The notes under the pieces were generated by a model. That model saw only the letters and a program-made list of their open reading frames with translations, was not told where the DNA came from and did no database searches. This document shows, one piece after another, positions 1-64,000 of a stretch of 64,000 bases of DNA. A program made the translations under genes and the position numbers. Position 1 is the first letter of the stretch. Every line of letters begins with the position of its first letter. The DNA is from Comamonadaceae bacterium ALPHA2B. GTDB taxonomy: Bacteria; Pseudomonadota; Gammaproteobacteria; Burkholderiales; Burkholderiaceae_C. The stretch is from positions 1 through 64,000 of the forward strand of contig SCOE01000016.1 in assembly GCA_005503065.1 (NCBI GenBank), in the 5' to 3' direction.

Positions 1-1
1 G

Positions 2-706
2 CCCACCCTCTCCGACTTCCCCATCACCAAGAAATGGCCTGCCGCCCACCCCGAGCGCATCCAGCTGTATTCGCTGCCCACGCCCAATGGCGTGAAGGCG
101 TCGATCATGCTGGAGGAATGCGGGCTGCCTTACGAGGTGCACCGGGTGGACTTCGGCAAGAACGACCAGCTCTCGCCGGAATTCATCTCGCTCAACCCCA
201 ACAACAAGATCCCGGCCATGATCGATCCGGACGGGCCGGGCGGCGAGCCGCTGGCGCTGTTCGAGTCGGGCGCGATGCTCATGTACCTGGCGGACAAGAC
301 GGGCCGCTTCATTCCCGCCGACGCGGCCGGGCGCTGGCACACGCTGCAGTGGGTGATGTTCCAGATGGGGGGCATCGGGCCGATGTTCGGGCAGCTGGGC
401 TTCTTCCATAAGTTCGCCGGCAAGGACTACGAGGACAAGCGCCCGCGCGACCGCTATGTGGCCGAGAGCAAGCGCCTGCTGGGCGTGCTCGACAAGCACC
501 TGGCGGGCCGCGACTGGATCATGGGCACCGAGTACACGGTGGCCGACATCGCGACCTTTCCGTGGATCCGCAACCTGATCGGCTTCTACGAGGCCCGCGA
601 GTTGGTGGGCTTCGACGAGTTCAAGAACGTGGCGCGCGTGCTCGCCGCCTTCGTGGCGCGGCCGGCGGTGGAGCGCGGACTGCAGATTCCGGCGGCGCCG
701 AAGTAA
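2..706 (+). CDS. Glutathione S-transferase (YghU/YfcG-like), 5' end outside window
   Basis: The frame is open from base 2, so the true start lies just before the window. The GTG at 92 is internal, since using it would remove the first strand of the thioredoxin fold. The first visible residues end in LYSLPTPNGVK, followed by the glutathione-site segments NPNNKIPAMID and ESGAMLMYLADKTGRF, then an all-helical C-terminal domain. This pattern is typical of YghU/YfcG-type cytosolic GSTs with disulfide-bond reductase activity. 234 codons are visible. It stands alone, followed by 165 bases of non-coding DNA with a CCTCTCCCC/GGGGAGAGG dyad at 743-763. The family call is firm; the substrate is unknown. 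Confidence 0.9.
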   Translation, partial: PTLSDFPITKKWPAAHPERIQLYSLPTPNGVKASIMLEECGLPYEVHRVDFGKNDQLSPEFISLNPNNKIPAMIDPDGPGGEPLALFESGAMLMYLADKTGRFIPADAAGRWHTLQWVMFQMGGIGPMFGQLGFFHKFAGKDYEDKRPRDRYVAESKRLLGVLDKHLAGRDWIMGTEYTVADIATFPWIRNLIGFYEARELVGFDEFKNVARVLAAFVARPAVERGLQIPAAPK

Positions 707-871
707 ACGCCGTCAAGGCGCAAGGCGCTGCCCCTCACCCTGCCTCTCCCCAGGGGGGGAGAGGAGCAAGCCACTCGGGCGAGGGCGACCGGCGGCTGCG
801 GGGTCGGCCCGATGCGCAGGCGCAGCACGCGGCGCACACTGGCACGTCCCCTCCCCGCTTCAGGAGCTTCC

Positions 872-1795
872 GTGGCCGTTGCCCCTCGCGCCCGACCTCA
901 GGACTTTTTTACCGACGCCCAATGGCAGGCGCTGACTGCGCGCTCGCCGTGGCGCGGCCTCTGGCTGGTGGCGCATTGCTGGGGCGTGATCGCGCTGGCC
1001 ATCGCGATGGGCGTGCTGTGGCCGGCGACGATCCCGCTCGCGGTGCTGATCGTCGGGGCGCGGCAGCTGGGCCTGTTCATCCTGATGCACGACGCGGCGC
1101 ATGCGGTGCTGCACCGCGACCGGCGCGTCAACGACTGGGTGGGCGAATGGCTGTGCTCGCCGACGATCACGGCCTACCGCCCCTACCACCTGCAGCACCA
1201 CCGCTTCGTGCAGCAGACCGAGGACCCGGACCTGGTGCTGTCGGCGCCCTTCCCCATCACGCGCGCGTCGCTGTGGCGCAAGGTGGCACGCGACCTGACG
1301 GGCCAGACCTTCTGGAAGCAGCGCTTCGGCCACTATGGCGAGGCGCTGCGCGCACGGCCCGCCGGCACGCCTTGGGGACCGGTGCTGCGGGCCGAGCTGC
1401 GCAAGGACCAGCGCTTCCTGCTCGCCAACGGCCTGGGCCTCGTGGCCTTCTCCGTCGCCGGCCTGTGGTGGGCCTGGGTGCTGATGTGGCTGCTGCCGAT
1501 GGCGACCTGGCTGCCGCTGGTGAGCCGGGTGCGCAACATCGCCGAGCACGCGCTCATTGCGCAGAACGAGGCCGACCCGCTGCGCCAGGCACGCACCACG
1601 CACGCGGGCTGGCTCGAACGCGCACTGGTCGCACCCTACTGGGTCAACTACCACTGCGAGCACCACATGTTCACGGCGATCCCGTGCTGGAACCTGCCCA
1701 GGGCGCACCGGCTGCTGCGCGATGGCGGCGTGCTGCCGCGCATGGCGACGGAGCCGGGCTATGCGTCGCTGCTGCGGCGCGCGGCACCCGCCTGA
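872..1795 (+). CDS. Membrane fatty acid desaturase family protein
   Basis: A membrane-bound di-iron desaturase/hydroxylase with the three expected histidine boxes: HDAAHAVLH after the second hydrophobic segment, HLQHH about 35 residues later, and HCEHH near the C-terminus. Hydrophobic segments (for example LVAHCWGVIALAIAMGVLW) place the catalytic face at the cytoplasmic membrane. I chose the GTG at 872 because AGGAG lies at 862-866, five bases upstream. An in-frame ATG at 812 adds 20 Arg-rich residues with no good ribosome site. The substrate (fatty acyl chain or a small lipid) cannot be told from sequence. About 307 aa, a normal length. Confidence 0.88.
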   Translation: MAVAPRARPQDFFTDAQWQALTARSPWRGLWLVAHCWGVIALAIAMGVLWPATIPLAVLIVGARQLGLFILMHDAAHAVLHRDRRVNDWVGEWLCSPTITAYRPYHLQHHRFVQQTEDPDLVLSAPFPITRASLWRKVARDLTGQTFWKQRFGHYGEALRARPAGTPWGPVLRAELRKDQRFLLANGLGLVAFSVAGLWWAWVLMWLLPMATWLPLVSRVRNIAEHALIAQNEADPLRQARTTHAGWLERALVAPYWVNYHCEHHMFTAIPCWNLPRAHRLLRDGGVLPRMATEPGYASLLRRAAPA

Positions 1796-1810
1796 ACGAC
1801 GGCGTGAAGG

Positions 1811-1878
1811 GCAAAGTGCAATCGGGCTGCAGCGCCCGCCCGCCGGGCGTCTTGGCCAAAGTCGTCACATCCGTTACC
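1811..1878 (+). repeat. GTGCAATCG / TCGTCAC repeat, copy S1
   Basis: The block AAGTGCAATCG starts at 1814 and the block TCGTCAC starts at 1862, exactly 48 bases apart. The same two blocks with the same spacing recur at 10818/10866 and 11410/11458. The interior contains GGGCTGCAGCGCCCG, which resembles the G+C half of the GCTATC repeats elsewhere in the window. This copy lies between the desaturase and the P-loop kinase gene. Function unknown. Confidence 0.6.
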
Positions 1879-1943
1879 AATCGGCTCATGCGCCATTGCG
1901 TGATCTGCGCCGAGCCGTGAACGACACGTCGCATGCTCTGCTC

Positions 1944-2495
1944 ATGCATCTCGTCGGCCCGGGCGGTGCCGGCAAGACGACGGCAGGTCGACTCGCCGCG
2001 CAGGCGCTGGGCTGGCAGTTCGTCGACCTGGACACGCGCTTCATGCACGAGGTCGGCGGCATCGCCGAGTGCATCGACACCCATGGGCATCGCCACTACG
2101 CCCAGTGCAATGTCGCGACATACCGGCGGGTGCGGGCCGGCGCCTCAAGGCCGACGGTGCTCGCCCTGTCCTCGGGCTTCATGGTCTATCCCCCGGACAT
2201 CACCGAAGACTACGAAGAGCTGCGCCGGACCATCGAGAGCGACCCGCTCACGGCGCTGCTGATGCCCGGGTGGACCCTGGAGGCTTGCACCGAGCGCATC
2301 GTCCAGCGACAACTGGCGCGGCCCTATCTGCGCGCCGATGCGGCACGCGAGCGCCAGCGCATCCGCGAGCGTTTTCCGCTCTACATGGCATTGCGCTGCG
2401 CACGCATTGGCACCGATGCTCCGCCCGAGGCCGTGGCGGCCGACATCACACGCCTGGCCCACACCGTTCATTCGCGGCGCACACCGGGCCCTTGA
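1944..2495 (+). CDS. Shikimate-kinase-like P-loop kinase
   Basis: The protein opens with a Walker A motif, MHLVGPGGAGKTTAGRLAAQ, as shikimate kinases do, followed by a DLD motif (VDLDTRF) equivalent to their DxD. The usual FR residue and the GGG substrate motif are not evident: at the GGG position it reads LSSGFM. A lid-like RPYLRAD segment is present. It is therefore probably a kinase of this fold acting on another substrate, not AroK. ATG 1944 is used because it sits just before the P-loop; GTG 1917 would add nine residues. Neither has a strong ribosome site. About 183 aa. It ends 104 bases before the convergent beta-propeller gene. Confidence 0.72.
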   Translation: MHLVGPGGAGKTTAGRLAAQALGWQFVDLDTRFMHEVGGIAECIDTHGHRHYAQCNVATYRRVRAGASRPTVLALSSGFMVYPPDITEDYEELRRTIESDPLTALLMPGWTLEACTERIVQRQLARPYLRADAARERQRIRERFPLYMALRCARIGTDAPPEAVAADITRLAHTVHSRRTPGP

Positions 2496-2599
2496 ACGGG
2501 ATGCGCATACCGGCACGCGGCGCCCGTGCCGCTGCGGCGTCCCAGCGATCTCGTGGATCGCATCTCCCGCGCGTGGCGTCCGCACGCGGCGGGGTCGCC

Positions 2600-3298
2600 T
2601 CAGGCCGCGGCCGCCTTCGGCCGGCGCACGGCGCGCACACGGCCGCTGCCGCCACCGCCGCAGTAGAAGAGGTCGGCACCATCGGATTCGAGCCCACTGA
2701 CGCCCGCGCCCGCGGGCATCTGCAGGCGCTCGAGCACGCGGCCGTCGTCCGCGTCCACATGGCGCAACTCGCTCTCTTCGCCCTCCCAGGTGCCGTGCCA
2801 CAGGGCGCCGTCGACCCAGGTGACGCCGGTGACGAAGCGGTTGGACTCGATGGTGCGCAGCACCTTGCCGGTGGCGGGGTCGAGGCGGTGGATGCGGCGG
2901 CCCCGGTAGTCGCCCACCCACAGGCTGCCCTCGGCCCAGGTCATGCCGGAGTTGTTGCCCTCGGGATTGGGCGTGGGGATGGACGCGAGCACGCGGCCGC
3001 TGGCCGGGTCGATTTGCTCGATGCGCGCGCCGGCGATCTGCCAGAAGTGCCGGCCGTCGAAGGCGGTGCCGGCGTCGCAGCGCACGGCCAGCGAGTCGGC
3101 GGCCTCGCCGCTGGCCGGGTCGAAACCGACCAGGCGCGTGCCGGTGGCGGCCCACACGCGGCGGCCGTCGTGCGTCACGCCGTGGATGGCGGTGGCGTCG
3201 CCGAAGGGGCCGTACTCGCGCACCACCTCGGCGGGCTGGGCGGCGGGCGTGCCGGGCGGGTGCGGCAGGTACTCGGCGACGGGAAGGGTTTGCGGCAT
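2600..3298 (-). CDS. Beta-propeller (SMP-30/YncE-like) protein
   Basis: 232 aa made of repeated blade-like units: GVTHDGRRVWAATGTRLVGFD, AFDGRHFWQIAGARIEQID, TWAEGSLWVGDYRGRRIHRL and TWVDGALWHGTWEGEESELR. Each ends in a D-P-A-S/T-G type turn. This is the pattern of small YVTN/SMP-30-like six-bladed propellers. No signal peptide is seen. The ATG at 3298 is preceded by GGAG about 9 bases upstream; an upstream frame extension exists but lacks a ribosome site. It lies 60 bases downstream of the regulator gene on the same strand, so the two are probably co-transcribed. Molecular activity unknown. Confidence 0.75.
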   Translation of the reverse strand: MPQTLPVAEYLPHPPGTPAAQPAEVVREYGPFGDATAIHGVTHDGRRVWAATGTRLVGFDPASGEAADSLAVRCDAGTAFDGRHFWQIAGARIEQIDPASGRVLASIPTPNPEGNNSGMTWAEGSLWVGDYRGRRIHRLDPATGKVLRTIESNRFVTGVTWVDGALWHGTWEGEESELRHVDADDGRVLERLQMPAGAGVSGLESDGADLFYCGGGGSGRVRAVRRPKAAAA

Positions 3299-3358
3299 GG
3301 TGGAAGGACTCCGTGGATTTTTCTGGCCCGCGGACATCGCGTCGCCATGGACCGCAAT

Positions 3359-4582
3359 CTAGCCAGCCGGCAGCACGGCGGGGAGTAACAAGATCGTCGT
3401 GAAAGCCGTGAGCGGCGGCGCCACCCAGCGCCGTGCGCGCGCGTTGCCGACGGCGCGCACGCGGCCTTCGGCCTCCAGCTCGGCGAGGGCGCGCTGCACG
3501 GTGCGCTGGCTGGCGTCGAGCGCGAGCGCCAGGGCCGAGGTGGACCATGCGGCGCCATCGGCCAGCAAGGCCAGCAGCGCGCCCTGCTCGCCGTCGATGG
3601 GCGGCAGCAGGAGCACGCAGGATGCGCCATCTACCGGGTGCAGCACGAAGCCTTGCGGCGTGGCCTCGATGCGCGCCAGGCCGCGCAGCAGCGCGCGCAG
3701 GCGGCCCATCTCGACGCGCAGCCGTGCGCGGTGCGTCTCGTCGGGATGGCGGGTGCGGAACACCTCGGCGATCAGCTCGTCGCGCGACGCGTCCTGCGGC
3801 CAGGCTTCGCCCAGTGCGCGCAGCAGGCCGAAGAGCACAGGTCGGCGGGCCAGCGCCAGCCCGCGCCCGCCCGCGTGCACGCCGCGACGGCAGGCATCGA
3901 CCACCAGCGCGCCCGACGCGCGCAGCGCCTCGACCTCGTGCAGACGCAGCGGTGCGTCCTGCCCCGCGCTGCGGCGGCGTGCGGCGGGTCGCGCGAGCAG
4001 GGCCTGCGCGTCGGCCACCTCGGCCGCGAGGGCGGGGATGCCGGCGCGCTGAGCGGCCATCTGCGCGTGCTTCAACGCGGTGGTGGCGTCTTGGGTGCGC
4101 AGCGAGCGCAGGGCCAGTTCGGCGCGGCTCAGGGCGGCCAGCGCAGCCAGGGGCGGCGGCAGCGGCTGCGCCGGGTCGATGGCATCGAGCGCCGCCTGCG
4201 CCTCGCCGAGCCGGCCCAGCAGCAGGGCGCGCCGCGCGATCGTCAACCGCGCCTGAACCGCATTGCCGCGATCGCCGTGCGCGGACAGGGTGGCCGCGGC
4301 GGCCGACAGCGTGCGCGGGCTGCCGCCCAGGTCGCGCAGGGCCAGGGCCACTTCGGCCTCGGCCACCACGCAGCGCGCGCGGGCCACGGCTTCGTGCGTG
4401 CCGAAGCGCCGCGCGGCCTGGCGCAGCAGCTCGCGCGCCCGCGGGTACTCGCCCAGCCGGGCCATGGCGATGCCGCGCAGGGCCAATGCGGGCGGGTCGT
4501 CGCGCAGCGCGATACCGCCGAGCGCGCCCAGTGCGTCGCCCAGGGCAAGGGCACGGGCCGAGGCGGCGAGGAGCGGGTCCAT
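3359..4582 (-). CDS. TPR-like / winged helix-turn-helix regulatory protein
   Basis: About 407 aa. Residues 1-200 are Ala/Leu-rich alpha-helical repeats of TPR character (ALALRGIAMARLGEYPRARE and similar). The second half has two winged-helix-like segments: ELIAEVFRTRHPDETHRARLRVEMGRLRALL resembles the OmpR/SARP-type DNA-binding fold, and LALALDASQRTVQRALAELEAEGRV near the C-terminus is a clear helix-turn-helix. The short hydrophobic end TTILLLPAVL is unlike a regulator's usual tail. It probably controls the beta-propeller gene directly downstream. The start is ATG 4582; the upstream frame extension is unlikely. Target and signal unknown. Confidence 0.72.
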   Translation of the reverse strand: MDPLLAASARALALGDALGALGGIALRDDPPALALRGIAMARLGEYPRARELLRQAARRFGTHEAVARARCVVAEAEVALALRDLGGSPRTLSAAAATLSAHGDRGNAVQARLTIARRALLLGRLGEAQAALDAIDPAQPLPPPLAALAALSRAELALRSLRTQDATTALKHAQMAAQRAGIPALAAEVADAQALLARPAARRRSAGQDAPLRLHEVEALRASGALVVDACRRGVHAGGRGLALARRPVLFGLLRALGEAWPQDASRDELIAEVFRTRHPDETHRARLRVEMGRLRALLRGLARIEATPQGFVLHPVDGASCVLLLPPIDGEQGALLALLADGAAWSTSALALALDASQRTVQRALAELEAEGRVRAVGNARARRWVAPPLTAFTTILLLPAVLPAG

Positions 4583-4718
4583 GGGCGACAGGCTACACGG
4601 CGATCGCGCGGATGGCGTGAGGCGCTGTCCTGCATGGCGGATGCAGGGCGTCTGCTGTGCGCAGGAGGACGCACGCGCAACGCTGGGTCCCTCGCCAACA
4701 CAATACAGGAGCCCAGCC

Positions 4719-4898
4719 ATGGCCGATGACCTGAGCAATGCCGGCGCGCAGGACCGCAGCCGGATCAATGTGAACGAGCCGCACGAGGTGCGCTACTGGA
4801 CGCAACGCTTCGGCGTGTCCGAACACGCGCTGCGCGTGGCGGTAGAGCAGGTCGGCGTGTCGGTGGAGGCCGTCGCCAGCCATCTGGGCAAGCGCTGA
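4719..4898 (+). CDS. DUF3606 small protein
   Basis: 59 aa. The core RINVNEPHEVRYWTQRFGVSE followed by HALRVAVEQVG is the DUF3606 signature, a family of small soluble helical proteins of unknown function common in proteobacteria. The ATG at 4719 has CAGGA nine bases upstream. It is transcribed divergently from the TPR/winged-helix gene and convergently with the DUF4256 gene, so it is probably its own transcription unit. Confidence 0.85.
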   Translation: MADDLSNAGAQDRSRINVNEPHEVRYWTQRFGVSEHALRVAVEQVGVSVEAVASHLGKR

Positions 4899-4920
4899 TC
4901 CAGCCAGCGGCCGTGCGTCG

Positions 4921-5466
4921 TCACACCGTCAACGCGCCTCGGAAGCCGCGCGCCGCGTAGTACGACTGCACGCCGTTGTGGTACGTGAAGACCTGGCCGT
5001 AGCGCCGGTCGCAAAACAGTGCGCCACCCAGCTTGCGCATCGTGGGCGGCGTGGCGATCCAACTCGAGGTCTTGAGGTCGAACTCGCCGAGCTGCTGCAA
5101 CTGGCGGTACTGCGCCTCGGTCAGCAGCTCGATGCCGAGCTCGGCGGCCATCTCGACGGCGCTGCCGGCGGGTGCGTGCTCCTTGCGTGATTCGCGCGCG
5201 GCGCGGTCGTAGCACAGGCTGCGGCGGCCGGCTGGGCTCTCGGGCGCGCAGTCGCAGAACACGACACCTTCGGCCTGCGGATGGCGGCCGATCACGTCGG
5301 GCTCGCCGCCGGTGGCTTCCATCGCCTGCAGGGTCTTCAGCGCCTTCGCGTTCGATTCGAGCCGGGCCTGGACCTCGGTCCACGCGATGCCGGCGTGGCG
5401 TTGCGGGTGCTTGTCGAAGCGGGCTTTCAGTGTGTGAAGCAAGTTGTCTGTTTCGGTCGGGGTCAT
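4921..5466 (-). CDS. DUF4256 family protein
   Basis: 181 aa, soluble. Recognisable family stretches are LHTLKARFDKHPQRHAGIAW near the N-terminus, GEPDVIG and VVFCDCAPESPAGRRSLCYD in the middle, and SSWIATPPTMRKLGGALFCD with VFTYHNGVQSYYAARGFRG at the end. These match the DUF4256 family; no activity is established that I know of. ATG 5466 gives the normal family start (MTPTETDNLL). It is followed on the same strand side by a separate small membrane-protein gene 33 bases away. Confidence 0.85.
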   Translation of the reverse strand: MTPTETDNLLHTLKARFDKHPQRHAGIAWTEVQARLESNAKALKTLQAMEATGGEPDVIGRHPQAEGVVFCDCAPESPAGRRSLCYDRAARESRKEHAPAGSAVEMAAELGIELLTEAQYRQLQQLGEFDLKTSSWIATPPTMRKLGGALFCDRRYGQVFTYHNGVQSYYAARGFRGALTV

Positions 5467-5498
5467 GGGGTGGGCGTGAAGGGATGAAGCGGTCGGCT

Positions 5499-5921
5499 TC
5501 AGGGGCTGAGCGCGATGAGGCTCCACACGATCGCGACCAGCTGCGCGATGTTGATGAGGATGGCCCACACATGGAGCTTGCGAAAGCCCGGGATCGCGTC
5601 CATGAAATCGCCCTGGATGCGCGAGCCCAGCGCGTCCATGCTGGGGATGACGCGCCGTCGCAGCAGCAGGGCCACCAGCGCCAGCGCGGCGGCGCCGCAG
5701 GCCACGCCCGGCCGCCCGGCGATCCCGTAGCTCAGCGCGGTGGCGCCGGCGGTGATGAAGGCGGCCCGGTAGTAGACGTTGAAGAAGCCGCGCACGAAGC
5801 GCGCATCGAGCGGCGTGTCGTGCCGCAGGATGAGCAGCGGGATCGCGCCCATGATGAAGTAGGCGGTGGTGACGAGCAGCGCCACCGTGAAGAAGAGCGC
5901 GGCAATGATGGCGGCGGACAT
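5499..5921 (-). CDS. Small integral membrane protein (4 predicted TM segments)
   Basis: 140 aa with hydrophobic segments at about residues 4-30, 50-68, 71-86 and 116-138. I do not recognise a named family with confidence; DUF2269-like or similar is possible. The segment FVRGFFNVYYRAAFITAGATA between the first two segments carries conserved-looking aromatic and basic residues. It lies between putA and the DUF4256 gene on the same strand. Its start is 77 bases from the putA stop, so it could be a downstream cistron of the putA transcript. Confidence 0.7.
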   Translation of the reverse strand: MSAAIIAALFFTVALLVTTAYFIMGAIPLLILRHDTPLDARFVRGFFNVYYRAAFITAGATALSYGIAGRPGVACGAAALALVALLLRRRVIPSMDALGSRIQGDFMDAIPGFRKLHVWAILINIAQLVAIVWSLIALSP

Positions 5922-5998
5922 GGCAGGCACCCCCGTTTCGGCCCGCGTCGGCGGGCGCGACAGTCTATGCCTCGGCGCCGCGCGCGGCCAGCCAAGAT

Positions 5999-8900
5999 TC
6001 AACCGATGGTCATCAGGTGTGCATTGCCACCGGCTGCGGCGGTGTTGATGCTGAGGCTGCGCTCCAGCAGCAACCGGTCGAGCACGATGGCCGCATCGCC
6101 GGGTGCCAGGCCCTGCACGCCCACGATGGCGCCGGGCCGCGCGGCGAGCGCCTCGCAGACCGCGCGCAACGCACCGGGGCTGCCATGGTGCAGCACGGCG
6201 TCGAAGGCCGTCGGCTCGCTGCTTCGCCAGTCGGGCGTGAAGATGACCTGCGCCTGCGCCTCGGCCGGCAGCGCGGCGTGCAGCGCGCGGGCCTCGGGCG
6301 ACTCGGGCCACAGCGCGCGTGAACCGACGGCCAGCACGGCGGCCAGTTGCGCGAGGCGGTCGCCTTCGTCGCCGGCCAGGCAGAGCACGGCATGGCGGCC
6401 TTCGAGCCGGTAGACGTTGCGCTCGCCGGTCGGCCCCGGCAGCACGCGCTGCACGCCGGCCACGCAGGCACCGGCGAAGCGCTCGCACAAGGCCGCATCG
6501 CCGCGCTGCTGCGCACGGCACCAGGCGGTCAACGCCCGCAGCGCGGGCCGCGCGGGCGTGCCGTCTGCGGCCTGCGCGTCGGCCTGTGGCGGCAGCGGCG
6601 TGGCAAGGGGCCGCTGCGCGAGCAAGCGGTACAGGTACAGCGGCCCGCCGGCCTTCGGGCCCGTGCCCGACAGCCCCTCGCCGCCGAAGGGCTGCACGCC
6701 GACCACGGCGCCCACCATGTTGCGGTTGACGTAGAGGTTGCCCACCTGCGCCCGCGCGGCGACGCGCTCGATGGTTTCGTCGATGCGCGAATGCACGCCC
6801 ATGGTCAGGCCGTAGCCGGTGGCGGCGATGCGCTGGAGCAGCGCATCGAGCCCGCTGCGCGCGAAGCGCAGCACGTGCAGCACGGGGCCGAAGACCTCCT
6901 TCTCCAGCCGCTCGATGCCGTCGATCTCGATGAGCGTGGGCGGCACGAAGGTGCCTGGGTCCGCGCCAGGGTTCGCACCGCGCGCGGCCTGGAACACGTC
7001 GAAGCCGCGCGCGCGCATCGCCTCGATGTGGGCCAGCAGGGCCTGCTGGGCCTCGGCGTCGATGACGGGGCCGACGTCGGTCGCCAGTCGCGTCGGCTCG
7101 CCCAGCGCGAGCTCGGCCATGGCGCCGCGCAGCATGGCCAGCAGGCGCTCGGCGACGTCGTCCTGCACGCACAGCACGCGCAGCGCCGAGCAGCGCTGGC
7201 CCGCGCTGTCGAAGGCCGAGGCCACCACGTCGGCGACCACCTGCTCGACCAGCGCGGAGGAGTCGACCACCATGGCGTTCTGGCCGCCGGTCTCGGCGAT
7301 CAGCGGCACGGGCTGGCCATGGTCGCCAAGGCGGCCGGCCAGCGCGCGCTGCAGCAGCCGCGCGACCGGCGTGGAACCGGTGAAGAGCACGCCCTGCACG
7401 CGCGCATCGGCCACCAGCGCGGCGCCCACGGTCTCGCCCGGGCCGGGCAGCAGCTGCAGGGCGCCGGGCGGCACGCCGGCCGCATGCAGCAGGCGCACCG
7501 CCTCGGCCGCGACCAGCGGCGTCTGCTCCGCCGGCTTGGCCAGCACGGTGTTGCCGGCCGCGAGGGCCGCCGCGACCTGGCCGGTGAAGATGGCCAGCGG
7601 GAAGTTCCACGGGCTGATGCACACCACGGGGCCGAGCGGCCGGTGCGTGGCGTTGTCGAACGCGGCGCGCAGCTGCGCCGCGTCGTAGCGCAGGAAGTCG
7701 ACCGCCTCGCGCACCTCGGCCACGGCGTTGCCGAGCGTCTTGCCGGCCTCGCGCACGAGCAGGTCCAGCAGGCGCGGCATGGTGGACTCGAAGGCGTCGG
7801 CGGCGCGCTCGAGGATGGCGGCGCGGTCCGCGGGCGGCGTGGCGCGCCAGCCCGTGAAGGCGGCCTGCGCGGCAGCGATGGCCGCTGGCACGTCCTCGGC
7901 CGTGGCGTCCTGTACCTCGCCCACGACGTCGCCGTGATTCGCGGGGTTGCGCACCGGGCTCGCGGCCCTTGCAGCGATCGGCGTGGCGAGCATCGGCGCC
8001 GCATGCGCAGGGCGTGCGGCGCTCTCGCGCAGGGCGACGGCCAGCTCGGCCAGCACGGGTTCGCTCGCCAGGTCCAGGCCGCGCGAATTGGCGCGGTCCG
8101 AGTAGAGCGCGCGCGGGGCCGGAATGCGCGGATGCGGCAGGCCGAGCGCACCCTCCTCGCGCGCCTGCGCCTCGACGGCCTGCACCGGATCGACGATCAG
8201 AGCGTCGATGGGCAGGCTGCGGTCGGCCACGCGGTTGACGAAGGAGGTGTTGGCGCCGTTCTCCAGCAGGCGCCGCACGAGGTAGGCCAGCAGGGTTTCG
8301 TGCGTGCCCACGGGCGCGTAGATGCGGCAGGGGCGGTTCAGCCCGCGCTCGCCCACGACCTGTTCGTACAGCGGCTCGCCCATGCCGTGCAGGCACTGGA
8401 ACTCGTACCGGCCCTTGTGGAAGTCCGGCCCCGCGAGCTGCACGATGGCCGCCAGCGTGTGCGCGTTGTGCGTGGCGAACTGCGGGAACACCGCATCGGG
8501 CGCCGCGAGCAGCCGGCGCGCGCAGGCGATGTAGGCGACGTCGGTGTGCACCTTGCGCGTGTAGACGGGGTAATCGGCCAGGCCGTCGACCTGGGCGCGC
8601 TTGATCTCGCTGTCCCAGTAGGCGCCCTTGACCAGCCGCACCATGAGCCGGTGGCCGCTGCGTCGTCCCAGGTCGACCAGCCAGTCGATCACCTGCGGGC
8701 AGCGCTTCTGGTAGGCCTGGATGACGAAGCCGATGCCGTGCCAGCCCGCCAGCGAAGGCTCGTGGCACAGGCGCTCGAGCAGGTCGAGCGACAGCTCCAG
8801 CCGGTCGGCCTCCTCGGCGTCGATGTTCAGGCCGATGTCGTGGCCGCGCGCGCGTTCGGCCAGCGCGAGCAGGCGTGGGTAGAGCGCGTCCATCACGCGC

Positions 8901-9721
8901 TCGCGCTGCGCCCGGCTGTAGCGCGGGTGCAGGGCCGAGAGCTTGATCGAGATGCCCGGACCGCCGACCACGCCCGCACCGGCCGAGGCGGCGCCGATGG
9001 CGTCGATGGCGGCCTCGTAGGCCGCGAGGTAGCGGCGCGCATCGGCGTCGGTGAGCGCGGCCTCGCCGAGCATGTCGTACGAATAGCGAAAGCCCCGCGC
9101 CTCCTGCCGCCGGGCGTTGGCCAGGGCCTCGTCGATGGTCTCGCCGGTGACGAACTGCTCGCCCATGAGACGCATGGCCATGTCCACGCCCTTGCGGATC
9201 AGCGGCTCGCCGCCACGCGCCAGCACGCGCCCCAGCGCACCGCCGAGCGCCGTCTCGTTGTGCGTGGCGACCAGCTTGCCCGTGAGCACGAGCCCCCAGG
9301 TCGCGGCATGGACGAAGAGCGAGGGGCTGCCGCCCACGTGCGCCTGCCAGTCGCCGGGGCCCAGCTTGTCGCGGATGAGCGCGTCGCGCGTGGCGCGGTC
9401 GGGGATGCGCAGCAGCGCCTCGGCCAGGCACATGAGCGCCACGCCCTCCTGCGACGACAGCGAGTAGGCCTGCAACAGCCCCTGCACCAGCCCGGCCTTG
9501 CCGACCTGCGGGTGCGCGCGCAGGCCTTCGGCGAGGCGTCGGGCGAGCGCGTGGGCGGCTTGCGCCTGCGCGGGTGACAGGCGTGCCTCGGGCAGGAGTG
9601 CGGCGAGCTGCTCGGGCTCCGGGCGGCGGCAAGCGGCGGAGATGGCGGCGCGCAGCGGGCCTTGGGCCTGCAGCTGCAGGTCGAAGGGCGCGTCGTGTGC
9701 AGCGGCGGGGTCAGCGGTCAT
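5999..9721 (-). CDS. putA: Bifunctional proline dehydrogenase / L-glutamate gamma-semialdehyde dehydrogenase
   Basis: 1240 aa. The N-terminal half is the FAD proline dehydrogenase barrel (SYDMLGEAALTDADARRY, GISIKLSALHPRYSRAQRE, MVRLVKGAYWDSEIKRA, FATHNAHTLAAI). The second half is the aldehyde dehydrogenase: ISPWNFPLAIFTGQ, FTGSTPVARLLQ, ETGGQN with Glu about 810, and the catalytic Cys about 844 in SAGQRCSALRV. It oxidises proline to glutamate at the inner membrane. It lacks the N-terminal ribbon-helix-helix DNA-binding domain of E. coli PutA, so it should not repress itself. That fits the divergent Lrp-type regulator 100 bases away. ATG 9721 is chosen; the upstream extension overlaps the regulator. 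Confidence 0.97.
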   Translation of the reverse strand: MTADPAAAHDAPFDLQLQAQGPLRAAISAACRRPEPEQLAALLPEARLSPAQAQAAHALARRLAEGLRAHPQVGKAGLVQGLLQAYSLSSQEGVALMCLAEALLRIPDRATRDALIRDKLGPGDWQAHVGGSPSLFVHAATWGLVLTGKLVATHNETALGGALGRVLARGGEPLIRKGVDMAMRLMGEQFVTGETIDEALANARRQEARGFRYSYDMLGEAALTDADARRYLAAYEAAIDAIGAASAGAGVVGGPGISIKLSALHPRYSRAQRERVMDALYPRLLALAERARGHDIGLNIDAEEADRLELSLDLLERLCHEPSLAGWHGIGFVIQAYQKRCPQVIDWLVDLGRRSGHRLMVRLVKGAYWDSEIKRAQVDGLADYPVYTRKVHTDVAYIACARRLLAAPDAVFPQFATHNAHTLAAIVQLAGPDFHKGRYEFQCLHGMGEPLYEQVVGERGLNRPCRIYAPVGTHETLLAYLVRRLLENGANTSFVNRVADRSLPIDALIVDPVQAVEAQAREEGALGLPHPRIPAPRALYSDRANSRGLDLASEPVLAELAVALRESAARPAHAAPMLATPIAARAASPVRNPANHGDVVGEVQDATAEDVPAAIAAAQAAFTGWRATPPADRAAILERAADAFESTMPRLLDLLVREAGKTLGNAVAEVREAVDFLRYDAAQLRAAFDNATHRPLGPVVCISPWNFPLAIFTGQVAAALAAGNTVLAKPAEQTPLVAAEAVRLLHAAGVPPGALQLLPGPGETVGAALVADARVQGVLFTGSTPVARLLQRALAGRLGDHGQPVPLIAETGGQNAMVVDSSALVEQVVADVVASAFDSAGQRCSALRVLCVQDDVAERLLAMLRGAMAELALGEPTRLATDVGPVIDAEAQQALLAHIEAMRARGFDVFQAARGANPGADPGTFVPPTLIEIDGIERLEKEVFGPVLHVLRFARSGLDALLQRIAATGYGLTMGVHSRIDETIERVAARAQVGNLYVNRNMVGAVVGVQPFGGEGLSGTGPKAGGPLYLYRLLAQRPLATPLPPQADAQAADGTPARPALRALTAWCRAQQRGDAALCERFAGACVAGVQRVLPGPTGERNVYRLEGRHAVLCLAGDEGDRLAQLAAVLAVGSRALWPESPEARALHAALPAEAQAQVIFTPDWRSSEPTAFDAVLHHGSPGALRAVCEALAARPGAIVGVQGLAPGDAAIVLDRLLLERSLSINTAAAGGNAHLMTIG

Positions 9722-9821
9722 GGCGGCAGGGCAAGCGGTGTGGATTGCTCGATGTTTCCGCAGATTGCACCGAATTTCCGGTCGAAAATCGTCCACTTCA
9801 CCGAACGAATCTCTATCCGCC
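9722..9821. promoter_or_regulatory. putA / Lrp-regulator divergent promoter region
   Basis: These 100 bases separate two divergent starts and hold an A+T-rich island at about 9752-9796, with two TTTCCG words (TTTCCGCAGATTG and TTTCCGGTCGAAAATCG). Such weak, repeated dyads are typical of Lrp/AsnC binding. No footprint-quality operator can be defined by eye. Confidence 0.5.
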
Positions 9822-10292
9822 ATGGCCGACCTCGACCGACTCGACCTGCGCATCCTGGCCGCCCTGCAGGCCGACGGCCGGCTGCCGAACGTGAAGCTGG
9901 CCGAATCGGTGGGGCTGTCGCCCACGGCCGTGCTGGCGCGTGTGCAGCGACTCACGCAGGAGGGCTACATCCTGGGTTACGAGGCGCGGCTGAACCCGGC
10001 CAAGCTGGGCGCGGGGATGCTGGTCTTCGTCGAGGTGTTGCTGGACCGCACGACGCCCAACGTGTTCGACCAGTTCAAGGCCGCGGTGCAGACGCGGCCG
10101 GAGATCCTGGAATGCCACATGGTGGCCGGCGGCTTCGACTACCTGCTCAAGACGCGCAGCGCCGACATGGACCACTACCGCCGCTTCGCGGGCTCGGTCC
10201 TGTGGCAACTGCCGGGCGTGCGCGAGACGCGCACCTATGCCGTGATGGAGGAGGTGAAGACCTCCTCGCGGCTGCATCTGCCCGGCGTTTGA
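9822..10292 (+). CDS. Lrp/AsnC family transcriptional regulator, probably of putA
   Basis: 156 aa. The N-terminal helix-turn-helix reads LDLRILAALQADGRL...LAESVGLSPTAVLARVQRL, followed by the alpha/beta RAM (ligand-sensing) domain with the typical VECHMVAGGFDYLL-like segment (here ECHMVAGGFDYLLK) and the end RETRTYAVMEEVK. The pair putA/Lrp-type activator facing each other is the usual arrangement of PutR/BkdR-like regulators, which activate proline use when proline binds. That role is inferred from position. The ATG at 9822 leaves a 100 base shared promoter. Confidence 0.93.
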   Translation: MADLDRLDLRILAALQADGRLPNVKLAESVGLSPTAVLARVQRLTQEGYILGYEARLNPAKLGAGMLVFVEVLLDRTTPNVFDQFKAAVQTRPEILECHMVAGGFDYLLKTRSADMDHYRRFAGSVLWQLPGVRETRTYAVMEEVKTSSRLHLPGV

Positions 10293-10307
10293 AGGCCGCG
10301 GGTCGTT

Positions 10308-10673
10308 TCAGCGCAGCCCGAAGCGCGTCATCAGCCGACGTTGCGGCGAGCGGCTGCGCTGCCAGGCCCCGTAGGCCCACCAGGCGACCGCGCCGAGGCC
10401 GATGACGGCCGACGAGGCCAATGCCACCGGGGTGGGCCGGCGCCACACCGGCCGCTCCTCCACCGCAGCCGTCGGCGCTTCCCTGCGCGGTGCGGCGGCG
10501 GGAGGCTCGCTCACGGTGACGGACACCGGGTCGCTGGCCGGGAAGGACTCGGCAATCGCCTGGTCGAGGGTGTTGTCGTCGGGCTGGGGCGTGCGGGCGC
10601 TGGCGACCTTTTCGGCCTGCGCAGGGTGCTCCGCGGTGGGGAAGGCGAAGGCGGGTGGCGATTGGTCGTTCAT
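10308..10673 (-). CDS. Small membrane-anchored protein with a SFPASDP motif
   Basis: 121 aa. The first 75 residues are polar and Pro/Ala-rich and contain LDQAIAESFPASDPVSV, a motif I associate with short uncharacterised Burkholderiales proteins. Residues 82-103 (TPVALASSAVIGLGAVAWWAYG) form one membrane segment, with a basic tail RSPQRRLMTRFGLR. ATG 10673 has AAGGAG 11 bases upstream, a good ribosome site. Its 3' end faces the Lrp gene with a 15 base gap. Function unknown. Confidence 0.75.
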   Translation of the reverse strand: MNDQSPPAFAFPTAEHPAQAEKVASARTPQPDDNTLDQAIAESFPASDPVSVTVSEPPAAAPRREAPTAAVEERPVWRRPTPVALASSAVIGLGAVAWWAYGAWQRSRSPQRRLMTRFGLR

Positions 10674-10814
10674 GGTGGGGACTCCTTGGTCTGGGTCGGT
10701 CGTCGTGCAATGCGAACCACATGAGGCTGCGCCCACGTCATCCGGCGCCCTGTGGGAGGAGCCCGCGATGCGGGTAGGAGTGCGCGCACGCCACAGGCTT
10801 GGCACCGCTTGGGC

Positions 10815-10881
10815 GCAAAGTGCAATCGGGCTGTGGCGCTTGCTGTGTCTGCGTTGCGGCCGAAATCGTCACGTTCGTTAC
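10815..10881 (+). repeat. GTGCAATCG / TCGTCAC repeat, copy S2
   Basis: AAGTGCAATCGGGCTG begins at 10818 and TCGTCACGTTCGTTAC at 10866, a spacing of 48 bases identical to copies S1 and S3. The interior differs from S1, so it is the two ends and their distance that are kept. Confidence 0.6.
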
Positions 10882-11030
10882 TTTCTTGGTTCGCAGCCTT
10901 CTGAGGCTTTGACTGGGGGCTCGCTCCGTCGTTGCGGCTGATTGGCCAGCACGACGCACGGGGGCGCTGGCGGCGGCCGCACCGAACCGCTGCGCTGCAC
11001 TTTCTTCTTCCCTCTTTGAGTGCCCCATCC

Positions 11031-11090
11031 CCGTTCGCGCTGAGCCTGTCGAAGCGCTGCGCAGGGTTTCGACAAGCTCAACCCGAACGG
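11031..11090. repeat. REP-type inverted pair (REPIN-like)
   Basis: CCGTTCGCGCTGAGCCTGTC (from 11031) and its near reverse complement ending CAAGCTCAACCCGAACGG (to 11090) flank a 10 base loop region. This is the widespread GTTCGGGCTGAGCTTGTCGAA-type repetitive extragenic palindrome, arranged head to head. No RAYT transposase gene is in the window. Confidence 0.8.
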
Positions 11091-11406
11091 CTGGGACAAG
11101 ACCAAAGGTTGGAGGTGAGGGGCAGAGAAGAGCCGCGACCAAACCGAACGCGCCCCCGTCGTGCCGGCCGATCAACCCCACCGTCCAGGCCGGTGGTGCC
11201 GGTGTGCGGGCGCAGGCGCCATTCGCGGCGCCGTGCAGTGCCCCAAGCGCGTCGATTCCAGGCGAGCACATCCGTTGTGCCGCACGACAGTCAGCGCGAG
11301 CCTGCGCCGGAGAACGCATACCGGCGCCGCCGGCCGGGTTCAGGCCCACGGCGCTCGTGCCGACCAGCCGAAGAGCCCCAACAAACCCAACCAAGGACTC
11401 GAAAAG

Positions 11407-11473
11407 CAGAAGTGCAATCGCCCGCCAGCGCAAGCCAGCCGGGCATCACAGCCAAACTCGTCACAAACGTGAC
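11407..11473 (+). repeat. GTGCAATCG / TCGTCAC repeat, copy S3
   Basis: AAGTGCAATCG begins at 11410 and TCGTCACAAACGTGAC at 11458, again 48 bases apart. In this copy the right block is itself a dyad, GTCACAAACGTGAC. It lies 15 bases downstream of the stop codon of the AsmA-like gene, which is on the other strand. Confidence 0.6.
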
Positions 11474-11488
11474 GATCTCCGCCAAGGC

Positions 11489-12871
11489 TCAGCGCGAATT
11501 CGACTTGTTGCGCCGCGCCGCCTTCTTCGCCGGCGCATCCTCGCTGCCGAACAGGCGCTCCAACTTCTGCCCGATGCGCGCGCCGATGGCCGTGCCCACG
11601 CCCGGCAGCACCGCACTGCCGGCCGCCGCGCCCGCCAGCGCGCCGCCGGTCAGCGACAGCTCGGGCTTGTCCAGCGTGCCGCCGAGCTTGAGCGGGAACC
11701 CCACCACGCCGTCGACCAGATCGACCGCCACGTCGCCCTGCAGCCGGCGGTTGAGCACGCGCACGTCGCCGCTCGCCGTCAGCACCCCCGAGCGTGCACG
11801 CAGGTCGATGTAGTGCAGCGCGATGCCGTCCCCCGTGTTTTGCGTGTCCAGCGTGCCGGTGAGCTCGTCCAGCACCGTCTGGCCCTCGCGCTGCGTGCCG
11901 GCCGTGCTCACCGTGCGGGCCAGGTCGAAGCGCCGCAGCGTGGCCGGATGCACCTTGAAGCGCGTGCGGGTGTGCAGGCTGCGCACCAGTTCGCCCACAT
12001 GCTCGCCATTGGCCTCCAGCGTGGTCTCGCCCGACATGCGGCCGGCCACGGCCGAGTGGCGGCCGAAGGCACCGGTGAGTGCTTCCAGGTCGATGTCCTT
12101 CGGCGCCAGCTGGGCCGTCAGGCGCATGCGGCCGTCGGGTTCGGTCGCCAAGGTGGCGTCGCCATCCCAGCTGCCGCCACCGACCTCCACGGCGACGCGC
12201 CAGCGCTCGGTGCCCACGTCACCCTGGCCGGCGCTGTCGTCGATCACCTCGCCGTCCCGCGTGATGTGTGCGCGCGCCGGCGGCGACACGCCGGGCCGCT
12301 CGACCTGCACCTCGCGCGGGCGCCAGCGGCTGCCGAACTCGATCTCGCCGTCGTAGGCCAGGCCGATCCCGCGGCGGTCGATCCACGACACGTCGCTGAA
12401 GCGCACCGTGTGCACGGGGATGTCGGCGAGCGTCCAGCTCGACGCGGCCGGCGGATCGTCGGCACGCTTCTCGCGCCCGCGGAAGGCCCGCACCGACGCG
12501 CGCGGCAGCACCAGGCCCTCGACCTCCAGGCGCGAGATCTCGATGCGGCGCTGCAGCAGCGAACGCCACTGCGGGTACACCGCCAGCCGGCGCAGCGTGA
12601 TCGGCTGGTCCTGCTGCGTGGCCACATCGCGGAACTCGATGACCGGCACCGGACGCAGCGCCCAACGGGCGTTGCCGATGGTCAGCGCGACGCCGAAGCG
12701 CCGCTCGAACTCCTGTGCCGTGCGCTGCGCGACCTCGTCGTCGTCGGGCAGCCAGGCCATCAGGGCCACCACCGCCAGCACCACGGCGCCGAGCACGCCC
12801 AGGCCGCCCCAGGCCAGCCAGCGGGCGGGGCGGCGTCTGCGGGCCGGCGGGGGCGCGGCGGGTGCATCCAT
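11489..12871 (-). CDS. AsmA-family inner-membrane-anchored periplasmic protein
   Basis: 460 aa. A Pro/Arg-rich start is followed by one membrane segment (WLAWGGLGVLGAVVLAVVALMAW, about residues 18-40). A long beta-rich periplasmic region then has AsmA features: FERRFGVALTIGNARW, the ISRLEVEGLVLPRA type of strand, and a C-terminal domain with the LNRRLQGDVAVDLVDGVVG and FPLKLGGTLDKPEL segments. AsmA-like proteins are thought to bridge the periplasm and move phospholipid. The C-terminus is basic (APAKKAARRNKSNSR). It stands alone, divergent from the thioesterase gene. Confidence 0.82.
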   Translation of the reverse strand: MDAPAAPPPARRRRPARWLAWGGLGVLGAVVLAVVALMAWLPDDDEVAQRTAQEFERRFGVALTIGNARWALRPVPVIEFRDVATQQDQPITLRRLAVYPQWRSLLQRRIEISRLEVEGLVLPRASVRAFRGREKRADDPPAASSWTLADIPVHTVRFSDVSWIDRRGIGLAYDGEIEFGSRWRPREVQVERPGVSPPARAHITRDGEVIDDSAGQGDVGTERWRVAVEVGGGSWDGDATLATEPDGRMRLTAQLAPKDIDLEALTGAFGRHSAVAGRMSGETTLEANGEHVGELVRSLHTRTRFKVHPATLRRFDLARTVSTAGTQREGQTVLDELTGTLDTQNTGDGIALHYIDLRARSGVLTASGDVRVLNRRLQGDVAVDLVDGVVGFPLKLGGTLDKPELSLTGGALAGAAAGSAVLPGVGTAIGARIGQKLERLFGSEDAPAKKAARRNKSNSR

Positions 12872-12974
12872 GCGGCGCAGCTTAGACGCTGGCGCGACGC
12901 CCGCCTGTCAGTCGCCGTCGCTATAGTTCCGGGCCGCCGGCGCCGCGCCGGACATCCCCCCCTTGGAGACCTGC

Positions 12975-13394
12975 ATGCGCATCTGGAAGAAAGACGTGTC
13001 CGTCGACGAACTCACCCGCAGCCACGCGAAGACCGCGGTCGAGCGGCTCGGCATCGAGTTCCTGGAGGTCGGCGACGACTTCATCCGCGCCCGCGTACCG
13101 GTGGACGAGCGCACCGTGCAGCCCTTCCGCATCCTGCATGGCGGCGTCTCGGTGGTGCTGGCCGAGACGCTGGGCTCCTGCGGCGCGCATTACTCCGCCC
13201 CCGAAGGCCACCGCGCCGTCGGCCTGGACATCAACGCCAACCACATCCGCTCGGCCAGCAGCGGCTGGGTGACCGGCACCGCCCGCGCCGTGCACATCGG
13301 CCGCACCACCCAGGTGTGGCAGATCGACATGACCAACGACGCGGGGCAGCTGACCTGCGTGTCGCGCATCACGATGGCGGTGCTGCAGGGCTGA
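12975..13394 (+). CDS. Hotdog-fold acyl-CoA thioesterase (YdiI/MenI-like)
   Basis: 139 aa. The segment ILHGGVSVVLAETLGSCGA carries the catalytic Glu of the YdiI/4-hydroxybenzoyl-CoA thioesterase type, and VGLDINANHIRSA with HIGRTTQVWQID match the same family closely. These enzymes hydrolyse aromatic or fatty acyl-CoAs in the cytoplasm as tetramers. GGAG at 12965-12968 sits six bases before ATG 12975, so I start there rather than at TTG 12963. The gene is divergent from the AsmA-like gene. The exact substrate is not predictable. Confidence 0.88.
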   Translation: MRIWKKDVSVDELTRSHAKTAVERLGIEFLEVGDDFIRARVPVDERTVQPFRILHGGVSVVLAETLGSCGAHYSAPEGHRAVGLDINANHIRSASSGWVTGTARAVHIGRTTQVWQIDMTNDAGQLTCVSRITMAVLQG

Positions 13395-13405
13395 TCGAAT
13401 ACGGG

Positions 13406-13523
13406 CAGCCGGACGCAGAGGACGCGAGGGGCTCGCAGAGGGCGCAGAAGAACTCCATTCAAAAGTTTGGCTGTTGTTCTTCTGCGCCCTTGGCGTGATC
13501 TCTGCGCCCTCTGCGTTCGGCTG
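13406..13523. repeat. Long imperfect inverted repeat rich in GCAGAGGGCGCAGA
   Basis: The left arm 13406-13452 (starting CAGCCGGACGCAGAGG, ending GGGCGCAGAAGAAC) pairs with the right arm 13476-13523 (starting GTTCTTCTGCGCCC, ending CTCTGCGTTCGGCTG) around a 23 base loop. Elements built from GCAGAGG-type words are common between genes in proteobacteria. It could also end transcription of the thioesterase gene, but no T-run follows. Confidence 0.75.
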
Positions 13524-13567
13524 TCCGATCCCGCTTCCAGGCATCCAACAACACACAGGAGACATCC

Positions 13568-14851
13568 ATGGGCCTTTTCAGCTGGCGCGAAGTCGCCATG
13601 ACCCCGGGTGCCGTCGTGGCGCCCGACGAGCGGCTGCCGTGGCCGCAGACCGCGGCGATGGGTGTGCAGCACGTCATCGCGATGTTCGGCGCCACGGTGC
13701 TGGCGCCGATCCTGATGGGCTTCAACCCCAACATCGCGATCCTGATGAGCGGCATCGGCACGCTCATCTTCTTCCTCGTCACCGGCGGGCGCGTGCCGAG
13801 CTACCTGGGCTCGAGCTTCGCCTTCATCGGCGTGGTGATCGCGGCCAGCGGCTATGCGGGCAAGGGGCCGAACGGCAACCTCGCGGTGGCGCTGGGCGGC
13901 ATCGTGGCCTGTGGCGTCGTCTACATCCTCATCGGCGCCATCGTGCAGGCCATTGGCACCGGCTGGATCGAGCGCTTCATGCCGCCGGTGGTGACGGGGG
14001 CGGTGGTGGCGGTCATCGGCCTGAACCTCGCGCAGGTGCCGATCAAGAACATGGCACCGACGAACTTCGATGCGTGGATGCAGGCCGTGACCTTCCTGTG
14101 CGTGGGGCTGGTGGCGGTGTTCACGCGCGGCATGGTGCAGCGCCTGCTGATCCTCATCGGGCTGATCCTGGCGAGCATCGTCTACGCGGTGCTGACCAAC
14201 GGCCTGGGCCTGGGCAAGCCGATGGACTTCTCGGGCATCGCGGCCGCCGCCTGGTTCGGCGCACCCACCTTCACCACGCCGGTGTTCGAGGGCAGCGCGA
14301 TGCTGCTGATCGCGCCGGTGGCCGTCATCCTCGTGGCCGAGAACCTGGGGCACCTCAAGGCCGTCACGGCCATGACCGGCCGCAACCTCGACCCGCTGAT
14401 CGGCCGCGCCTTCATCGGCGACGGCATCGCCACGGTGGTGAGCGGCTCGGCCGGCGGCACGGGCGTGACGACCTACGCCGAGAACATCGGCGTGATGGCC
14501 GCGACGCGCATCTACTCGACGGCGGTGTTCGTGGTGGCGGCATTGATCGCGCTGCTGCTGGGCTTCTCGCCGAAGTTCGGCGCGCTGATCCAGGCCATTC
14601 CGCTGCCGGTGATGGGCGGCGTGAGCATCGTGGTGTTCGGCCTCATCGCGGTGGCGGGCGCCAAGATCTGGGTCGACAACAAAGTCGACTTCTCGCAGAA
14701 CCGCAACCTCATCGTGGCGGCCATCACGCTCATCCTCGGCACCGGCGACTTCACGCTCAAGTTCGGCCAGTTCGCGCTGGGCGGCATCGGCACCGCGACC
14801 TTCGGGGCGATCATCCTGTGGGCGCTGCTGGGCAGGTCGAAGAACGCCTAG
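13568..14851 (+). CDS. Nucleobase:cation symporter, UraA/RutG-like uracil or xanthine permease
   Basis: 427 aa, almost wholly hydrophobic, about 14 membrane segments. Family motifs are FGATVLAPILMGFNPNIAI, YLGSSFAFIG, PPVVTGAVVAVIGLNLA, VAENLGHLKAVTAMTGRNLD and the key GTGVTTYAENIGVMAATRIYS segment containing the substrate-binding Glu. These are the NCS2 signatures nearest to UraA/RutG (uracil uptake with protons). AGGAG sits seven bases before the ATG. No pyrimidine genes are adjacent, so uracil is the likely but unproven substrate. Confidence 0.9.
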   Translation: MGLFSWREVAMTPGAVVAPDERLPWPQTAAMGVQHVIAMFGATVLAPILMGFNPNIAILMSGIGTLIFFLVTGGRVPSYLGSSFAFIGVVIAASGYAGKGPNGNLAVALGGIVACGVVYILIGAIVQAIGTGWIERFMPPVVTGAVVAVIGLNLAQVPIKNMAPTNFDAWMQAVTFLCVGLVAVFTRGMVQRLLILIGLILASIVYAVLTNGLGLGKPMDFSGIAAAAWFGAPTFTTPVFEGSAMLLIAPVAVILVAENLGHLKAVTAMTGRNLDPLIGRAFIGDGIATVVSGSAGGTGVTTYAENIGVMAATRIYSTAVFVVAALIALLLGFSPKFGALIQAIPLPVMGGVSIVVFGLIAVAGAKIWVDNKVDFSQNRNLIVAAITLILGTGDFTLKFGQFALGGIGTATFGAIILWALLGRSKNA

Positions 14852-14927
14852 TTGCCGACGTCGGCGCTTGCGCGCCGCTACAGCCGGCACGCTGGCTGCA
14901 CTCGCAGGTGGCTCGCCTGCCTGCCGC

Positions 14928-16335
14928 TCAGTTCGGCCGGACATTCGAGCCAGCAAGCTTGAGTTGGCCCTTGGCAAAACTCTGCAACTTGCTCTGCTTG
15001 ACCTGCGTGTTGCTCAGGTCCACCAACCGATTGATCGTGTTGCCCATGAGTTCGAGTTGATCGATGCGGCTGTTGCTCAGGTCGAGGGCGCCAATTTCGT
15101 TGCCTTGCAGGATCACCTGGCCCGCATTCAGTGCGCCAGCGTCAAAGATGGGGAACTTGCTTCCGCGTACCACATAGCTGTGCGTGATCACGGGTTGAGG
15201 TGTCTTGACGTTGGGATCAAATCCTCCTGCAACGAGGACCCGTGCGAGCAGATCACTGCCAAACGCACAGTTGTCGATCAACACACTCTTGAAGGCACCA
15301 GCGTATACGTAGTTGGTGGCATTGATGTCGCTAGAGCCACCATACAACTGGCTGTCCTTGAGTCTGAAGTTGCCTGCGTTCTCCTTGATGCCTAGCTTGA
15401 TGTGCCCTCCTCGCACCCGTTCCATCACCACATCCCCCTTGACCGTCGCCCCGCTCAGATCGAGGTGCTCCAAAACGGTGTCGCGGATGGTCAGGGATTG
15501 GAGATAGCTCGATGGCGCTTCAACAATCCCACGCAGCTTGCAGTTCTCGATCCACACCTCAGAACTTTGATAGGCGTCACCGCTGCTTGCTCGACTGTCA
15601 GTACGAAGCCTGACATTCTCGAGCGTACAGTCGCTCAAGGTCAGTCGCGCAAATCCGAACACCGAGAACCACTTGACCTTGCATCGCAAGTACTCGGCCT
15701 CTCCCTCGGTACCCATCGTGCCCCAGTGATTGCGATCATCCGCGCCTTCAAACTTGCAATCCTCGAAGCGCACCGCCTTGCTTCCTGGCTCTGTCCCGAT
15801 ATTGACTTCTCCGCCCAAGGCTTCGCACTTTGAAAAGACCACATCCTGAGCCACGCCCCAATCGATGATGGCCGAGAAGCGGCAGCTTTCGAATTGGCAG
15901 TGACGTAGCCCATCGAGCTTGATTTCGTAAGCCCCGACGAAATCACAGTTCACGAAGCGAACGTTGCGCCAAACCTGGGTGTCGAAGGTCTCGCCGTTGA
16001 ATAGCGCCCCTTCCACCACCAACGGTGCATCTCCTGTTTCCTGCTTCCTTAGTTCCGGATCCTTGACGTCGACCATGTCACCAAAACTGTGAACGCCGAC
16101 GAATTCGCAATCGTCGAAAGTGGTGGTCTCCAGCCGATCTAGCTTCGTTTCGTAGCCACCTCGAAAGCTGCAGTTCTTGAATTGAATGTTCTTCCAGACC
16201 AGACCTTTGAAGTCCACGCCACTGAAGTCGGCATCCTCGATGATCAACAGGCTGTCGCCCGTTTCTTTCTTGCGACGCTCAGGGTCCTGAAGGTAATCGT
16301 AGGTCCTTCCGAAGCTCTTGATGTTTCGTTTGCCA
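14928..16335 (-). pseudogene. 5'-truncated pentapeptide-like repeat protein in a type VI secretion remnant
   Basis: The frame holds about 465 residues rich in F-x-x-C-x-F motifs (FKNCSFRGG, FDDCEFVGV, FVNCDFVGA, FESCRFSAI, FEDCKFEGA), that is, right-handed beta-helix repeats. No ATG/GTG start with a ribosome site exists between the vgrG junction (about 16335) and the first repeat, so the 5' end seems lost. Residues near the start and about 80 later repeat each other (SFG..DPERRKKETGD and SFG..DPELRKQETGD). Base composition is near 53% G+C, far below the neighbours, which points to transfer. Its product was probably an effector, adaptor or immunity protein linked to VgrG; this is inference. 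Confidence 0.65.
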
Positions 16336-17361
16336 AGTACACCGTGTCCTCGGTGCTCACGATCTCCACGTCCTTCAGGGCCGTCAGGTCGATCGCGTCG
16401 CTGTGCGCCTCGATGTCGATGTCGCCCTCGCTCGCATAGGCCTTGATGCCGTTCTTGAGGGTGAAGGCGCGGATGCCGTCCTTGACCGCCGCCAGCCAGC
16501 GCCTGGCGGTGCTGAAGGAGGTGTGGCCGCCGCTGGTGAGCTGGGTGTGCCCGCCGCTGTGGGCGTGCAGGCTGTCGGTGGCGGTGGCGGCGATGCCGGC
16601 CGGACTGGCGAGCACGAGGTGGGGTTCGCTCAATTCGGGGAAGTGGCCCTTGGCGGGGTCGGCGCTGCCCTTGCCCTGGATGGCCTCGTTCTGGCGCTGG
16701 GTCTCCTTGGCCACGGTCGACTGGTCGTCGCCCTGGTCTTGCGCGGTGGCGAGGGCGGCAGCGTCGTGCAGGCCCTCGATCTGGTCGCGGGCGGCCGTGA
16801 GGCGGGCGACGGTCTCGCCCAGGCCTTTGACATGGCCGCTGGCATTCGGGCGCGCCTCGGTGGTGATGAGCAGCCCGTCCTGGGCGCGCACTGCGCCGTG
16901 GCCGTCGGTGCGCAGCTCGAAGCCCTGACCCCGCTGGTCCTTGCGGCCTTGGTTGTCTTCGATTCTGGTGATGTGCCCCAGGGGCGCAGGACGAGGCGGT
17001 ACTGGACGTGGCGGCCTTCTTCGCCCCAGAGGGCCGCTTCGGTGATGAGGGCGTTGATCTCCCGGGTGCCGGCGCCGATGCGGTCCACGGAGGCTCCGGC
17101 GGCACCGGGCAGCAATTCGCCGGCACCGTCCAGTTCGATGAGGCACGACAGCTCCCGGCCGATGAAGGCGTCGAGGTCGAAGTCGGTGGCGCCAGAAGCT
17201 CCCAGGTTCAGGGCATCCGGGGTCTTGAGCAGCAGCTCGTACTCGAACAGGTGGTTCAGGCCTTCCCTGCCCGAGAGCCGCACGGGCTCCGGGGCGGGCT
17301 GCCCCGCATGCAAAGGAATGGCTGCGCTGCGAACGCGCAGCGCGTGTGACGATGCCTGCAT
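16244..17361 (-). pseudogene. vgrG remnant (type VI secretion spike), internally deleted and frameshifted
   Basis: The N-terminal part starts at ATG 17361 after AGGGAGAGG. It runs through VgrG/gp27-like sequence (LSGREGLNHLFEYELLLKT, IGRELSCLIELDG, HVQYRLVLRPW) and stops matching at about 16995. The next matching sequence, GHITRIEDNQGRKDQRGQGF, belongs far downstream in VgrG (before DUF2345) and is in another frame. Roughly the whole gp27/gp5 core is missing. The DUF2345 part (SHAHSGG-like region, AHSDAIDLTALKDVEIVSTE) then ends abruptly at about 16335, and the frame runs on over the pentapeptide gene to a stop at 16244. It cannot make a spike. Confidence 0.82.
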
Positions 17362-17724
17362 GGCCTCTCCCTGAACTTCTGTTGTTGTTCGGTACTTCAT
17401 CAAGCCCATCACGACTGGATCGACTGGACCTGATGAGTACGCCTGTACCGATGGCCATTATGGGGAGGTCGGGGACATCGGCTGGCGATGCGAAGTCCAT
17501 CGAAAAAGGGATGAGCGATCTTTCATCCAGACAGCGTGAAAACCGTCTCGAAAAGCTGGGCGTTTCGGGTGGTCGCCATGCGCGGTCTACTACCTCGGCA
17601 CCACGCACCCCGAAGGCGGGCCCCGCCTGTTGTACCGGTCGAAGCCAGATCGACGCTATTGTTTCGATAGCGTTGTGCGTCCGCTGGCGTTGCGCCGGGG
17701 CGTTTTAGCTTGCAAGCCGCGTGT
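17362..17724. other. Non-coding stretch upstream of the vgrG remnant
   Basis: 363 bases with no supportable gene. It includes one GCTATC repeat (17655-17702) and no clear promoter. The vgrG ribosome site lies at its left edge. Confidence 0.5.
17655..17702 (+). repeat. GCTATC-family repeat R1
   Basis: The 17-mer GCTATTGTTTCGATAGC is a near-perfect palindrome at 17655-17671 and is followed by a G+C block (GTCCGCTGGCGTTGCGCC). The copy is degenerate in the second half compared with R2-R5. Confidence 0.7.
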
Positions 17725-17965
17725 TCAGTGCGCCGTCGCCACCAGCCGCACGCCACGCATCTGCTCTTCGCAGAGCGCATCGGTCGCCACGATCATGAGC
17801 GTGGCCGGCAGCGACGAACTCTTGGCGGGCGCGGAGGCGTCCGGCGACCCGGTCACGCTGTCGGGGAACACGTACATGCCGCCGGTGGCCAGGTCGACGC
17901 CGATCATCCCGGTCAGGCCGCCGAAGAGGATGTTGCCGATGTACCAGCCGCTCACCGTCGGGTGA
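17725..17965 (-). pseudogene. C-terminal fragment of a PEGA/lipoprotein-like protein
   Basis: The last 78 residues of this frame, from PTVSGWYIGNILFGGLTGMI through VDLATGGMYVFPD to the stop, look like the C-terminal end of small lipoproteins that carry the YxGN(I/L)xFGGxxG...DxATGxM(Y/W) pattern. Upstream of about 17965 the frame reads through sequence with no protein character, and no start with a ribosome site is present. It is probably the 3' piece of a gene cut by the same rearrangements that broke vgrG. Confidence 0.5.
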
Positions 17966-18110
17966 TGGATGTTATGGAGCTGCGAATGTGGGTGCGCGTT
18001 ACAGGGCCGACAAGGAACAATTGCCCACGCCCGCGCCGCCCGCACCAGGCCCATGAAAACAGGCGCACCGCCGATGGGCGGTTGCGCCTGCATGACGGCC
18101 TCGACGAGGG

Positions 18111-19793
18111 TCAGCCCGCAGTGGCCGCCTTGCGCGCCCGCGTCGTCTTGGCCGCTGTCTTCCTGGCCGGCGCCGCCTTCCGGGCAGGCGTCTTGGCCGC
18201 CGCCGGGGGCGCGGCCTTGCCCGCGGCAGCGGCCGGGGCCCTGGTCTTCTTCGCGGCCGGCGCCTTGCGCGGGGCGGCGGCCTTGCGGGCCGGGGCGGCC
18301 GGGACTTCGGCCGCGACCGCGGGTGCCGGTGCGGGCGCGGTGCCGGCCACCGGCTTGGCGGCGCCCGCCACGGCCGGCACCTTCTGCATCAGGTCCATCA
18401 GCTTCTTGTGCTCGGCCAGCATGTAGTCGCCGATCTCGGTGATGTCGGGCACGGCACGGCGGCAGGCGATGAGGCCGTAGTCCATGCGGCCGTTGTAGCT
18501 CTGCACGGTGACGTTGAGGGCCATGCCCTGGCTGGCGATCGACACGGGGTAGTAGCAGGTGACCAGCGCGCCGGCGAAATACATCGGGAAGGGCGCGCCG
18601 GCCACGTTGGAGATGGCGACGTTGGCCATCGGCGGCAGCACGTTGACCAGGCCCGAGCGCCCCACCATCGACGCCACGCCCGACATCAGCCAGGGCGCGC
18701 CGAACATGGGGAAGTCGTCGAGCACGACGGCCTTGAACTTGTTCATCGTCGACTTCGACTGCGTCGACGACTTGTGGATGGCCTTCAGGCGCTCCAGCGG
18801 GTCCTTGATGTCGCTGGCCAGGCTCACGAGGATCATGCTGGCCTGGTTGTTGGCGGTGTCGTCGCCGGCCTCGCGCAGGCTCACGGGCACGCCGGCCACG
18901 AGCGACTTGTCGGGCAGCTCGTTGCTGTCCTTGAGGTAGCTGCGCAGCGCGCCCGAGACGGTGGCCATGACCACGTCGTTGAGCGTGACGCCGAAGTGCT
19001 TGGCGATCGCCTTGGTCTCGGCCAGCGGGATGGTGCGGCCGGCGAAGCTGCGCTGGTTGGTGATCGAGACGTTGAAGGGCGTGCGCGGCGCCGTGAGGTC
19101 GAAGCGCTTGGCGAGCGCCTTCGCATCGGCCGGGGTCGAGTCGGCGGTCGGGGTCGCGAGCGAACTCAGGGCCTTGCCCAGCGCCGGGAGCATCTTGTAG
19201 AGCTTGACGTACTGCGCCGCGGTGTTGCGCAGCGCGGCAGTCGCCAGTTCGGCCATGCCGAGCTGGTAGCCGTTGCGGCGCGGCTTGTCGCGCGGCGGCT
19301 TGACGACGCGGCCCGTGGGCTCGAGGTCGAAAATGGCCTTGCCGACCTCGACGCCCGCCTGGCCGTCGATGCCCGCGTGGTGGACCTTGGTGTAGAGCGC
19401 CACGTCGCCGCTCTGCAGGCCATCGATGATGTAGAACTCCCACATCGGGCGGCTGCGGTCGATCAGCGACGAATGCAGCCGGGCCACGTACTGCTGCAGC
19501 TGCCGGTTGGTGCCGGGCTTGGGCAGCGTGATGTGCCGCACGTGGTAGTCGATGTCGATGTCGTCGTCGTCCACCCACACCGGGTTGGACAGGTCGAAGG
19601 GCATCAATGCCAGCTTGCGCGTGAACACATCGGCCAGGTGGATGCGGCTGGCCATGAAGGCCTTGGCGTCCTCGTAGAAGTCGCCCTTGTAGCCCTTGGG
19701 CAGCTCCAGCACGTTCAGCGAACCGACGTGCATGGGCATCTCCGGGGTCTCGAAATGCAGGAATGTGGCGTCCAGGCCGCTCAGGTGCTTCAC
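18111..19793 (-). CDS. WS/DGAT-type O-acyltransferase with a histone-H1-like tail
   Basis: 560 aa. The catalytic motif HHAGIDG (His138-Gly144), the N-terminal LSGLDATFLHFETP and the later segments SNVAGAPFPMYFAG and ALNVTVQSYNGRMDYGL are those of wax ester synthase/diacylglycerol acyltransferases, which esterify acyl-CoA to fatty alcohols or diacylglycerol. Residues about 472-560 are an unusual tail made almost only of Ala, Pro, Lys, Arg and Thr (for example KAAAPRKAPAAKKTRAP), like the bacterial histone H1/AlgP type. The GTG start at 19793 has GGAGG six bases upstream. A phasin gene lies 4 kb away. The tail could bind DNA, polyphosphate or granules. Confidence 0.88.
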   Translation of the reverse strand: MKHLSGLDATFLHFETPEMPMHVGSLNVLELPKGYKGDFYEDAKAFMASRIHLADVFTRKLALMPFDLSNPVWVDDDDIDIDYHVRHITLPKPGTNRQLQQYVARLHSSLIDRSRPMWEFYIIDGLQSGDVALYTKVHHAGIDGQAGVEVGKAIFDLEPTGRVVKPPRDKPRRNGYQLGMAELATAALRNTAAQYVKLYKMLPALGKALSSLATPTADSTPADAKALAKRFDLTAPRTPFNVSITNQRSFAGRTIPLAETKAIAKHFGVTLNDVVMATVSGALRSYLKDSNELPDKSLVAGVPVSLREAGDDTANNQASMILVSLASDIKDPLERLKAIHKSSTQSKSTMNKFKAVVLDDFPMFGAPWLMSGVASMVGRSGLVNVLPPMANVAISNVAGAPFPMYFAGALVTCYYPVSIASQGMALNVTVQSYNGRMDYGLIACRRAVPDITEIGDYMLAEHKKLMDLMQKVPAVAGAAKPVAGTAPAPAPAVAAEVPAAPARKAAAPRKAPAAKKTRAPAAAAGKAAPPAAAKTPARKAAPARKTAAKTTRARKAATAG

Positions 19794-20083
19794 GCGATGC
19801 CTCCGAATCTTGATGTCTCTGTGTGTTGGAAGGAGATGGCGCACGGGCCGCGCCCGCACGCGCTCTGCTTTGTACAGCGGCGCCGGAGCCGGCCACCCCC
19901 TCGGAAACGCCGAGATCGGACGGCTCCGGCGCCGCCACGGGCAGGTGAAACGGCATGCAACAGCTGTGCACCGGCCGCGCGTGGCCCCGTCGCAGCGGCT
20001 TCGCGCCAGCCGTTGCGCCGTTAGACTCGGGCGCTGCACGCCCACGGCGATCCCCTCTTCTCCTCTCCCCTTCCGATTTGTCG

Positions 20084-20839
20084 ATGACCGATGCCTCCGC
20101 CGCGCGCACCCACGCGGTGTTCGAATTCAAGAGCGCGACGCTGCCGCTGATCGCGGTGATCCTGAAGACGGCCGACCTGGCCGTGCTGACCGAGGCGCTC
20201 GACGCCCAGTTGGCCGACTCGCCCGACTTCTTCGAGCAGGAGCCGGTGGTCATCGACCTGTCGCAGCTGCCGGCGGACGGTTCGGGCGAGGCCATCGATT
20301 TCGTGAAGCTGCGCGCCATCCTCGCGCGGCACCAGACGCAGCCCGTGGCCGTGCGCGGCGCGACCGAGGGCCAGTCGGCAGCCGCACGTGCGGCGGGCCT
20401 CGCGATCGCCGCCATGCCCGTCGCGCCGCCGGCGCGGGCGCCCGCGCCCACCGAGGCGCCGAGCCCCGCGCCGCAGATCGTGCGCGAGGTGCCGGTACCG
20501 CAGGGCGGCACGCTGCTGATCGACCGGCCGCTGCGCTCGGGCCAGCAGGTGTACGCGCGCGGCGGCGACGTGATCGTGACGGAGGTGGTGAACTTCGGCG
20601 CCGAGGTGATCGCCGACGGCCACGTGCACGTGTACGCGCCGCTGCGCGGCAAGGCGATCGCGGGGGCGCGCGGCAACGCCGAGGCACGCATCTTCACCAC
20701 TTGCCTGGAGGCGCAGCTGGTGGCGATCGCCGGCATCTACCGCACGGCCGAGGTGGCGCTGCCCGAGCGGGTGGCCGGCAAGGCGGCGCAGATCCGGCTG
20801 CAGGACGACAAACTCGTGATGGAGCCGATCGCCGGCTGA
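20084..20839 (+). CDS. minC: Septum site-determining protein MinC
   Basis: 251 aa. The N-terminal domain (FEFKSATLPLIAVILKTADL... PVVIDLSQLP) is the FtsZ-inhibiting part. After an Ala/Pro linker (residues about 105-140) comes the beta-helix C-terminal domain: LLIDRPLRSGQQVYARGGDVIV, VNFGAEVIADGHVHVYAPLRG and EARIFTTCLEAQLVAIAGIY, the classical MinD- and membrane-targeting surface. It blocks Z-rings away from mid-cell. It is the first gene of minCDE, with 67 bases to minD. ATG 20084 is the first plausible start. Confidence 0.95.
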   Translation: MTDASAARTHAVFEFKSATLPLIAVILKTADLAVLTEALDAQLADSPDFFEQEPVVIDLSQLPADGSGEAIDFVKLRAILARHQTQPVAVRGATEGQSAAARAAGLAIAAMPVAPPARAPAPTEAPSPAPQIVREVPVPQGGTLLIDRPLRSGQQVYARGGDVIVTEVVNFGAEVIADGHVHVYAPLRGKAIAGARGNAEARIFTTCLEAQLVAIAGIYRTAEVALPERVAGKAAQIRLQDDKLVMEPIAG

Positions 20840-20906
20840 GCCCGGCGGCGGCGTCCCTCGCGACCCGACATTCGATTCGAACGTAGACGACAGAAGGATT
20901 CAGGCA

Positions 20907-21722
20907 ATGGCCAAAATCGTGGTGGTGACCTCGGGCAAGGGCGGCGTCGGCAAGACGACCACCAGCGCGAGCTTTTCGTCCGGGCTCGCGCTGGCCGGCA
21001 AGAAGACGGCGGTGATCGACTTCGACGTCGGCCTGCGCAACCTGGACCTCATCATGGGCTGCGAGCGCCGCGTGGTGTACGACCTGATCAACGTGATCCA
21101 GGGCGAGGCCAACCTCAAGCAGGCGCTGATCAAGGACAAGCAGTGCGAGAACCTCTTCGTGCTGGCCGCCTCGCAGACGCGCGACAAGGAAGCGCTGACG
21201 CAGGAAGGCGTCGAGAAGGTCCTCAAGGACCTGCAGGAGATGGACTTCGACTACATCGTCTGCGACTCGCCCGCCGGCATCGAGACCGGGGCGCTGATGG
21301 CGATGCACTTCGCCGACGAGGCGCTGGTGGTGACCAACCCCGAGGTGTCCTCGGTGCGCGACTCCGACCGCATCCTGGGCATGCTCAGCAGCAAGACGAA
21401 GCGGGCGAAGGACGGCGGCGAGCCGATCAAGGAGCACCTGCTCATCACGCGCTACAACCCCAACCGCGTGGCCGACGGCCAGATGCTGTCGCTGGAGGAC
21501 ATCCAGGACATCCTGCGCATCAAGCTGATCGGCGTGATTCCCGAGTCCGAGTCGGTGCTGCAGGCCTCCAACCAGGGCGTGCCGGCCATCCACGACAAGG
21601 ACACCGAAGTCGCCCAGGCCTACCAGGACGTGGTGGCGCGCTTCCTCGGCGAGGACCGGCCGATGCGCTTCATCGAGGCCGAGAAGCCCGGCTTCTTCAA
21701 GCGCCTGTTCGGCGGGAGGTGA
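20907..21722 (+). CDS. minD: Septum site-determining ATPase MinD
   Basis: 271 aa. Deviant Walker [14 protein letters not shown] near residue 11, followed by [21 protein letters not shown] and [12 protein letters not shown], and the C-terminal amphipathic membrane-targeting helix [16 protein letters not shown]-bound dimers bind the membrane and carry MinC; MinE drives release and pole-to-pole oscillation. An AAGGA site precedes the ATG. Length and motifs are those of E. coli MinD. The stop is five bases before minE, so translation is probably coupled. Confidence 0.98.
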
Positions 21723-21727
21723 GCCGC

Positions 21728-21997
21728 ATGTCCTTTCTCTCCTTTCTGCTCGGCGAGAAGAAGAAGACGGCCAGCGTGGCCAAGGAGCGGCTGCAGATCA
21801 TCCTGGCGCACGAGCGCACCAGCCTCTCGGCCAAGCGCCCGGACTACCTGGCCGACCTGCAGCGCGAGCTGGTGGCGGTGATCTCCAAGTACGTGTCGAT
21901 CAAGGCCGAGGACATCAAGGTCAACCTCGAACGCCAGGACGACCTGGAAGTGCTCGAGGTCAAGATCGAGCTGCCCGAAGCGGCGCCTGCGCGCTGA
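21728..21997 (+). CDS. minE: Cell division topological specificity factor MinE
   Basis: 89 aa, the usual length. Membrane-binding N-terminus [15 protein letters not shown], the MinD-contacting helix [14 protein letters not shown] and the dimer/beta domain [22 protein letters not shown] are all recognisable. It stimulates MinD ATPase to keep the inhibitor off mid-cell. It is the last gene of the operon; a GCTATC repeat follows at once. Confidence 0.97.
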
Positions 21998-22002
21998 CCT
22001 TT

Positions 22003-22051
22003 GCTCCTTTTTTGATAGCTGACAGCGCCCGCCGGACGGGCGCTGCAGGCC
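22003..22051 (+). repeat. GCTATC-family repeat R2, after minE
   Basis: The palindrome GCTCCTTTTTTGATAGC (22003-22019) is followed by the G+C stem CAGCGCCCGCCGGACGGGCG and CTGCAGGCC. The stem can fold as a hairpin between two convergent transcription units (minCDE and the hydrolase), so it may act as a weak terminator; no T-run follows it. Confidence 0.8.
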
Positions 22052-22099
22052 TTTGCGGCTTGGAACTTTCGGCACGGCACCCAAGAGCCGGGCCGTCGC

Positions 22100-23014
22100 T
22101 CAGGCATCCGCGACGAAGCCGGCCACCGCCTCCAGCACCGTCGGCTCCCTGAGGATGCGGCGATGGCCCCAGCCCTGGGTGGCCACGAGGCGCGCGCCGG
22201 GGATGGCGTCGCGAAAGGCCTCGCCGTCGGCGAAGGCGTTCACCCGGTCGTCGCGGTCGTGCACCACCAGCGTGGGTTGGGTGATGCGGGCACCCACCGC
22301 TGCGGGCTCGAACTGCGGCATCACGATGCCCTCGCGCGATTCGATGAGGCGCTGCATGGCGGCACGCGTGCGCTCGCGCAGCCCGAAGACCTGCGCGAAA
22401 TAGCGCGTGTAGTCGACCGGCGAGGCCGGCGGCGCCAGCAGCACGATGCGCTGCGCAGGCAGCCCCTGGCTGGCGGCCTGCGCCAGCGCGTTGGCACCCA
22501 GCGAATGCGCCGCCACCGCATGGAATGCGGCACCCGTGTCGTGCCGATGGCGCGCCGCCACGTAGCTGATGGCGCGCGTGAACTGCGCCAGGTTGCTGGT
22601 GCCCCCGCCGCTGCGGCCGTGGGCCGGCATCTCCAGCAGCACCGGACGCAGGCCACGCGCCATCAGCGCCGCGGCCAAGGGCAGCATCTGGCCCGCGTGG
22701 CCACCCCAGCCGTGCACCAGCAGCACCGTGGGCGCGTCGGCGGGCAACGCGTCGGTGGCCCGGTGGTAGACGCCCAGGCGGCCCTGCTCGAAGGTCTGCA
22801 GCCCGTGCTGCCAGCCCGGGCCGGGCGTGTGCCGGCGCTGCAGCCAGGCGGGCGGCAGCGGCGTGCCGAAGACCCGCGCCGCGATGCGCACGCCCAGCGC
22901 CGGCCAGAGACGCTGCGAGGCGCCGAGGCCCAGGCGCAGCGCGCGCACCAGCGGATTGGCGCCGTAGAAGCCGGACGCGGCGGCATGGGGGGCGGTGGTC
23001 GTGTTCATGCTCAT
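22100..23014 (-). CDS. Alpha/beta hydrolase
   Basis: 304 aa. Oxyanion-side motif LLVHGWGGHAGQM, nucleophile elbow AAHSLGAN (Ser in AHSLG), and the C-terminal VVHDRDDRVNAF (Asp) and GWGHRRIL (His) complete a catalytic triad. The first 60 residues are an N-terminal extension. No signal peptide is seen. It is the second gene of a unit with the 41-aa protein upstream (16 base gap), and the unit starts next to an operator that matches the TetR gene's own. The substrate is unknown; a small ester or lactone is likely for this type. Confidence 0.88.
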   Translation of the reverse strand: MSMNTTTAPHAAASGFYGANPLVRALRLGLGASQRLWPALGVRIAARVFGTPLPPAWLQRRHTPGPGWQHGLQTFEQGRLGVYHRATDALPADAPTVLLVHGWGGHAGQMLPLAAALMARGLRPVLLEMPAHGRSGGGTSNLAQFTRAISYVAARHRHDTGAAFHAVAAHSLGANALAQAASQGLPAQRIVLLAPPASPVDYTRYFAQVFGLRERTRAAMQRLIESREGIVMPQFEPAAVGARITQPTLVVHDRDDRVNAFADGEAFRDAIPGARLVATQGWGHRRILREPTVLEAVAGFVADA

Positions 23015-23030
23015 CGTGTGCGCTCCATCG

Positions 23031-23156
23031 TCAGTACCAGACCCAGTCCTGGTTGCTGCCGGGCAGCTGGCGCAGCGCCCCCCGGCCGGCGCGACGGGCG
23101 GCCCCGATGGCCGCCGCAGCGAGCAGACCGGCGAGGAAAGCGAGAAGGATCAGCAT
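23031..23156 (-). CDS. 41-aa small membrane protein upstream of the hydrolase
   Basis: A short frame: MLILLAFLAGLLAAAAIGAA followed by RRAGRGALRQLPGSNQDWVWY and a stop. AAAGGAG lies eight bases before the ATG, as good a ribosome site as any in the region. The first 20 residues form a membrane helix, then a basic stretch and a polar Trp-rich end. It is co-directional with the hydrolase (16 base gap) and starts 16 bases from the TetR-type palindrome, so it is likely the first gene of a TetR-controlled operon. I recognise no family. Confidence 0.62.
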   Translation of the reverse strand: MLILLAFLAGLLAAAAIGAARRAGRGALRQLPGSNQDWVWY

Positions 23157-23171
23157 GGCGGGCTCCTTTTA

Positions 23172-23187
23172 TCGCACGAATGTGCGA
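23172..23187. promoter_or_regulatory. Putative TetR operator O1 (41-aa protein/hydrolase promoter)
   Basis: TCGCACGAATGTGCGA is a dyad with one mismatched pair and is followed by AATT. The same sequence, slightly better, occurs just upstream of the tetR start (23863-23883). Shared sites at both promoters suggest that the TetR protein controls itself and this operon. Confidence 0.65.
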
Positions 23188-23250
23188 AATTGATGCAAGG
23201 CCGGGCGGCGTGGTGACGTTGGCATGTTCAGGGGGCGTGCGGCCGCGCGC

Positions 23251-23853
23251 TCAGGCGCGGTAGCTCTCAAGCAGGCGTTGCCAAGTGGCGGCGGCACGCT
23301 CGGCGGCCTTCGGGTCGCGCAGGAAGCGGGCGTCGTGCAGCAGGGTCATCGCGAGGCCGTTGATCTCGCTCACGAACTGTGCCGCGTCGGTGTCGGCGCG
23401 CAGCTCGCCGGCTTCCACGGCCTGGAGCACGGTGCGACGCAAGGCTGCGCGCCAGCGCACGACCTCGTCGAGCAGCAATTGGCGCAGCTCGCCCTCGCGG
23501 TCGTCGAGCTCGAAGGCGCCGGCGACATAGATGCAGCCGGTGTGGACCTCGACGTCGCGCATGCGCACGATCCAGCGGCGCACGATGTCCTCGAGCCGGG
23601 CCAGGCCCTTGGGCTGCTGCATCGCGGGCACGAACACGTCGGCCAGGAAGCGGCGGCCATACTCCTCGATCACCGCCTTCTGCAGCGCCTCGCGTGAGCC
23701 GACGCGCGAGAACACGCCGCTCTTGGAAAGCTCGAGCCGGTCGGCCACCCGCTGCAGGGTGATCGCCTCCAGCCCCTCGGCCGCCGCGAGGTCGACCGCG
23801 GCGCCGACGATGGCAGCGCGGGTCAGCTCGCTTTTCTGTGTCTTGGCGTCCAT
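23251..23853 (-). CDS. TetR family transcriptional regulator
   Basis: 200 aa. N-terminal helix-turn-helix: AAIVGAAVDLAAAEGLEAIT with LQRVADRLELSKSGVFSRVG, then an all-helical ligand domain containing TGCIYVAGAFELDDREGELR, a pattern of TetR proteins with the C-terminal TetR_C_16-like domain. The start is placed at ATG 23853; ATGs at 23859 and 23862 lie so close to the palindrome that repressor binding would also cover the ribosome site. It probably represses itself and the micro-protein/hydrolase pair. Inducer unknown. Confidence 0.9.
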   Translation of the reverse strand: MDAKTQKSELTRAAIVGAAVDLAAAEGLEAITLQRVADRLELSKSGVFSRVGSREALQKAVIEEYGRRFLADVFVPAMQQPKGLARLEDIVRRWIVRMRDVEVHTGCIYVAGAFELDDREGELRQLLLDEVVRWRAALRRTVLQAVEAGELRADTDAAQFVSEINGLAMTLLHDARFLRDPKAAERAAATWQRLLESYRA

Positions 23854-23862
23854 GACCATCAT

Positions 23863-23883
23863 TTTGCGCACGATCGTGCGAAA
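23863..23883. promoter_or_regulatory. Putative TetR operator O2 (autoregulatory)
   Basis: TTTGCGCACGATCGTGCG followed by AAA is a palindrome centred on CGATCG with one mismatched pair. It lies ten bases from the tetR start and matches O1 at 23172-23187 in the core GCACGA/TGTGCG. Confidence 0.7.
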
Positions 23884-23998
23884 TTGCAAGAAGCTTTGAG
23901 CGGCACGGCTTGCGGCGTATCGTGCACGGGCGCCGCCGACTGCGGCCGGCTCGGCGCGACACCCTCATCCTCTTCATCCACATCAGGAGACATTGCCC

Positions 23999-24490
23999 AT
24001 GGCCACACGCAAGACGAGCGGCGCCGACAAGAGCACCGGACTGCCCGACCCGGCAGACATCCAGGAGGCGTTTGCGCAGTCCTTCAAGGGCATCACCGAC
24101 CGCATGCAGAACCTCAACCTCACGGGCAGCGCGGCGACGCTGCTGGAAAGCGGCCGCAAGGACATCGAGGCGCTGGTGGAGGCCAACAAGCGCTCCTACC
24201 AGGGCCTGCAGACGGTGGTGCAGCGCCAGACGGAGATGCTGCGCAACTCGATCACCGAGTGGCAGGGTGCCATGCAGGGCATGCAGGGCCAGGACATGAG
24301 CGCCAACCTCGCCAAGCTCGACGAGATGGGCAAGGCCGCCTTCCAGCAGGCGCTCAACGACATCCGCGAGCTGGCCGACGTGGCCGCCAAGTCGCAGGCC
24401 GAGGCCTTCGAGATCGTGCGCAAGCGCGTGAGCGACAACGTGGAGCAGGTGACCCAGCTGCTGCAGCAGGGCGGCCCCGGCAAGAAGTAG
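23999..24490 (+). CDS. Phasin family protein (granule-associated)
   Basis: 163 aa, helical and polar. Segments NKRSYQGLQTVVQRQTEML and AFQQALNDIRELADVAAKSQ with AEAFEIVRKRVSDNVEQV match the phasin_2/TIGR01841-like polyhydroxyalkanoate granule proteins. Phasins coat PHA inclusions and set their number and size. CAGGAGA lies seven bases before the ATG. No PHA synthase is in the window. With the WS/DGAT gene 4 kb away this suggests storage-lipid metabolism, though the two are not in one operon. Confidence 0.85.
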   Translation: MATRKTSGADKSTGLPDPADIQEAFAQSFKGITDRMQNLNLTGSAATLLESGRKDIEALVEANKRSYQGLQTVVQRQTEMLRNSITEWQGAMQGMQGQDMSANLAKLDEMGKAAFQQALNDIRELADVAAKSQAEAFEIVRKRVSDNVEQVTQLLQQGGPGKK

Positions 24491-24547
24491 GCGAGCGGTC
24501 CGGCGGCCCGCGCGAGGCCGCCGCCGTGACGGGGGCCGGAAGCGGCC

Positions 24548-24943
24548 TCAGCGCGGCCGCAGCAGCTTGCCGGTGGACGACGCCCGGGCCAGCATGCGGC
24601 CATCGGCGGCGAACAGGTCCGCTTCGAGGAACACCACGCTGCCGCCCCAGCGCAGCACGCGCGCCTCGCCCTCCACGGGCGCCACGCCCACGCGGTCGAG
24701 AAAGCTCACCTTCAGTTCCAGCGTGGCCAGGCCGGTGCCGGGCTCGCGCGCCGCGACGGAGAAGGCCATGGCGTTGTCGAGCCAGGCCGTGATGAAGCCG
24801 CCCTGCACGATGGTGCCGTTGGTGTGGGCGAACTCGGGCCGCGGCGCGAAGCGCACGCGGGCCACGCCGGCCGGATCGCTGGCGAGCAGGCGGTCGAAGC
24901 CGATCGCGTGGAGCAGGGGGTGGGCGTCCTTCTCGATGTCCAT
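24548..24943 (-). CDS. PaaI-type hotdog thioesterase
   Basis: 131 aa. The segment FAHTNGTIVQGGFITAWLDN aligns with the PaaI/4HBT catalytic region (usual HxNGxxHGG pattern), followed by LELKVSFLDRV and VEGEARVLRWGGSVVFLEAD. It is likely a cytoplasmic acyl-CoA thioesterase. It is divergent from the DUF2164 gene and converges on the phasin gene. It differs from the YdiI-like enzyme at 12975, so the window holds two hotdog subfamilies. Confidence 0.85.
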   Translation of the reverse strand: MDIEKDAHPLLHAIGFDRLLASDPAGVARVRFAPRPEFAHTNGTIVQGGFITAWLDNAMAFSVAAREPGTGLATLELKVSFLDRVGVAPVEGEARVLRWGGSVVFLEADLFAADGRMLARASSTGKLLRPR

Positions 24944-25064
24944 GGCGTGGGATGGGGGCGTTGGGGTGCAGCGCCGCAGGATAGCTGCGGGATTCGGGCC
25001 GGCCCTGTCGCCTCGGCGCGCGGTCTACGATGGCACACATCCCGCCCGCCACACGGAGGCCGCA

Positions 25065-25349
25065 TTGCCCATCGAACTGCCCAAGGAGGCCCGCACCGCG
25101 GCCGTCCAGTCCATCGAGCGCTACTTCGACGAGGAGTTGCAGCAGCGCATCGGCAACATCCAGGCCGGTGCGTTGCTGAACTTCTTCCTTCAGGAGATCG
25201 GGCCCAGCATCTACAACACCGCGGTAGCCGACGCGCAGGAGCGCATGCTGGCGCGGGTGCAGGAACTCGACATCGACTGCCACGAGGACGAATTCGGCTT
25301 CTGGAAAGGGCGCGGCCCGCAGGCCGCACCCGCAGGCCGCCGGCGCTGA
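25065..25349 (+). CDS. DUF2164 family protein
   Basis: 94 aa. ELPKEARTAAVQSIERYFDE followed by ELQQRIGNIQAGALLNFFLQ and EIGPSIYNTAVADAQERM is the DUF2164 pattern (short helical protein, function unknown). The start is a TTG at 25065 with GGAGG five bases upstream; no ATG is available before the conserved region. The last 20 residues (GRGPQAAPAGRRR) extend past the family core. Confidence 0.85.
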   Translation: MPIELPKEARTAAVQSIERYFDEELQQRIGNIQAGALLNFFLQEIGPSIYNTAVADAQERMLARVQELDIDCHEDEFGFWKGRGPQAAPAGRRR

Positions 25350-25362
25350 GCCCCCTGCCCGC

Positions 25363-25818
25363 TCACTGGCCGGCCACGATGGCGGCGATCAGGCCGCCGG
25401 CGATCGCGCCCAGCACGAAGTCGCCGTTGATCTGCATCCACTGGTAGCCCGAGGGCGGTGCCTGCAGGTGGCGCGCACGCCAGTCGGTGACGACGTACTG
25501 CGGCGCACGGTAGCTGGCGGGCACGTAGCCGCCGCGGTGCCATTGCGCGTGGGGGCGCGGCGGGCCGGGCCGGAAGTCGCGGCGATCGTCACGGTCCCAA
25601 CGTTCGTGGCGGTCCCAGCGCTCGGCACGGTCGCGCCGGTCGTGGTCGCGCTCGAAGCGCTGGCCTTGTTCCCAGCGCGGCCCGGGGCCGTCGCCGCGGC
25701 CCGGGAAGCCCTGGGCCATGGCACCGCCGGCCAGCGTGAGGGCCAGCGTCGCGGCCAGGACGCGCATGCCGCGGCGGGTGCGGGTGCGGGTGGACGAGGT
25801 GGTGGGGCTGTGCTTCAT
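25363..25818 (-). CDS. RcnB-family periplasmic protein
   Basis: 151 aa. A basic start and hydrophobic stretch (RVLAATLALTLAGGAMAQG) form a signal peptide cleaved near AMA/QG. A run of Arg/Asp/His/Trp-rich segments follows (RDRAERWDRHERWDRDDRRD). The C-terminal part VVTDWRARHLQAPPSGYQWM and INGDFVLGAIAGGLI is the RcnB domain linked to nickel/cobalt homeostasis in E. coli. AAGGAG precedes ATG 25818. The metal role is by family only. Confidence 0.85.
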   Translation of the reverse strand: MKHSPTTSSTRTRTRRGMRVLAATLALTLAGGAMAQGFPGRGDGPGPRWEQGQRFERDHDRRDRAERWDRHERWDRDDRRDFRPGPPRPHAQWHRGGYVPASYRAPQYVVTDWRARHLQAPPSGYQWMQINGDFVLGAIAGGLIAAIVAGQ

Positions 25819-25981
25819 GGCGACTCCTTCTGTGTGTGAAACCATGGCCCCAATGCTGACGGGCGCATGTGTCGCCGCCGTCCGGCCGGGATGAGCCGCG
25901 AATGAAGGATGTAAGCGCCTGTCAGGACGCGGGGCATGTCGCCGGGGCGGGCGGCGCACCGCCGCTCATCGGCCGACGCAG

Positions 25982-26004
25982 AAAAAAGCCCGCGTGGAGC
26001 GGGC
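25982..26004 (-). terminator. Rho-independent terminator on the minus strand
   Basis: Read on the minus strand, GCCCGCTCCACGCGGGC (a perfect 6 bp stem) is followed by TTTTTT. It is preceded by another perfect hairpin, GAACCGCAAGGTTC (26009-26022). It would end transcripts coming from the ridA side. Confidence 0.82.
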
Positions 26005-26170
26005 CAAAGAACCTTGCGGTTCGCGAAGAGACGTTGCGCCGGATCGTTCTGGCTCTGGCGGCGCTTCCCCTTGAAGCGTCGATGCGTGACGGCCTCACTG
26101 TGGCACGACGGCCGCTTTGGAACCGTGAAATAGTTGGCGATCACTCCATCCTCTTGGTGAACAAATGTCA
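25982..26170 (-). ncRNA. Candidate small RNA or ridA 3' leader RNA
   Basis: This part of the 372 base gap between RcnB and RidA genes ends, on the minus strand, in a tetraloop hairpin plus strong terminator. The open frame running through it (starting at 26171) continues across the terminator, so it is not a credible protein. A dyad GGTGAACAAATGTCACC lies at 26156-26172 near the possible 5' end. Either a stand-alone small RNA or a long structured 3' end of the ridA message would fit. No known family is recognised. Confidence 0.35.
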
Positions 26171-26190
26171 CCCAGGGGCCGGCCGGGCGC

Positions 26191-26580
26191 TCAACCGCGC
26201 GGCCGCAAACGGGCTGTGGCCTCGATTTCGATCCGCATGCGGGGATCGGCCAGCCCGGCCGAGATCATCATCGCCGCCGGCCGCACCTCGCCGAACCAGC
26301 GGCGCAGCACCGGCCAGCAGGCCGGAAAGTCGGCCGCCTCGGGCAGCACGTAGGTGACGCGCACCACGTCGGCCATCGTGGCGCCGGCCTCGCGCAGCGC
26401 CGCGTCGATGTTCTTCAGGCATTGCTCGGCCTGCGCCACCACATCGTCGGCGATGGTCATCGTGGCGTAGTCGAAGCCGGTGGTGCCGGAGACGAAGACC
26501 CAGTCGCCGTCGACCACGGCGCGGGAATAGCCCATCTCCTGCTCGAAGGTGGAACCGGAACTGATGAGGCGTCGGGCCAT
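26191..26580 (-). CDS. RidA/YjgF-family protein
   Basis: 129 aa. The family features are SRAVVDGDWVFVSGTTGFDY near the start, DDVVAQAEQCLKNIDAALREAG in the middle and VRVTYVLPEAADFPACWPVL. The C-terminal RPAAMMISAGLADPRMRIEIEA replaces the usual R-P-A(R)-x-x-V motif: the Arg that binds the imine/enamine carboxylate is present as EVRPA. RidA members deaminate reactive 2-aminoacrylate-type intermediates. A second RidA-like gene lies at 49938. Confidence 0.88.
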   Translation of the reverse strand: MARRLISSGSTFEQEMGYSRAVVDGDWVFVSGTTGFDYATMTIADDVVAQAEQCLKNIDAALREAGATMADVVRVTYVLPEAADFPACWPVLRRWFGEVRPAAMMISAGLADPRMRIEIEATARLRPRG

Positions 26581-26610
26581 GGCGTCAGGGGTGCGCTCGG
26601 CACCGCGATT

Positions 26611-26656
26611 GCTACTGTTTCGATAGCTGCCTGCGCCCGTGCCACGGGCGCTACAG
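26611..26656 (+). repeat. GCTATC-family repeat R3
   Basis: The palindrome GCTACTGTTTCGATAGC (26611-26627) is followed by TGCGCCCGTGCCACGGGCGC and TACAGGC. It lies directly upstream of the RidA gene, between it and the small secreted protein gene, and ends in CTCTTTTTGC, which could act as a terminator tail on the plus strand. Confidence 0.8.
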
Positions 26657-26685
26657 GCTCTTTTTGCTTGAAGGCGCGGACTTGA

Positions 26686-27045
26686 TCAGGGCGCGTTGCC
26701 CTGCGGCCCCACGGGCGGCGGCGCCGCACGCCCGCTGGAGCCCGGCGCGAGCTTGCGCCCAAACGCCTCACCCACGTTGCGCACCGGCCGGCTGGCGGCT
26801 TCGGAGCCGCGCTGGATGCCCCGGCGCGCCGCGTCGTCGGCGCGCCCGATGCTGCGGCCGGCGGCGTCGGTGCCACGCTGCATGCCCGATGTCGCCTTGT
26901 TGTGCGGTGCCTTGAGCGTGTTCGCCGGCCGGGTGGGCGGCGGATTGTTGGCGTTGGCCGTCTGCGCGTGCGCCACGCCGGCCGCCGCGAGGGCGACCGC
27001 GGCGGCGCCAGCGCCCAGGGCACGGAAGGAAAGTCGGAAGGTCAT
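26686..27045 (-). CDS. Small secreted protein of unknown function
   Basis: 119 aa. The N-terminus (MTFRLSFRALGAGAAAVALA followed by AAGVAHAQT) is a clear signal peptide. The mature part is polar and low-complexity (NANNPPPTRPANTLKAPHNK, then RGTDAAGRSIGRADDAARRG, a coiled or disordered pattern with AAGRS/AARRG repeats). AGGAGA lies nine bases before ATG 27045. No family is recognised. It follows the amino-acid binding protein gene by 47 bases on the same strand. Confidence 0.7.
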   Translation of the reverse strand: MTFRLSFRALGAGAAAVALAAAGVAHAQTANANNPPPTRPANTLKAPHNKATSGMQRGTDAAGRSIGRADDAARRGIQRGSEAASRPVRNVGEAFGRKLAPGSSGRAAPPPVGPQGNAP

Positions 27046-27092
27046 CGGTCGAGGTCTCCTGCGGGTGGCGGCACCCGCAGGGCACCACCGGT

Positions 27093-27980
27093 TCACACGG
27101 CCGGCTTGTCGCTCGGCGTCTGGATGTTGTCCTTGAGCTCCTGGTTCATCGGCAGGCCGATGGCCTGGTTCTTGGGTGGGATCGGGCCCATGAACCACTT
27201 GTTGTAGAGCTTCTCGAACTCGCCGGATTTCATCATGCCGGTGATCACGCCGTCGACCAGCGCCTTGAACTTGGGATCGTCCTTGCGCAGCATGCAGGCG
27301 TAGGGCTCGACCTGCAGCGCGTCGCCCACCACGTCGAGCGCGGCGGGATCCTTCGCATTGGCCTTGAGGCCGAAGAGCAGGATGTCGTCCATCGGGAAGG
27401 CCGAGGCGCGGTCGGTCTCCACCAGCAGCAGCGCGTCGGCATGGTCCTTGGTGCCGATGACGTCGAGGTCGAGCTTCTTCTCGTCGTTGTACTTACGCAC
27501 GACCAGCATGTTGGTGGTGCCGGTGGTGATGGCCACCTTCTTGCCCTTGAGATCGGGCCAGTTCTTGATGCCCGAACTCTTCTTCACCAGCAGGCGCGTG
27601 CCGGTGTAGAAGTGGTTGATGGCGAAGTCCACTTCCTTGCCGCGGGCGGTGTTGTTGGTGGTGGAGCCGCATTCGAGGTCGATCGTGCCGTTGGTGAGCA
27701 GCGGGATGCGGTTCTGCGAGGTCACGGCCATCCAGCCCACCTCGAGGTTGGGCTTGCCCGTCTGCTTCTTCACCGCGGCCACCACGGCGTTGGCGATGTC
27801 CACCGCGAAGCCGATCGGCTTGCCGGGTGCCTCGAGGTAGCTGAAGGGCACAGAGGATTCGCGGTACGCCAGCGTGATCTTGTTCGCCTCGGCGACCTTG
27901 GCCAGCGTGTCGGCCGCCTGGGCACCGGTGGCGGCCAGCGCGACCAGCAAAACGGCGGAGGAAAGAACGGAGAGCTTCAT
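27093..27980 (-). CDS. Amino-acid ABC transporter periplasmic binding protein (GltI-like)
   Basis: 295 aa. Signal peptide MKLSVLSSAVLLVALAATGAQAA, then a type-3 solute-binding fold: ITLAYRESSVPFSYLEAPGK, PIGFAVDIANAVVAAV, IDLECGSTTNNTARGKEVDF and a RLLVKKSSGI...LKGKKVAITTGTTN hinge. These segments are typical of glutamate/aspartate binding proteins such as GltI. No permease or ATPase gene is adjacent, so it is an orphan component here. It is divergent from a D-amino-acid dehydrogenase-like gene. Confidence 0.92.
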   Translation of the reverse strand: MKLSVLSSAVLLVALAATGAQAADTLAKVAEANKITLAYRESSVPFSYLEAPGKPIGFAVDIANAVVAAVKKQTGKPNLEVGWMAVTSQNRIPLLTNGTIDLECGSTTNNTARGKEVDFAINHFYTGTRLLVKKSSGIKNWPDLKGKKVAITTGTTNMLVVRKYNDEKKLDLDVIGTKDHADALLLVETDRASAFPMDDILLFGLKANAKDPAALDVVGDALQVEPYACMLRKDDPKFKALVDGVITGMMKSGEFEKLYNKWFMGPIPPKNQAIGLPMNQELKDNIQTPSDKPAV

Positions 27981-28289
27981 GGGCACCTTTCTGGGAATGG
28001 AGCGAAGTGGAGGAGAGAGCCTCTCTAGCAAGGCGCCGGCCAGTGTGGCAGCGCGGGCCGCGTCGGCGGCATTCCTTTTTGCCCGGCGGCCATGTCCAAA
28101 GCTTATGGGCCGCAGCCACGCACATCGCCGCCGCCGGCCGGCCCATTACCTCGCGGCATGGGTGGCGGTGCTATCGGCATTTTCCAGAACGCACCGCGGC
28201 CCGTAGAGTGGGCGGGCGCTCAGGTTGCGACGACGCGCCCACCTGGCCGATCCACCACCGCCCTCTTCTCTCGAAGCTTCCTCTTCATC
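27981..28289. other. Divergent promoter region, binding protein / DadA-like
   Basis: 309 bases with two outward starts. I see no clear operator or hairpin; the right half is high G+C and the part near 28160-28210 is poor in -10-like words. Confidence 0.4.
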
Positions 28290-29531
28290 ATGCACATCTG
28301 CGTGCTCGGCGCCGGCATCGTGGGCCTGGCCACCGCCTGGGAACTGCAGCGGCAGGGCCACGCCGTCACCGTGGTCGACCGCGCCCTGCCCGGCAGCGGC
28401 ACCAGCGGCGGCAACGGCGCGCAGCTGAGCTACTCCTACGTCGCCCCGTTGGCCGACCCGTCGATCTGGGCACAGCTGCCGCAGCTGCTGCTGGCCGCCG
28501 ATTCGCCGCTCAAGCTGCGGCCGCAGCTCGATCCCCACCAGTGGCGCTGGGGCATCGAATTCCTGGCCGCCTGCAACGCGGGCACTGCCGCCGCGACCAC
28601 GAAGCGCCTGCTCGCGCTGGCCGCACGCAGCCGCGATGGCTTCGAGGCGATGCGCGCCGAACTCGCGCCCGACTGCGACTTCTCGGCCACCGGCAAGCTG
28701 GTGCTCTACCGCACCGCCGCCGGCGTCGATGCCGCGCGCCGCCAGGTCGAGCTGCAGCGCATGCTGGGCGCCGCGGCCCAGACGATCGTCACGCCCGAGG
28801 AATGCGCCACGCTGGAGCCGGCCCTCGCCGGCTACCACCGCCAGATCGCCGGTGGCGTGCACACGCCGAGCGAATGCGCGGCCGACTGCCTGAAGGTCTG
28901 CCAGGCGCTGGCCGCGGCCCTGTCGGCCCGCGGCGTGCGCTTCGTGCTCGGCCATGCGGTGCAGGCCTTCGACCGCAAGGGACGCGAGGTCGCCGCCGTG
29001 CAGACCGAGGCCGGCCCCATCCCGGCCGACATGTTCGTCATGGCCCTGGGCACCGCCTCGGCCCGCTTCGGCCGCCAGCTCGGCGCCCATGTGCCGGTCT
29101 ACCCGCTGAAGGGCTACAGCATCACCGTGCCGGTCGATCCCGCGCCGGGTTCGGCGCCGCGCGTGAGCGTGACCGACAGCGCCCGCAAGGCCGTGTTCGC
29201 GCGCCTGGGCGACCGGCTGCGCGTGGCCGGCATGGCCGAGCTGGTGGGTGAAGATGCACGCATCCCGCAGGACCGCATCGACACCCTGGTTGCCGCGACG
29301 AAGGCCGTCTTCCCACGCGCCGCGCGCGACTTCGACGCCCCCAAGCCCTGGACCGGCATGCGCCCCGCCACGCCCAGGGGCACGCCGCTGGTCGGCGCCC
29401 TGCCCGGCGCGCCGCGCAACCTGTTGTTCAACACGGGGCATGGGGCCTTGGGCTTCACGCTGGCGTTCGGGACGGCGCGGGAGATCGCAGCGTTGTTGCC
29501 TTCGGTACACGAGCATCCGCCGATGCCATGA
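28290..29531 (+). CDS. D-amino-acid dehydrogenase (DadA-like FAD oxidoreductase)
   Basis: 413 aa. N-terminal FAD-binding motif HICVLGAGIVGLATAWELQR, then QLSYSYVAPLADPSIW as in DadA, and the C-terminal WTGMRPATPRGTPLVGALP and LLFNTGHGALGFTLAFG, the typical DAO-fold end. It oxidises D-amino acids to keto acids and passes electrons to the respiratory chain. The ATG at 28290 has no strong ribosome site, so the start is by homology (VLGAGIVG near residue 5). The facing amino-acid binding gene supports a role in amino-acid use. Confidence 0.9.
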   Translation: MHICVLGAGIVGLATAWELQRQGHAVTVVDRALPGSGTSGGNGAQLSYSYVAPLADPSIWAQLPQLLLAADSPLKLRPQLDPHQWRWGIEFLAACNAGTAAATTKRLLALAARSRDGFEAMRAELAPDCDFSATGKLVLYRTAAGVDAARRQVELQRMLGAAAQTIVTPEECATLEPALAGYHRQIAGGVHTPSECAADCLKVCQALAAALSARGVRFVLGHAVQAFDRKGREVAAVQTEAGPIPADMFVMALGTASARFGRQLGAHVPVYPLKGYSITVPVDPAPGSAPRVSVTDSARKAVFARLGDRLRVAGMAELVGEDARIPQDRIDTLVAATKAVFPRAARDFDAPKPWTGMRPATPRGTPLVGALPGAPRNLLFNTGHGALGFTLAFGTAREIAALLPSVHEHPPMP

Positions 29532-29654
29532 CGCGCGGCGTGTCAGGATCGCCGGGAAGCCGCGGTCGGCGTTGAGAGCAGGACGCGACCCACATCGGCC
29601 CGAATCGGCCCGAATCGGCCGAGCGTGGTCACATGCCAATTCCTGCGTGCCTCG

Positions 29655-31064
29655 TCAAAGAGCGGGGTGGAGGTTGCGTACCCCGCTGGCCGACTCCAGC
29701 AGCGCGGCGGCATGCAGCAGCGTGGCTTCGCTCAGCCAGGTCGACACCAGTTGCACACCGATCGGCATACCGTCGCGGCTGGTGCCGAATCGGATCGACA
29801 TGCCAGGCAACCCTGTCAGGTTCAAGGGCACCGTTGATCCCTGCAGGTAGGTGGCGTCTACCTTCCGGCCGTTGATGATGAACCGGGAGAGGCCGTGCCT
29901 TTGCGCCGGTATCGGCTGCACCGGCGTGAGCAGCAGGTCGAAACGCTTGAAGTACTCGGCGAAGCCGTCTTTCAGTCGCTCGGCTGCCTGCTCGGCCTCG
30001 ATGTAGTCCTTCATGGACGTGTCGGGCAAGGCAAGCATGGTCTTCGCCATCAGGTAGAGCTCGTCGTCGTGGCGGCCGTGGGTGGCTTCTGCGAAGGCTG
30101 GCTTCATCTCCATCACGTGAAGACGGTTGAAGACCTCGAGCGCAAAGTCCCGCTCCAGCGCCGGAATTCGCACCGGCTCCACGAAGGCGCCCATGCTCTT
30201 GAAGGCGTCGGCTGCCGCGACCACCGTTGACGCGACTTCCGGGTCGATCGGTCCGAAGCCGGGTTCAACCAGCCAGCCCACGCGCAGCGGTCGTGCAGGC
30301 GTGAAGCTGGCCGCGCCATCGAACGGGCCCACGCTGGACGAAAACGCGTCCGCTCCATCCGGACCCGCCATCAGCGAATACGCCAGTGCAACGTCGCGAA
30401 CGCTGCGCGCCATCGGTCCGACGTGCCAGAAGCGGCGGGGCGCGCGCGGCCAGATGCCTGTCATGGGCACACGTCCGTGCGTCGCCTTCAACGAGGTGAT
30501 GCCGGTTTGCGCCGCCGGGCCGCGGACGGAGATCGCCAGGTCGGTGCCCAGGCCGAGCGGCGACATGCCGGCTGCGATGGCTGCCGACTCGCCGCCGCTG
30601 GACCCTCCCGGCGTGCGCTCGAGGTTCCATGGGTTGTTCGTGCGACCCGAGAGCAGGTTGTCGCTTTCGATCCAGTAGGAGAACTCGGGAAGGTTGGTCT
30701 TTGCGAGGAGGATGCCACCCGCGGCCTTCAGCCGCGCAACGCTGGTGGCATCCGCGTCCGGCATGCGGCCCTTGAAGATCGGCGAGCCGCGTTGCGTCGC
30801 CACGCCCGCGGTGTCGATCGAATCCTTGACCGTGAAGGGCACACCGTGCAAAGGACCCAGTTCACCGCCTTTCATGACGGCTGCTTCGGCTGCCTTGGCC
30901 GCGGCCAGCACGGTGTCTGCGAGGGTGACGATGGCGTTGACCCGCGGGTCGACGGCTTCGATGCGATCGAGGTGCGCCTGGACGACCTCAACGGGGGAGA
31001 CCTCGCGGGTGCGGATGAGTTCGGCCAGCCGGGTGGCGTCGCAATGGATGAGTTCGGAGGTCAT
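29655..31064 (-). CDS. Amidase-signature family enzyme
   Basis: 469 aa. The catalytic Lys lies in FTVKDSIDTAGV, the cis-Ser in TPGGSSGGESAAIAAGMSPL and the nucleophile in LAISVRGPAAQTG. The last is usually DTGGSIRIPA; here it reads DLAISVR, keeping Ser and Arg. C-terminal LTPVQPIPAQR and NLTGLPGMSIRFG are typical. It hydrolyses amides or carbamates in the cytoplasm. It faces a TetR gene across 162 bases that hold two identical operator-like sites, one of them ten bases upstream of this start codon. Confidence 0.9.
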   Translation of the reverse strand: MTSELIHCDATRLAELIRTREVSPVEVVQAHLDRIEAVDPRVNAIVTLADTVLAAAKAAEAAVMKGGELGPLHGVPFTVKDSIDTAGVATQRGSPIFKGRMPDADATSVARLKAAGGILLAKTNLPEFSYWIESDNLLSGRTNNPWNLERTPGGSSGGESAAIAAGMSPLGLGTDLAISVRGPAAQTGITSLKATHGRVPMTGIWPRAPRRFWHVGPMARSVRDVALAYSLMAGPDGADAFSSSVGPFDGAASFTPARPLRVGWLVEPGFGPIDPEVASTVVAAADAFKSMGAFVEPVRIPALERDFALEVFNRLHVMEMKPAFAEATHGRHDDELYLMAKTMLALPDTSMKDYIEAEQAAERLKDGFAEYFKRFDLLLTPVQPIPAQRHGLSRFIINGRKVDATYLQGSTVPLNLTGLPGMSIRFGTSRDGMPIGVQLVSTWLSEATLLHAAALLESASGVRNLHPAL

Positions 31065-31074
31065 GAAGATCTTT

Positions 31075-31092
31075 CTATCTGCCAGTTGGTAG
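31075..31092. promoter_or_regulatory. Putative TetR operator, site 1 (amidase start)
   Basis: CTATCTGCCAGTTGGTAG lies ten bases upstream of the amidase start codon and would block its translation start or promoter. It matches site 2 in 17 of 18 bases. Confidence 0.7.
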
Positions 31093-31131
31093 ACCGAGGA
31101 TCGTAGGCGCGCCCATCATGGCCGTCAACAA

Positions 31132-31149
31132 CTATCTGCCAGTTGATAG
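31132..31149. promoter_or_regulatory. Putative TetR operator, site 2
   Basis: CTATCTGCCAGTTGATAG, with CTATC/GATAG outer arms, is the second copy, 57 bases from site 1 and in the same orientation. Paired sites between divergent amidase and tetR genes suggest that one repressor controls both. Confidence 0.7.
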
Positions 31150-31226
31150 AAAAATAGCGGCGAGCTAAGATCGCGTGCTTCGGCGCCTGTCGACAACGGC
31201 ACAACGCGTCTCAACAAAAGTAGTCA

Positions 31227-31802
31227 GTGGGCACCAACTCTCGAGAAACCATATTGGCTGCTGCGAGGCAGACCGCGCAATTGCACGGCTACAGCGGCTT
31301 GAACTTCCGCGACCTCGCACGCGACGTGGGGATCAAGAGTGCGAGCATCCACTACTACTTCCCGAGCAAGGCCGATTTGGGAGCGGCCGTTGCGCGCCGA
31401 TATTGGGAGGACAACGCAGCAGCGTTGGACGCGATGTCGGCGGAGTTCGAGGACCCGCGGCAATGCTTGCAGGCTTACCCGGACCGCTTCCGCCAGTCCC
31501 TCGCGAACGAAAACCGCCTGTGCCTGTCCAGCTTCATGGCCGCGGAATACGACGATTTGCCAGATGCCGTGAAAGCGGAAGTGCAGGCCTTTGCCGACGT
31601 CAACGTTGCGTGGCTGAGCAAAGTGCTGGTGGCTGCGGGGGTGGTCCCGGCCGAAGACAGCGAGGCGCGCGCACGCGCCATCTTCGCGGCAGTGGCAGGT
31701 GCGCAACTCATCGCACGCAGCCGTTCCGACATTTCGCTGTACGACGCGATGATCGACAGCTATCGAGCGGCGGGGCTGTTCGGGCGCCTTCCTCCCTCTT
31801 GA
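31227..31802 (+). CDS. TetR family regulator, probably of the amidase gene
   Basis: 191 aa. Helix-turn-helix: ILAAARQTAQLHGYSGLNFR and DLARDVGIKSASIHYYFPSK, the strongly conserved SxxxxxYYFxSK end of the TetR domain. The ligand domain has LCLSSFMAAEYDDLPDAVKA, a pattern of TetR proteins with the TetR_C_11-like part. The GTG start at 31227 has only a weak ribosome site. Position opposite the amidase and the paired operators argue for local repression. Inducer unknown. Confidence 0.9.
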   Translation: MGTNSRETILAAARQTAQLHGYSGLNFRDLARDVGIKSASIHYYFPSKADLGAAVARRYWEDNAAALDAMSAEFEDPRQCLQAYPDRFRQSLANENRLCLSSFMAAEYDDLPDAVKAEVQAFADVNVAWLSKVLVAAGVVPAEDSEARARAIFAAVAGAQLIARSRSDISLYDAMIDSYRAAGLFGRLPPS

Positions 31803-31876
31803 AGCGAACATCGGGCCGGCTCGGACCGAAGCGTTGGGCCCTGCACCCGATCACAGGGGCCTGCTTCGACAAGACC

Positions 31877-32782
31877 TCAAAGCCGCGATCCGGCCAACAC
31901 TTGCTGCACACACCGCAGCATGCTGCGCACCGCCACCGACTCGCGCCCCTCGGCCGGCCGCAGCGCGCGCACGGGCACGGGCAGCTCCGGCTGCAGCGCC
32001 AGCACGTCGACCTTCGACGCGTCGGCCGACAGGGCCGTGCAGCCATCGACGAGCGCGACACCCAGCCCGTGCTGCGCCATGGCGAGCGCGGCGTGGTACG
32101 TCTGCACGGTGACCACGGCCTGCAGGCCCACGCCCGCCTCGCGGCAGGCCTGGCTCAGGCTCAGGCCCACCGGGTCGCGGGCATCGAGGGCGATGACCGG
32201 GACATCGCCCAGCGCTGTGAGTTCGACGGCGCCTGCGCGCACCACGGCGGGCGGCAGCAGGCCCTTGGGCGCGACACCGACCATGCGGCTGTTGGCCAGG
32301 GTCTCGTGCGTGAGGCCGGGCGGGACGACGGGGCTGAAGGCGAAGCCGATGTCGGCCTCGCGCAGCAGCAGCTTCGAGACGATCTGCGGCGTGTGCAGCG
32401 CCTCGACATGGATCGTCACCTTCGGATGCTTCCTGCGGAAGGCCACCAGCGCACGCGGCAGCACCTCGTGCGTGAGCGCCATGACGGCGAGGATGCGCAG
32501 TTCCTGCGCCGCATCATCCGCCTGGCGCAGGTTGGCGGCCAGCCGCTGCACCTCGTCGAGCTGGGCGAACAGGCGCTCGATGTGCGGGTAAAGCGCCTGC
32601 GCTTCCGCCGTCGGCGTGAGGCGCCCCTTGGCGCGGCGGAACAGCGCGAAGCCCAGCTGCAGTTCGGCATGCTGCAGGGTGCGGCTGACGGCCGGCTGCG
32701 TGACGTTGATGAGCCGGGCCGCGGCGCTCACGCTGCCGGTGAGCATGACGGCGTTGAAGACCTCGATGTGGCGCAGGCGCAT
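31877..32782 (-). CDS. LysR family transcriptional regulator
   Basis: 301 aa. N-terminal winged helix: MRLRHIEVFNAVMLTGSVSA and AARLINVTQPAVSRTLQHAE, then the two-lobed co-inducer domain (LRILAVMALTHEVLPRALVA, TIHVEALHTPQIVSKLLLREAD, the last typical of the subgroup that includes amino-acid and citrate regulators). It lies 7 bases downstream of the cobalamin adenosyltransferase gene on the same strand, which is unusual because LysR genes are normally divergent from their targets. Target unknown. Confidence 0.92.
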   Translation of the reverse strand: MRLRHIEVFNAVMLTGSVSAAARLINVTQPAVSRTLQHAELQLGFALFRRAKGRLTPTAEAQALYPHIERLFAQLDEVQRLAANLRQADDAAQELRILAVMALTHEVLPRALVAFRRKHPKVTIHVEALHTPQIVSKLLLREADIGFAFSPVVPPGLTHETLANSRMVGVAPKGLLPPAVVRAGAVELTALGDVPVIALDARDPVGLSLSQACREAGVGLQAVVTVQTYHAALAMAQHGLGVALVDGCTALSADASKVDVLALQPELPVPVRALRPAEGRESVAVRSMLRCVQQVLAGSRL

Positions 32783-32789
32783 GCGGCGC

Positions 32790-33368
32790 TCAGTCGTCCG
32801 CGCCCGAATCGGCGGCGCGCGCCATGCGCTCGCTCTTCCAGTAGACGTCGTCGCCGCCGTCCATGCGGTTGAGCACGCGGGCCAGCACGAAGAGCAGGTC
32901 GCTCAGGCGGTTGAGGTACTGGCGCAGGCCGTCGTTGAGCGGTTCCTGCGCACCCAGCGCGACCACGGCGCGTTCGGCCCGGCGCGCCACGGTGCGGCAC
33001 ACATGCGCCTGCGAGGCAGCGCGCGTGCCGGCCGGCAGGATGAATTCCGCGAGGCGCGGCAGCGTGGCGTTGTGGTCGGCCAGGGCCTGGTCGAGCTGGA
33101 GCAGCGCCTCGGGCTTGAGCAGCGTGTAGCCCGGCATCGACAGCTCGCCGCCGAGGTTGAAGAGCTGGTGCTGCACGTCGACGAGCAATTCACGCACCGC
33201 ATCGGGCAGTGGCTCGCACAACAGCAGGCCGATGTGCGAGTTGAGCTCGTCCACGTCGCCCATGGCGTGCACGCGCAGGTGGCTCTTGGGCACGCGCGTG
33301 TTGTCGCCCAGGCCGGTGGTGCCGTCGTCGCCGGTGCGGGTGGCGATCTGTGAGAGTCGGTTGCCCAT
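32790..33368 (-). CDS. ATP:cob(I)alamin adenosyltransferase, PduO/MMAB type
   Basis: 192 aa. The N-terminal TRTGDDGTTGLGDNTRVPKS is the ATP-binding motif, followed by GDVDELNSHIGLLL and, near the end, RAERAVVALGAQEPLNDGLR with YLNRLSDLLFVLARVLNR. It transfers the adenosyl group of ATP to cob(I)alamin, giving coenzyme B12 for mutases and lyases. MGNRLSQI is the usual start (ATG 33368). No cobalamin-dependent enzyme gene is beside it. Confidence 0.95.
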   Translation of the reverse strand: MGNRLSQIATRTGDDGTTGLGDNTRVPKSHLRVHAMGDVDELNSHIGLLLCEPLPDAVRELLVDVQHQLFNLGGELSMPGYTLLKPEALLQLDQALADHNATLPRLAEFILPAGTRAASQAHVCRTVARRAERAVVALGAQEPLNDGLRQYLNRLSDLLFVLARVLNRMDGGDDVYWKSERMARAADSGADD

Positions 33369-33502
33369 GGAGGGTGCTGCCTTGTGGTGATGGATTGATC
33401 CGGGCGCCACGCAGCACCCATCCGTTGCAGAATGGTAGACCGCTTGCCTCACGCTCCTTCCCACGACCCTCGGCCGCGCACCGCCGGCGCCGGAGACCTG
33501 CC

Positions 33503-34930
33503 ATGAACGCCCCCGCTTCCCTCGCCCATGTGACGCCCGAGATCGCCGTGCGCGACGTGCCCGACGCATTGATCCAGGCCCTGCAGCAGCGCTTCGGCGC
33601 GCAATGCTCCACCGCGATGGCGGTGCGCACCCAGCACGGACGCGACGAGTCGGCCTTCACCGAAGTGCCGCCACCCGCGGCCGTCGTCTTCGCCGAGAGC
33701 ACGCAGGACGTCGCCGATGCGGTGAAGCTCGCCAGCCAGTACGCCGTGCCGGTGATCCCCTTCGGCGTCGGCTCCTCGCTCGAAGGCCACCTGCTCGCCG
33801 TGCAGGGCGGCATCAGCATCGACGTGTCGCGCATGAACAGGGTGCTTTCGGTCAACGCCGACGACCTCACGGTGACGGTGCAGCCGGGCGTGACGCGCAA
33901 GCAGCTCAACGAGGAGATCAAGAGCACGGGTCTTTTCTTCCCCATCGACCCCGGTGCCGACGCATCGATCGGCGGCATGACGGCCACGCGCGCCAGCGGC
34001 ACGAACGCGGTGCGCTACGGCACCATGCGCGAGAACGTGCTGGCGCTCGAGGTGGTCACGGCCAGCGGCGAGGTGATCCGCACCGGCACGCGGGCGAAGA
34101 AGTCGTCGGCGGGCTACGACCTGACGCGGCTCTTCGTGGGCAGCGAGGGCACGCTGGGCGTGGTGACCGAGATCACGCTGCGCATCTTTCCGCTGCCCGA
34201 GGCGGTGTCGGCAGCGATCTGCTCCTTCCCCAGCATCGAGGCGGCCGTGCGCACCACCATCGAGATCATCCAGCTGGGCGTGCCGATCGCGCGCGTGGAA
34301 CTGATCGACGTGAACACCGTGCGCATGGTCAACGCCTACAGCAAGCTCACCCTGCGCGAGGAGCCCATGCTGCTGATGGAGTTCCACGGCTCTCCCGCCG
34401 GCGTGAAGGAGCAGGCCGAGGTGGTACAGGAGCTGGCCAGCGGCCATGGCGGCAACGCCTTCGAATGGGCCAGCACGCCGGAAGAGCGCACGCGCCTGTG
34501 GACTGCGCGGCACAACAGCTACTTCGCGGCGATTGCCTCGCGCCCGGGCTGCCGCGCGATCAGCACCGACACCTGCGTGCCGATCTCGCGCCTGGCCGAC
34601 TGCCTGCTCGAATCGGTGGCCGAGGTCGATGCCAGCGGCATTCCCTACTTCCTCGTCGGCCACGTGGGCGACGGCAACTTCCACTTCGGCTACCTCATCA
34701 ACCCGGACGATGCGCAGGAGCGCGCCAAGGCCGAGCAGCTCAACCACGCGCTGGTTGCGCGTGCCATTGCGCTGGAGGGCACCTGCACCGGCGAGCACGG
34801 CGTGGGGCTGCACAAGATGGGCTTCCTGGTCGACGAGGCCGGGGCCGGCGCGATCGACATGATGCGGACCATCAAGCGTGCGCTCGACCCGAAGAACATC
34901 ATGAACCCGGGGAAGATCTTCGCCCTTTGA
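33503..34930 (+). CDS. FAD-linked oxidase, D-lactate/glycolate dehydrogenase type
   Basis: 475 aa. FAD-binding FAD_binding_4 domain: PVIPFGVGSSLEGHLLAVQG, GISIDVSRMNRVL and IDPGADASIGGMTATRASGT. The C-terminal domain has VGHVGDGNFHFGYLI and EGTCTGEHGVGLHKMGFL, the substrate and flavin His motifs of D-lactate dehydrogenase/GlcD. It probably oxidises a D-2-hydroxy acid to the keto acid. GGAGA lies eight bases before ATG 33503. It is divergent from the adenosyltransferase gene. Confidence 0.93.
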   Translation: MNAPASLAHVTPEIAVRDVPDALIQALQQRFGAQCSTAMAVRTQHGRDESAFTEVPPPAAVVFAESTQDVADAVKLASQYAVPVIPFGVGSSLEGHLLAVQGGISIDVSRMNRVLSVNADDLTVTVQPGVTRKQLNEEIKSTGLFFPIDPGADASIGGMTATRASGTNAVRYGTMRENVLALEVVTASGEVIRTGTRAKKSSAGYDLTRLFVGSEGTLGVVTEITLRIFPLPEAVSAAICSFPSIEAAVRTTIEIIQLGVPIARVELIDVNTVRMVNAYSKLTLREEPMLLMEFHGSPAGVKEQAEVVQELASGHGGNAFEWASTPEERTRLWTARHNSYFAAIASRPGCRAISTDTCVPISRLADCLLESVAEVDASGIPYFLVGHVGDGNFHFGYLINPDDAQERAKAEQLNHALVARAIALEGTCTGEHGVGLHKMGFLVDEAGAGAIDMMRTIKRALDPKNIMNPGKIFAL

Positions 34931-34931
34931 T

Positions 34932-34980
34932 GCTATCGATTCGATAGCTGCACGTGCCCACTGGACGGGCGCTTCAGGCC
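34932..34980 (+). repeat. GCTATC-family repeat R4
   Basis: GCTATCGATTCGATAGC (34932-34948), a perfect palindrome, starts two bases after the oxidase stop codon. It is followed by CACTGGACGGGCGCTTCAGG and CC. Confidence 0.85.
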
Positions 34981-34992
34981 GATTCGACCATG

Positions 34993-35018
34993 AAAAAAGC
35001 CCGGCGTTGCCGGGCTTT
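34993..35018 (-). terminator. Terminator of the CsgG-like gene
   Basis: On the minus strand, AAAGCCCGGCAACGCCGGGC is followed by TTTTTT. The stem is symmetric with a shorter T-run on the other side, so it may also stop plus-strand transcription from the FAD oxidase. Confidence 0.85.
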
Positions 35019-35039
35019 GTCGTTGAAGGCCGCGCCAGC

Positions 35040-35933
35040 TCAGCGACGGCGGCGCGTCGGCTGCTCGCTCGGCACGTAGGTCTGCGACGGTGCCGCGCCC
35101 CCGTCCACACCCAGCCGGCCACCGCCACCCAGGCCCTGGCCGCGCACGGTCTGGGCCCTGTAGTTGCGCAGCGAGACCACGAGCTGGTTGTACGAGTCCA
35201 TGAAGGCTGCGGCGATGACCTTGCCTTGCGGCGTGCGCGAGTAGCCGCCGATGCTGCCGGCCGCCGACGCACCGGCCACGCCCAGGAAGCCGCCGAAGTC
35301 GGTCTTGGAGGCGCTGCCTTCCGACACGCCGATCTGCACGCCCGAGCGGTTGTCGATCAGGGTCAGCATGGTGCTGGCTTCGCGGGTCTGCAGGCTGCCG
35401 CCGACATTGGCCAGCACGTTGCTGTAGCGGCCGCGGTTGATGATGCCGCCGAGCGCAGCGCCCATGCCACCGGCATCGCTGTTGTTGATGATGACCTCGG
35501 GCGAGATGCCGTAGTCGGAGGCGACCATCTGGCCCTTGCCGAAGTTGCTGCCGGCGCGCATTTCGCCCGACTGCATGATGGCGCGCTCGCGGTTCATGGC
35601 GTTCATGCCGGCCGCGCCGCGCTCGACGACGACGAAACAGTTCGACTGCTGGATCAGCAGGCGCAGCAGCGTGGAGGTGGGCGGCAGCTTGTACTCGCCG
35701 GTGACGATGGTGTACCAGCCGGCCGACTGGTTCTCGATCAGCGAGACGGTGCCCAGCGGCGATTCGCAGCGTTCCAGCGCGCTGCTGGCGTTGGCCGAAG
35801 CCGAGCCGGCCGCGCTGCCGGTGGCGACGGTCTTGGCCGACTGGCTGCCCATCTGCATGTCGGTGGTCTGGCAACCGGCGAGTGCGAGCATGCCGGCCAA
35901 GGCGGCTGCGAGAGGAGTTCTGGCGAAGGTCAT
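35040..35933 (-). CDS. CsgG/HfaB-type outer-membrane lipoprotein
   Basis: 297 aa. Lipobox LALAGC with Cys21 after a short signal peptide. CsgG-like segments are YTIVTGEYKLPPTSTLLRLL, IQQSNCFVVVERGAAGMNAM (the FxVVER motif), SDYGISPEVIINNSDAGGMG and the middle REASTMLTLIDNRSGVQIGV. CsgG-fold proteins form outer-membrane channels that secrete curli or holdfast parts; no curli genes are here, so it is an orphan. The C-terminal PTRRRR tail is basic. ATG 35933 is chosen over a longer upstream frame. Confidence 0.85.
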   Translation of the reverse strand: MTFARTPLAAALAGMLALAGCQTTDMQMGSQSAKTVATGSAAGSASANASSALERCESPLGTVSLIENQSAGWYTIVTGEYKLPPTSTLLRLLIQQSNCFVVVERGAAGMNAMNRERAIMQSGEMRAGSNFGKGQMVASDYGISPEVIINNSDAGGMGAALGGIINRGRYSNVLANVGGSLQTREASTMLTLIDNRSGVQIGVSEGSASKTDFGGFLGVAGASAAGSIGGYSRTPQGKVIAAAFMDSYNQLVVSLRNYRAQTVRGQGLGGGGRLGVDGGAAPSQTYVPSEQPTRRRR

Positions 35934-36050
35934 TGGGTCGGCCCTGACAAGTTGCAACAATCGGCGAGGATATCGCGAAACGATTGGATGACCATTCATC
36001 AAACGGGTGGGTCGACGTCGAATCGGTTCCGCGTGCGTGTCGGGCCGCCG

Positions 36051-37031
36051 TCAGGCCGTGCTGCCGCGCAGCCGGTCGATGAGCCCGTTGAGCGACTCCA
36101 GCGAGCCGAAATGGATCGCCAGTTCGCCGCTCTCCTCCACCTTGCCGCCGCGCTTGCTGCGCTTCTTGATGCGCACCTCGACCTCGGCCGTCAGCAGATC
36201 GGCCAGTTCCTCCTCGACGCGCTGCAGGTCGCGCGATTTCTCGGCGGCACCGCCGCGCCGCACGGGCGCCGTGAGGTTGAACTCCGCGGCCAGCTTCTTG
36301 ACCAGCGACTCCGCTTCGCGCACCGACAGCTTCTTCGCCACGATCTGGTTGGCCGCCGTGATCTGCGTTGCGCGGTCCAGCGCCAGGAGCGCGCGCGCAT
36401 GGCCCATGTCGACGTCGCCGGCCATCAGCAGGCCCTGCACCGGTTCGGCGAGATTGAGCAGGCGCAGCAGGTTGCTGGCCGCGCTGCGCGAGCGGCCCAC
36501 GGCCTGCGCCGCCGCCTCGTGCGTGAGGCCGAACTCGTTCACCAGCCGCTGCAGGCCCTGGGCCTCTTCGAGCGGGTTCAGGTCTTCGCGCTGGATGTTC
36601 TCGATCAGCGACATCGCCGCGGCGGCCTCGTTGGGCACGTCGCGCACCAGCACCGGCACCTCGGCCAGACCCGCCAGCTTCGCGGCGCGGAAGCGCCGCT
36701 CGCCGGCGATGATTTCGAAGGGCGCGTTCTTGGCGGCCGCCTGCACGGCGTCGAGGCGGCGCACGAGGATGGGTTGCATGATCCCCTGCGCCTTGATGCT
36801 CTCGGCCAGCTCGTACAGGGCGCCCTCGTCCATGCGCGTGCGCGGCTGGTAGACGCCGGGGACCATCTGGTCGAGCGCGAGCGTGCTGGGATTGCCGTCG
36901 CGCCCGGCCGGCGCGCTCGCGCCCTCGCCGTCGTCGCTGCCGCTGTCGCGCGATGCGCCTGCGTTGCCGGCGGCAGGGCCGAGCAGGGCTTCGAGTCCGC
37001 GGCCGAGGCCCTTGGGTTTCTTGGTGGCCAT
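36051..37031 (-). CDS. parB: Chromosome partitioning protein ParB
   Basis: 326 aa. MATKKPKGLGRGLEALLG start, then the ParB/Sulfiredoxin CTPase domain (VYQPRTRMDEGALYELAESI, IIAGERRFRAAKLAGL, SLIENIQREDLNPLEEAQGL), the HTH (LTHEAAAQAVGRSRSAASNL) and the C-terminal dimerisation domain. It loads on parS and spreads as a CTP-dependent clamp. Its start overlaps the upstream hydrolase stop (TGATG). Two perfect parS sites lie 2-3 kb away in rsmG and mnmG. Confidence 0.97.
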   Translation of the reverse strand: MATKKPKGLGRGLEALLGPAAGNAGASRDSGSDDGEGASAPAGRDGNPSTLALDQMVPGVYQPRTRMDEGALYELAESIKAQGIMQPILVRRLDAVQAAAKNAPFEIIAGERRFRAAKLAGLAEVPVLVRDVPNEAAAAMSLIENIQREDLNPLEEAQGLQRLVNEFGLTHEAAAQAVGRSRSAASNLLRLLNLAEPVQGLLMAGDVDMGHARALLALDRATQITAANQIVAKKLSVREAESLVKKLAAEFNLTAPVRRGGAAEKSRDLQRVEEELADLLTAEVEVRIKKRSKRGGKVEESGELAIHFGSLESLNGLIDRLRGSTA

Positions 37032-37591
37032 CAGGGGGTCTTCGTGGTGTGGGGGTTCATCAGGTCGAGCAGCAGCGCGCGGCCTTCGGGCCAATCGCCC
37101 AGGCCCGAGTCGGCGTTGACATGGCCGCGCGCACCGAGGTCGACGAAGCGCGCGCCCCAGTCGGCGGCGAGGCCGCGGGCACGATCGGCGCTGCAATACG
37201 GGTCGTCGGTCGAGCCGACCAGAATCGAAGGAAAAGGCAGGCGCTGGCGCACGATGGGCGCCCAGCCGGGGATCTGCTGGCGCAGATCGTCCCGCTCCAG
37301 GTCGCCCGGCGCCACCAGCAGCGCGCCCCCCACCCGGCCGGTGTGGCGCGAGTGCGCGGCCCAGGCCGCGACCAGCAGGCAGCCCATGCTGTGGGCCGCG
37401 AGGACGACCGGGCCCTCGGCAGCGAGCACCGCCTCCTCGAGCTGGGCCGACCAGTCGCCGCGCAGTGGGCGCATCCAGTCGTGCTGCTGCACCCGCCGGT
37501 CGCCGTGCAGCACCTCCCAGCGGCTTTGCCAGTGGCCGGGGCCGCTGTTCTGCCAGCCGGGCAGCAGGAGCACTTCAGGGGACGCTGTCAT
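37031..37591 (-). CDS. RBBP9/YdeN-family serine hydrolase inside the par operon
   Basis: 186 aa. EVLLLPGWQNSGPGHWQSRW at the start, nucleophile elbow LAAHSMGCLLVAAW and the end SILVGSTDDPYCSADRA with ARGHVNADSGLGDWPEGR (catalytic Asp and His) are the marks of the RBBP9/DUF1057 alpha/beta hydrolases. It lies between parA and parB on the same strand and overlaps the parB start by one base (TGATG), so its translation is coupled to ParB. Its role in or beside partitioning is unknown. Confidence 0.88.
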   Translation of the reverse strand: MTASPEVLLLPGWQNSGPGHWQSRWEVLHGDRRVQQHDWMRPLRGDWSAQLEEAVLAAEGPVVLAAHSMGCLLVAAWAAHSRHTGRVGGALLVAPGDLERDDLRQQIPGWAPIVRQRLPFPSILVGSTDDPYCSADRARGLAADWGARFVDLGARGHVNADSGLGDWPEGRALLLDLMNPHTTKTP

Positions 37592-37593
37592 CT

Positions 37594-37642
37594 GCTATTC
37601 TTTTGATAGCTGCTCGCGCAAGCAGGACGGGCGTTACAGGCC
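37594..37642 (+). repeat. GCTATC-family repeat R5, running into the parA stop
   Basis: GCTATTCTTTTGATAGC (37594-37610) is followed by a G+C part ending GGACGGGCGTTACAGGCC. The last two codons and stop of parA (stop at 37634-37636) lie inside the repeat, so the repeat supplies the parA 3' end. Confidence 0.8.
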
Positions 37643-38518
37643 GTTTTCATCTGAAACGCCGGATGCGGCGGGCGCTGCGGCCGGCACCACGGCCGGCGGC
37701 GCCACCACCGGCGGTGCCGGCTGCGCGAAGGCGCTGGCCGGCGGCATCTTCTTCACCAGCTCCTCGGCGAAGGCGATGAAGGCCTGGCTGCCGCGGGCCG
37801 AGGGGTCGAACACCACGCCCGGCAGGCCGTAGCTGGGCGCCTCGGCCAGCCGCACGTTGCGCGGGATGACGGTGTCGAAGACCTTGTCGCCGAAGTGCGC
37901 CTTGAGCTGTTCACTGACCTGCTGCTGCAGCGTGATGCGCGGATCGAACATGACGCGCAGCAAGCCGATGATCTGCAGGTTCTTGTTGAGGTTGGCGTGC
38001 ACCTGCTTGATGGTGTTGACCAGGTCGGTGAGCCCTTCGAGCGCGAAGTACTCGCACTGCATGGGCACGATCACGCCGTGCGCGGCGCACAGGCCGTTGA
38101 GCGTCAGCAGGCTCAAGGACGGCGGGCAGTCGATGAGGATGAAGTCGTACTCCGCGCCCACACCGGCCAGCGCGGTGCGCAGGCGCTTCTCGCGGCGGTC
38201 GAGCGCCACCATCTCGACCTCCGCACCGGCCAGCTCGCGGTTGGCGGCCAGCACGTCGTAGGCGCAGCCGGCTTCGACCAGCTTCTCGGGACGGATGCGC
38301 GCCTCGGCCACCGAGGCCGACTCGAGCAGCACGTCGTACACCGTGAGTTCGGCCTCGCGCTTGTCGACACCCGACCCCATGGTGGCATTGCCCTGCGGGT
38401 CGAGGTCGATCATCAGCACGCGCTGGCCGACCTTGGCCAGCCCGGCGGCGAGGTTCACGGTGGTGGTGGTCTTCCCGACCCCACCCTTCTGATTGGCGAT
38501 GCAGAAAATCTTGGCCAT
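37634..38518 (-). CDS. parA: Chromosome partitioning ATPase ParA
   Basis: 294 aa. Deviant Walker [18 protein letters not shown], then LMIDLDPQGNATMGSGVDKR, ILIDCPPSLSLLTLNGLCAA and VMFDPRITLQQQVSEQLKAH: a chromosomal ParA/Soj protein. The C-terminus beyond about residue 255 is a Pro/Ala-rich tail (QPAPPVVAPPAVVPAAAPAA) longer than in most homologues. With ParB and parS it segregates the origin region. The LysE-type gene ends 5 bases upstream of its start, so transcription is probably shared from mnmG on. Confidence 0.97.
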   Translation of the reverse strand: MAKIFCIANQKGGVGKTTTTVNLAAGLAKVGQRVLMIDLDPQGNATMGSGVDKREAELTVYDVLLESASVAEARIRPEKLVEAGCAYDVLAANRELAGAEVEMVALDRREKRLRTALAGVGAEYDFILIDCPPSLSLLTLNGLCAAHGVIVPMQCEYFALEGLTDLVNTIKQVHANLNKNLQIIGLLRVMFDPRITLQQQVSEQLKAHFGDKVFDTVIPRNVRLAEAPSYGLPGVVFDPSARGSQAFIAFAEELVKKMPPASAFAQPAPPVVAPPAVVPAAAPAASGVSDENGL

Positions 38519-38522
38519 GGGG

Positions 38523-39137
38523 TCACTGGCTCAGCGCGAGCTTGATGCCGAAGCCGACGAGCAGGGTGCCGGCGATCTTTTCCAGCGCGCCCGAGACCTT
38601 CGTATTGGCGCGGATGCGCTCGGCGAAGAAATGGGTCAGCGTGATCGAAACGAGGCAGTAGCCCAGCGTGATCGTGGCGACGGTGGCGGCCATGACCGCG
38701 AAGGTCACGACCCCCTGATGGCGGGCCGGATCGATGAAGAGCGGGAAGAAAGCCATGTAGAAGACGATGGCCTTGGGGTTCAGCAAGGTGATGAGGAAGG
38801 ACTGGCGCAGGTAATGCCGCGGCTGGATCTGCAGCACCGGGCCGGCGCCCGGCTTCGCGCGAAGCATCTTCAGTCCCATCCAGGCCAGGTATGCCGCGCC
38901 GAGCCACTGGGCCAGATGGAAGGCCGTGGGATAGGCCGACAGCAGTGCTGCGACGCCGGCCACCGCCGACCACATCAGCACTTGGTCACCCAGGATCACG
39001 CCGAAGGTCGAGCCCAGCCCGCCCCGCAGGCCGCCCTTGCCGGTCGAGGTGATCAAGGCGAGGTTGCCTGGCCCCGGAATGAGCAGGAAGACGATGATGG
39101 CGACGACGAAAGCGCCGTAGTCCGCGATGCCGAACAT
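38523..39137 (-). CDS. LysE/RhtB-family amino-acid exporter
   Basis: 204 aa with about six membrane segments. The family start is here FLLIPGPGNLALITSTGKGG (usual PGPxxxxV/L...G), followed by SAVAGVAALLSAYPTAFHLA, LGAAYLAWMGLKMLRA and SFLITLLNPKAIVFYMAFFP, the conserved NPK region. It probably exports amino acids or related metabolites. It is placed between rsmG and parA on one strand, with 91 bases to rsmG and 5 to parA. Confidence 0.92.
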   Translation of the reverse strand: MFGIADYGAFVVAIIVFLLIPGPGNLALITSTGKGGLRGGLGSTFGVILGDQVLMWSAVAGVAALLSAYPTAFHLAQWLGAAYLAWMGLKMLRAKPGAGPVLQIQPRHYLRQSFLITLLNPKAIVFYMAFFPLFIDPARHQGVVTFAVMAATVATITLGYCLVSITLTHFFAERIRANTKVSGALEKIAGTLLVGFGIKLALSQ

Positions 39138-39228
39138 GGAAGAAGCCCAGGGCGGGCCTGAAGAGGGGAAGGCGACGAGTCTAAGTCAGTACTGAGTCAC
39201 GCATGCCGCTGAACAAGGTGGCGTCGGC

Positions 39229-39861
39229 TCATTCCGCGCTTTTTCGTGCCCAGACGATGCACCGCTCGGCGTCCAGACCGGGCACAGCAAGCTGTTCCAC
39301 GTGAAACACGTCGACGCTCTGCGGCAAGGCGGCGATCTCGTCCGAGGGCACCTTGCCCTTCATCGCCATCCAGATGCCGTCCTTGGCCAGGAGATGATTC
39401 GACCCCGCGACGAAATCCGCGAGCGAGGCAAAGGCACGCGAGCTGATCACCTCGTACCCACCTTGCAAGGACTCGACGCGGGCATGCACACCGCGGAGAT
39501 TGGGCAACTTCAGCTCCCCCGCCGCCTGCTGCACGAATGCCGTCTTCTTGGCCACGGCGTCGAGGCAGCTGACCTCGACGTCGGGGCGCAGGATCGCGAT
39601 GACGACTCCGGGCAGGCCAGCGCCGGCCCCCACATCGAGCAGGCGGGCCGCACCCGGACGCTGCCGGTTCAAGGGCCCGACTGCGGCCAGGCTGTCCAGC
39701 AGATGGTGCGTGCGCACGCTGGCCTCATCGCGCAGCGCCGTCAGGTTGTAGACCTTGTTCCACTTCAGGATCAGCGCACCGTAGGCCTCCAGTTGCTCGA
39801 TCTGCCGGGCGCTCGGCGCCAGGCCCAGCGCGCGGGCGCCCTCCTCCAGCACGATCGTCAT
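39229..39861 (-). CDS. rsmG: 16S rRNA (guanine527-N7)-methyltransferase RsmG
   Basis: 210 aa. [20 protein letters not shown] and the AdoMet-binding [20 protein letters not shown], then [17 protein letters not shown] and [12 protein letters not shown] are GidB/RsmG signatures. It methylates N7 of G527 of 16S rRNA; its loss gives low-level streptomycin resistance. Its start overlaps the mnmG stop (ATGA, 39858-39861). A perfect parS site lies inside the gene at 39293-39308 and encodes part of FHVEQLA. Confidence 0.97.
39293..39308. other. parS site 1, inside rsmG
   Basis: TGTTCCACGTGAAACA is a perfect match to the chromosomal parS consensus TGTTNCACGTGAAACA. It lies in the 3' half of rsmG, about 2.3 kb from the parB start. 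ParB should load here. Confidence 0.95.
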
Positions 39862-41804
39862 GCGGCAGCCGGCTCGGTCGCGGATGTCGTCTGGAAGGCC
39901 TTGTAGCCGCCCTTGCGCAGGTGGATCATGAGCAGCGAGATGGCCGCCGGCGTGATGCCCGAGATGCGCGAGGCCTGGCCCAGCGTTTCGGGCCGGTGCT
40001 TGGCCAGCTTCTGGCGCGCCTCGATACTGAGGGCCTGCACCTGCATGTAATCCAGCTCCGGCGGCAGGCGCAGGTTCTCGTAGGTGGCGGCACGCTGCAC
40101 CTCGTCGTGCTGGCGTTCGATGTAGCCGCTGTACTTGGCCGCGATCTCCACCTGCTCGACTTGATCGGCGGCCAGCGCCTGTTCGGGCGCGTACTTGCCC
40201 CCGTCCAGCGACAGCAGCGCCTCGTAGCTCACCCCCGGCCGACGCAGCAGGTCACCGAGGTTGTACTCGTGCTCGATGGCCTTGCCCAGGACACGTTCCG
40301 ATTCGCTCGCCGGCAGGTTGCGCGGGTTCACCCACGTCGACTTGAGGCGCTCTGTTTCACGTGAAACAGCATCGCGTTTGCGGCTGAAGGCGTCCCAGCG
40401 CGCGTCGTCCACCAGCCCCAGCTTGCGGCCGGTCTCGGTCAGCCGCATGTCGGCGTTGTCCTCGCGCAGCTGCAGCCGGAACTCGGCCCGGCTGGTGAAC
40501 ATGCGGTACGGCTCCGTCACGCCCTTGGTGATGAGGTCGTCGACCAGCACACCCAGGTACGCCTCGTCCCGGCGCGGCACCCACGCGTCCTCGCCCCGGC
40601 ACTGCAGCGCCGCGTTGATCCCGGCGAACAGGCCCTGTGCCGCGGCCTCCTCGTAGCCGGTGGTGCCGTTGATCTGGCCGGCAAAAAACAGGCCCTGGAT
40701 CGCACGCGTCTCGAAGCTGCTCTTCAGCCCGCGCGGATCGAAGTAGTCGTATTCGATGGCATAGCCCGGCCGCAGGATGTGCGCGTTCTCGAGCCCCGGC
40801 ATCGAGCGCACCAGCGCGTACTGGATGTCGAAGGGCAGGCTCGTCGAGATGCCGTTCGGGTAGTACTCGTTCGTCGTCAGGCCCTCGGGCTCCAGGAAGA
40901 TCTGGTGGCTGTCCTTGTCGGCGAAGCGGTTGATCTTGTCTTCCACGCTCGGGCAGTAGCGCGGCCCCACGCCGTCGATCTTGCCGGTGAACATCGGGCT
41001 GCGGTCGAAGCCGGACCGGATGATCTCGTGCGTGCGGGCGTTGGTGTGGGTGATCCAGCACGGCACCTGCTGCGGATGCATGTCCGCGCGGCCCATGAAG
41101 CTGAACACCGGCATGGCGGCGTTGTCGCTGCCCGGCATGCCGTCGCCGGGCTGTTCGGTGCACTTGCTGAAGTCGATGGTCCGGCCATCCAGGCGCGGTG
41201 GCGTGCCGGTCTTCAGTCGGCCCTGGGGCAGCTTCAGCTCCTTCAGCCGCGCCGACAGGCTCACGGCCGGTGGGTCGCCGGCTCGGCCGGCCTGGTAGTT
41301 GTCCAGGCCCACATGGATGCGGCCGTCCAGGAAGGTGCCGGCCGTCAGCACCACCGTCCGCGCCCGGAAGGCGATGCCCACCTGGGTCACGGCACCGACC
41401 ACGCGGTCGCCCTCCACCATCAGGTCGTCCACCGCCTGCTGGAAGAGCATCAGGTTGGGCTGGTTCTCCAGCCGGCGCCGGATGGCCGCCTTGTAGAGGA
41501 TGCGGTCGGCCTGCGCCCGCGTCGCACGCACCGCCGGGCCCTTGCTCGAGTTGAGGATGCGGAACTGGATGCCCGCCTCGTCGGTCGCGATGGCCATCGC
41601 GCCGCCCAGCGCGTCGACCTCCTTCACCAGGTGCCCCTTGCCGATACCGCCGATCGACGGGTTGCAGCTCATCTGGCCCAGCGTCTCGATGTTGTGGGTC
41701 AGCAGCAGGGTCTTCGCGCCCATGCGCGCCGAGGCGAGCGCGGCCTCGGTGCCGGCATGGCCACCGCCGACGACGATCACGTCGAATTCTTCCGGGTACA
41801 GCAT
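39858..41804 (-). CDS. mnmG: tRNA U34 5-carboxymethylaminomethyl modification enzyme MnmG (GidA)
   Basis: 648 aa. FAD motif [20 protein letters not shown], then [20 protein letters not shown] with the family Cys, [40 protein letters not shown] and [20 protein letters not shown]. With MnmE it makes cmnm5U34 in several tRNAs. It is the first gene of the mnmG-rsmG-LysE-parA-hydrolase-parB run. A perfect parS lies inside it at 40353-40368. It carries no unusual feature otherwise; length is standard. Confidence 0.98.
40353..40368. other. parS site 2, inside mnmG
   Basis: TGTTTCACGTGAAACA, a fully palindromic parS, lies in the 3' third of mnmG, 1,060 bases from parS site 1. Two clustered sites are typical of an origin-proximal ParB loading centre. 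Confidence 0.96.
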
Positions 41805-41953
41805 GGTCAGGGTCGCGCAGTGGCCGATCGGTCCGAGGCCCCGTGCGGGGGGCCGGCCGTCACTGCGTCTTCAGGGGAGGAAAGGGCGTCGATTTTATTC
41901 GCGCCCGCCCTCGCCTGCTCAAAATATGGGCATCCGGATTCGGGGCATCGAAT

Positions 41954-42003
41954 CAGCCCGAACCGCCCGTCCGTATTAGTGTATTAGCTATAATTTTTAT
42001 AGC
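41954..42003 (-). repeat. GCTATC-family repeat R6 (inverse orientation)
   Basis: GCTATAATTTTTATAGC (41987-42003) is preceded by CAGCCCGAACCGCCCGTCCG and a direct repeat GTATTAGTGTATTAG. It lies between the mnmG promoter side and the transglutaminase stop. Confidence 0.7.
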
Positions 42004-42020
42004 AACGAGCGCGGCGATGC

Positions 42021-42950
42021 TCAATCGCTCAGCGGCACGGTCTGCACCGGCGGCGGCTCGCACACCGCGGCCGTTCCCGTGGCCGCGGACAACGGCACGG
42101 GCTTCTCGATGCCCACGACGATGCCGCTGGGCTCCGGCGGGCGCGGCGGCGGAATGGCCTCGTTCTGCTTCTCGCGCACCACGATCTCTTTCTTCGTCAT
42201 CGTGACCGGTCCGAAGATCGTGCAGAAGGCGACGTCCTTGGCATCGCGTCCCGTGCCCACGCGCACCAGGCGGTCCACCGGCGCCATGCGCGTGGCGTCG
42301 AAGAGCACCCAGCGCCCGCCAACCCAGGCCTCGAAGACGGCATGGAAATCCTGCGGCGGCTCGTCGAACCACACATAGCCCACCACCAGCCGCGCCGGGA
42401 TGTTGAGGGCGCGGCAGAAGGTGATGCCCAGATGCGCGAAATCGCGGCACACGCCCGCACGCGCAACGAACACCTCCTGCGCCGTGGTGGTGGAGTCGCT
42501 GCTGCCCGGCTGGTAGCACAGGCTGTCGTGGATCCAGTCGACGATCGCCTGCACGCGGCCGATGCCCGGCGGCAGGTCGCCGAACAGCTGCTGCGCCGCA
42601 CGCGCCATCACGTCCGATTCGCAGTAGCGCGTGGGCATGAGGTAGTGCATCAGGGCGTCAGGCACCTGATTCACAGGTGCCTCCGCCAGGTCGGCCGGCA
42701 GGCTCACGGGCGCACGCTGCACGCTGGCGCGGTAGCGGATGGTGAGCGGCCCCGGCGCCGCGTCGAATCGGACGAAACGGTTGCCGCTGTTGTCGTCGCT
42801 GTAGTGGTGCAGCGCGACGGGCGGCTCGACCTGCAGCGATTCGCTGAGGATCGACTGCGAGGCGCAGTGCGCCGCCTCGATGTTCAGCAGCAGGTGCGAA
42901 GGCGCCGTGACCTCGTACTCGAGCACGGCATCGATGTGCGATTCATGCAT
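42021..42950 (-). CDS. Transglutaminase-like cysteine protease-fold protein
   Basis: 309 aa. The N-terminal half is beta-rich (DAVLEYEVTAPSHLLLNIEA). The core domain has the triad Cys in VARAGVCRDFAHLGITFCRA, His in PQDFHAVFEAWVG and Asp in RWVLFDATRMAPVDR. These are bacterial transglutaminase-like (DUF/TGc) features, often with peptidase or amidase activity. The last 45 residues are a Pro-rich tail (PPPRPPEPSG). No signal peptide is seen, so it is probably cytoplasmic. Substrate unknown. Confidence 0.9.
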   Translation of the reverse strand: MHESHIDAVLEYEVTAPSHLLLNIEAAHCASQSILSESLQVEPPVALHHYSDDNSGNRFVRFDAAPGPLTIRYRASVQRAPVSLPADLAEAPVNQVPDALMHYLMPTRYCESDVMARAAQQLFGDLPPGIGRVQAIVDWIHDSLCYQPGSSDSTTTAQEVFVARAGVCRDFAHLGITFCRALNIPARLVVGYVWFDEPPQDFHAVFEAWVGGRWVLFDATRMAPVDRLVRVGTGRDAKDVAFCTIFGPVTMTKKEIVVREKQNEAIPPPRPPEPSGIVVGIEKPVPLSAATGTAAVCEPPPVQTVPLSD

Positions 42951-43031
42951 GACTGCCTGCGCGCGCTGGGCTGCGCAGCCTCCCTGCCAGACATTGAAGG
43001 AACGAAGGTGTGGTGGCCGGCGCGGCGTCGC

Positions 43032-43214
43032 TCAGGCCAGGGCCGGCAGAGGCATCGGCCCGCGCCGCCCGCGACGGCGCTCGGGCAACTGCCAATTGGA
43101 TTGGGTCACATGCAGCACCCGCACCACCTGGTGGGCGGGTGATTGCAGCAACTGGCCGAGCGAGCGCCGGCGCGGCCAGCGCAGGTTCCGGTGAGCAGTG
43201 TCGGTCGCAGGCAC
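43032..43214 (-). CDS. Possible 60-aa basic protein overlapping the UPF0391 gene end
   Basis: A frame immediately after the UPF0391 gene: VPATDTAHRNLRWPRRRSLG, then QLLQSPAHQVVRVLHVTQSN and a basic, Pro-rich end. The stop of UPF0391 (43217-43219) overlaps a TTG in this frame (43218-43220), and a GTG lies at 43212-43214; both would suit translational coupling. Third-position G+C is high, as in real genes here. The sequence is protein-like but I recognise no family, so this is a moderate call. Confidence 0.4.
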   Translation of the reverse strand: MPATDTAHRNLRWPRRRSLGQLLQSPAHQVVRVLHVTQSNWQLPERRRGRRGPMPLPALA

Positions 43215-43216
43215 GG

Positions 43217-43402
43217 TCAATCCAGCGCCTTGCGCGCCGCACCGATGCCCAGCGCGGCCAGCACCAGGAACACCACGGCCAGCAGCAGGAACAGGCCGAA
43301 CAGCACCTTGGCGATGCCGGCCGCGCCCGCGGCCACGCCGCCGAAGCCGAGGGCCCCGGCCACCAGCGAAATCAGGGCGAAGATGATGGCGTACTTCAAC
43401 AT
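43217..43402 (-). CDS. UPF0391 (DUF1328) small membrane protein
   Basis: 61 aa with two membrane segments: [20 protein letters not shown] and [20 protein letters not shown], ending in [17 protein letters not shown]. This is the UPF0391/YtjA pattern, a very common stress-related small protein of unknown function. AAGGAG lies seven bases before ATG 43402; a longer frame upstream has no ribosome site. Confidence 0.93.
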
Positions 43403-43683
43403 GGGGAAGCTCCTTGAAAAGAGGCGGCATCCGGATACAGAGTGCGTCCTCGCTGCCAGCACATGGAGCTTAGAAACGCGCCTTCGGCCCCCCGGACGGC
43501 GCGCCCCGCATGGCCCCGTAGGACAAGCTCGCGCGGCCCTGACGCCCGCCACCGCCATCCCTGTCAGGCGGGGTCCGCGCTGCGGCGCGAACGGCTACAT
43601 TCGCTGCGGACACCGGCCCCGGCCGGCTTCGCATCCCCGCATCCGCCCATCGACGGCACCAACGAACCAGGAGCTCTCTCGCC

Positions 43684-44292
43684 ATGAAGCTGTACTACTC
43701 CCCCGGGGCCTGTTCCCTCTCGCCCCACATCGCGCTGCAGGAAGCCGGGCTGGCCTTCGAGCCGGTGATGGCCAGCACCAAGAGCCACAAGCTCCAGGAC
43801 GGCACCGACTACTACGGCATCAACCCGCTGGGCTACGTGCCGCTGCTCGAGCTCGACGACGGCACCACGCTGCGCGAAGGCCCGGCCATCGTCCAGTACA
43901 TCGCCGACCTGGCGCCCACCAAGAACCTCGCCCCCGCCGCCGGCACCATGCAGCGCTACCGCCTGCAGGAATGGCTGACCTTCATCGGCACCGAGATCCA
44001 CAAGGGTTTCAGCCCGCTGTTCAATCCGGCCATGCCCGAGGAAGCCAAAACGATCTCGAAGGACAAGCTGAAGTCGCGCTACCAGTGGCTCGACAAGCAG
44101 CTCGAGGGCCGCGAGTTCCTGATGGGCGAGCACTTCAGCGTGGCCGACGGCTACCTGTTCACCGTCACCAACTGGGCCAAGCCCACGGGCGTCGACCTGT
44201 CGTCCTTCCCGAACGTGCTGGCCTGGCACGAACGCATCGGCCAGCGCCCGGCGGTGCAGGCGGCGATGAAGGCCGAAGGCCTGATCAAGTAA
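43684..44292 (+). CDS. Glutathione S-transferase, beta class
   Basis: 202 aa. MKLYYSPGACSLSPHIALQE carries the Cys10-type active residue of beta-class GSTs; YYGINPLGYVPLLELDDGTT with EGPAIVQYIADL binds glutathione. The C-terminal domain ends in VADGYLFTVTNWAKPTGVDL, as in GstA of E. coli and Proteus. CAGGAG lies in the leader. It detoxifies electrophiles and may act in stress. It converges on the photolyase gene with 15 bases between stops. Confidence 0.94.
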   Translation: MKLYYSPGACSLSPHIALQEAGLAFEPVMASTKSHKLQDGTDYYGINPLGYVPLLELDDGTTLREGPAIVQYIADLAPTKNLAPAAGTMQRYRLQEWLTFIGTEIHKGFSPLFNPAMPEEAKTISKDKLKSRYQWLDKQLEGREFLMGEHFSVADGYLFTVTNWAKPTGVDLSSFPNVLAWHERIGQRPAVQAAMKAEGLIK

Positions 44293-44307
44293 GCCGAAGC
44301 CATCGCC

Positions 44308-45852
44308 TCACAGCGCCTGCGGATCGTCCCGCATGCGCTGTGCGGTTCGGCGCAGCGCGGCCACCTCGTCGGCACCGAAGCGCTGCAGGTTCTTCACCAT
44401 CATCACCGTGCGCGGATTGCCCTCGAGCATGCGCGCATGCCGCGCGACGAAGTCCCAGTACATCACCGTCATCGGGCAGGCCGCCTCGCCGCTGCGCTCG
44501 GCCGGGCGGTACCGGCAGCCGTCGCAGTAATTGCTCATGCGCCGGATGTAGGCGCCGCCGGCCGCGTACGGCTTGGTGACGAAGCGCGCGCCGTCCGCGT
44601 AGAGCGACATGCCCAGCGTGTTGGGCGCCTCCACCCATTCCACCGCATCGACGTACACCGCCAGGTACCAGGTGTGCACCTGCGCCGGTTCCACGCCGAA
44701 GGTGAGCGCGAAGTTGCCCGTGACCATCAGCCGCTGGATGTGGTGCGCGTAGCCGGTGCGCAGGGTCTGGCCGATGGCCTGGCGCATGCAGCTCATGTGC
44801 ACGTTGCCGGTCCAGTACCAGTCGGGCAGCGGCGCGTCGTGCCGCAGCGCATTGGCCTGCAGCAGCTTCGGCATGCGCCACCAGTACACGCCCCGCATGA
44901 ACTCGCGCCAGCCGAGGATCTGGCGCACGAAGCCCTCCACCGCCTCGATGGGCGCGCGGCCGGCCTCGTGCTCGGCCACCGCCGCCGCGATCACCTCGCG
45001 CGGATCGAGCAGCTTGAGGTTGAGCGAGGACGAGATCAGGCCGTGGTAGAGGTAGGGCTCGTCCTGCCACATCGCGTCCTGGAAGCGGCCGAAGTCCTGC
45101 AGCCGTTCGGCCATGAAGGCGGCCAGCGCATGCAGCGCCTGCTCGCGCGTGACCGGCCAGTCGAAGCCGTCGGCGCTGCCGTAGTGGTCGCCGAAATGCG
45201 CCTCCACATCGGCCAGCACCTCGCGCGTGATCGCGTCCGGCGCGAAGGACGGCGGGCGTGGCAGCATGCCCGGCCCGGCGCGGCCGAAGGCGCCGCGGTT
45301 GTCGTGGTCGTAGTTCCACTGCCCGCCGGCCGGGCCGCCCTTTGCGTCGAGCAGCACGCCGTGCTGCTGGCGCATGCGGCGGTAGAAGGCCTCCATCACC
45401 AGCCGCGTCTTGCCGCGTGCATGGTCGGCGAACTCGGCGCGCGAGGCCATGAAGTGCAGGTCGTCGCGCACGTCCAGGCGCACGCCGGCGCGCGTGCAGG
45501 TGCCGGCGATGGCCTGCTCGAGGCGCCACTCGCCGGCCTCGGTCATCACCACGACCTCCGGCCGATGATGCGCGAGCGCGTCGGCCAGCGCGTCGGCGAT
45601 GCCGGCGAAGCGGTGGGTGCCGATGCGCAGGTACTGGAGCGGCCAGTGGCGTTCGTGCAGCAGCTCGGCGAAATGCCGCATCGCCGACAGGAAGAGCGCC
45701 GTACGCATCTTCGTGCTCGGCACATGTTCGGATTCCTCCTTGGCCTCGACCATCAGCACGCGGTCGTGGGCCGCGTCGAAACCTTCGAACGCCACGTTCT
45801 GCAGGCTCAGCTGGTCGCCGAGCACCAGCACCAGCCGACGCACGCGTGTCAT
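44308..45852 (-). CDS. Cryptochrome/photolyase-related protein, FeS-BCP (PhrB) class
   Basis: 514 aa. VLVLGDQLSLQNVAFEGFDA starts the alpha/beta domain of the photolyase-related (DUF523-like, Cry-Pro) family, and the helical FAD domain has YLYHGLISSSLNLKLLDPRE and WREFMRGVYWWRMPKLL. Cys residues that bind the 4Fe-4S cluster in PhrB are present: one near NVHMSCMRQAIGQ and a CDGC plus later AACP near YCDGCRYRPAERSGEAACPM. PhrB repairs (6-4) photoproducts. The start overlaps the MFS stop by 4 bases (ATGA). Confidence 0.93.
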   Translation of the reverse strand: MTRVRRLVLVLGDQLSLQNVAFEGFDAAHDRVLMVEAKEESEHVPSTKMRTALFLSAMRHFAELLHERHWPLQYLRIGTHRFAGIADALADALAHHRPEVVVMTEAGEWRLEQAIAGTCTRAGVRLDVRDDLHFMASRAEFADHARGKTRLVMEAFYRRMRQQHGVLLDAKGGPAGGQWNYDHDNRGAFGRAGPGMLPRPPSFAPDAITREVLADVEAHFGDHYGSADGFDWPVTREQALHALAAFMAERLQDFGRFQDAMWQDEPYLYHGLISSSLNLKLLDPREVIAAAVAEHEAGRAPIEAVEGFVRQILGWREFMRGVYWWRMPKLLQANALRHDAPLPDWYWTGNVHMSCMRQAIGQTLRTGYAHHIQRLMVTGNFALTFGVEPAQVHTWYLAVYVDAVEWVEAPNTLGMSLYADGARFVTKPYAAGGAYIRRMSNYCDGCRYRPAERSGEAACPMTVMYWDFVARHARMLEGNPRTVMMVKNLQRFGADEVAALRRTAQRMRDDPQAL

Positions 45853-47069
45853 GCCAGCGCTTTCTGCCGCCAGGCCAGCGCGGCCCCCAGCCACAACGCC
45901 AGGGCCGACGCGACCAGCCCGCGCGCCAGCCCGCCCGGGCCGTCGGCGATCCAGCCGACGACCGTGGGCCCGACGATCTGCCCGAGCGCGAAGAGGATGG
46001 TGAAGGCGCTGATGCCCGCAGCCCACTGCACCGGCGGCAGGTTGTGCCGCACCAGCGCGGTGGTCGACGCCACCACCGACAGGAACACGGCGCCGAACAG
46101 CAGCCCCGACGCCAGCGCCACCGGCCACGCCGGGCTGAGCACCGGCAGCAGCGTGGCCACGCCCAGCAGCGCATTGAGCAGTGCCTGCGGCCCGCCGCCG
46201 CGCCAGCGGCCCAGCACGCCGGCCCACAGCCGCGACGAGGCCACCACCGCTACGCCGAGCAGCGCGTAGAAGAGCGTGAGCTGGGCGGCGCTGGCGCCGC
46301 CGGTGCGCAGCAGCGCGATCACGAAGGTCATGTAGCCGATGTAGCCGGCACCGAAGCAGAGGTACCCGGCCATCGCCCAGCCCAGGCGGCGCAGCGGCAC
46401 GGTGGCACCTTGCGACGCGGGCCCGCCCGCGCCGGGCGCGGGCGCTGCCGGCAAGGCAAGGGCGGTCGCAGCAAGAAGGGCCGTCGCCATCAGGCTCGCG
46501 ACCGCCAGGCCCCACCAGGCCCAGCGCCACGCGTGCGCACCGTCGGCACCCCAGGCCAGCAGCGGCGGCACGCCCAGCGCCGACACCACGATGCCCAGGC
46601 CGGTGCCGCCGTAGTACAGCCCCAGCAGGAAGCCCGACTGCGCAGGATGCCGCGCCGCCAGTTGCGCGGCCAGCAGCCCGCCGGCGACGAACACCCACGC
46701 GCTCGCGACGCCCGCCAGCAGGCGCTGCACCCACAATGCCGGCGCGCCGGTGAAGAAGCCGCTGGCCGCCATGAACGCGCTTGCCAGCAGCGCGCCCACC
46801 ACCAGCAGCCGCCCGGCACCCCAGCGCCGCATCAGCGCCGGCGTGCACAGGGCGCCCAGCAGGTAGCCCAGCGCGTTGGCGGTGTTCATGCCGCCGGCCA
46901 GCGCGTAGCTCCAGCCCAGGTCGTCGCGCATCGGTGGCAGCAGCAGGCCGTAGGCGAAGCGGGTGATGCCCAGCGATACGGCCGCGCCCATCGACAGGCC
47001 GAGCGCCAGCAGCACGGACCTCGCGGCGGAAGCGGACGCGTCGGCGGAGGTGTCGGGCACGGTGCTCAT
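45849..47069 (-). CDS. YbfB/YjiJ-type MFS transporter
   Basis: 406 aa, about 12 membrane segments. The start LALGLSMGAAVSLGITRFAY and GLLLPPMRDDLGWSYALAGG, then ANALGYLLGALCTPALMRRW are characteristic of the YbfB/YjiJ family of the major facilitator superfamily. The loop after segment six (PAAPAPGAGGPASQG) is the usual central break. Substrate unknown. It is joined to the photolyase-like gene by an ATGA overlap, so the two are co-expressed and may share a stress context. Confidence 0.9.
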   Translation of the reverse strand: MSTVPDTSADASASAARSVLLALGLSMGAAVSLGITRFAYGLLLPPMRDDLGWSYALAGGMNTANALGYLLGALCTPALMRRWGAGRLLVVGALLASAFMAASGFFTGAPALWVQRLLAGVASAWVFVAGGLLAAQLAARHPAQSGFLLGLYYGGTGLGIVVSALGVPPLLAWGADGAHAWRWAWWGLAVASLMATALLAATALALPAAPAPGAGGPASQGATVPLRRLGWAMAGYLCFGAGYIGYMTFVIALLRTGGASAAQLTLFYALLGVAVVASSRLWAGVLGRWRGGGPQALLNALLGVATLLPVLSPAWPVALASGLLFGAVFLSVVASTTALVRHNLPPVQWAAGISAFTILFALGQIVGPTVVGWIADGPGGLARGLVASALALWLGAALAWRQKALA

Positions 47070-47261
47070 GGGGTCGGCGCATTCTGCGCTGGCGGCACTT
47101 GGGCCGCCTGTCGGACCGTTGCCTAGCAACAAACCGGCAACCCCGCTGCCGCAAGGCCGCGCGACGTGGCGTACGCTGCGCGGTGGAGGGTTCTGGCGCC
47201 GCCTGCGCGCCGGTCGCCCCGAAGACCCACAACAACCTCAGCGACGAAAGGCTTCACGCCC

Positions 47262-48365
47262 ATGCCCACCCTTTTCGACCCGGTCCAGGCCGGCGACCTG
47301 CACCTGAAGAACCGCATCGTGATGGCGCCGCTCACGCGCAACCGCTCGCCCAATGCGATCCCGCGCGACATCACCGCCACCTACTACGCGCAGCGCGCCG
47401 ATGCCGGCCTGCTCATCACCGAGGCCACCGCCATCAGCCACCAGGGCCAGGGCTATGCCGACGTGCCGGGCCTGTACGGCACCGAGCAGCTCGACGGCTG
47501 GAAGAAGGTCACCGCCGCCGTGCATGCCAAGGACGGCAAGATCGTCACGCAGCTGTGGCACGTCGGCCGCGTGTCGCACACCGAGCTGCAGCCCGACGGC
47601 GGCGCGCCGGTCGCGCCTTCGGCCATCACGGCCAAGACCAAGACCGTGCTCATCAAGGACGGCGTCCCCACGTTCGTCGAAACCTCGCACCCGCGCGCGC
47701 TGCGTGCCGACGAGCTGCCCGGCATCGTCCACACCTACGCCGCCGCCGCGCGCAACGCGGTCGAGACGGCCGGCTTCGACGGCGTCGAGATCCACGGCGC
47801 CAACGGCTACCTGCTCGACCAGTTCCTCAAGGACGGCAGCAACCACCGCACCGACGACTACGGCGGCTCCATCGAGAACCGCGCGCGCCTGCTGCTGGAG
47901 GTCACGCGCGCCGTGGCCGATGCCGTGGGCCATGGCAAGGTGGGCATCCGCCTGTCGCCGGTCACGCCGGCCAACGACGTGGTCGACAGCAACCCGCAGC
48001 CGCTGTTCGAGTACGTGGTGAAGCAGCTGGCGCAGCTCGGCCTGGCCTACATCCACATCATCGAGGGCGCGACCGGCGGCCCGCGCGAGATCCCCGACCG
48101 CCCCTTCGACTACGACGCGCTCAAGCAGGCCTACCGCGAGGCCGGCGGCCGCGCGGCCTGGATGGTGAACAACGGCTACGACCTGCCCATGGCCGAGATC
48201 GCCGTGAAGGAAGGCGACGACCTGATCGCCTTCGGCAAGCCCTTCATCGCCAACCCCGACCTGGTGCGCCGCATCCGCGAACACGCGCCGTGGAACGAGG
48301 TCGACAAGGCCACGCTCTACGGTGGCGGAGAGAAGGGCTACACCGACTATCCGACGCTGGGCTGA
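47262..48365 (+). CDS. Old yellow enzyme-type alkene reductase (NemA-like)
   Basis: 367 aa. MPTLFDPVQAGDLHLKNRIV, then MAPLTRNRSPNAIPRDITAT (the NRSPN region), FMN-contacting QLWHVGRVSHTELQPDGGAP, and VEIHGANGYLLDQFLKDGSN with HRTDDYGGSIENRARLLLEV. The catalytic His/Asn pair lies in IHGANGYL. It reduces activated C=C bonds and nitro compounds with NADPH. The ATG at 47262 is used; a 5' frame extension overlaps the MFS promoter. Confidence 0.94.
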   Translation: MPTLFDPVQAGDLHLKNRIVMAPLTRNRSPNAIPRDITATYYAQRADAGLLITEATAISHQGQGYADVPGLYGTEQLDGWKKVTAAVHAKDGKIVTQLWHVGRVSHTELQPDGGAPVAPSAITAKTKTVLIKDGVPTFVETSHPRALRADELPGIVHTYAAAARNAVETAGFDGVEIHGANGYLLDQFLKDGSNHRTDDYGGSIENRARLLLEVTRAVADAVGHGKVGIRLSPVTPANDVVDSNPQPLFEYVVKQLAQLGLAYIHIIEGATGGPREIPDRPFDYDALKQAYREAGGRAAWMVNNGYDLPMAEIAVKEGDDLIAFGKPFIANPDLVRRIREHAPWNEVDKATLYGGGEKGYTDYPTLG

Positions 48366-48402
48366 GCACCGCGCCGGGACGCGGGCGTTTCGCAGCCAAA
48401 AC

Positions 48403-48451
48403 GGCCTGAAACGCCCGCCCCACCTGCGCAGACAGCTATCGATTCAATAGC
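48403..48451 (-). repeat. GCTATC-family repeat R7 (inverse orientation)
   Basis: GGCCTGAAACGCCCGCCCCA leads to GCTATCGATTCAATAGC (48435-48451). It lies between the alkene reductase and tautomerase genes, which point the same way. Confidence 0.8.
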
Positions 48452-48496
48452 AACGCCGATGGCGGTGCCCCCGTCGGCTCCCACGGAGCTCCGCCC

Positions 48497-48892
48497 ATGC
48501 CCTACCTGCAGCTCGACGTCGCCGGCGCCTATCCCGCCGCGACCAAGCAGCGCCTGGCCGACGCGATGAGCCGGACCTACGCGCGCATGATGTCGGTCGA
48601 CATTCGCCGCATCACCGTCGCCGTGCGCGAGCTGGGCGACGGCGGGCTGTGGCGCATCGCCGTCGAAGGCGAAGCACCGGTTCAGGTCGCCATCCTGATG
48701 CTCGACATCCGCGCGGGCCGTCCGGCCGAGCTGCGGATGGCCGTCGCGCAGGCCCTGTGCGCCCACTGCATCGAGCTGCTGGGGCTGCGGGAAGACCGGC
48801 TCAACGTCGAGTTCACCCAGCACAGCGGCGACGAGATGTACCACCCCGCGCTCGGCGGTTTCAGCCCCGACTGGTCGCCGGACGAGGCCTAG
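48497..48892 (+). CDS. Tautomerase-family protein
   Basis: 131 aa. Begins M-P-Y-L-Q-L, so the catalytic Pro follows the initiator as in 4-oxalocrotonate tautomerases, and residues DVAGAYPAATKQRLADAMSR and YARMMSVDIRRITVAVRELG continue the family fold. The protein is about twice the usual 60-70 aa, with a second half (AVAQALCAHCIELLGLREDR then LNVEFTQHSGDEMYHPALGG) like the fused two-unit tautomerases. It ends inside the LysR gene's 3' part (32 base overlap, opposite strands). Confidence 0.82.
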   Translation: MPYLQLDVAGAYPAATKQRLADAMSRTYARMMSVDIRRITVAVRELGDGGLWRIAVEGEAPVQVAILMLDIRAGRPAELRMAVAQALCAHCIELLGLREDRLNVEFTQHSGDEMYHPALGGFSPDWSPDEA

Positions 48893-49808
48893 GCGTGCGC
48901 ATCGGCGGCGCGTGCTCCTCCATGAGCGCCGCCACCCAGTCGATGAACACGCGCAGCTTGGCGCTCACATGCCGGTTGGGCGGGAAGGCGACGTACAGCG
49001 GCATCGGATCCAGCTGCCAGTCGTCCAGCAGCGGCACCAGCTCGCCGCGCGCACGGTGCTCGCGGGCCATGTAGTCGGGCAGCCAGAGAATGCCCAGCCC
49101 CGCGAGGCCGGCCGCCAAATAGGCGTTGCCGTCGTCGACCGAGAACACGTGGCGCCCGCGCACCTCCACCCGCTCGCCCGCGCGGTGCATCGCGTAGGGC
49201 AGCGTCCGTCCGCTGCGCGCCCAGAGGAAACCGACCACCCGGTGGTGCGTGTCGGCCAGCTCGCCCGGGTGCGCGGGCCGGCCCGCGCGCGCCAGGTAGG
49301 CGGGTGACGCGTACACGCGCAGCTGCAGGTCGGCCACGCGCCGGGCCACGAGCGACGGGTCGGTCAACTCGCCGCCGCGCACCACGCAGTCGACCCGCTC
49401 GTCGATGAGGTCGACCCGGCGATCGCTCACGCCCATGTCGATCTCGATGTCGGGGTAGCGTGCATGAAAGGCCGGCAGCGCAGGCACCAGCACCAGGCGT
49501 GCGAGCGGGCTGGGCACGTCCACGCGCAGGTGCCCGCGTGGGGCGACGGCGGCGCCCGACAGGCTCGTCTCGGCATCGTCCAGGTCGGCCAGCAGGCGCA
49601 CCACGCGCTCGTAGTACGCCGCACCGTCGGCCGTGACGTTGACCTTGCGCGTGGTGCGGTTGAGCAGCTTCACGCGCAGCCGCGCCTCCAGTTGCTGCAC
49701 GAGCTGGGTCACCGTGGTCTTGTTGATCTGCAGCGTGGCGGCCGCCTGGGTGAAGCTGCGCGTCTCCACCACCCGGGCAAAGGCTTGCATCGCGTCGATG
49801 CGGTCCAT
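48861..49808 (-). CDS. LysR family transcriptional regulator
   Basis: 315 aa. MDRIDAMQAFARVVETRSFT with AAATLQINKTTVTQLVQQLE as DNA-binding domain, then a substrate domain (HLRVDVPSPLARLVLVPALP, RYPDIEIDMGVSDRRVDLID, RVDCVVRGGELTDPSLVARR) like the CrgA/DmlR group. It is divergent from a RidA-like gene, with a dyad at 49839-49858 between. It probably regulates the RidA-like gene and itself. ATG 49808 is followed by a normal LysR start. Confidence 0.93.
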   Translation of the reverse strand: MDRIDAMQAFARVVETRSFTQAAATLQINKTTVTQLVQQLEARLRVKLLNRTTRKVNVTADGAAYYERVVRLLADLDDAETSLSGAAVAPRGHLRVDVPSPLARLVLVPALPAFHARYPDIEIDMGVSDRRVDLIDERVDCVVRGGELTDPSLVARRVADLQLRVYASPAYLARAGRPAHPGELADTHHRVVGFLWARSGRTLPYAMHRAGERVEVRGRHVFSVDDGNAYLAAGLAGLGILWLPDYMAREHRARGELVPLLDDWQLDPMPLYVAFPPNRHVSAKLRVFIDWVAALMEEHAPPMRTPRPRPATSRG

Positions 49809-49838
49809 GGTCGCTCCTCGCGGCGAAGGGATTGTTCG

Positions 49839-49858
49839 GAATCGCCAAACAGTGATTC
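49839..49858. promoter_or_regulatory. Candidate LysR-type operator between LysR and RidA-like genes
   Basis: GAATCGCCAAACAGTGATTC has the inverted arms GAATC/GATTC 10 bases apart, near the usual position for a LysR recognition site upstream of a divergent target. Confidence 0.5.
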
Positions 49859-49937
49859 TGGACCTGGCGTGTTTATTCCGACCCGGTGGCTGCCTAGAGT
49901 CAGGGACATCGCCCAACCACCCCAATCCCGGACTCCG

Positions 49938-50351
49938 ATGAACTCCACCCCCACCCGCGACGTCGTCTTCCCGCCCGGCCGGCAGGCCCTGTACGAGAAG
50001 AACCGCTACTCCCCGGCCGTGCGCTCCAACGGTTTCCTCTTCGTCTCCGGCCAGGTCGGCAGCCGGCCGGACGGCTCGCCCGAGCCGGGGCTCGAGGCGC
50101 AGGTGCGCCGCGCCTTCGACAACCTCAACGCCATCCTCGGCGCAGCGGGCTGCACCTTCGACGACGTGGTCGACGTCACCGTGTTCGTCGTCGACCCGGC
50201 CGAGAAGTTCGAGACCATCTGGAAGATCGTGCCCGAGTACTGGGGCCACGCGCCCCACCCCACGCTCACCGGCATCGGCGTGACCTGGCTCTACGGCTTC
50301 GACTTCGAGATCAAGGCCATCGCCCGGCTGCCCGAAACGAAGGCGGCCTGA
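49938..50351 (+). CDS. RidA/YjgF-family protein
   Basis: 137 aa. [20 protein letters not shown] and [20 protein letters not shown], then [19 protein letters not shown], are RidA-family segments. The active-site region here is [20 protein letters not shown], where the Arg of true RidA is missing, so it belongs to a divergent subgroup and may use other substrates. It is divergent from the LysR gene. The second RidA-like gene of the window is at 26191. Confidence 0.9.
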
Positions 50352-50421
50352 GCGCGCGCCGGCTGCATCCGCTCGGCCGGCGGCCCGTCGCGCCGCGCGT
50401 CCGGCTGCGATCATCGGCCGC

Positions 50422-50772
50422 ATGACCGATGCCCTGCTCCGCCTCGGCGGCACCCTGCTGCTCTTCATTGCCACTGCCGTGGCCGAGATCGTGGGCTGCT
50501 ACCTGCCCTGGCTGTGGCTGCGCAAGGGCGGCCCGGTGTGGCTGCTGCTGCCGGCCGCGCTGAGCCTGGCGCTCTTCGCCTGGCTGCTCACCCTGCACCC
50601 GCAGGCGGCCGGGCGCGTGTACGCGGCCTACGGCGGCGTCTACATCGCGGTGGCGCTGGGCTGGCTGTGGGTCGTCGACGGCATCGCGCCCACGCGCTGG
50701 GACGTGGTGGGCGCCGGCGTGGCGCTGGCGGGCATGGCGATCATCGTGCTGGCCCCGCGCGGGACGGCATGA
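50422..50772 (+). CDS. YnfA/UPF0060 small membrane protein
   Basis: 116 aa with four membrane segments: [20 protein letters not shown], then [40 protein letters not shown] and [18 protein letters not shown]. The AEIxGCYLxWxWLR start and the RVYAAYGG(V/I)Y segment are the YnfA signature, an SMR-like multidrug-type protein of 105-116 aa. It is followed by repeat R8 and stands as a single gene. Confidence 0.93.
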
Positions 50773-50787
50773 TTGCGACCCGAATCG

Positions 50788-50835
50788 GGCCGCAGTGCCC
50801 GCCCAGCGGCTGCAGTCAGCTATCGAAAAGATATC
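50788..50835 (-). repeat. GCTATC-family repeat R8 (inverse orientation, imperfect)
   Basis: GGGCCGCAGTGCCCGCCCAG leads to GCTATCGAAAAGATATC (50819-50835), where the right arm is GATATC instead of GATAGC. It lies between the YnfA gene and the histidine kinase stop. Confidence 0.75.
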
Positions 50836-50867
50836 AATCGGCCCCTATGCGACCCGGGCGTGGTGCC

Positions 50868-52286
50868 CTACCCCTTGGCGAAGATCAGCTCCACCCGCAG
50901 CCCGCCCTGCGGCCCGGCGGTCGCCAGCGACAGCGGCGCCTTCAGCAGCTGCGCATAGCGCGCCACGATGGCCAGGCCCAGCCCGGCACCCTGCCCCAGC
51001 TTCTGCCCGTCGGGCCCCTGCGCCCAGCGCTGCATCAGATCGCGCTGGGCGGCCTCGGGGATGCCCGGCCCGTCGTCCACCACCGCCAGGGTGCAGCGCG
51101 TGGGCGTGGCGGCCAGTTCGAGCGTGATGGTCTTGCCGCCATAGCGCAGCGCGTTGTCGATCAGGTTGTCGAGGATGCCTTCGATCAGGCCGGCATCTGC
51201 CAGCACGGTGAAGTCCTGGGCTTCGCCTTCGTCCAGCCCGCGCGCCCCCAGGTCGACGCCGCGCGCGTCCGCCTTGGCCAGGTGGCGCAGCACGGTGTCG
51301 CCGACCAGCGCGTCGAGCCGCACCGGCTCGCGCTGGAGCACCGCGTCGCTCTCGTCGGCCAGCGCCAGCGCCAGCAGCTGGTCGACCAGGTGGCTGGCGC
51401 GCGCCTCGCTCGCGGCGATGCGCTGCAGCTGCTCGCGCCACACGCCGGGCGTGGGGTTGGCCAGGCCGTAGTCGGCCAGCGCGCGGATGCCGGCCAGCGG
51501 CGTGCGCAGCTCATGGGCCACGTTGCCGGCGAACTCGCGTTGCGAACGCACGCTGCGGTCCAGCCGCACGAACAGGTCGTTCACCGCCTCGCCCACGCGC
51601 TCGATCTCGCGCGCCGTGGGCGGCACCGCGACCGGCGACAGGTCGCTCGCGTCGCGGTGCGCCAGCGTCGTCTGCAGCGCGGCCAGCGGCGCCAGGTCGC
51701 GCGCGATGCCGCGCCACAGCCACACGGCCAGCAGCGCCAGCAGCAGCACCTGCGGCAGCGTCGCGAAGACCAGCACCCGGCCGGCCAGCACGCCGCGCGT
51801 GACGGTGGTGTGCGCCACCACCACGCGGTAGTCGCCCGGACGGTCCTGCACCTGGTGGCGCAAGGTGACGGCGCGCACGTCGTGGCCGTCGAGGGTGAAT
51901 TCGGAGAAATGGAAGGCCTCGCCCGGCGCCGGCCCCTCGGCCGGCATCGGCGTGCCGGCCAGCTGGCGGCCGTCGGGCCGCAGCACGCCGAAGTACACCT
52001 TCTCGGCACGGTCGAAGAGCGCGGCCGTCAGCTCGCGCGGCGTGAGCTGCAGCGCCACCTCGCCGTCCGGGTTGGGCCGCACGTTCGAGGCGATCGAGTA
52101 CGCATCGTCGAGCAGCGCGCGGTCGAAGGCCTGCTGTGTGAAGTAGCTCGCCACCATGAAGGTGACGACCGTGCCGGCCAGCCAGGTGAGCGCGAGCGGC
52201 AGCATCACGTGCCGCAGCACCCGCGCGCGCAGCGAGGGCGATGCGCGCCGCGTCGCGCCCGGGGCTGCGGCGTGCGGCCCGCTCAA
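50868..52286 (-). CDS. Sensor histidine kinase (TctE/QseC-like)
   Basis: About 472 aa. A first membrane segment (LPLALTWLAGTVVTFMVASY), a periplasmic sensor part (QAFDRALLDDAYSIASNVRP), then a second segment (LPQVLLLALLAVWLWRGIAR), HAMP-like linker, His box EFAGNVAHELRTPLAGIRAL, N box LIDNALRYGG and G boxes VDDGPGIPE and GAGLGLAIVA. The start is set at TTG 52286, which overlaps the response regulator stop (TTGA) with GAGG upstream; a GTG/ATG about 25 codons later is a second choice. It pairs with the regulator upstream; the signal may be a carboxylate, as for TctE. Confidence 0.92.
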   Translation of the reverse strand: MSGPHAAAPGATRRASPSLRARVLRHVMLPLALTWLAGTVVTFMVASYFTQQAFDRALLDDAYSIASNVRPNPDGEVALQLTPRELTAALFDRAEKVYFGVLRPDGRQLAGTPMPAEGPAPGEAFHFSEFTLDGHDVRAVTLRHQVQDRPGDYRVVVAHTTVTRGVLAGRVLVFATLPQVLLLALLAVWLWRGIARDLAPLAALQTTLAHRDASDLSPVAVPPTAREIERVGEAVNDLFVRLDRSVRSQREFAGNVAHELRTPLAGIRALADYGLANPTPGVWREQLQRIAASEARASHLVDQLLALALADESDAVLQREPVRLDALVGDTVLRHLAKADARGVDLGARGLDEGEAQDFTVLADAGLIEGILDNLIDNALRYGGKTITLELAATPTRCTLAVVDDGPGIPEAAQRDLMQRWAQGPDGQKLGQGAGLGLAIVARYAQLLKAPLSLATAGPQGGLRVELIFAKG

Positions 52287-52975
52287 GCCGCTTCTGCCTC
52301 CAGCAGGTAGCCGATGCCGCGCAGCGTGCGGATGGCGGCACCGCTGCCGATCAGCTTCTTGCGCAGGCGCGAGATGAAGGCCTCCAGCGCGTTGTCGCCC
52401 AGCGACTCGTCGAAGTTCGACAGCTTGTCCGACAGGGTGCGCTTGCTCACCGCATGGCCCGGCGGGCTCATCAGCTCCCACAGCACCTCGAACTCGCGCG
52501 CCGGCAGGTCCAGCGGCGCACCGCCGACCGAGAAGCGGCGCGCCTTGCGGTCCAGCTTGAGTTGGCCCAGCAGCGCCACGTCGTCGGTGCCCTGGGCACG
52601 GCGGGCCAGCGCGCGCAGGCGGGCCTCCACCTCGGCCAGGTCGAAGGGCTTGCCCAGGTAGTCGTCGGCGCCGGCATCAAGGCCGGCGATGCGCTCTTCG
52701 GTGCGGTCGCGCGCCGTGAGCACCAGCACCGGCGTGCGGTCGCCACGGCTGCGCGCCTGGCGCAGCACCGTCAACCCGCTGCCCATGCCGCTGCCCGGCT
52801 GCGAGCGCGCGGGCAGGTTCAGGTCCAGCAGCACCACGTCGAAGGGCTGCACGCGCCACAGGTGGTCGGCGTCCTCCACGCTCTGGGCCAGGTCCACGCG
52901 GTGCCCCGCATCGCCCAGGCTGCGCAACATCACGTCGCGCAGCACGGCATCGTCTTCGACCAGGAGGATTCGCAT
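52283..52975 (-). CDS. OmpR/PhoB-type response regulator (TctD/QseB-like)
   Basis: 230 aa. Receiver domain with phospho-acceptor Asp51 (VVLLDLNLPA), acidic pair EDD near residue 8 and Lys in DYLGKPF. The DNA-binding winged helix follows (LDRKARRFSVGGAPLDLPAR, EFEVLWELMSPPGHAVSKRT, then DNALEAFISRLRKKL and IRTLRGIGYLLE). The loop RSQPGSGMGSGLTVLRQA inside the receiver is longer than usual. Its stop overlaps the kinase start. Target unknown; the ATG at 52975 lacks a good ribosome site. Confidence 0.93.
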   Translation of the reverse strand: MRILLVEDDAVLRDVMLRSLGDAGHRVDLAQSVEDADHLWRVQPFDVVLLDLNLPARSQPGSGMGSGLTVLRQARSRGDRTPVLVLTARDRTEERIAGLDAGADDYLGKPFDLAEVEARLRALARRAQGTDDVALLGQLKLDRKARRFSVGGAPLDLPAREFEVLWELMSPPGHAVSKRTLSDKLSNFDESLGDNALEAFISRLRKKLIGSGAAIRTLRGIGYLLEAEAA

Positions 52976-53223
52976 AGGAGGCAATCGAGCGGAAGGAGAA
53001 GGAACAAAAGGACGCGCGCCCGGCATTGTCCGGCGGCGCCCACGCCGCCCCGACACTAGCAGGAGCGGCCTTGGCCCCACAAGCGGGCCGTCAGGCGCGA
53101 GTCAGTGCCTTGGACCCACAAGGCGGATGGTCGGCCCGCGACGCGCGGCCGGCCTACACCGTGTGTCATGCACACGGCGTACAACACCTGCGCCCCGTTT
53201 CGATACCCCATCCGAGGCCCGCC

Positions 53224-53484
53224 GTGACCACCCCGACCTACCACACCCTCGCCCGCATCCTCACGCAGGAGTTCCGCTGCCCACCCGACGCGATCCGGCC
53301 CGAGAGCGGCTTCGGCGAGCTGGGCCTGGACTGCAGCGGCCGCCGCATCGACTTCGTCTGCGCGGCCGAGGACGCCCTGCGCCTGCGCATCCCCGACGAG
53401 CCGCTGGCCGCGCGCGCGGACTGGACGCTGGGCCACATGTGCAGCGTGATCGACGAGGTGATGTCACGGGACGGCGTCCACTGA
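53224..53484 (+). CDS. Acyl-carrier-protein-like protein
   Basis: 86 aa. The profile is that of an ACP: a first helix LARILTQEFRCPPDAIRPES, the loop FGELGLDCSGRRIDFVCAAE in place of the usual DSL-containing loop, then LRLRIPDEPLAARADWTLGH and a last helix. The residue before the likely phosphopantetheine Ser is Cys instead of Asp (LDCS), so modification is uncertain. The start is GTG 53224; there is no ATG near. No FAS or polyketide genes are adjacent. Confidence 0.72.
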   Translation: MTTPTYHTLARILTQEFRCPPDAIRPESGFGELGLDCSGRRIDFVCAAEDALRLRIPDEPLAARADWTLGHMCSVIDEVMSRDGVH

Positions 53485-53553
53485 CCCGCCCACCGGCAGC
53501 CGAGCAGCCACGGTCGCATCGGGGGCTGCGTGACGATGCGTTAGAAAGCGGAC

Positions 53554-53922
53554 ATGCCACTGCATGCCGTCACTCCCATCCTGCGCATCTTCGACGAAGC
53601 CAAGGCGCGCGAGTTCTACGCCGACTTCCTGGGCTTCAAGGTCGACTGGCAGCACCGCTTCGAGCCAGCGCTGCCGCTGTACCTCCAGGTGTCGCGCGAG
53701 GGCTGCGTGCTGCACCTGTCCGAGCACCACGGCGACGCCTGTCCCGGCGCGGCCCTGCGCATCGCCTGCGATGACATCGATGGCTTGCATGACGAGCTGA
53801 CGGCCAGACGGTACGGCTACGCCCGCCCCGGCATCGAATCCACGCCGTGGGAGACACGCGAGGTCACGGTGCGCGACCCCTTCGGCAACCGGCTGACCTT
53901 CGTGGGCGCCAGCCGCACGTGA
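53554..53922 (+). CDS. Glyoxalase/bleomycin-resistance superfamily protein
   Basis: 122 aa. VTPILRIFDEAKAREFYADF and LGFKVDWQHRFEPALPLYLQ at the start, the central CVLHLSEHHGDACPG and the end TREVTVRDPFGNRLTFVG are typical of VOC-superfamily proteins with bleomycin-binding-protein-like fold. It may bind a small ligand rather than catalyse. Its stop overlaps the start of the next small membrane protein gene (GTGA). Confidence 0.9.
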   Translation: MPLHAVTPILRIFDEAKAREFYADFLGFKVDWQHRFEPALPLYLQVSREGCVLHLSEHHGDACPGAALRIACDDIDGLHDELTARRYGYARPGIESTPWETREVTVRDPFGNRLTFVGASRT

Positions 53923-54224
53923 CGGACGGTCCGACTGTCCAGCGCCGCCGGCGCCCGTGGCTCCAGTCGCTCACGACCCTCTTCGTCGCAGCCTTGATCG
54001 GCTGGGGTTGCCTCATCGGCGCCAGCGAGTTGCTGGACAGCCTGCGCACCGGGGTGCTCGACAACCGCAAGGGACCCGACGTCTTCGCCATGGACCGGCC
54101 CTTTCTTTACTGGGCCTTGTTCGGCTTCTACACGGCGGCAACGCTGACCGCCGCCTGCCTCGCGCTGTTGTTGTCGGTGATCGCGGTGCGTGATCTGATG
54201 TTTCGAATGGGCCCCGGTCGGTGA
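53919..54224 (+). CDS. Small two-TM membrane protein
   Basis: About 101 aa. A basic start (QRRRRPWLQ), first membrane segment LTTLFVAALIGWGCLIGASE, a polar loop with DNRKGPDVFAMDRPF and a second segment YWALFGFYTAATLTAACLAL followed by LLLSVIAVRDLM. The GTG start at 53919 overlaps the glyoxalase stop, so the genes are translationally coupled. No family is recognised. Confidence 0.65.
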   Translation: MTDGPTVQRRRRPWLQSLTTLFVAALIGWGCLIGASELLDSLRTGVLDNRKGPDVFAMDRPFLYWALFGFYTAATLTAACLALLLSVIAVRDLMFRMGPGR

Positions 54225-54397
54225 GCGCCGGGGCGCAGCGCCTCGCACCGGGCGGCCGTTGTCCGGGCCGCCCGGCTCCCTTGGGGATAACACTGCCCGT
54301 CCTGTCGGCTGACTGACAGCTTCGGTGCCTACGATGGCCCTCTACCGCGTCGACAGCGATGGCCTGTCGCCCCACGATTCGCCAAGGAGACCGACCC

Positions 54398-55204
54398 ATG
54401 ACCCGATTGCTCTGGACCCGCCGCGCCGCCCTGTCGCTGGCGAGCGTCGCCCTGCTCGCCGCCTGCGGCAGCATGGCCCCCACCCCACCCGCCGGCACCG
54501 AGATCGTGATGATGACCTCGGGCGGCTTCGCCGCCGCGTCGGACGAGCTCAAGCCCGGCTTCGAGCGCAGCACCGGCTACAGGGTGAAGACGGTGTACGG
54601 CTCCTCCATGGGTGGCGCCAGCGACTCGATCCCGAGCCGGCTGGCGCGCAACGAGCCAGTGGACGTGGTGATCCTCGCGCGCTCGTCGCTCGACCAGCTC
54701 GTGGCGCAAGGCAAGGTGGTGCCCGGCAGCCAAGTGGACATCGTGCATTCGCTGATCGGCTTCGCGGTGAAGAAGGGCGCGCCCAAGCCCGACGTCAGCA
54801 CGCCCGAGGCGGTGAAGCGCGCGCTGCTCGCGGCGCCGTCGATCGCCTACTCGGCCAGCGCCAGCGGCACCTACTACGAGACCGAGATGCTCAAGAACCT
54901 GGGCATCGAGGCCGAGGTCAAGCCCAAGAGCAAGCGCATCCTGAGCGAGCGTGTGGCGACCGTGGTGGCACGCGGCGACGCAGCACTGGGCCTGCAGCAG
55001 GTCAGCGAGCTCATCCCGATTCCGGGCGCGGACTTCGTCGGCGTGCTGCCGCCGCCGCTGCAGCGCGTGACGGTGTTCTCGGCCGGCATCTCGACCACGG
55101 CGAAGAACCCCGATGCGGCACGCGCGCTGATCCGCTACTACGTCTCGGCCGACGCGGCACCGACGATCCGCAAGGCCGGGCTGGAGCCGGCGCCGGTGAA
55201 ATAG
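54398..55204 (+). CDS. ModA-like periplasmic solute-binding lipoprotein
   Basis: 268 aa. Lipoprotein signal with TRRAALSLASVALLAACGS (Cys23). The mature protein has MMTSGGFAAASDELKPGFER and VYGSSMGGASDSIPSRLARN, with PVDVVILARSSLDQLVAQGK, like ModA/WtpA-type type-2 substrate-binding proteins for oxyanions. The motif SASGTYYETEMLKNLGIEAE is also family-like. AAGGAGA lies nine bases before the ATG. No permease genes are adjacent, so the ligand (molybdate, tungstate or an organic acid) is unknown. Confidence 0.85.
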   Translation: MTRLLWTRRAALSLASVALLAACGSMAPTPPAGTEIVMMTSGGFAAASDELKPGFERSTGYRVKTVYGSSMGGASDSIPSRLARNEPVDVVILARSSLDQLVAQGKVVPGSQVDIVHSLIGFAVKKGAPKPDVSTPEAVKRALLAAPSIAYSASASGTYYETEMLKNLGIEAEVKPKSKRILSERVATVVARGDAALGLQQVSELIPIPGADFVGVLPPPLQRVTVFSAGISTTAKNPDAARALIRYYVSADAAPTIRKAGLEPAPVK

Positions 55205-55276
55205 AAGCACCCCCCATGCCGCTTCGCGGCTCCCCCCTCTCTGGCGCCTTCGGCTTGGAGGGGGGCTGAGCCCGTA

Positions 55277-55303
55277 CACGAAATGTCCAGTGGACATTTC
55301 GTG
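55277..55303. repeat. Perfect 13-bp-arm palindrome downstream of the ModA-like gene
   Basis: CACGAAATGTCCA, one central G, then TGGACATTTCGTG. The palindrome follows a CTTGGAGGGGGG block and precedes another GC-rich element (to about 55420) and repeat R9. No T-run is seen, so it is not a standard terminator. Confidence 0.8.
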
Positions 55304-55422
55304 ACCGGCGAAGGGCGAGGCCACTGGCCTCGCGCGGCCTGCAAGGCTCCCCAGAGGCCTGGCAAAGCCAGTTCCTCGGGTGCCCTGGGGGCTTCGCTGC
55401 GCTCGCCGGCTGGGTTGCGTTG

Positions 55423-55482
55423 TAGGCCAAATTGCCCTGCAGCGCCCGTGGAACGTGCGCCGACAGCTACGAATTCGATAGC
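55423..55482 (-). repeat. GCTATC-family repeat R9, entering the copA 3' end
   Basis: TAGGCCAAATTGCCCTGCAG then GCTACGAATTCGATAGC (55466-55482). The last codons of copA (LLSNS and stop) are encoded by this palindrome. Confidence 0.75.
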
Positions 55483-57758
55483 AAGCGATTCGGCTTCCAG
55501 CGCCGCAGCAACAACGCGTTGGCCATCACGCTCACGCTCGACGCCGCCATCGCGGCCCCGGCCACCACGGGGCTGAGCAGGCCCAGCGCCGCGAAGGGGA
55601 TGCCGACCACGTTGTAGGCGAAGGCCCAGAACAGGTTCTGCCGGATCTTGCGCACGGTGCGGTGCGACAGCTGAAGTGCATCGCCGATCAGCGCCAGGTC
55701 GCCGCGCATCAGCGTGATGCCGGCGGCCTCCATCGCCACGTCGGTGCCGTTGGCCATCGCCATGCCCACGTCGGCGGCCGCCAGCGCGGGTGCGTCGTTG
55801 GCGCCGTCGCCCACCATCGCGACGGTGTGGCCTCCGGCCTTCAGTTCGGCCACCACCTTCGCCTTGTCCCCCGGCAGCACCTGGGCACGCACGTCCTCGG
55901 GATCGATGCCCACGCGCTGCGCCACGGCGCACGCGGCGGCGGCGTTGTCGCCGGAGATCATCACCACGCGCAGGCCGGCCGCGCGCAGGCGGGCCACGGC
56001 CTCGGCCGCACCGGGCTTGGGCTCGTCGCTGAAGGCCAGCAGTGCCTCGGCGCGCGGCACGGGGTCGAAGGCCAGCAGCACCGATACCGAGGCGCCTTCG
56101 CGCATGAAGGCCTCGGCCTGGGCCAGGTCGACGGCGACGCCCAGTTCCTCGCACCAGCGCAGGCTGGCGATGGCGCGGCGCACGCCGTCCACGCGGCCCT
56201 GCACGCCCCGGCCGGGCATGTTCTCCACGGCCTCGGCCGGCGGCAGTTCCAGGTGCTCGGCCCGCGCGGCCTGCACCACCGCATGCGCCAGCGGATGCTC
56301 GCTGCCGGACTGCAGCGCCGCGGCCGCCTGCAGGGCACGTGTGCGTGCAGGCGCCTCGTCGGGCACGGCCAGCGGCACCAGGGCGCGCAGCACCGGCTCG
56401 CCGCGCGTCAGCGTGCCGGTCTTGTCGAAGGCGACGGTGTCGACGCGGTGGGCGGTCTCCAGCGCCCGCGCGTCCTTGACCAGGATGCCGTGGCGCGCCG
56501 CCACGCCGGTGCCGGCCATCACGGCCACCGGCGTCGCCAGGCCGAGCGCGCAGGGGCAGGCGATGACCAGCACCGCCACCGCATGCACCAGCGCCGTCTC
56601 CATCCCCGCCCCGTACCAGCCCCAGGCCAGCCCGGTGAGCAAGGCCACGACCAGCACCGCCGGCACGAACACCGCCGCCACGCGGTCGACCAGTTGCTGG
56701 ATCGGCGCCTTGGCCGCCTGCGCATCCTCGACCAGGCGGATGATGCGTGCCAGCACGCTCTCGGCGCCCGTGGCCGTGACCTCGGCCACCAGGCGGCCAT
56801 CGCCGTTGACCGAGCCACCGGTCAGCCGGTCGCCCACCGACTTGGCGACCGGCAGCGGTTCGCCGGTGAGCATCGATTCGTTGACGGCGGATTGGCCCTC
56901 GATCACGCGTGCATCGGCCGGCACGCGCTCGTTGGGCCGTACCACCAGCACGTCGCCCACGCGCAACTCGGCCACCGGCACGTCGACCTCCTGCACCTGC
57001 GGGCCGCGCTGGCGGCGCAGGTGGGCCACCTCGGGCCGCAGCTGCTGCAGCGCGCGGATGGCCGTCGTCGCCTGGCGCTTGGCCCGCGTTTCCAGCCACT
57101 TGCCCAGCCGCACCAGGGCGATCACCACGGCCGAGGCCTCGAAGTACAGGTGAGGCTGCCCGTGGGCCGCGTGCGGGTCGGCCGCCCAGCGCCACCACAG
57201 CCACAGCGACAGGCCGAAGGCCGCGCTGGTGCCCAGGGCCACCAGCAGGTCCATGTTGCCGGTGCCGGCGCGCGCTGCATGCCAGCCGGCGCGGTAGAAG
57301 CGCGCCCCCAGCCAGAACTGCACCGGCGCGGCGAGCAGCAGTTGCACCCATGGCGGCGGCGCGAGGTCGAGCCCGAAGGGCATGGCCAGCATCGGCAGCA
57401 CCAGCGGCGCGCACAGCAGCAGGCCGGCCGCGACGGGGCCGAATCCGGCCCAGGGCGACGCGGCTTCCTCGGCGGCGACGGCCTCGGCACGCGGCGTATA
57501 GCCGGCATCGCGCACCGCACGGCTGAGGCGGGCGCGCACTGCGTCGGACGCCTCGCCATCGACGGGCGTGGCCTGCACGCGCGCGCTTTCAGTCGCGAGG
57601 TTGACGCTCGCGGCGGTCACGCCCGGCACCTTCTGCAGCGCGCGTTCCACGCGCGACACGCAGGATGCGCAGGTCATGCCATCGACGCCGAGGTCGAGCG
57701 TCAGCGGCGCCGGCGACGTCGCCCGGGCGGGGGAGGGTGCGGTGATCGAAACATCCAT
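55467..57758 (-). CDS. copA: Heavy-metal P1B-type ATPase, copper exporter
   Basis: 763 aa. One N-terminal heavy-metal-associated domain with MTCASC (Cys30, Cys33); eight membrane segments; CPC motif in [19 protein letters not shown]; phosphorylation site [21 protein letters not shown]; and [18 protein letters not shown]. These are Cu+/Ag+ exporter features. It shares a divergent region with the chaperone copZ and cueR. ATG 57758 gives the standard start. The last codons come from a repeat sequence (R9). It pumps Cu+ from cytoplasm to periplasm. Confidence 0.95.
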
Positions 57759-57904
57759 GGAACGAAGCCTGAGGCCTCACATCATGGCAAGGTCAAGCCC
57801 TTGTCGCCGGCGGGGTCCGGGCTCGGCATCTGCAACAGCGTGCTTGACCTTGCCATGATGGGAAGGTTCAGACTGCATGGATCCCCATCGAAAGGAACCC
57901 ACCC
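57759..57904. promoter_or_regulatory. copA / copZ divergent promoters with CueR-type elements
   Basis: On the plus strand TTGACC (57844-57849) and CAGACT (57869-57874) are 19 bases apart with the dyad ACCTTGCCATGATGGGAAGG between them, the standard MerR/CueR arrangement. On the minus strand TTGACC and CAGGCT are also 19 apart, with ACCTTGCCATGATGTGAGGC between. The two promoters are mirror copies sharing GCTTGACCTTGCCATGATG, so one regulator should control both. Confidence 0.85.
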
Positions 57905-58117
57905 ATGAGCCAGAAATTCCAGGTCGAAGGCATGAGCTGCCAGCATTGCGTCCAGTCGGTGCAGAACGCCGTCTGGACAGTGGATCCGAAGGCGCAGGTC
58001 ACCGTCGACCTGCCCACGGGCCACGTCGACGTCCTCAGCGCGCAGCCGCGCAAGGACCTGGTCGCCGCCATCGAGGACGCCGGCTACCGCGTGCACGCCG
58101 GCTACGACGCGGCCTGA
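57905..58117 (+). CDS. copZ: Copper chaperone CopZ-like protein
   Basis: 70 aa. The metal site is GMSCQHC (Cys12, Cys15) in a ferredoxin-like heavy-metal-associated domain; TVDLPTGHVDVLSA and DLVAAIEDAGYRV follow the fold. It hands Cu+ to CopA or CueR. It is the first gene of copZ-cueR, with 11 bases to cueR and the CueR-type promoter directly upstream. Confidence 0.92.
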   Translation: MSQKFQVEGMSCQHCVQSVQNAVWTVDPKAQVTVDLPTGHVDVLSAQPRKDLVAAIEDAGYRVHAGYDAA

Positions 58118-58128
58118 GCGACTTGGCC

Positions 58129-58548
58129 ATGACCCCATCCGCACCGGTGGCCATCGGTGTCGCGGCCGAACGCTCGGGCGTGTCGGCCCGCATGGTGCGC
58201 CACTACGAAGGGCTGGGCCTGCTGCCTTCCGTGGCGCGCACCGAGGCCGGCTACCGGCAGTACACGGCGGCCGACATCCACACCCTGCGCTTCATCAAGC
58301 GCGCCCGCGACCTCGGCTTCTCGATGGACGAGATCGCCGAGCTCGTGGGCCTGTGGCACAACCGCCGCCGCGCGAGCGCCAGCGTCAAGCGCATCGCGCA
58401 GAAGCACCTCCTCGACCTGGAGGCGCGCATCGCCGGCCTCCAGGCGATGCAGCGCACCCTGTCGCAGCTGGTTCATTGCTGCCACGGCGACGGGCGGCCC
58501 GACTGCCCGATCCTCGACGACCTGGCCGGCAGCACGCCGGCGTTCTGA
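58129..58548 (+). CDS. cueR: MerR-family copper-responsive regulator CueR
   Basis: 139 aa. N-terminal winged helix: IGVAAERSGVSARMVRHYEG and LGLLPSVARTEAGYRQYTAA, then a coiled-coil dimerisation helix and the metal loop with Cys118 and Cys126 (CHGDGRPDC), a C-x7-C spacing characteristic of Cu+-sensing CueR. It should activate copA and copZ when Cu+ binds, through the 19-bp-spaced promoters at 57759-57904. ATG 58129 is the first in-frame start after the copZ stop. Confidence 0.95.
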   Translation: MTPSAPVAIGVAAERSGVSARMVRHYEGLGLLPSVARTEAGYRQYTAADIHTLRFIKRARDLGFSMDEIAELVGLWHNRRRASASVKRIAQKHLLDLEARIAGLQAMQRTLSQLVHCCHGDGRPDCPILDDLAGSTPAF

Positions 58549-58624
58549 GCGTCGCCGACCCCTCTGCACGGCCCTTCGTGTCCTTCGGTGCCCCGGCCCT
58601 GCCCGGCCGGCGGCGCCTGGACCG

Positions 58625-59045
58625 CCGCTTTCCCACAGCGCGTCGGTTCTCCCCACAAAGCTTGGATAACTTTGTGGGCAACTCATGCACTTTGTTGTAA
58701 AGCTTTCGCAACCTGTTGATTTTAAAGGGAAATCAACAGTCTGCTGATTTTTTGTGCAGTGCACATTTCCGCCGGCGCGGCCTTCTTTCCCAGATTTCCG
58801 GACCCCTGTCAAAGGACAACTCTGGGGAGAGTTCTGGCACAAGCGGGGGCTTATCCACAAGCCGGCGCGGTACCGCCGGGTTGTTCGCTGCGGCGCGACA
58901 GCAGGGTCGCACGGGTGCGCACAGGGGTTCGGGCACGGCAACTGCCTGTCGGCGCTGAAGAAAATCGCCCTGTCCACAGCAAGGCGCGACCCTTAGCTAC
59001 TACTACTAATCAGAAATAGAAGACATAAGAATGAATTCAGGGGAC
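58625..59045. other. Probable chromosomal replication origin (oriC)
   Basis: A perfect DnaA box TTATCCACA lies at 58851-58859. Weaker boxes: CTTGGATAA (58661-58669), TGTGGGCAA (58673-58681) and CTGTCCACA (58970-58978). The last is followed, after an 18 base G+C-rich spacer, by CTACTACTACTAAT (58997-59010) and an A+T-rich tract to about 59038. That order (box, G+C spacer, DnaA-trio repeats, unwinding tract) is the basal unwinding system described for bacterial origins. parAB/parS, mnmG and rsmG within 23 kb support it. dnaA is not adjacent. Confidence 0.7.
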
Positions 59046-59057
59046 CGTGCCCGTTGG

Positions 59058-59126
59058 AAAAAAAGACCGTGGCCGGTTCCGGCCGTGCGCGCCCGGGCAA
59101 AAAAAGAAGCCGGCTGACGCCGGCTT
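59058..59126 (-). terminator. Tandem minus-strand terminators downstream of the TerB/DUF697-like gene
   Basis: Reading the minus strand, AAGCCGGCGTCAGCCGGCTT then a C and TTTTTTT (about 59098-59126), then a second stem GGCCGGAACCGGCC and later TTTTTTT (59058-59084). Together they would stop transcription before it reaches the DnaA-trio tract. Confidence 0.8.
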
Positions 59127-59168
59127 GAAAGATGGAAGGGCGACGTTTCGTCGCCGATGCCCGGGGCT

Positions 59169-60176
59169 TCAGGCGCCGCGGACCATGGCCAGCACCTTTC
59201 CCGCGTCGAGCGTGCGTGCCTGGGCCTGCATGTCCGGCAGATAGCGCGACTGCAGCGCCTGGCCTTCCTGCACCACACCCGCGAAGGCGTCCTTGAGGGT
59301 CTGGGCCGACAACTGCCGTCCGCCGGCGTAGTAGCGCTTGGCCACGTGGCCCAGCGCATAGGTGCTGGCGAAGCTCATGCCCGAGCTCACGGCCTGCCGG
59401 CCCACACCGCGCAGCAGTCCGCCGCCAACCTTGCCGAGCAGCCCGCCCAGGAGCTTTCGGCCTGCCTGCTCGAGGTACTGCGAGGTGAGGCCCACGCCGA
59501 CGGTGGCCAGGAAGTCCTTGATGTGGCCCTTGTCGAGTTCGTAGCCGTGCGCCTTGCCGATGCCGTACACCAGCTTCATCTGCAGCGGGATGATGGCCAG
59601 CGTGGACAGGGTTTCCGGCAACAGTTCGAGCGCACCGTTGAGGATGGAGGCGCGGAGGATCTGGGCATCCAGTGCGGCCTCGTCGACCTGGGCTGCCGCC
59701 GGGGTGGGCGTTGCGGCCGGCAGGGATGCCGGCACCGGCACCGGGCCCGCGGCCGCAGGTTCGATGGACGAGAGCATGGCCTCCACCTCGGCGTTGCGTC
59801 CCAGCGGCGCGTCGGCGACGGCCTGGGCCTGTTGCGCAAACTCGGCCGCCGGGCCGGCGGACAGACCGAGGGCGCCTTGCAGTTCGGCCAGGAAGGCCTG
59901 CTCCGGCCCACTCTGGGCGCCGTCGGCATCGCAGACGCACACGGCCATCTCGTAGGCCAGCTGGCGGGCCTCGGCGCCCTGCAGGCCGGCCACGGCGTCG
60001 GCCAGTGACACGCGCTTCATCAGCACGTCCTGGTACAGGCCCGACAGATCGCCGGCCTGCGCCAGCCCGTCGGCGATGCGGCGCACCTCCTCCCGCTCGC
60101 GTGCGTGTTTCTCGCCGTCGACGAAGGCGGCCATGAGGCAGAGGGTGACGATGCTGCGGGATTCCTGGGGTGTCAT
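59169..60176 (-). CDS. TerB-like / DUF697-like two-part protein
   Basis: 335 aa. Residues 1-130 form a TerB-like helical domain (TLCLMAAFVDGEKHAREREE, AYEMAVCVCDADGAQSGPEQ with AFLAELQGALGL, the tellurite-resistance TerB pattern). An Ala/Pro linker follows (PVPASLPAATPTPAAAQ). The C-terminal half resembles DUF697/YcjF (NGALELLPETLSTLAIIPLQ, MKLVYGIGKAHGYELDKGHI, KDFLATVGVGLTSQYLEQAG with a Gly-rich hydrophobic stretch). Function unknown; probably membrane-associated. It is placed right beside the origin candidate. Confidence 0.78.
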   Translation of the reverse strand: MTPQESRSIVTLCLMAAFVDGEKHAREREEVRRIADGLAQAGDLSGLYQDVLMKRVSLADAVAGLQGAEARQLAYEMAVCVCDADGAQSGPEQAFLAELQGALGLSAGPAAEFAQQAQAVADAPLGRNAEVEAMLSSIEPAAAGPVPVPASLPAATPTPAAAQVDEAALDAQILRASILNGALELLPETLSTLAIIPLQMKLVYGIGKAHGYELDKGHIKDFLATVGVGLTSQYLEQAGRKLLGGLLGKVGGGLLRGVGRQAVSSGMSFASTYALGHVAKRYYAGGRQLSAQTLKDAFAGVVQEGQALQSRYLPDMQAQARTLDAGKVLAMVRGA

Positions 60177-60352
60177 CTGAAGGCTCCTGATGGAAATGGA
60201 GATCGGGGTGCGGAATGGCCACAGCTTGCAGCCGAGGGGCTGCGTCCAGAACGCTCAACCTCAATTTCGTATTGAATACTTTCAGGCTACAAGACAAAAT
60301 ACGAGACCGCTTTCTGTCCGTTCCATCTCCCATTGCTCTTCGGAGAACGCCG

Positions 60353-61177
60353 TTGTTCGCTGCCGAAGCCCTGTACGACGCCCCCCTTCTTGGCTGGTTG
60401 AGGACCCTGCTCGACCTGCCGCCGCTGCGGCAATGGCGCAAGTGGATGTACCGGCGGCGTTTCCTCGACAACCCGGGCGACAGCCTCTTCATGGGCCGCT
60501 ACCCGAGCTTCGAGGCGGCGGCAGCCGACCTGCCGTCGAGCCTGCCCGAGCCGATCGGCGGCGAGATCGTGCTGGGCCTGGAGCGCAGCACCCAGGTGCG
60601 GCCCGACGATTACCCGCTCCTGTTCTGGCTGGGCCGCTCCTTCGACATCGGCCTGCGCACGGTCTTCGAACTCGGCGGCCACGTGGGCATCAAGTACTAC
60701 GCCTTCCGCCGCGTGCTGCCGCTGCCCGACGGCCTGCGCTGGACCGTGTGGGACCTGCCGCCCGTCGTCGAGCGCGGGACCGAGCTCGCCACCCTCCGCG
60801 CCCCCGAGGGGATGCTGCGCTTCACCACCGAGCTGGCGGAGGCGAGCGGCAGCGACATCCTGCTGGCCTCGGGCTCGCTGCCCTACTTCCCCGAGCGCCT
60901 GTCCGAGATCCTCGAGGCGCTGCCGGTGAAGCCGCGGCGCATCCTGCTCAACGCGATCGCCGTCCATCCGAGCGAGACCTTCTACACCGTCAACAGCCTC
61001 ACGATGGCCTTCCGCGCCTACCGCATCCAGTCCTGGGACGAGCTGCAGGACGAGCTCGAGGCCGCCGGCTACATGCGTCGCGACGTCTGGCGCAACGAGG
61101 GCCAGCCGATCCAGGTGCCCTTCGAGCGCGACGGCGACCAGGTGTATTACGTGGGCGGCTGCTACGACTTGAGGTAG
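60353..61177 (+). CDS. TIGR04325-type putative methyltransferase
   Basis: About 274 aa. LYDAPLLGWLRTLLDLPPLR and the DYPLLFWLGRSFDIGLRTVF then ELGGHVGIKYYAFRRVLPLP, AdoMet-like motif, match the family of putative methyltransferases named for LIC12133 (TIGR04325), often found in surface-polysaccharide clusters. The start TTG 60353 has GGAG seven bases upstream; an ATG 138 bases earlier starts a less plausible extension through A+T-rich sequence. It stands alone here. Confidence 0.8.
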   Translation: MFAAEALYDAPLLGWLRTLLDLPPLRQWRKWMYRRRFLDNPGDSLFMGRYPSFEAAAADLPSSLPEPIGGEIVLGLERSTQVRPDDYPLLFWLGRSFDIGLRTVFELGGHVGIKYYAFRRVLPLPDGLRWTVWDLPPVVERGTELATLRAPEGMLRFTTELAEASGSDILLASGSLPYFPERLSEILEALPVKPRRILLNAIAVHPSETFYTVNSLTMAFRAYRIQSWDELQDELEAAGYMRRDVWRNEGQPIQVPFERDGDQVYYVGGCYDLR

Positions 61178-61201
61178 CACGGCCGTCGTAGGATCGCGGC
61201 C

Positions 61202-61957
61202 ATGTCCAGTACGCGGCCGCGCATCCTCATCGCTGAAGACGAATCCGGCATCGCCGACACCCTGCAGTACGTGCTGCAGAGCGACGGCTTCACGCCCGTG
61301 TGGTGCGCCACCGCCGAGGCGGCCATCGCGAGCTTCGAGGCCGAGCCGCCGGCGCTGGCCATCCTGGACGTCGGCCTGCCCGACATGAACGGCTTCGAGC
61401 TCTTCAAGCGGCTGCAGGCACGCATGCGCGACACCGGCGGTGCCGAGGTGCCGATGGTCTTCCTCACTGCCCGCAGCGACGAGATCGATCGCGTGGTGGG
61501 CCTGGAACTGGGGGCCGACGACTACATCGCCAAGCCCTTTTCGCCGCGCGAGCTGGTGGCGCGGGTGCGCACCATCCTGCGGCGCAGCCAGCGAGCGGCG
61601 GCTGCGGCACCTGCCGCTGCCACGGCGCCGGAACCGGTGTCTGCGCCGCTGCCCTTCGTCGTCGACGCCGAGCGCATGCTGATCCGCTACTACGGACGGC
61701 CCCTGGAACTGTCGCGCTACGAGTACGGCCTGCTGCGCCTGTTCGTGCAGCGACCCGGCCGCGTGTTCACGCGCGACGAGCTGCTCTCGATGGTGTGGGA
61801 CGATGCGAGCGACAGCTTCGACCGCACGGTGGACGCGCACATCAAGACCCTGCGCGCCAAGCTCAAGCTCGTCGCGCCGGATGTGGACCCGATCCGCACC
61901 CTGCGCGGCACGGGCTATGCGCTGAACGAGGACCTGCCGGCGAGGTTGCCGTCTTGA
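61202..61957 (+). CDS. creB: Response regulator CreB
   Basis: 251 aa. Receiver with acidic EDE near residue 13, phospho-acceptor Asp56 (LAILDVGLPDM) and Lys111 in YIAKPF; winged-helix domain with YYGRPLELSRYEYGLLRLFV, then DELLSMVWDDASDSFDRTVD and AHIKTLRAKLKLVAPDVDPI. The linker AAAAAPAAATAPEPVSAPLP is longer than in E. coli. The CreB identity rests on the pairing with a CreC-type kinase and the cre-type motif pattern. It regulates carbon-source and envelope-related genes in other bacteria. Confidence 0.9.
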   Translation: MSSTRPRILIAEDESGIADTLQYVLQSDGFTPVWCATAEAAIASFEAEPPALAILDVGLPDMNGFELFKRLQARMRDTGGAEVPMVFLTARSDEIDRVVGLELGADDYIAKPFSPRELVARVRTILRRSQRAAAAAPAAATAPEPVSAPLPFVVDAERMLIRYYGRPLELSRYEYGLLRLFVQRPGRVFTRDELLSMVWDDASDSFDRTVDAHIKTLRAKLKLVAPDVDPIRTLRGTGYALNEDLPARLPS

Positions 61958-61996
61958 AGAGCGGGAACGGCCAGCCGAATTCTTCAAGCCAAACAG

Positions 61997-62045
61997 GCCC
62001 GCAGCGCCCGTCCCGCCTGCGCGAGCAGCTATGGAATTCATAGCA
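61997..62045 (-). repeat. GCTATC-family repeat R10 between creB and creC
   Basis: AGGCCCGCAGCGCCCGTCCC then GCTATGGAATTCATAGC (62029-62045). It sits inside the creBC unit, so it is probably transcribed as part of it; the creC start is 18 bases later. Confidence 0.8.
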
Positions 62046-62062
62046 GACGCGGGCCACGCCTG

Positions 62063-63529
62063 ATGCTCTCCCGCCGCACGCGCATCTTCATCGGCATCCT
62101 GCTCATCTACGTGGTGGGCATCGGCTCCCTGCTGTACCGCGTCATGGGCGACATCGACCCGCGCTATCGCGAATCGGCGGAGGAGTCGCTGGTGGAGACC
62201 TCCCAACTGCTGGCCAGCCTGGTCGAGCAGGACGTGGTGGCCGGCGCCATCAACACCGCGCGGCTGGAGCCGCTGTTCCGCACCGTCTACGCGCGCGAGT
62301 TCTCGGCGCAGATCTACAACCTGCACAAGCGGCGCGTGGAGCTGCGCGTGTACGTCACCGACCGCGCGGGCCACGTGCTCTTCGATTCGACCGGCCGCGC
62401 CACCGGTGCCGACTTCTCGCAATGGCGCGACGTCAACCGCACGCTCGCGGGCCAGTACGGCGCGCGCTCCTCGCGCGACGTCGAGTCCGACCCGCTGAGC
62501 TCGGTCATGTACGTCGGCGCGCCCGTGCGCTGGAACGGCGAGATCGTCGGCATGGTCAGCGTCGGCAAGCCGGTGCAGAGCTTCGGCCAGTTCGTCGAGG
62601 ATGCGCGCACGCGCACGCTGTGGGTGGGCATCGGCTCGGCGGCGGCGCTGCTCGTGTTCGCGCTCATCGTCTCGGTGTGGCTGGTGCGGCCCTTCGGGTT
62701 CACCGCCGACTACCTGCGCTGGCTGCGCCGCCAGCACGGCTTCCATCCCCTGCGCATGGTGCGCCAGGCCATCGGCATGCTGCGTGGCGCCGTGCACGAG
62801 ATGCGGGATGCCGTCACCGGCCGCAACTACGTCGCCGACTACGTGCAGACCTTCACGCACGAGGTGAAGAGCCCGCTCTCGGCCATCCGAGGCGCGGCCG
62901 AGCTGCTGCAGGAAGGAGGCATGCCGCCGGCGCAGCGCGAGCGCTTTCTCGCCAACATCGCGCGCGAGACCCGGCGCATCCAGGAGATCGTCGACCGCAT
63001 GATGGAACTCACGGCGCTCGAGACGCGCCGCGTGCTGGAGCGCGTCGAGCCGGTGCCGCTTCGCCCCCTGCTCGAAGAGGTGGCCGATGGCGCGCAGGCC
63101 GCCGCGTCGCTGCGCCAGGTGCGGGTGCGGCTCGACCTGCGCGCCGACGCCGTGACCGAGGGCGACCCCTTCCTGCTGCGCCGCGCCGTGAGCAACCTGC
63201 TGGCCAACGCCATCGACTTCTCGCCGGCCGGCGGGGAGGTGGTGTTGGGGCTTGCCGCCACCTCGCGCCAGGCGCGCATCACCGTGCGCGACCACGGCCC
63301 CGGCATCCCCGACTACGCGAGCGACAAGGTGTTCGAGAAGTTCTATTCGCTGGCCCGCCCGCACAGCCAGAGGAAGAGCACCGGCCTGGGCCTGGCCTTC
63401 GTCAAGGAGATCGCGACCCTGCACCGCGGGCGCATCGAACTGGGCAATGCGGCCGGCGGCGGCGCCCTGGCCCTGCTGACGCTGCCGCTCGGCGCCCTGC
63501 CACGGGATTCGGGGCGCATCGGTCCCTGA
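62063..63529 (+). CDS. creC: Sensor histidine kinase CreC
   Basis: 488 aa. First membrane segment residues 7-27 (RIFIGILLIYVVGIGSLLYR), a periplasmic part with a cache-like pattern, second segment about 186-208 (LWVGIGSAAALLVFALIVSV), His266 in QTFTHEVKSPLSAIRGAAEL, N box LLANAIDFSPAGG, DHGPGIPD and STGLGLAFVKEIATLH. The H box and overall layout match CreC. It pairs with creB immediately upstream. creD is not visible in the remaining 470 bases. Confidence 0.9.
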   Translation: MLSRRTRIFIGILLIYVVGIGSLLYRVMGDIDPRYRESAEESLVETSQLLASLVEQDVVAGAINTARLEPLFRTVYAREFSAQIYNLHKRRVELRVYVTDRAGHVLFDSTGRATGADFSQWRDVNRTLAGQYGARSSRDVESDPLSSVMYVGAPVRWNGEIVGMVSVGKPVQSFGQFVEDARTRTLWVGIGSAAALLVFALIVSVWLVRPFGFTADYLRWLRRQHGFHPLRMVRQAIGMLRGAVHEMRDAVTGRNYVADYVQTFTHEVKSPLSAIRGAAELLQEGGMPPAQRERFLANIARETRRIQEIVDRMMELTALETRRVLERVEPVPLRPLLEEVADGAQAAASLRQVRVRLDLRADAVTEGDPFLLRRAVSNLLANAIDFSPAGGEVVLGLAATSRQARITVRDHGPGIPDYASDKVFEKFYSLARPHSQRKSTGLGLAFVKEIATLHRGRIELGNAAGGGALALLTLPLGALPRDSGRIGP

Positions 63530-64000
63530 CACCGGCGCCGCCGTGTCCTCCGCGGGCGCATCCGCGAATTTCAACCGGTTGGTTCACATTTGCAACAAAT
63601 AGTTGTAAAATTTGGCGATACCTACCTCTTTGGTGGTACCTCTTCGGTGTTTGCTTCCTAGAATTCGTTTCGGCGCTCCCTGGAAGACCAAATACGACGC
63701 TGCCTAGCCGATAGGCGGTGATTCACTTACACATCAGTTCTGAAGTCGCTGATGTGTACCGTCCTTGTAACCAGAAGTGTCGGTCGCGCGGGTTCGCGTC
63801 GATCACCGTCCTGTTTTGCACCGCGTCGAAGCGTGTTCCGGCAGGCCTGGGCGTCGGTCCGGGCCGGCGCTGGTGGCCTCCTGTTGACGCGGCGCGCGGG
63901 CCGGCCCGGCACGCAAGTGCGGGGTCGGCCGTCGATTGCCTTGCCCGCCGAATGAAGCCGTCCTCTTCGCTGCCCGAGTTCCTCCGCCCCCGCACCCACC
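63530..64000 (+). promoter_or_regulatory. Promoter and long leader after creC, to the window edge
   Basis: A sigma-70 type promoter is seen at 63583-63611: TTCACA, 17 base spacer, TAAAAT. After it the sequence is gene-free until at least 63951 and holds a perfect 9 bp hairpin, ACACATCAG/CTGATGTGT (63729-63757). An ATG at 63952 could begin a gene (MKPSSSLPEFLRPRTH) that leaves the window after 16 codons; this is too short to support. I see nothing else. Confidence 0.5.

Follow-up and report, generated by a model that had tools for sequence, protein, structure and literature searches.

The segment 58647–59039 of the analyzed DNA is, with a probability of about 0.9, the chromosomal replication origin (oriC) of this Xenophilus genome, present as a single module of the basal unwinding system (BUS) type. 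The window, i.e. the whole stretch of 64,000 bp, comprises bases 1–64000 of contig C7 (111,549 bases) from a draft genome of 6.0 Mb in 91 contigs. The anatomy, conservation and position of the candidate are read directly from the genomes. The module occupies the 620-bp gap between two genes; these genes and the elements of the module are as follows.

58129–58548, forward strand: gene of a MerR-family regulator (Pfam), the left neighbour; copper-type genes adjoin it
58647–58681, reverse strand: left block, TTCTCCCCA with two inverted DnaA-box-like sites, kept in 25 modules from 15 Xenophilus genomes
58661 and 58673, read on the reverse strand: the inverted boxes of the left block, TTATCCAAG and TTGCCCACA, respectively
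58709–58721, reverse strand: IHF-consensus site CAACCTGTTGATT, the single strict match in the 64-kb window
58848–59028, forward strand: core module as matched by the sequence model R1 (104.5 bits, E 1.2e-29)
58851–58859, forward strand: DnaA box A, TTATCCACA, the sole perfect box in 64 kb
58970–58978, forward strand: DnaA box B, CTGTCCACA, with two mismatches, starting 119 bp after the start of box A
58979–58996, forward strand: 18-bp spacer between box B and the trios
58997–59008, forward strand: DnaA-trio array CTACTACTACTA, four repeats, 3’-GAT-5’ on the opposite strand
59009–59039, forward strand: A+T-rich tract, the putative unwinding site
59169–60176, reverse strand: gene of a TerB-domain protein (Pfam), the right neighbour

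The preliminary description had reported a perfect DnaA box accompanied by weaker ones, and this is confirmed. Six DnaA-box sites with at most two mismatches lie within 58629–58978, the densest 500-bp bin of the window; one of them is perfect (58851) and five have two mismatches, all inside 350 bp. When the window was resampled 200 times with a first-order Markov model, no 400-bp cluster contained more than four sites, and the observed number of six was reached in 0/200, while a perfect box arose in 8/200. The cluster exceeds chance, though just one of its six sites has at most one mismatch. The proposed order of box, spacer, trios and A+T tract also proved real, with box B followed by the 18-bp spacer, the trio array and the tract. 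The A+T content is 66% over 58997–59043, vs approximately 70% G+C for the whole window. Across Xenophilus modules the spacing between boxes A and B is 118–120 bp (117–121 bp were allowed in the search).

The consensus used for the site at 58709–58721 is what we take to be that of IHF. A strict match to it is present in 22 of the 25 Xenophilus modules. This site was absent from the list of elements in the preliminary description. The genome encodes four IHF-alpha-like matches, the top one scoring 116.9 bits, slightly under the curated cut-off of 120.25.

A BUS consists of one or more DnaA boxes with at least three NAN trios and then A+T DNA, and here four trios, defined as in PMC8287927, follow box B. 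The module shares with the Bacillus subtilis type described there the order of DnaA box, spacer, 3’-GAT-5’ trios and A+T tract. The published BUS search set a limit of 16 bp for the spacer, less than the 18 bp seen here from the recognisable box, and permits a longer one if the upstream box of a pair is the better (PMC8287927). This spacer, the extra box at a fixed distance of 119 bp, the IHF-type site and the lack of an adjoining dnaA distinguish the module from the B. subtilis-type BUS (PMC8287927). In E. coli oriC an IHF site lies among the boxes, the origin is tens of kb away from dnaA, and mnmG (gidA) is found in the region. The module resembles it in the IHF site among boxes, in the distance from dnaA and in having mnmG nearby. 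It is unlike E. coli oriC in the order of boxes and in the other neighbour genes; moreover, GATC is absent from the gap (58549–59168), and hence there is no sign of SeqA-type control.

By analogy with these systems, ATP-DnaA would bind boxes A and B, and IHF, given its known biology, could bend the DNA at 58709 and thus bring the left boxes into the complex. As in known BUS origins, a DnaA filament starting at box B would then spread along the trio strand and unwind the A+T tract, where DnaB would presumably be loaded. ParB bound to parS approximately 18 kb away would segregate the origins.

The 551-bp stretch 58560–59110 has a DNA match in all 14 Xenophilus genus mates (14/14). In the alignment of 25 modules from 15 Xenophilus genomes the elements always come in the same order: TCCCCA, the pair of inverted boxes, the IHF-type site, a block TGTCAAAG-ACAA-TGGGGA, then boxes A and B, the spacer, the trios and the A+T tract. 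The trios are lost in one module each of G003 and G004. A strict pattern of box A, box B and trios matches 120 of 399 genomes of the family, representing 55 of 141 genera; reversed, as a control, the pattern matches 0/399. We further built a sequence-only model of the core, R1, from 35 training sequences, the window being one of them. At E <= 1e-4 it detects the module in 383/397 genomes of the family, representing 125 of 126 genera; only genomes at least 90% complete were surveyed, and the training genomes make up a small share of them. Fourteen of the 397 genomes have no R1 match, five of these belonging to genus g57. The source genome itself gives a single strong match (E 1.2e-29), the runner-up having E 0.62. 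In an order-level sample 37 of 150 genomes have a match; 32 of these 37 belong to other families, and their matches are weaker. The module is conserved and takes one place per chromosome; where multiple copies have a known location, they cluster together.

The dnaA gene is located on contig C63 and is thus at least approximately 52 kb away from the module, provided that C7 is correctly assembled; the module does not lie within a few kb of dnaA, as it would in a dnaA-linked oriC. A second weak DnaA-family match, with an in-frame stop, was seen on contig C37. Seven Xenophilus genomes have module and dnaA on the same contig, 33–212 kb apart. The claim of a chromosomal oriC that is not beside dnaA is well supported. 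That the origin lies instead at dnaA, the module being a decayed or secondary origin, is very unlikely, although the gene has a perfect box and a box with one mismatch upstream of it, 50 bp apart. When only boxes with at most one mismatch are counted, this pair outscores the module, 4 vs 3, in the source genome, G010 and G008. A stronger box cluster beside dnaA, one part of the contrary outcome envisaged in the preliminary description, is thus seen by that count, but dnaA has neither trios nor an R1 match: no trio was seen by eye at dnaA (5200–5800) or in the gap 3’ of it, and contig C63 gives no match to R1. Two boxes 50 bp apart also fit autoregulation of dnaA, the module is intact, and in G012 the KOPS bias shows no switch at dnaA (see below).

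The relation to dnaA was followed in two sets of genomes. The first comprised 40 genomes with a module, namely 15 of Xenophilus and 25 with long contigs. In 30 of these 40, the seven Xenophilus genomes above among them, dnaA and the module share a contig, the median distance being 56 kb, and with the strict pattern the module is within 3 kb of dnaA in 2/30. The second set, which overlaps the first and is non-random, consisted of 40 mostly complete genomes of the family, 29 of which have at least two modules and were mostly chosen for that. Here the module is found at dnaA in just nine of the 40 (two of the nine known beforehand), always 3’ of the gene at 55–452 bp, so that the statement that dnaA and rpmH flank oriC in most relatives is not supported by this sample. 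In other families, a match lies 86–310 bp 3’ of dnaA in five of 13 genomes (G044, G476, G509, G510 and G516) and elsewhere in the rest; these 13 were picked from weak matches of the order-level survey. In most of the family genomes sampled the origin is apart from dnaA, and where the two are linked the origin is 3’ of dnaA. In G307 (contig C1) one module is 225 bp 3’ of dnaA and another is 28.6 kb off near mnmG (2357489 and 2386118); this genome is a possible intermediate of origin relocation.

The genes parAB, rsmG and mnmG and the two parS sites lie to the left of the module, at the following positions.

36051–37196, reverse strand: parB (Pfam)
37634–38518, reverse strand: parA (Pfam)
39229–39861, reverse strand: rsmG (Pfam)
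39293–39308, forward strand: parS with one mismatch, within rsmG
39858–41804, reverse strand: mnmG (Pfam, TIGR00136)
40353–40368, forward strand: parS, a perfect palindrome, within mnmG

The sites at 40353 and 39293 were found with what we take to be the parS consensus. All the elements previously named as lying within 23 kb of the module (parAB, two parS sites, mnmG and rsmG) were located in the window. As for the flanking genes, named in the preliminary description as cueR and a TerB/DUF697-like gene, a MerR-family gene on the left and a TerB-domain gene on the right were found; the former is probably CueR-like, judging by the adjoining copper-type genes, and the latter gave no Pfam match to DUF697 and a match to DUF533 below the cut-off. 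The TerB protein is 95% identical to that of X. aerolatus E41, the nearest named relatives being Xenophilus. The position of the module between copper-type genes and a TerB-domain gene could suggest the origin of a plasmid or of an integrated element. Such an origin is extremely improbable given that the chromosomal-type parAB-rsmG-mnmG genes are close by, no Rep domain was found in the 12 translated stretches of the window that were scanned, a TerB relative adjoins the module in both Xenophilus and Variovorax, and the module occurs in 383/397 family genomes.

Strand composition gave a mixed picture. The GC-skew minimum, proposed earlier as a check, falls at or near the module, locally, in two genomes of genera other than Xenophilus. 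In G412 (400 kb examined) the cumulative minimum is at 2951566, inside a module (2951415–2951568) and 250 kb away from dnaA; the test on 4-fold sites favours a point at about 3.036 Mb, 85–90 kb to the right of the modules, by 2.5–3.3 lnL. In G299 an 80-kb stretch that we centred on the module (707419–707596) has a V-shaped skew; its minimum, at 706453, is 1 kb away from that module and 180 kb away from dnaA. In Xenophilus the same check is confounded, has the wrong sign or, with KOPS, points about 110 kb away. The raw cumulative skew there has its maximum near parS and declines to the right of the module; it tracks the coding strand, and genes of both strands are rich in C at third codon positions. 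Raw GC skew was therefore rejected as an origin test in this genus. The coding-strand bias at third positions may account for the raw skew, yet leaves it giving no support. The 4-fold-site test, intended to remove the coding bias, gave no clear effect of the arm in G012, and in G008 (gain of 8.7 lnL, best at 160.7 kb) and G010 (3.7) the effect had the opposite sign.

On contig C1 of G012 dnaA is at 668 kb, the module at 880 kb and the KOPS change point at 992 kb, which puts the change point approximately 110 kb beyond the module on its right; the fit is 9.5 lnL worse at the module and 17 lnL worse at dnaA. Between dnaA and the module the left-arm KOPS bias persists (12 to 35), and hence dnaA is not at the switch. 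KOPS are minus-rich on both sides of the module in C7, G008 and G010, and in G010 the raw GC-skew minimum is near 480 kb (C41), about 106 kb to the right of the module. The KOPS change point, this minimum and the 4-fold effect, which at the module has the wrong sign in G008 and G010, would agree with a true origin near the KOPS switch, some 110 kb away on the right, and with the module serving as a DnaA-titration or regulatory site. We consider this unlikely. No box cluster was found near that switch in the stretches scanned (600–1000 kb of G012 and 300–500 kb of G010); R1 matches the module alone in G010 and G008 and the module pair in G012; and a titration site has no need of a trio array and an A+T tract, or of being family-wide. 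Besides, dnaA is on the right side of the module in five Xenophilus genomes (G004, G005, G008, G010, G014) and on its left side in two (G001, G012), and hence the region has been rearranged within Xenophilus, which may well blur the composition signal. Apart from the pairs at dnaA promoters, no further box cluster was seen in the stretches scanned, which cover 400 kb in G012, 200 kb in each of G010 and G008, and 110 kb in C7. One isolated perfect box is at 894064 in G012. An A+T peak at 470.5 kb in G010 and its counterpart in G008 were discarded as an intergenic stretch with one 2-mismatch box.

With the module taken as oriC, Xenophilus obtains a precise origin candidate and, via R1, so do nearly all genera of the family. 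In Burkholderia cenocepacia, a model species of the same family, the origin of chromosome 1 is termed uncertain (PMC4948915). A specialist would probably not expect three of the findings: that one model covers the family, that oriC and dnaA are usually apart, and that modules are repeated. Separation as such has a precedent in the group. Cupriavidus metallidurans CH34 presumably belongs to the same GTDB family as the source genome. On its chromosome 1 the GC-skew switch is approximately 90 kb away from dnaA, beside 213 nt with three perfect DnaA boxes (PMC2864759), and an origin separate from dnaA is thus in the literature for this group; the likeness to our module concerns its position.

The source genome has one module, whereas more than one is present in eight of its 14 Xenophilus mates: two in G001 (L036), G006 (L041), G007 (L042), G009 (L044), G011 (L046) and G012 (L047), and three in G003 (L038) and G004 (L039). 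These tandem modules are approximately 0.5–0.7 kb apart. In the six two-copy species, copy 1 and copy 2 form separate clades (support 0.99 and 1.00), and hence the duplication predates the split of these species. Invariant columns are concentrated in the motifs in both copy 1 (58/64 vs 192/319 in the remainder, Fisher P 5e-7) and copy 2 (57/64 vs 204/320, Fisher P 2e-5), keeping in mind that columns from related species are not independent. Within the left block, columns 58661–58681 are invariant in 20/21 cases for copy 1 and 21/21 for copy 2. Three of the four consensus trios are retained in copy 1 and two of four in copy 2, on which account the second copy may be weakened.

Across the family, two or three R1 matches were tallied by hand in 126 of 397 family genomes from 47 genera, decayed copies included. 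With the strict pattern, 20 of 120 genomes have at least two modules, in 19 cases on one contig; 18 of these 19 have them in one direction, and the span is 0.3–30 kb. In G258, which was counted among the multi-module genomes, the two copies are nearly identical and one of them is at the end of a contig, so the duplication may have arisen in assembly.

The repeated modules suggest an origin that multiplies, decays and moves. Tentatively, and with somewhat less than even odds in our estimate, the oriC of the family may be a self-contained module of 0.2–0.4 kb that multiplies beside itself, more than one complete copy per chromosome being under selection while old copies decay and the origin drifts away from dnaA; many species would then carry a module array, with several modules possibly opening. 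The repeats bear on whether bacteria retain more than one complete origin copy per chromosome and on how an essential origin can relocate. Bipartite or double origins were described by Gao 2015 (PMC4403523) as box clusters predicted both at dnaA and at another gene, Ralstonia pickettii being among the examples. The multi-module relatives resemble them in having more than one origin-like cluster per chromosome, and are unlike them in that whole modules, with the IHF-type site and mostly with trios, are repeated close together (PMC4403523). Single-chromosome strains of Vibrio cholerae have two origins, both active in NSCV1 and one silent in NSCV2; these are two different origin types joined by chromosome fusion, vs copies of one module in the present case (PMC6284228). 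Nothing on repeated oriC modules in Burkholderiales was found in the titles and abstract openings searched.

Loci around the TerB gene (L186–L265) contain the module in 40 of 80 cases overall. The TerB-domain gene adjoins the module in all seven Xenophilus-type loci (L186–L192), and in 32 of 50 loci titled Variovorax the module is on the opposite side of the gene. Variovorax sp. UMC13 (L196:7099–9662) and V. boronicumulans Xaverov 112 (L243:7021–9693) each have three full modules and one truncated module within 2.7 kb. The truncated one occupies the place beside TerB where other Variovorax usually have their single module; these arrays are consistent with the birth of modules by duplication and their death by decay.
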